DNA of 8,944 bases from Deltaproteobacteria bacterium (GTDB lineage Bacteria > Desulfobacterota > Desulfobacteria > Desulfobacterales > UBA11574), in assembly GCA_019313025.1 (NCBI GenBank), contig JAFDCA010000307.1, forward strand, positions 1 to 8,944, given 5' to 3'. Position 1 is the stretch's first letter; every line of letters begins with the position of its first letter. A program made the position numbers and the translations under genes. A model generated the notes under the pieces. That model made no database searches. It was not told the DNA's origin and saw only the letters and a program-made list of their open reading frames with translations. This document shows positions 1 through 8,944 of the stretch, piece by piece.

Positions 1-583
1 CTCCGGTATTCGGATCGATAGCAACAAATGGCACCTTTGTATATCGGGCTGCAAACAAATCTCCTTTTCCATCGCCGATGAAAATACAGGTTGCTGGATC
101 GAGTTGAAATTCGTCCAGAAGTCGGGCCAGTGATTCGGTTTTTGGCCAGTCTCCTCCCCCGCGAATGATGTCAAGCAGAAGGTCAAGTTTTTGAGCTTTC
201 AGAATCCCCTTTAATTCTGAAAGTGGTGTATTTGAAAGTGCGATTCGGGTTATCTTCAGTCTCCCAAGTACCGCCAAAATGTCCTTACACCCATCGGTCA
301 ACGGTGCACTGGACATGGCTTTACGAGTTAAATTTATCAATCTTTCCCAGTAAAGCCTAAATTCTGTCTCTCCGAGAGTCTTTCCAAAAAATTGCGCTTG
401 AACTTTGCGAATTTTGCTTCCCCTGTCAATACCGGTGAGTGTAAGGTAAAGCTCGGCAATTCGGTTTTGCATGGCCGGATTATCTGAAAAGGCCTTGCCC
501 ATGGCTTTGGCATTGGCCAGATTTGAATCAATCAGCACCCCGTTCACATCAAAAATACACACCTTGATTTTGTTGAAATTCAT
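1..583 (-). CDS. HAD-superfamily hydrolase with Asn in motif I (C-terminus beyond the window)
   Basis: This is the first 194 residues of a HAD-like hydrolase, cytosolic, cut by the window edge. All four HAD motifs are visible: motif I FDVNGVL (D12, N14), motif II ALSNT (S117), motif III lysine in DWPKTE (K148) and motif IV FIGDGKGD (D171, D175). A helical segment of about residues 20-90 between motifs I and II fits a C1 cap, as in phosphoglycolate phosphatase or beta-phosphoglucomutase relatives. Family knowledge: motif I is normally DxD in phosphatases, where the second Asp is the general acid/base. Here it is Asn, so the chemistry may be weakened or changed. The substrate cannot be told. 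The ATG at 583 is chosen because an in-frame TGA lies nine codons upstream (611-613) and an AGGAAGG-type ribosome site sits at 594-600. The gene is divergent from the small plus-strand genes. Family is secure, function is not. Confidence 0.85.
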   Translation of the reverse strand, partial: MNFNKIKVCIFDVNGVLIDSNLANAKAMGKAFSDNPAMQNRIAELYLTLTGIDRGSKIRKVQAQFFGKTLGETEFRLYWERLINLTRKAMSSAPLTDGCKDILAVLGRLKITRIALSNTPLSELKGILKAQKLDLLLDIIRGGGDWPKTESLARLLDEFQLDPATCIFIGDGKGDLFAARYTKVPFVAIDPNTG

Positions 584-593
584 TTCCTGAATG

Positions 594-602
594 CCTTCCT
601 CC
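594..602 (-). promoter_or_regulatory. Ribosome binding site of the HAD gene
   Basis: The minus strand reads GGAGGAAGG here, about 10 bases before the ATG at 583. A second, weaker AGGAA directly abuts the ATG and is too close to be used. The site supports the chosen start. Confidence 0.55.
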
Positions 603-794
603 AAAATATTTCAACCATAATGCTTCATAATTTAAAAATTTTCTAATGGTTACTTAAATCCTAGCAAGGTAGCTGTTGTATGAAATATTTCCTTGACTTT
701 CTTTATACAGGTATTACCCTTTTCCAAGTCGTCGTTAATACCAAACGGTGTCAGTACCAGAATATTATAAATGATAACACATGAAATGATTGAT

Positions 795-802
795 GAGGTG
801 AT
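795..802 (+). promoter_or_regulatory. Ribosome binding site of the small membrane protein gene
   Basis: GAGGTGAT is complementary to the 16S rRNA 3' end and lies 3-7 bases before the ATG at 806, depending on which bases pair. It is the main reason for believing that the very short gene downstream is real. Confidence 0.65.
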
Positions 803-805
803 CTC

Positions 806-1006
806 ATGAAAAATATATGCATTATCGAACGGATTTCAAAATCAGGACTCGGGTTGTTTTTCCTTTTTGTAGCAGCAGGTTTCATGTTGAGCGGCATCAC
901 GGTTCTGCCTTTCTTTGGATTCTTGCTGGCTGTTCCGGCATTACTTGCTTCAATCTATTTCTTTTTTGTTCATCTGAATAAAAGCTGTGAAATTGAAGTT
1001 GAGTAA
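806..1006 (+). CDS. Small two-helix membrane protein, unknown function
   Basis: This 66-residue protein is not one I recognise. A short charged start (MKNICIIERISK) is followed by two hydrophobic stretches at about residues 14-33 and 37-56, split by a short turn around P35, and then a polar acidic tail (CEIEVE). This is a helical hairpin in the inner membrane, probably with both ends on the same side. Cysteines at C5 and C61 fall near the two ends and could be on the same face, but that is inference. A good Shine-Dalgarno supports the start. The gene lies 61 bases before another plus-strand gene, so the two may share a transcript. It shows no clear link to the convergent PrkA operon. Confidence is good that it is a gene; function is unknown. 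Confidence 0.65.
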   Translation: MKNICIIERISKSGLGLFFLFVAAGFMLSGITVLPFFGFLLAVPALLASIYFFFVHLNKSCEIEVE

Positions 1007-1067
1007 AGGTTTGCACCTTCAATACATATCAATACGCTACTGAAACCCATTAGAAAAGAGAATACTG

Positions 1068-1448
1068 ATGAGTGAGTGGATTCCATTTGAAAACGCCACA
1101 TATTTAGTCGATCAGGCTTTTTTGGTAGCAAACGACAATACGGCTGCATCACTGGAGAGAACGTCCATCGAGGTTTATACCGGCAGGGATGGTAAAAAAC
1201 GTTTAAAAGGCAGCGGTCTCGTGCAGAATATGCTGCTCGTAGAGCTTTTGGAAGAAAATGACGACCTGGATTTAATTCTGGATTTAGGTGAAAATTTTAA
1301 ATATGTAATGAAAAAACCGAATTTAACAGCTGGAAAAGTTTTTTCACCAAATGTAAAATCTTATCTTCAATTTGATCCCATTTCCCCCTGGACGCAGATC
1401 TCAGAGTCAGAATTTACGAAGCTGACAAATGGGTTCAAACTGTTATAG
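1068..1448 (+). CDS. Hypothetical soluble protein, 126 residues
   Basis: I do not recognise this protein. It has no signal peptide, membrane segment or cysteine, and looks like a small mixed alpha/beta cytosolic protein. Visible features are a basic turn GRDGKKRLKG (about residues 39-48), a strongly acidic Leu/Asp stretch (about residues 58-74, including EENDDLDLILDLGE), and a C-terminal half with scattered prolines and aromatics ending SEFTKLTNGFKLL. The ribosome site is weak (AAAAGAGAA a few bases before the ATG). The start is chosen as the only ATG giving the full frame. It follows the small membrane gene on the same strand after 61 bases and converges on the PrkA operon. It might be co-transcribed with the upstream gene, but nothing shows a shared function. 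Confidence 0.65.
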   Translation: MSEWIPFENATYLVDQAFLVANDNTAASLERTSIEVYTGRDGKKRLKGSGLVQNMLLVELLEENDDLDLILDLGENFKYVMKKPNLTAGKVFSPNVKSYLQFDPISPWTQISESEFTKLTNGFKLL

Positions 1449-1550
1449 CAATCATCATCAATTAAAAACTCAAGTTTCGTACACTTAATTCAAAAAACAA
1501 TGGTAAATAGCGGTTGGTCAAAAAAATTTAACGTAAAATCATATGGTTGC

Positions 1551-1571
1551 GAAGGCTTTAAAGATGCCTTC
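1551..1571. repeat. Short inverted repeat between convergent genes (possible weak terminator)
   Basis: GAAGGC and GCCTTC form a perfect 6-bp stem around a 9-base loop, in the 172-base spacer between the convergent plus-strand hypothetical gene and the end of the PrkA operon. It is the only clear stem seen here and could act on transcripts from either side. It lacks an immediate U-run: the nearest are a short T4 downstream on the plus strand and a T7 about 20 bases away on the minus strand. It is therefore not a canonical intrinsic terminator. The rest of the spacer is AT-rich without other recognisable sites. Confidence 0.25.
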
Positions 1572-1620
1572 AGGATGAAATCTTTTGAGAATATTTAGAA
1601 GTTTCGAAAGCATGGCAATT

Positions 1621-3912
1621 TTAAGGATTCGAAAACTTTTTAGCAAGATCCATGTCAATAACATACATGCAGACCTCTTTTGCACCTTGCTCGGTGTAAA
1701 GATACTTTTTGCACAGATTGTTGATTAAATATTCAACCTCGCCTCGAATCCTTTTATCATAAGTCTTAAAGTCTTTTTTGTTGTAATCTTTAATGGCACG
1801 ACGAAAATTTTCGTTGTCTAAAAAGGGATCCAGCACCTTTTCCTTGAGATGATATACATATCGGTCGTGCAATGATTGATAAAGCGCTGTGTCCGTAATC
1901 GGTTTCCCCTCAAGTATGATTTCTTGGGTCAAGGTCTTGGATGCATATTCATTTTGGGTGTCTTTTCGAAAAGCGACACGTTTAATTTTGTCTGCCTTCG
2001 GTCCTAGCAGATAATTTTCAATGGTCTCAAAAAACTCCTCGGTAATTTTCATTTTTTCTCCGGTAAAACGGCATGTTTCATGAGACCCTGTTTCAAAGTT
2101 AATGGCAAACAGATATTTTTGTATGTCCATTGAAATTTGTTCTTCATTGTAAAGATAGAGTGACTCTTTAACTTCCTGTAAAATCGTATAGTTGTACATC
2201 CTCAGCAAAGAGTCCAAAAAACCTTTGGGAATGGAAGTATTCAGTTCTTTGCGGTATTTTGTAAAAAATTTATTCAGGGTCGACATGTTGATAAGCTTAT
2301 CCTCTCTGGCATAAGTGGAATAAAACTCATTAAAGATTTTAATCGAATCCCGACCGGAAAAGCCGTGGGCCCCTTCTGTTTCCGATTCGGCTATGATTTT
2401 TCGACGTCGTTTTGCCGTAAATTTTTTTTGATCTTCTTCTGAAAGCCATGGGGGTATATATCCGGTGTAAATTTCCATCTTGAGCAGCTGCAGATTCTCA
2501 TCACAGTATTGACTGTACTTATTCGGATCGCCGATCCATTCCAACAGTGCTTCTGATTTGGTATTCAGCCGCGATGAGATAATAATCCTGGCAAAATTGT
2601 GCAGGATCCTGGGAAGGAAGGAATCATCGATATGCTTACCAAAAATATTTCGGTAAATTTCAACTTCCGTATTCAGATCTAGAACGTAGGGAATCGTAAT
2701 GGATTCGATGCGATCTGAAAACGACTGAAAATCTTTCAACTTTGATTTATCTTCGGGATTCATCAGCGCCAGAAAAAGGGAATTGACATTTTCCTCAATA
2801 TCTCCAACTTTATGAACGCCTTCACTAATGATGTTGTGGAGCTCGATCAAACGATCTTCATTATAGTTTTTGACATCCATAAGGGCATAAATGCCGTTGT
2901 TGGTCTTTGCATATCGCGAAAAATAGTATTTAACTTGGTTGCTGTCTTTTAAAAGGTGGTTTATCCGACTTTGGAGTATGTCGTTCTTATAGATGTCCTG
3001 TTTCAAAGGCTTATCACCTGGATTGAAGACACTGATGCCTTCACCGATCCGTCGATTGAACCTATAGGGCCTGGCATATAGCATTTTAAATACTTTCAGG
3101 GGATTTTTCAGCTTGTTTAACAACGCCTGAAACAACGAACTGCAAATGGTACAGGAATGATCTCTAAACACCCACTCATACTCTTTTTCAGTAAAAAGGT
3201 TCCATTTTATTTCATCGTTTTTAAACAGGTCATCGAAAAATGCCCGGCGATGATCCTTGGGAATGATCAATATGGGGTTGTCATGGCTTGGACAGGGCAC
3301 TTCGATGGTGTTATCTCCCGAATCCAGCACCAGATTTGATCTATATGAACGATTCGGTTCCTCCAAAGTGGTATCCTGGGTTTTAAGCAGCTTTTCAAAT
3401 AATTGAATCGGCCCCCTATCAACCGGGGTCCCCAAAATATTCCGGTCCAACCTCCAAACCGTTTCAAAACGCAACCCCTCTTCGGTATTGGTGTATTCTT
3501 CGAATTTTTTAAGCAGGTTGTTCAAAAAAGTACTTTTGCCGCAGCCATGTGGACCCTCAAAAATATAGATCTTATTTTGTTGGGCACCGCGTTTTAGGGC
3601 TTCAACGAGATTGATCAAGCGGTTTGCAAAAAGTCTGTCGGCAAAAAATGGGGTGTCGGTGCCTCGGATAAAGAGTTGACTGCAATCATAATGAACAAAA
3701 CCGATGGACTCGGGATCATCCGGATATTCGTTGTGGCCTTCGCCAACATAGGTTTTAATCATATCGTGAAAGACTTGGAAAGCATTTCGTATCACCACCG
3801 TCGGTTTTTGAGTGAGTATCTCGAGAAATTCCTCAAAGGAAATGGTTGAACGTCGGTTTCCGGTGGTCATGCTGCGGTTTATATTTTTAATTGCATTTTT
3901 AATGCTGCTCAT
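1621..3912 (-). CDS. Divergent PrkA-like AAA+ protein (second PrkA of the operon)
   Basis: This 763-residue cytosolic protein is related to PrkA (B. subtilis PrkA and E. coli YeaG are about 630-645). Domains in order: the PrkA N-terminal region with SFEEFLEIL (25-33) and a DMIKTY helix; Walker A GPHGCGKS (120-127); a roughly 60-residue insertion; CPSHDNP (207-213), matching the CPMHEDP-type motif of PrkA; CTIC (254-257); a Walker B-like IYALMDV (341-347); a DRI arginine-finger segment (400-402); a sensor 2 region GFSGRDSIKIF (517-527); and a PrkA-type C-terminal region (FTGEKMKITEE, about 616-626). The Cys/His set C207, H210, C254 and C257 could bind zinc. Walker B lacks the usual catalytic Glu (Asp346 instead), so ATP hydrolysis may be slow or absent. 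It is the last gene of the operon, 21 bases after spoVR, with no strong Shine-Dalgarno. Family assignment is firm. Kinase activity in this family is debated (B. subtilis PrkA has also been reported as an ATP-dependent protease), so I do not assign one. Confidence 0.88.
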   Translation of the reverse strand: MSSIKNAIKNINRSMTTGNRRSTISFEEFLEILTQKPTVVIRNAFQVFHDMIKTYVGEGHNEYPDDPESIGFVHYDCSQLFIRGTDTPFFADRLFANRLINLVEALKRGAQQNKIYIFEGPHGCGKSTFLNNLLKKFEEYTNTEEGLRFETVWRLDRNILGTPVDRGPIQLFEKLLKTQDTTLEEPNRSYRSNLVLDSGDNTIEVPCPSHDNPILIIPKDHRRAFFDDLFKNDEIKWNLFTEKEYEWVFRDHSCTICSSLFQALLNKLKNPLKVFKMLYARPYRFNRRIGEGISVFNPGDKPLKQDIYKNDILQSRINHLLKDSNQVKYYFSRYAKTNNGIYALMDVKNYNEDRLIELHNIISEGVHKVGDIEENVNSLFLALMNPEDKSKLKDFQSFSDRIESITIPYVLDLNTEVEIYRNIFGKHIDDSFLPRILHNFARIIISSRLNTKSEALLEWIGDPNKYSQYCDENLQLLKMEIYTGYIPPWLSEEDQKKFTAKRRRKIIAESETEGAHGFSGRDSIKIFNEFYSTYAREDKLINMSTLNKFFTKYRKELNTSIPKGFLDSLLRMYNYTILQEVKESLYLYNEEQISMDIQKYLFAINFETGSHETCRFTGEKMKITEEFFETIENYLLGPKADKIKRVAFRKDTQNEYASKTLTQEIILEGKPITDTALYQSLHDRYVYHLKEKVLDPFLDNENFRRAIKDYNKKDFKTYDKRIRGEVEYLINNLCKKYLYTEQGAKEVCMYVIDMDLAKKFSNP

Positions 3913-3933
3913 GGTTTGACCCGAATTCGACTG

Positions 3934-5586
3934 TTAAATGATCTTTTTGGAAATCTTTCTATTTTCCATGGTGTACAGCACCCGTTCCCATTTCACTTCC
4001 TGTTCTTTGATCTCCTGCTTTTGGGGTGCTGAAAAACCCGAAGTCAAGCTCGTATCCTGAGGCATCGGGACCGAAACAACTTCGCTTGTTTCCAACTGAA
4101 CCGGCCCGCCCCAAAGATATTCAATCCCCATCATCGTATTTGCAATGAACTCTTTGACCAGCGGTTTTCCTTCGAAATGGTGAATCAGATAGAGCGTATT
4201 GTCTTTAATTTTTTCCTCATCGATTTCGATATGGGGTGGATGATACAGGCTGTCAATCAACATTTGACGGTAGTCCTCGACTTTACGGCTTTTGACGGTG
4301 TACTCCCAGACCATTTTTGCCGGATTCAATCTCCGGCCTGAAACAAACAGCTTATTTTGGGAGACAAAATCCTGATCAACAAAGGTGTTGATAAACATGA
4401 AATCACAAAAATCATCGCGAACTTTAAAAATAAAGTCTTTTCCTTTACCGGTATTTTTATTGTATTTTTTTCTTTTATCCGCATCATTGATCTTTCGGAA
4501 TTCCAAGTCATATTTCCCCTTATCGCCCATGTCCTCAATGTATTGAAACAGACGCATCCCTAAAGCATAGGGATTGAGTCCCACACGGAGTAAAGATGTA
4601 ACGCCGGCATTGACCCGGGCAAATTCTACTTCATTCCCGTTGATACGGTTATCCTTTAAAAAAAGGTTTTCATGCCAGTAACTGGCCCAGCCTTCATTCA
4701 TAATTTTGGTTCTGATCTGAGGCTGGAAAAACAAAGACGTTTTGCGGATGACTTCCATCACGGATGTCATCCATCGGTTGTCATCCTTTTTTAACACATC
4801 TGAATGTTTGATTAAAAACTGTATAATATCCAACTTAACGTTGTTGTTCTCCTTGAGGTGTTTTTTAAAAACCGCTTCAAATTCAGGGTGTTTCTTGTTT
4901 ACATCTGAAAAGAACGTCTTTTCTCCGAGATCACCATTTGTGGTCATGCATTCATTATATCGATTAATTTCTTTCATATATTCATGAATTTTTACTTTCT
5001 TGACTGCCTGTAAAAAAACATCGAAATAGTAGTCGAGTCGTTTCGATCGGTCTTCAGGCAATGGGCAGTTCATTCGGGAAAGTTGACCATGATATCCGAC
5101 GAGGTTGTCGATACCACGGGTAAATTCGATAATATAATCGACCCATCTTCCCTTTTCAGATCTCAGCTTTGCAATAAGTCGTTTGTCCGAAAGGGCCTGT
5201 CCGGTAAAGTCATCGTCCCAGGTATGGCGAAAAAAGAGATTGTTCTGAAAAAAATCGATATGGGCAAGCACATGATAAAATATCATTACGTTCAGCCAAT
5301 CTGGGTTATTATCGTTGTAAAAGGAAATGGCCGGTCGAGTATTGATTACGGTTTCATAAGGATTCCCGGGGTAGAGTTCGTATCTGCCTTTCTCCTTTAG
5401 GACTTCAACTTCATGAACCCAATAATCGTAAAGTGTCGGAATCATCACTTTTGGGGTGAGTTCCAGAAGATCACGGTTTGTTACAATATACTCCAGTGTT
5501 TCATCTTCGAAACAAAGACCGGCTTCCCGTGCTCTGTCCTTACAGCCTTCCATCATTTTTTTGGTATGTTGATCAATGAGTTTCAT
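3934..5586 (-). CDS. spoVR: SpoVR/YcgB family protein
   Basis: At 550 residues this is slightly longer than E. coli YcgB (about 510). Recognisable blocks are an N-terminal helical region; NPDWLNVMIFYHVLAHIDFF (94-113, with H105 and H109); the GYHGQLSR segment (164-171); MNEGWASYWHENL (296-308), a hallmark of the family; GLNPYALGMRLFQYIED (336-352), also strongly conserved; and a C-terminal region with LIHHFEGKPL. The last 50 or so residues (from about 498) are Gln/Glu/Pro-rich and look like a lineage-specific tail. The family is named for B. subtilis SpoVR, which is involved in spore cortex formation, but it is common in non-sporulating bacteria with PrkA and YeaH, as here. Its molecular activity is unknown. 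The ATG overlaps the stop of the upstream VWA gene by one base (TAATG) and lacks its own good ribosome site, suggesting translational coupling. Confidence 0.95.
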   Translation of the reverse strand: MKLIDQHTKKMMEGCKDRAREAGLCFEDETLEYIVTNRDLLELTPKVMIPTLYDYWVHEVEVLKEKGRYELYPGNPYETVINTRPAISFYNDNNPDWLNVMIFYHVLAHIDFFQNNLFFRHTWDDDFTGQALSDKRLIAKLRSEKGRWVDYIIEFTRGIDNLVGYHGQLSRMNCPLPEDRSKRLDYYFDVFLQAVKKVKIHEYMKEINRYNECMTTNGDLGEKTFFSDVNKKHPEFEAVFKKHLKENNNVKLDIIQFLIKHSDVLKKDDNRWMTSVMEVIRKTSLFFQPQIRTKIMNEGWASYWHENLFLKDNRINGNEVEFARVNAGVTSLLRVGLNPYALGMRLFQYIEDMGDKGKYDLEFRKINDADKRKKYNKNTGKGKDFIFKVRDDFCDFMFINTFVDQDFVSQNKLFVSGRRLNPAKMVWEYTVKSRKVEDYRQMLIDSLYHPPHIEIDEEKIKDNTLYLIHHFEGKPLVKEFIANTMMGIEYLWGGPVQLETSEVVSVPMPQDTSLTSGFSAPQKQEIKEQEVKWERVLYTMENRKISKKII

Positions 5587-5588
5587 TA
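5584..5588 (-). other. TAATG stop/start overlap between VWA and spoVR genes
   Basis: On the minus strand the TAA of the VWA gene shares one base with the ATG of spoVR. The 25 bases upstream contain no convincing Shine-Dalgarno (only a GGA far back), so reinitiation by the terminating ribosome is the likely start mechanism. Confidence 0.7.
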
Positions 5589-6971
5589 TGAAATGAGCTT
5601 TTTAATTCCTTCGATGATACGAGATTCGTCAGCATCCTCCTTCATAACGTCGAGCCGGAGCAACTTCGGTTTTTCATCCAGGAGCTCCGATTTTTTGAGA
5701 TATCTTTCAACCTCGGTATTCTTAACGGCGTTGTTTGAATGTTCGGCAATGGTGATTCCGATTCGATTGGCATAGGTCAGCATTTTGTTAAGCTCAGGGA
5801 TGAACTCTTTGCCCTCGGTGTCCCAATCGTCACCGTCGGTTCCATGAAATATGTAGATATTATAATCGGCCGCCAGATTCTCCTTTTCCACGATATCGTT
5901 TACCAGACGAAATGCGGATGCCACCCGGGTTCCGCCGGCGACTTTGGAGTTGTAATAGGTGTAAAAATCATCGACTTCTTTGGCTTCGGTGTCATGGAGA
6001 ATGAAGCGGGATTCGACCTGCATGGCATACTGATATAAAAGCCAGCTGTATATCAGGACATGTTGTGACACGATCAGCCGGGTCGGATTGCCATGCATGG
6101 AGCCAGAGTAATCCCGCAGGAAAAAGACCAGCGCCTGTGAGTCGTAATCCTTTTCACGTGAGAGGATTCGATAGATTCTGTCACTCGGTGAAATCAGAAA
6201 ACCGGTGGGATCAATACAACCGATATCGGGCAGATTCCCTAAGATGATGTTGGTTTCCATAATTTTTCGCAAGGTTGCTTTTTTATCGATAATCTGTCCG
6301 AATCTTCGATTTTTGTCGGTTAAGTCATAGGTGTATCGGGTAAGCGAACGTTTTTTACCCTTGTCTTTTAGATTGGGGAGTTCAAAATGCTCGGTAAGGA
6401 TTTTGCCCAAGTCATAAGCGTTCGATTCCATGTCATGCTGTCCGCCGTCTCCTTCACCAGACCCTTCGCCTCCCTGGATCTCCGGATCATGTACCGGCTG
6501 TTCATGAATAACCTCTCCTTCTTCTCCGTCACCGGATCCGCCGGACGACCCCTCTTCCGAAGTGTTAAGTCTCTTGTCATGAATAAATTTTTCTTCGACG
6601 GTGGTGGGGACCACAACGATCTTGTCCCTGTCGCCCTTTCCCGGCTTTACCATCCGACCCACCCGAATTTTCCGAGGAAAACCGTCTTTTTCTCTTTGTT
6701 TGTCCCTATCCAGCAGTTCATCGATGGATCGCAAGCGATTGATATAAGTGCTTTGCGGTGAACTCATATTCTGCAATTTACAAAGATCATTGTAAGCATA
6801 GACACTGCAAAGAGAATCAGACGCGGTATCTTTCGCTTCGGCCGGCATTGGAGCAATCTCATGGCTCCGGTCGCCTTGGAGTTCGGAAAGGATTTTTTCC
6901 TCCTGTCCGGGGTTCAGGCCTTTTCTTTTCAATTTTTGGTAATATGCCAGGATGTCATCATTCATGCTCAT
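5586..6971 (-). CDS. yeaH: DUF444 / YeaH-type VWA-domain protein
   Basis: This 461-residue protein belongs to the YeaH family (UPF0229/DUF444; E. coli YeaH is 427). The N-terminal part (1-130) is helical and basic. A low-complexity Gly/Glu/Asp linker spans about 138-180. The C-terminal VWA domain carries a complete MIDAS metal site: DYSGS (287-291), the GGT threonine (T348) and TDGDDWD (378-384). The family signature HDTEAKEVDDF (326-336) precedes the GGT, as in E. coli YeaH. VWA/MIDAS domains bind a divalent metal and usually mediate protein contacts. Next to an AAA+ motor, this recalls MoxR/VWA pairs and suggests an adaptor for PrkA. The ATG overlaps the prkA stop by one base. M3 is an alternative start two codons in. 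Family assignment is firm; the partner role is inferred. Confidence 0.95.
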   Translation of the reverse strand: MSMNDDILAYYQKLKRKGLNPGQEEKILSELQGDRSHEIAPMPAEAKDTASDSLCSVYAYNDLCKLQNMSSPQSTYINRLRSIDELLDRDKQREKDGFPRKIRVGRMVKPGKGDRDKIVVVPTTVEEKFIHDKRLNTSEEGSSGGSGDGEEGEVIHEQPVHDPEIQGGEGSGEGDGGQHDMESNAYDLGKILTEHFELPNLKDKGKKRSLTRYTYDLTDKNRRFGQIIDKKATLRKIMETNIILGNLPDIGCIDPTGFLISPSDRIYRILSREKDYDSQALVFFLRDYSGSMHGNPTRLIVSQHVLIYSWLLYQYAMQVESRFILHDTEAKEVDDFYTYYNSKVAGGTRVASAFRLVNDIVEKENLAADYNIYIFHGTDGDDWDTEGKEFIPELNKMLTYANRIGITIAEHSNNAVKNTEVERYLKKSELLDEKPKLLRLDVMKEDADESRIIEGIKKLIS

Positions 6972-6973
6972 TA
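6969..6973 (-). other. TAATG stop/start overlap between prkA and VWA genes
   Basis: This is the same one-base TAA/ATG overlap as at the next junction. Only a weak AAGAAG lies upstream, so translational coupling of prkA and yeaH is likely. Confidence 0.7.
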
Positions 6974-8935
6974 ATTTTCATCTTCTTGGGTACAAAAATA
7001 TTCGATGGTCTTTTGTGCACATGTCTTACAGTAATTGAGCTTTTCTAGCATGGTCACAATCATACGATCATAGAGTTTCTGATTTTCTTCATTGGTGCGA
7101 TTGGCCAGTGCACCGATCAGACTGCCTGCGCCAGCAATATCGGATTTAAGCCGAACATCGGTAACCGCCTTAACTAGCTCTAGATTATCCATGAAATCAT
7201 AATTAGGATCCACGGCGATCTTTTGGCCATAGATCTTTCGAATGGAAGTTCTAAAAGTTTCACGCTGTTCTTCCGTCTTGAGCCCCAGTCTTTCTTCAAT
7301 ACTTTTGATATAACGCTCATCGATTCTCATGGCCTGAAGCTCTCCGGTCTGAGGATCCTTGTATTTCCACATTTTGTCGGGCCCCAAATTTTCAGCATCA
7401 ATCCCAATGATCATATTCACATAGTTCATCACATCTTTTCGAATGGCCAAGGGCTCGTCCATATAAGCGTTGAACATCTCCGTCATCACGCGTTCGCGAT
7501 ACATCCCTTTTGCGGTTTTGAGATCATCCAAAAACTTTGCCCGGTCATTGGCATCTGTCACATAATCGAGGACAACCCTTTCCAGTGCCTTGTAAATGTC
7601 ATATGCAAACATGCATTTGCCTTCATTGGTGTCAGAGCTTTCAATCATCAATTGAATGGCCCGGCCTAAATTCCGCTGGCCCAAGCCCTTTTGACCAAAC
7701 CGTTTTGTAATATCCGGCTCCTGGTTTAAGGTGTCAATGACCTCAGCCAGGGTTTTGATGCTTTTTTCACCGGCCACTTCACCGGCAGCCAGTTTCATTG
7801 TTTCAATAGGGGTTAGTTTTTCCGATCGGGGAAGGCGGGTAAGAACCACTGCCACCGAAGCTGCATAATTCAAGTTGGGATCTTTGTGAAGCGGTTCCTT
7901 GTTGATCGTCGTTTTGATATCGCTCCCAATAGCGTATGACGTGAGATCTTGCTGCAGCTTATAATTCGTATTGTGTGACACATAGCAGACACGGCACCGG
8001 TCAACAATGGGGGCCTCTTCTTTTTCAGCCATAAAGCGGTTGAATTCAGAATTATTACTTGTAGCGACAATCAACGTGTCGATGGGCCATTTGTATCCGT
8101 CAATTTCAATATTTCTGTTTTGAATGACTCCCAGATAGACCTGAACAAGATCTTTTTTGTTTTTAAATATTTCGTCACTGAAATGAATGCCCCCGCCTGC
8201 CACGCGGGCCAGTGCGCCGCGCCTCAAGTCAAAGCGGTACGGATTGTTGGTGTCCGTAATATGCAGGAGACGCTGTATGGACTCTTCACCCAACAGATCA
8301 ACAGCCGAAGAGGTTATCTTATCTTTCGCCGGATATTTTCCTGTTACCGTTCCCAAACTTTCGGTAAGGGGAACCGGAACGATTTCAATGAATTTTAACA
8401 TGTCCTCCATGGTATTGTCCGTGTATGCTCGAATATCGTTCCAAATATATCCGCTGCATGCACCCAGAGGGCGATAGTCTTCATAAAAACTTTCAATTTC
8501 ATCATCTGAAAATCCTATTTCTTTGGAAAGAAGGGTTTTATTATCATCTACGCCTTCAAAGAGGTTCAAGGCCAGGATCATGGGATCTTCATATGTTTGG
8601 GATTCAATGGATGTAATTTTCCCGTAACCTTTTAACTTATCCAAATTGACGAACTTAAAGGTGTACTTTTTATTCTTCTCCTGGGACAGGTAGTAACGGT
8701 ATTTGCTGCATAAAAATTCAACAAAGAAGGTTTTTCCGTTTCCGGGCTCCCCCACTAGGACGTAGGCCATTTCTTTTGACGATCCCCCTTCTGCAGCATC
8801 CTTTACAAAGGAGACGAAACTGTTAATTTCATCGTACATGCCGATAATGTGCTTTCCGCCTGTATTGAAAAGTTTGAAATTGTATGTGGTTTTCCCCTGA
8901 ACGATAACCTTTTCAATGTCACTTTCCAGAATCAT
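6971..8935 (-). CDS. prkA: PrkA family AAA+ serine protein kinase-like protein (start may lie upstream of window)
   Basis: At least 654 residues, cytosolic. The AAA+ core is intact: Walker A GEPGNGKT (62-69), Walker B IHFSDE (250-255, D254/E255), sensor 1 ATSNNSEF (291-298), arginine finger segment VDRCRV (311-316) and sensor 2 region GLGQRNLGRAI (417-427). The C-terminal half matches the PrkA kinase-like domain, including YKDPQTGEL (525-533), IKSIEERLGL (543-552) and FRTSIRKIYG (561-570). The end carries a Cys cluster (C636, C639, C647) that may bind metal. Relative to canonical PrkA, Walker A comes about 50 residues early, and the FEEFL-type N-terminal region is absent. The frame is open for the three codons up to the window edge and no ribosome site is visible before the ATG, so the true start may be further upstream. 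The gene heads the visible operon. PrkA is described as a kinase and, in B. subtilis, as an ATP-dependent protease; which applies here cannot be read from the sequence. Confidence 0.93.
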   Translation of the reverse strand: MILESDIEKVIVQGKTTYNFKLFNTGGKHIIGMYDEINSFVSFVKDAAEGGSSKEMAYVLVGEPGNGKTFFVEFLCSKYRYYLSQEKNKKYTFKFVNLDKLKGYGKITSIESQTYEDPMILALNLFEGVDDNKTLLSKEIGFSDDEIESFYEDYRPLGACSGYIWNDIRAYTDNTMEDMLKFIEIVPVPLTESLGTVTGKYPAKDKITSSAVDLLGEESIQRLLHITDTNNPYRFDLRRGALARVAGGGIHFSDEIFKNKKDLVQVYLGVIQNRNIEIDGYKWPIDTLIVATSNNSEFNRFMAEKEEAPIVDRCRVCYVSHNTNYKLQQDLTSYAIGSDIKTTINKEPLHKDPNLNYAASVAVVLTRLPRSEKLTPIETMKLAAGEVAGEKSIKTLAEVIDTLNQEPDITKRFGQKGLGQRNLGRAIQLMIESSDTNEGKCMFAYDIYKALERVVLDYVTDANDRAKFLDDLKTAKGMYRERVMTEMFNAYMDEPLAIRKDVMNYVNMIIGIDAENLGPDKMWKYKDPQTGELQAMRIDERYIKSIEERLGLKTEEQRETFRTSIRKIYGQKIAVDPNYDFMDNLELVKAVTDVRLKSDIAGAGSLIGALANRTNEENQKLYDRMIVTMLEKLNYCKTCAQKTIEYFCTQEDEN

Positions 8936-8944
8936 TTTGGAAAC

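Follow-up and report, generated by a model that had tools for sequence, protein, structure and literature searches.

A conserved four-gene form of the PrkA-YeaH-SpoVR system with two divergent PrkA-like proteins

Described PrkA-YeaH-SpoVR systems and the window operon

The canonical PrkA/YeaG-YeaH/YhbH-SpoVR/YcgB module consists of the same three protein families as the operon described here. Its genes are arranged in the order PrkA-YeaH-SpoVR in loci L161-L163, L165-L168 and L193, and in Escherichia coli only yeaG and yeaH adjoin each other within the stretch examined. The E. coli yeaG gene is expressed under stress and is required under sustained nitrogen starvation (PMC4664914). In Bacillus anthracis, PrkA is an AAA+ protein that is needed for sporulation and forms oligomeric species upon ATP addition; neither kinase nor protease activity was detected, nor was autophosphorylation (PMC13001217). 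The protein kinase activity of PrkA, even of Bacillus PrkA, is disputed. SpoVR of Bacillus subtilis binds RNA in vivo (PMC12456014).

Paired PrkA genes were described in 2011 in haloarchaea, where they are always accompanied by DUF444 and SpoVR genes in all haloarchaea compared in that study (PMC3102087), so there is a precedent for a doubled PrkA. Judged by this published description, the haloarchaeal cluster resembles the window operon in having two PrkA-related genes together with DUF444 and SpoVR; however, the haloarchaeal PrkA genes are adjacent to each other, whereas those of the window bracket YeaH and SpoVR (PMC3102087). A search for haloarchaeal PrkA and SpoVR on plasmids returned no haloarchaeon among the matches listed (60 of 73 and 30 of 78 records). 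Among the matches listed from the open-licence literature, we found neither the bracketed four-gene form, nor the two bacterial families that possess it, nor the Walker B asymmetry described below. An AAA+ ring protein is encoded beside a VWA protein in NorQ/NorD, BchI/BchD and MoxR/VWA, and BchI/BchD pairs an active AAA+ subunit with a degenerate one. The likeness of the window operon to these pairs would be one of arrangement only.

The window, i.e., the whole stretch of 8,944 nucleotides that was analysed, contains four tightly packed genes in the same direction on the minus strand, encoding a PrkA-like protein (hereafter short), YeaH, SpoVR and another PrkA-like protein (hereafter long) (Table 1). 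The short and YeaH genes, as well as the YeaH and SpoVR genes, overlap by one base (TAATG), and the spacing between the SpoVR and long genes is 21 bases. Both PrkA-like proteins pass the gathering cut-off of 25 bits for the PrkA C-terminal domain PF06798 (short, 131 bits; long, 179 bits) and for the PrkA AAA domain PF08298 (46.2 and 43.5 bits, cut-off 25). The YeaH protein, with a DYSGSM motif that we take to be MIDAS-like, exceeds the cut-offs of PF04285 (27 bits) and NF003712 (421 bits), and SpoVR exceeds that of PF04293 (27 bits). The equivalog model for YeaG (NF011999, cut-off 576 bits) is reached by neither PrkA of the window, the short protein scoring 35.4 bits and the long one giving no match at E 0.1. 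Similarly, SpoVR stays below the cut-offs for the equivalog NF008737 (86.5 of 679 bits) and for SpoVR_C, PF24755 (25.7 of 27.6 bits). A comparison by sequence with solved structures revealed no clear relative of the window YeaH and SpoVR.

Table 1. Genes and conserved motifs of the window operon (aa, amino acids; counts refer to sequences of the respective family)
Feature	Positions	Strand	Evidence and remarks
PrkA-like short AAA+ gene	6971..8944	-	stop codon at 6971; reading frame still open at 8944, where the window end truncates the gene; 654 aa from ATG at 8935; relatives ~686 aa
Short Walker A, GEPGNGKT	8729..8752	-	kept in 168/169 short sequences
Short Walker B, GIHFSDE, classical Asp-Glu	8171..8191	-	DE ending in 169/169 short sequences
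Short sensor 1 region, ATSNNSE (function by homology)	8045..8065	-	ATSNNxE in 169/169
Short conserved DR, arginine-finger candidate (putative assignment)	7994..8005	-	169/169
YeaH (DUF444, VWA-like) gene	5586..6971	-	461 aa; PF04285 109 bits, NCBIfam NF003712 750 bits
YeaH DYSGSM motif, presumably MIDAS-like	6096..6113	-	D.SGSM in 14/14 type I, 10/10 canonical, 0/5 type II
SpoVR gene	3934..5586	-	550 aa; PF04293 201 bits
PrkA-like long AAA+ gene	1621..3912	-	763 aa, complete; Pfam
Long N-terminal domain core, SFEEFL...QVFHDMI	3757..3840	-	alignment with PrkA
Long Walker A, GPHGCGKS	3532..3555	-	present in 193/193 long sequences
Long Cys/His cluster, first half CPSHD, common to canonical PrkA	3280..3294	-	191/193
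Long Cys/His cluster, second half CTIC	3142..3153	-	CTxC in 193/193
Long Walker B, GIYALMD, Asp replacing canonical Glu	2875..2895	-	193/193; gap-free alignment to canonical PrkA
Long SFSDR, arginine-finger candidate (putative assignment)	2710..2724	-	pattern in 191/193

The sequence-only reading of this DNA had placed a second, divergent PrkA-like gene behind spoVR in a single operon, and the coordinates, the Pfam assignments and the conserved gene order agree on this point. The closest loci belong to Desulfobacterales and Desulfobacteraceae metagenome-assembled genomes (L001 and L037). In a search for a fifth operon gene, neighbour families within 4.5 kb recurred in 6 of 23 loci at most, and a promoter and terminator scan of positions 1300-4100 yielded no more sites than did shuffled sequences. 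The canonical module includes one PrkA type with a Walker B Glu (17/17 in the tree set), whereas the window operon lacks a canonical PrkA and has two divergent types instead.

Conservation of gene order and co-occurrence of the two PrkA types

Gene order was counted for 50 loci with a long gene, of which the 26 with at least 5.4 kb of upstream sequence were scored. The short-YeaH-SpoVR-long order is kept in 22 of these 26 related loci, the exceptions being L015, L033, L044 and L049; the four-gene operon is real, and its arrangement is not due to chance. The remaining 24 loci have less than 5.4 kb upstream, and their readable parts are all compatible with the order. One genome (L201) carries two tandem copies of the entire four-gene unit, and L010 contains part of this arrangement. 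Several genomes have scattered genes. In G012, the long gene, the short gene and the YeaH-SpoVR pair are found at three separate places; G013 and G015 have short-YeaH-SpoVR together and the long gene elsewhere; in G262, the long gene, short-YeaH and SpoVR occupy three places on one contig; and in G008, short-YeaH is separate from SpoVR-long. Each of these genomes retains both PrkA types.

The co-occurrence of the two types was counted in genome samples that overlap one another and come without genome completeness values. Within the phylum of G004 (297 genomes), 43 genomes match PF06798, including 20 with long and short, 18 with canonical PrkA, 4 with the pair of type II (another two-PrkA family, see below) and 1 below the cut-off. 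No genome in this phylum mixes PrkA classes, none has just a long or a short gene by PF06798, and 18 of the 20 long-short genomes carry both genes on the same strand within ~7 kb. The short profile detected a 21st genome, G020, with an incomplete short gene at the edge of a contig and no long gene. Matches in the phylum of G017 (18 of 150 genomes) comprise 11 genomes with both types, 2 with long only (G377 and G387), 2 with short only (G383 and G442) and 3 with only canonical-type PrkA; in G383, a contig-level genome, short, YeaH and SpoVR are present and the long gene was not found. Among 247 genomes from the phylum of G016, 50 match, with 1 pair, 1 type II, 44 canonical, 3 type Y (see below) and 1 fragment. 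The phylum of G003, represented by 2 genomes, added nothing.

In the order of G018, 103 of 194 genomes match PF06798 and 101 are above the cut-off; no PrkA score is in the canonical range, the best being 202 bits. The long gene is present in all 101 genomes (97 by PF06798 and 4 more by the long profile), and the short gene in 97 of them: it was observed in 65, and a second PF06798 match implies it in the other 32. The long paralogue is thus mostly accompanied by the short one; the opposite pattern, which the sequence-only reading had named as refuting its proposal, did not arise. Four genomes of this order lack the short gene. The contigs of G740 and G878 end too early, and the contig of G002 reads YeaH-SpoVR-long with no adjoining short gene. 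In G764, a contig of 5.57 Mb, which is nearly the whole genome, carries an intact long gene, and short and SpoVR were not found, which makes this genome a genuine-looking exception to the pairing. Across the four samples, the long-short pair and a PrkA in the canonical range never occur in the same genome.

Motifs and phylogeny of the PrkA-like proteins

At the level of sequence motifs, the short protein has the AAA+ ATPase set, i.e., Walker A, a Walker B with Asp-Glu, a sensor 1 Asn and an arginine, and the near-invariance of these elements in the family (Table 1) is consistent with the earlier description of its AAA+ motifs as intact. The same description had credited the short protein with little N-terminal domain, a claim that did not survive. 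The domain seems to be missing because the window edge cuts the gene: protein P0127, which is 99% identical to the short protein, has 686 aa, starts 32 residues earlier and carries the missing residues, which in the alignment match the N-terminal domain of canonical PrkA. Among 120 listed database relatives of the short protein, 118 are at least 680 aa long, and the FENAFQ motif in the N-terminal stretch is found in 104, with a variant in 13 more. As judged from these alignments, the N-terminal domain is largely retained in the short protein.

The long protein possesses a Walker A and, in 185 of 193 sequences, the sensor 1 pattern. Its Cys/His cluster, counted at first among the features that set it apart, turned out to be an ordinary feature of canonical PrkA that is also seen in the solved structure 9xip. 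In 36 canonical-scoring frames, some of them from the same genome, the second half of the cluster (LCPxC) is found in 33 and a stricter pattern of the first half in 21, 4 of which have Ser for His. In the alignment, the cluster is absent from the short protein, as it is from E. coli YeaG. The predicted structure of the long protein is of moderate quality (pLDDT 67, with a weak AAA+ part) and that of the short protein is poor and unusable (pLDDT 48); PDB fold searches with these models gave generic AAA+-like matches only. The solved PrkA 9xip was retrieved by sequence, and its absence from the fold search carries no weight. NorQ and NorQD chains appeared at ranks 47 and 49 of the fold-search list.

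The Walker B motif differs consistently between the two types. Canonical PrkA reads G-x-x-E-(F/Y)-x-E in all 17 proteins of the tree set, with Glu as the single acidic end residue and no Asp-Glu pair. The long proteins also lack the AAA+ Asp-Glu pair, ending in Met-Asp with no Glu in 193 of 193 sequences. The alignment of the long and canonical motifs is gap-free with both MAFFT and profile methods, so the assignment of the long Asp to the position of the canonical Glu is firm. For the short motif, the methods differ: MAFFT aligns its Asp, not its Glu, with the canonical Glu, whereas in the profile alignment its Glu lies on Glu with canonical PrkA and the type II upstream proteins, and its Asp on Asp with the type II downstream proteins. 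The canonical Glu likely, though not certainly, corresponds to the Glu of the short protein. Given the single acidic residue of canonical PrkA, the resemblance to a textbook AAA+ protein lies with the short family instead. Since canonical PrkA is already devoid of the Asp-Glu pair, ATPase activity is unreadable from this motif.

These observations bear on further claims of the sequence-only reading. The degenerate Walker B of the long protein stands as an Asp for the canonical Glu in every sequence, but a departure from the classical Asp-Glu is shared with canonical PrkA. The proposed complementarity between an ATPase without an N-terminal domain and an N-terminal domain without an ATPase arose in part because the window ends within the short gene, although the Walker B asymmetry behind it is real. 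Finally, the division into a catalytic and a regulatory subunit is suggested by this asymmetry as a sequence argument, from which we infer that hydrolysis may differ between short and long.

A tree of 51 PrkA proteins resolves long, short, type II upstream and type II downstream proteins as separate clades, each with 100/100 support, and groups the canonical proteins at 99.7/100. The long proteins form a clade of their own, and the short ones do likewise. In this tree, short joins type II downstream (91/96) and type II upstream joins canonical PrkA (97.9/99), with deep stems of 1.5-2.3 substitutions per site. By hhalign, the long-short profile score is 46, covering 100 columns around the P-loop, compared with 217 for long-canonical and 250 for short-canonical. 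The separate clades and the low profile similarity indicate that short and long are old and far diverged rather than recent duplicates, which agrees with the view that the two are not simply redundant. AU tests were applied to seven constrained trees with 39 of the 51 sequences. The joint constraint of short and long as sisters and type II upstream and downstream as sisters was rejected (p 0.0008), and the other six trees were not rejected at 5% (p 0.053 to 0.70), among them one duplication shared by type I (the window type) and type II (p 0.054) and short and long alone as sisters (p 0.22). Trees of YeaH and SpoVR each contain three clades (type I, type II and canonical), which are not put in order because these trees are unrooted.

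The type II family has the order PrkA-YeaH-SpoVR-PrkA in five genomes (G037, G210, G232, G292 and G658; loci L151-L155). It is like the window operon in gene order and in combining a Glu-type upstream with an Asp-type downstream PrkA (Asp in 120/120 downstream proteins, Glu in 3/3 aligned upstream ones). However, its proteins are very divergent from those of the window, with PrkA proteins of 739-740 and 832-863 aa and a YeaH of 355-363 aa, which, unlike the type I YeaH, has no D.SGSM motif. The names attached to database relatives of the downstream PrkA include Deltaproteobacteria, Acidobacteria, SAR324 and Spirochaetales. Other Asp-type proteins coexist with a canonical PrkA encoded at another place in the genome (type X; G463 and G493) or come from G506, G531 and G541 (type Y, PrkA-like), where YeaH was not found, so the Asp-type does not require the PrkA-YeaH-SpoVR system. 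The 100/100 PrkA clades, the separate YeaH and SpoVR clades, the conserved gene order and the lack of a canonical PrkA alongside the pair in the four samples support the view of the window operon as a conserved and genuine distinct subtype of the PrkA-YeaH-SpoVR system, as had been suggested.

Possible roles of the two PrkA proteins

The best explanation of the whole, which we favour tentatively and at slightly less than an even chance, is a two-subunit PrkA-YeaH-SpoVR stress module that replaces the version with one PrkA. In such a module, ATP hydrolysis would be mainly the task of the short PrkA as an AAA+ subunit. The long PrkA would bind nucleotide, hydrolyse it slowly or not at all, and contribute its Cys/His site, probably a metal site, as a regulatory or substrate-docking subunit. 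Both would most likely be located in one ring, which YeaH, through its presumably MIDAS-like VWA domain, would couple to a client, and SpoVR may act as effector or client in starvation or stress survival. A functional pairing of short and long is likely. Their presence in a common ring is our best single guess, nearly as apt to be right as wrong, and the low similarity of the long and short profiles gives no evident basis for an interface common to both.

It is quite possible, though we lean the other way, that short and long form two separate homo-oligomers, whose rings act at different steps of the same YeaH/SpoVR pathway without contact. The barely alike profiles (similar only near the P-loop), the retention of both genes in some genomes where they are unlinked, the presence of long only in G764 and the oligomers formed by B. 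anthracis PrkA with ATP (PMC13001217) all fit such rings. However, one subunit serving the other would account more readily for the fixed Walker B asymmetry, and a like asymmetry recurs in the type II family. The separation of the long gene from short-YeaH-SpoVR in the split operons of G013 and G015, and also in G262, where SpoVR is apart too, raises another option, namely that these three genes are the core and that the long gene is an accessory sharing the promoter and having its own job, e.g., as a nucleotide-sensing repressor or stress sensor. The occurrence of long in G764 without short or SpoVR is in line with this, as is the better conservation of short (mean column identity of 87% in 19 sequences versus 69% in 23 long sequences). 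We consider such a core unlikely in view of the near-constant co-occurrence of long and short and of G002 and G008, which keep long beside SpoVR with short missing or apart.

A recent redundant duplication of one PrkA is very improbable. Short and long do have Pfam domains in common, and an old duplication is compatible with the AU result for the two as sisters, but the fully supported separate clades on very long stems, the near absence of profile similarity and the motifs that are different and fixed in each family speak against a recent event.

Returning to the two-subunit module, a broader possibility, which we put forward with reserve, is that PrkA systems comprise two or more deeply separated "split-motor" versions (type I, type II in L151-L155 and perhaps a haloarchaeal third). 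In these, YeaH and SpoVR would lie between a PrkA of the classical or Glu type and one of the Asp type, and the two PrkA proteins would make up one hetero-oligomeric AAA+ machine; the split into an active and an impaired subunit may derive from one ancient duplication or may have been reached repeatedly. PrkA, YeaH and SpoVR are widespread and stress-linked proteins with an obscure mechanism. A motor split over two nearly always co-inherited genes, whose active sites differ and are each invariant, would be a natural dissection of PrkA into its hydrolysis-dependent and Cys/His-dependent parts, and the two-PrkA version may provide a handle on which protein the VWA domain of YeaH contacts.

A second four-gene operon family

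Another four-gene operon, in the order PrkA-YeaH-SpoVR-PrkA and with very divergent sequences, was observed at loci L151-L155 (type II). At the Walker B position where canonical PrkA has Glu, its upstream PrkA is Glu-type and its downstream PrkA Asp-type; none of its YeaH proteins possesses the MIDAS-like D.SGSM motif (0/5).

Asp-type proteins and a solo long gene

The Walker B Asp is present in all three type Y PrkA-like proteins (724-751 aa), and no YeaH was found in the three respective genomes. Both type X frames also possess this Asp, and a canonical PrkA is encoded elsewhere in their genomes. On the 5.57 Mb contig of G764 that holds a solo long gene, neither the short gene nor SpoVR was found.

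Coordinates of PrkA-like genes and of other frames in the window
Feature	Location	Strand	Remark
Type Y PrkA-like protein	L156:7495-9666
Type Y PrkA-like protein	L157:6179-8431
Type Y PrkA-like protein	L158:5793-8006
Type X PrkA-like frame	L159:7743-10715		991 aa
Type X PrkA-like frame	L160:8253-10904		884 aa
Long gene, solo	L194:9109-11487		intact; genome G764
126-aa frame	window 1068-1448	+
HAD-type hydrolase	window 2-604	-	PF00702; truncated by the window's end

Copy number, split or stop-containing genes and other frames

The four-gene operon of the window's type (short-YeaH-SpoVR-long) occurs twice in tandem, both copies complete, at L201:1765-16895 (also L010). SpoVR is split over two separate open frames at L189:6889-8562, and the long gene of genome G302 has a stop within its match to PF06798, the PrkA C-terminal domain. 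The 126-aa frame of the window, which had no match in Pfam or NCBIfam at E 0.1, has an 84% identical copy in L037, one of the loci closest to the window.
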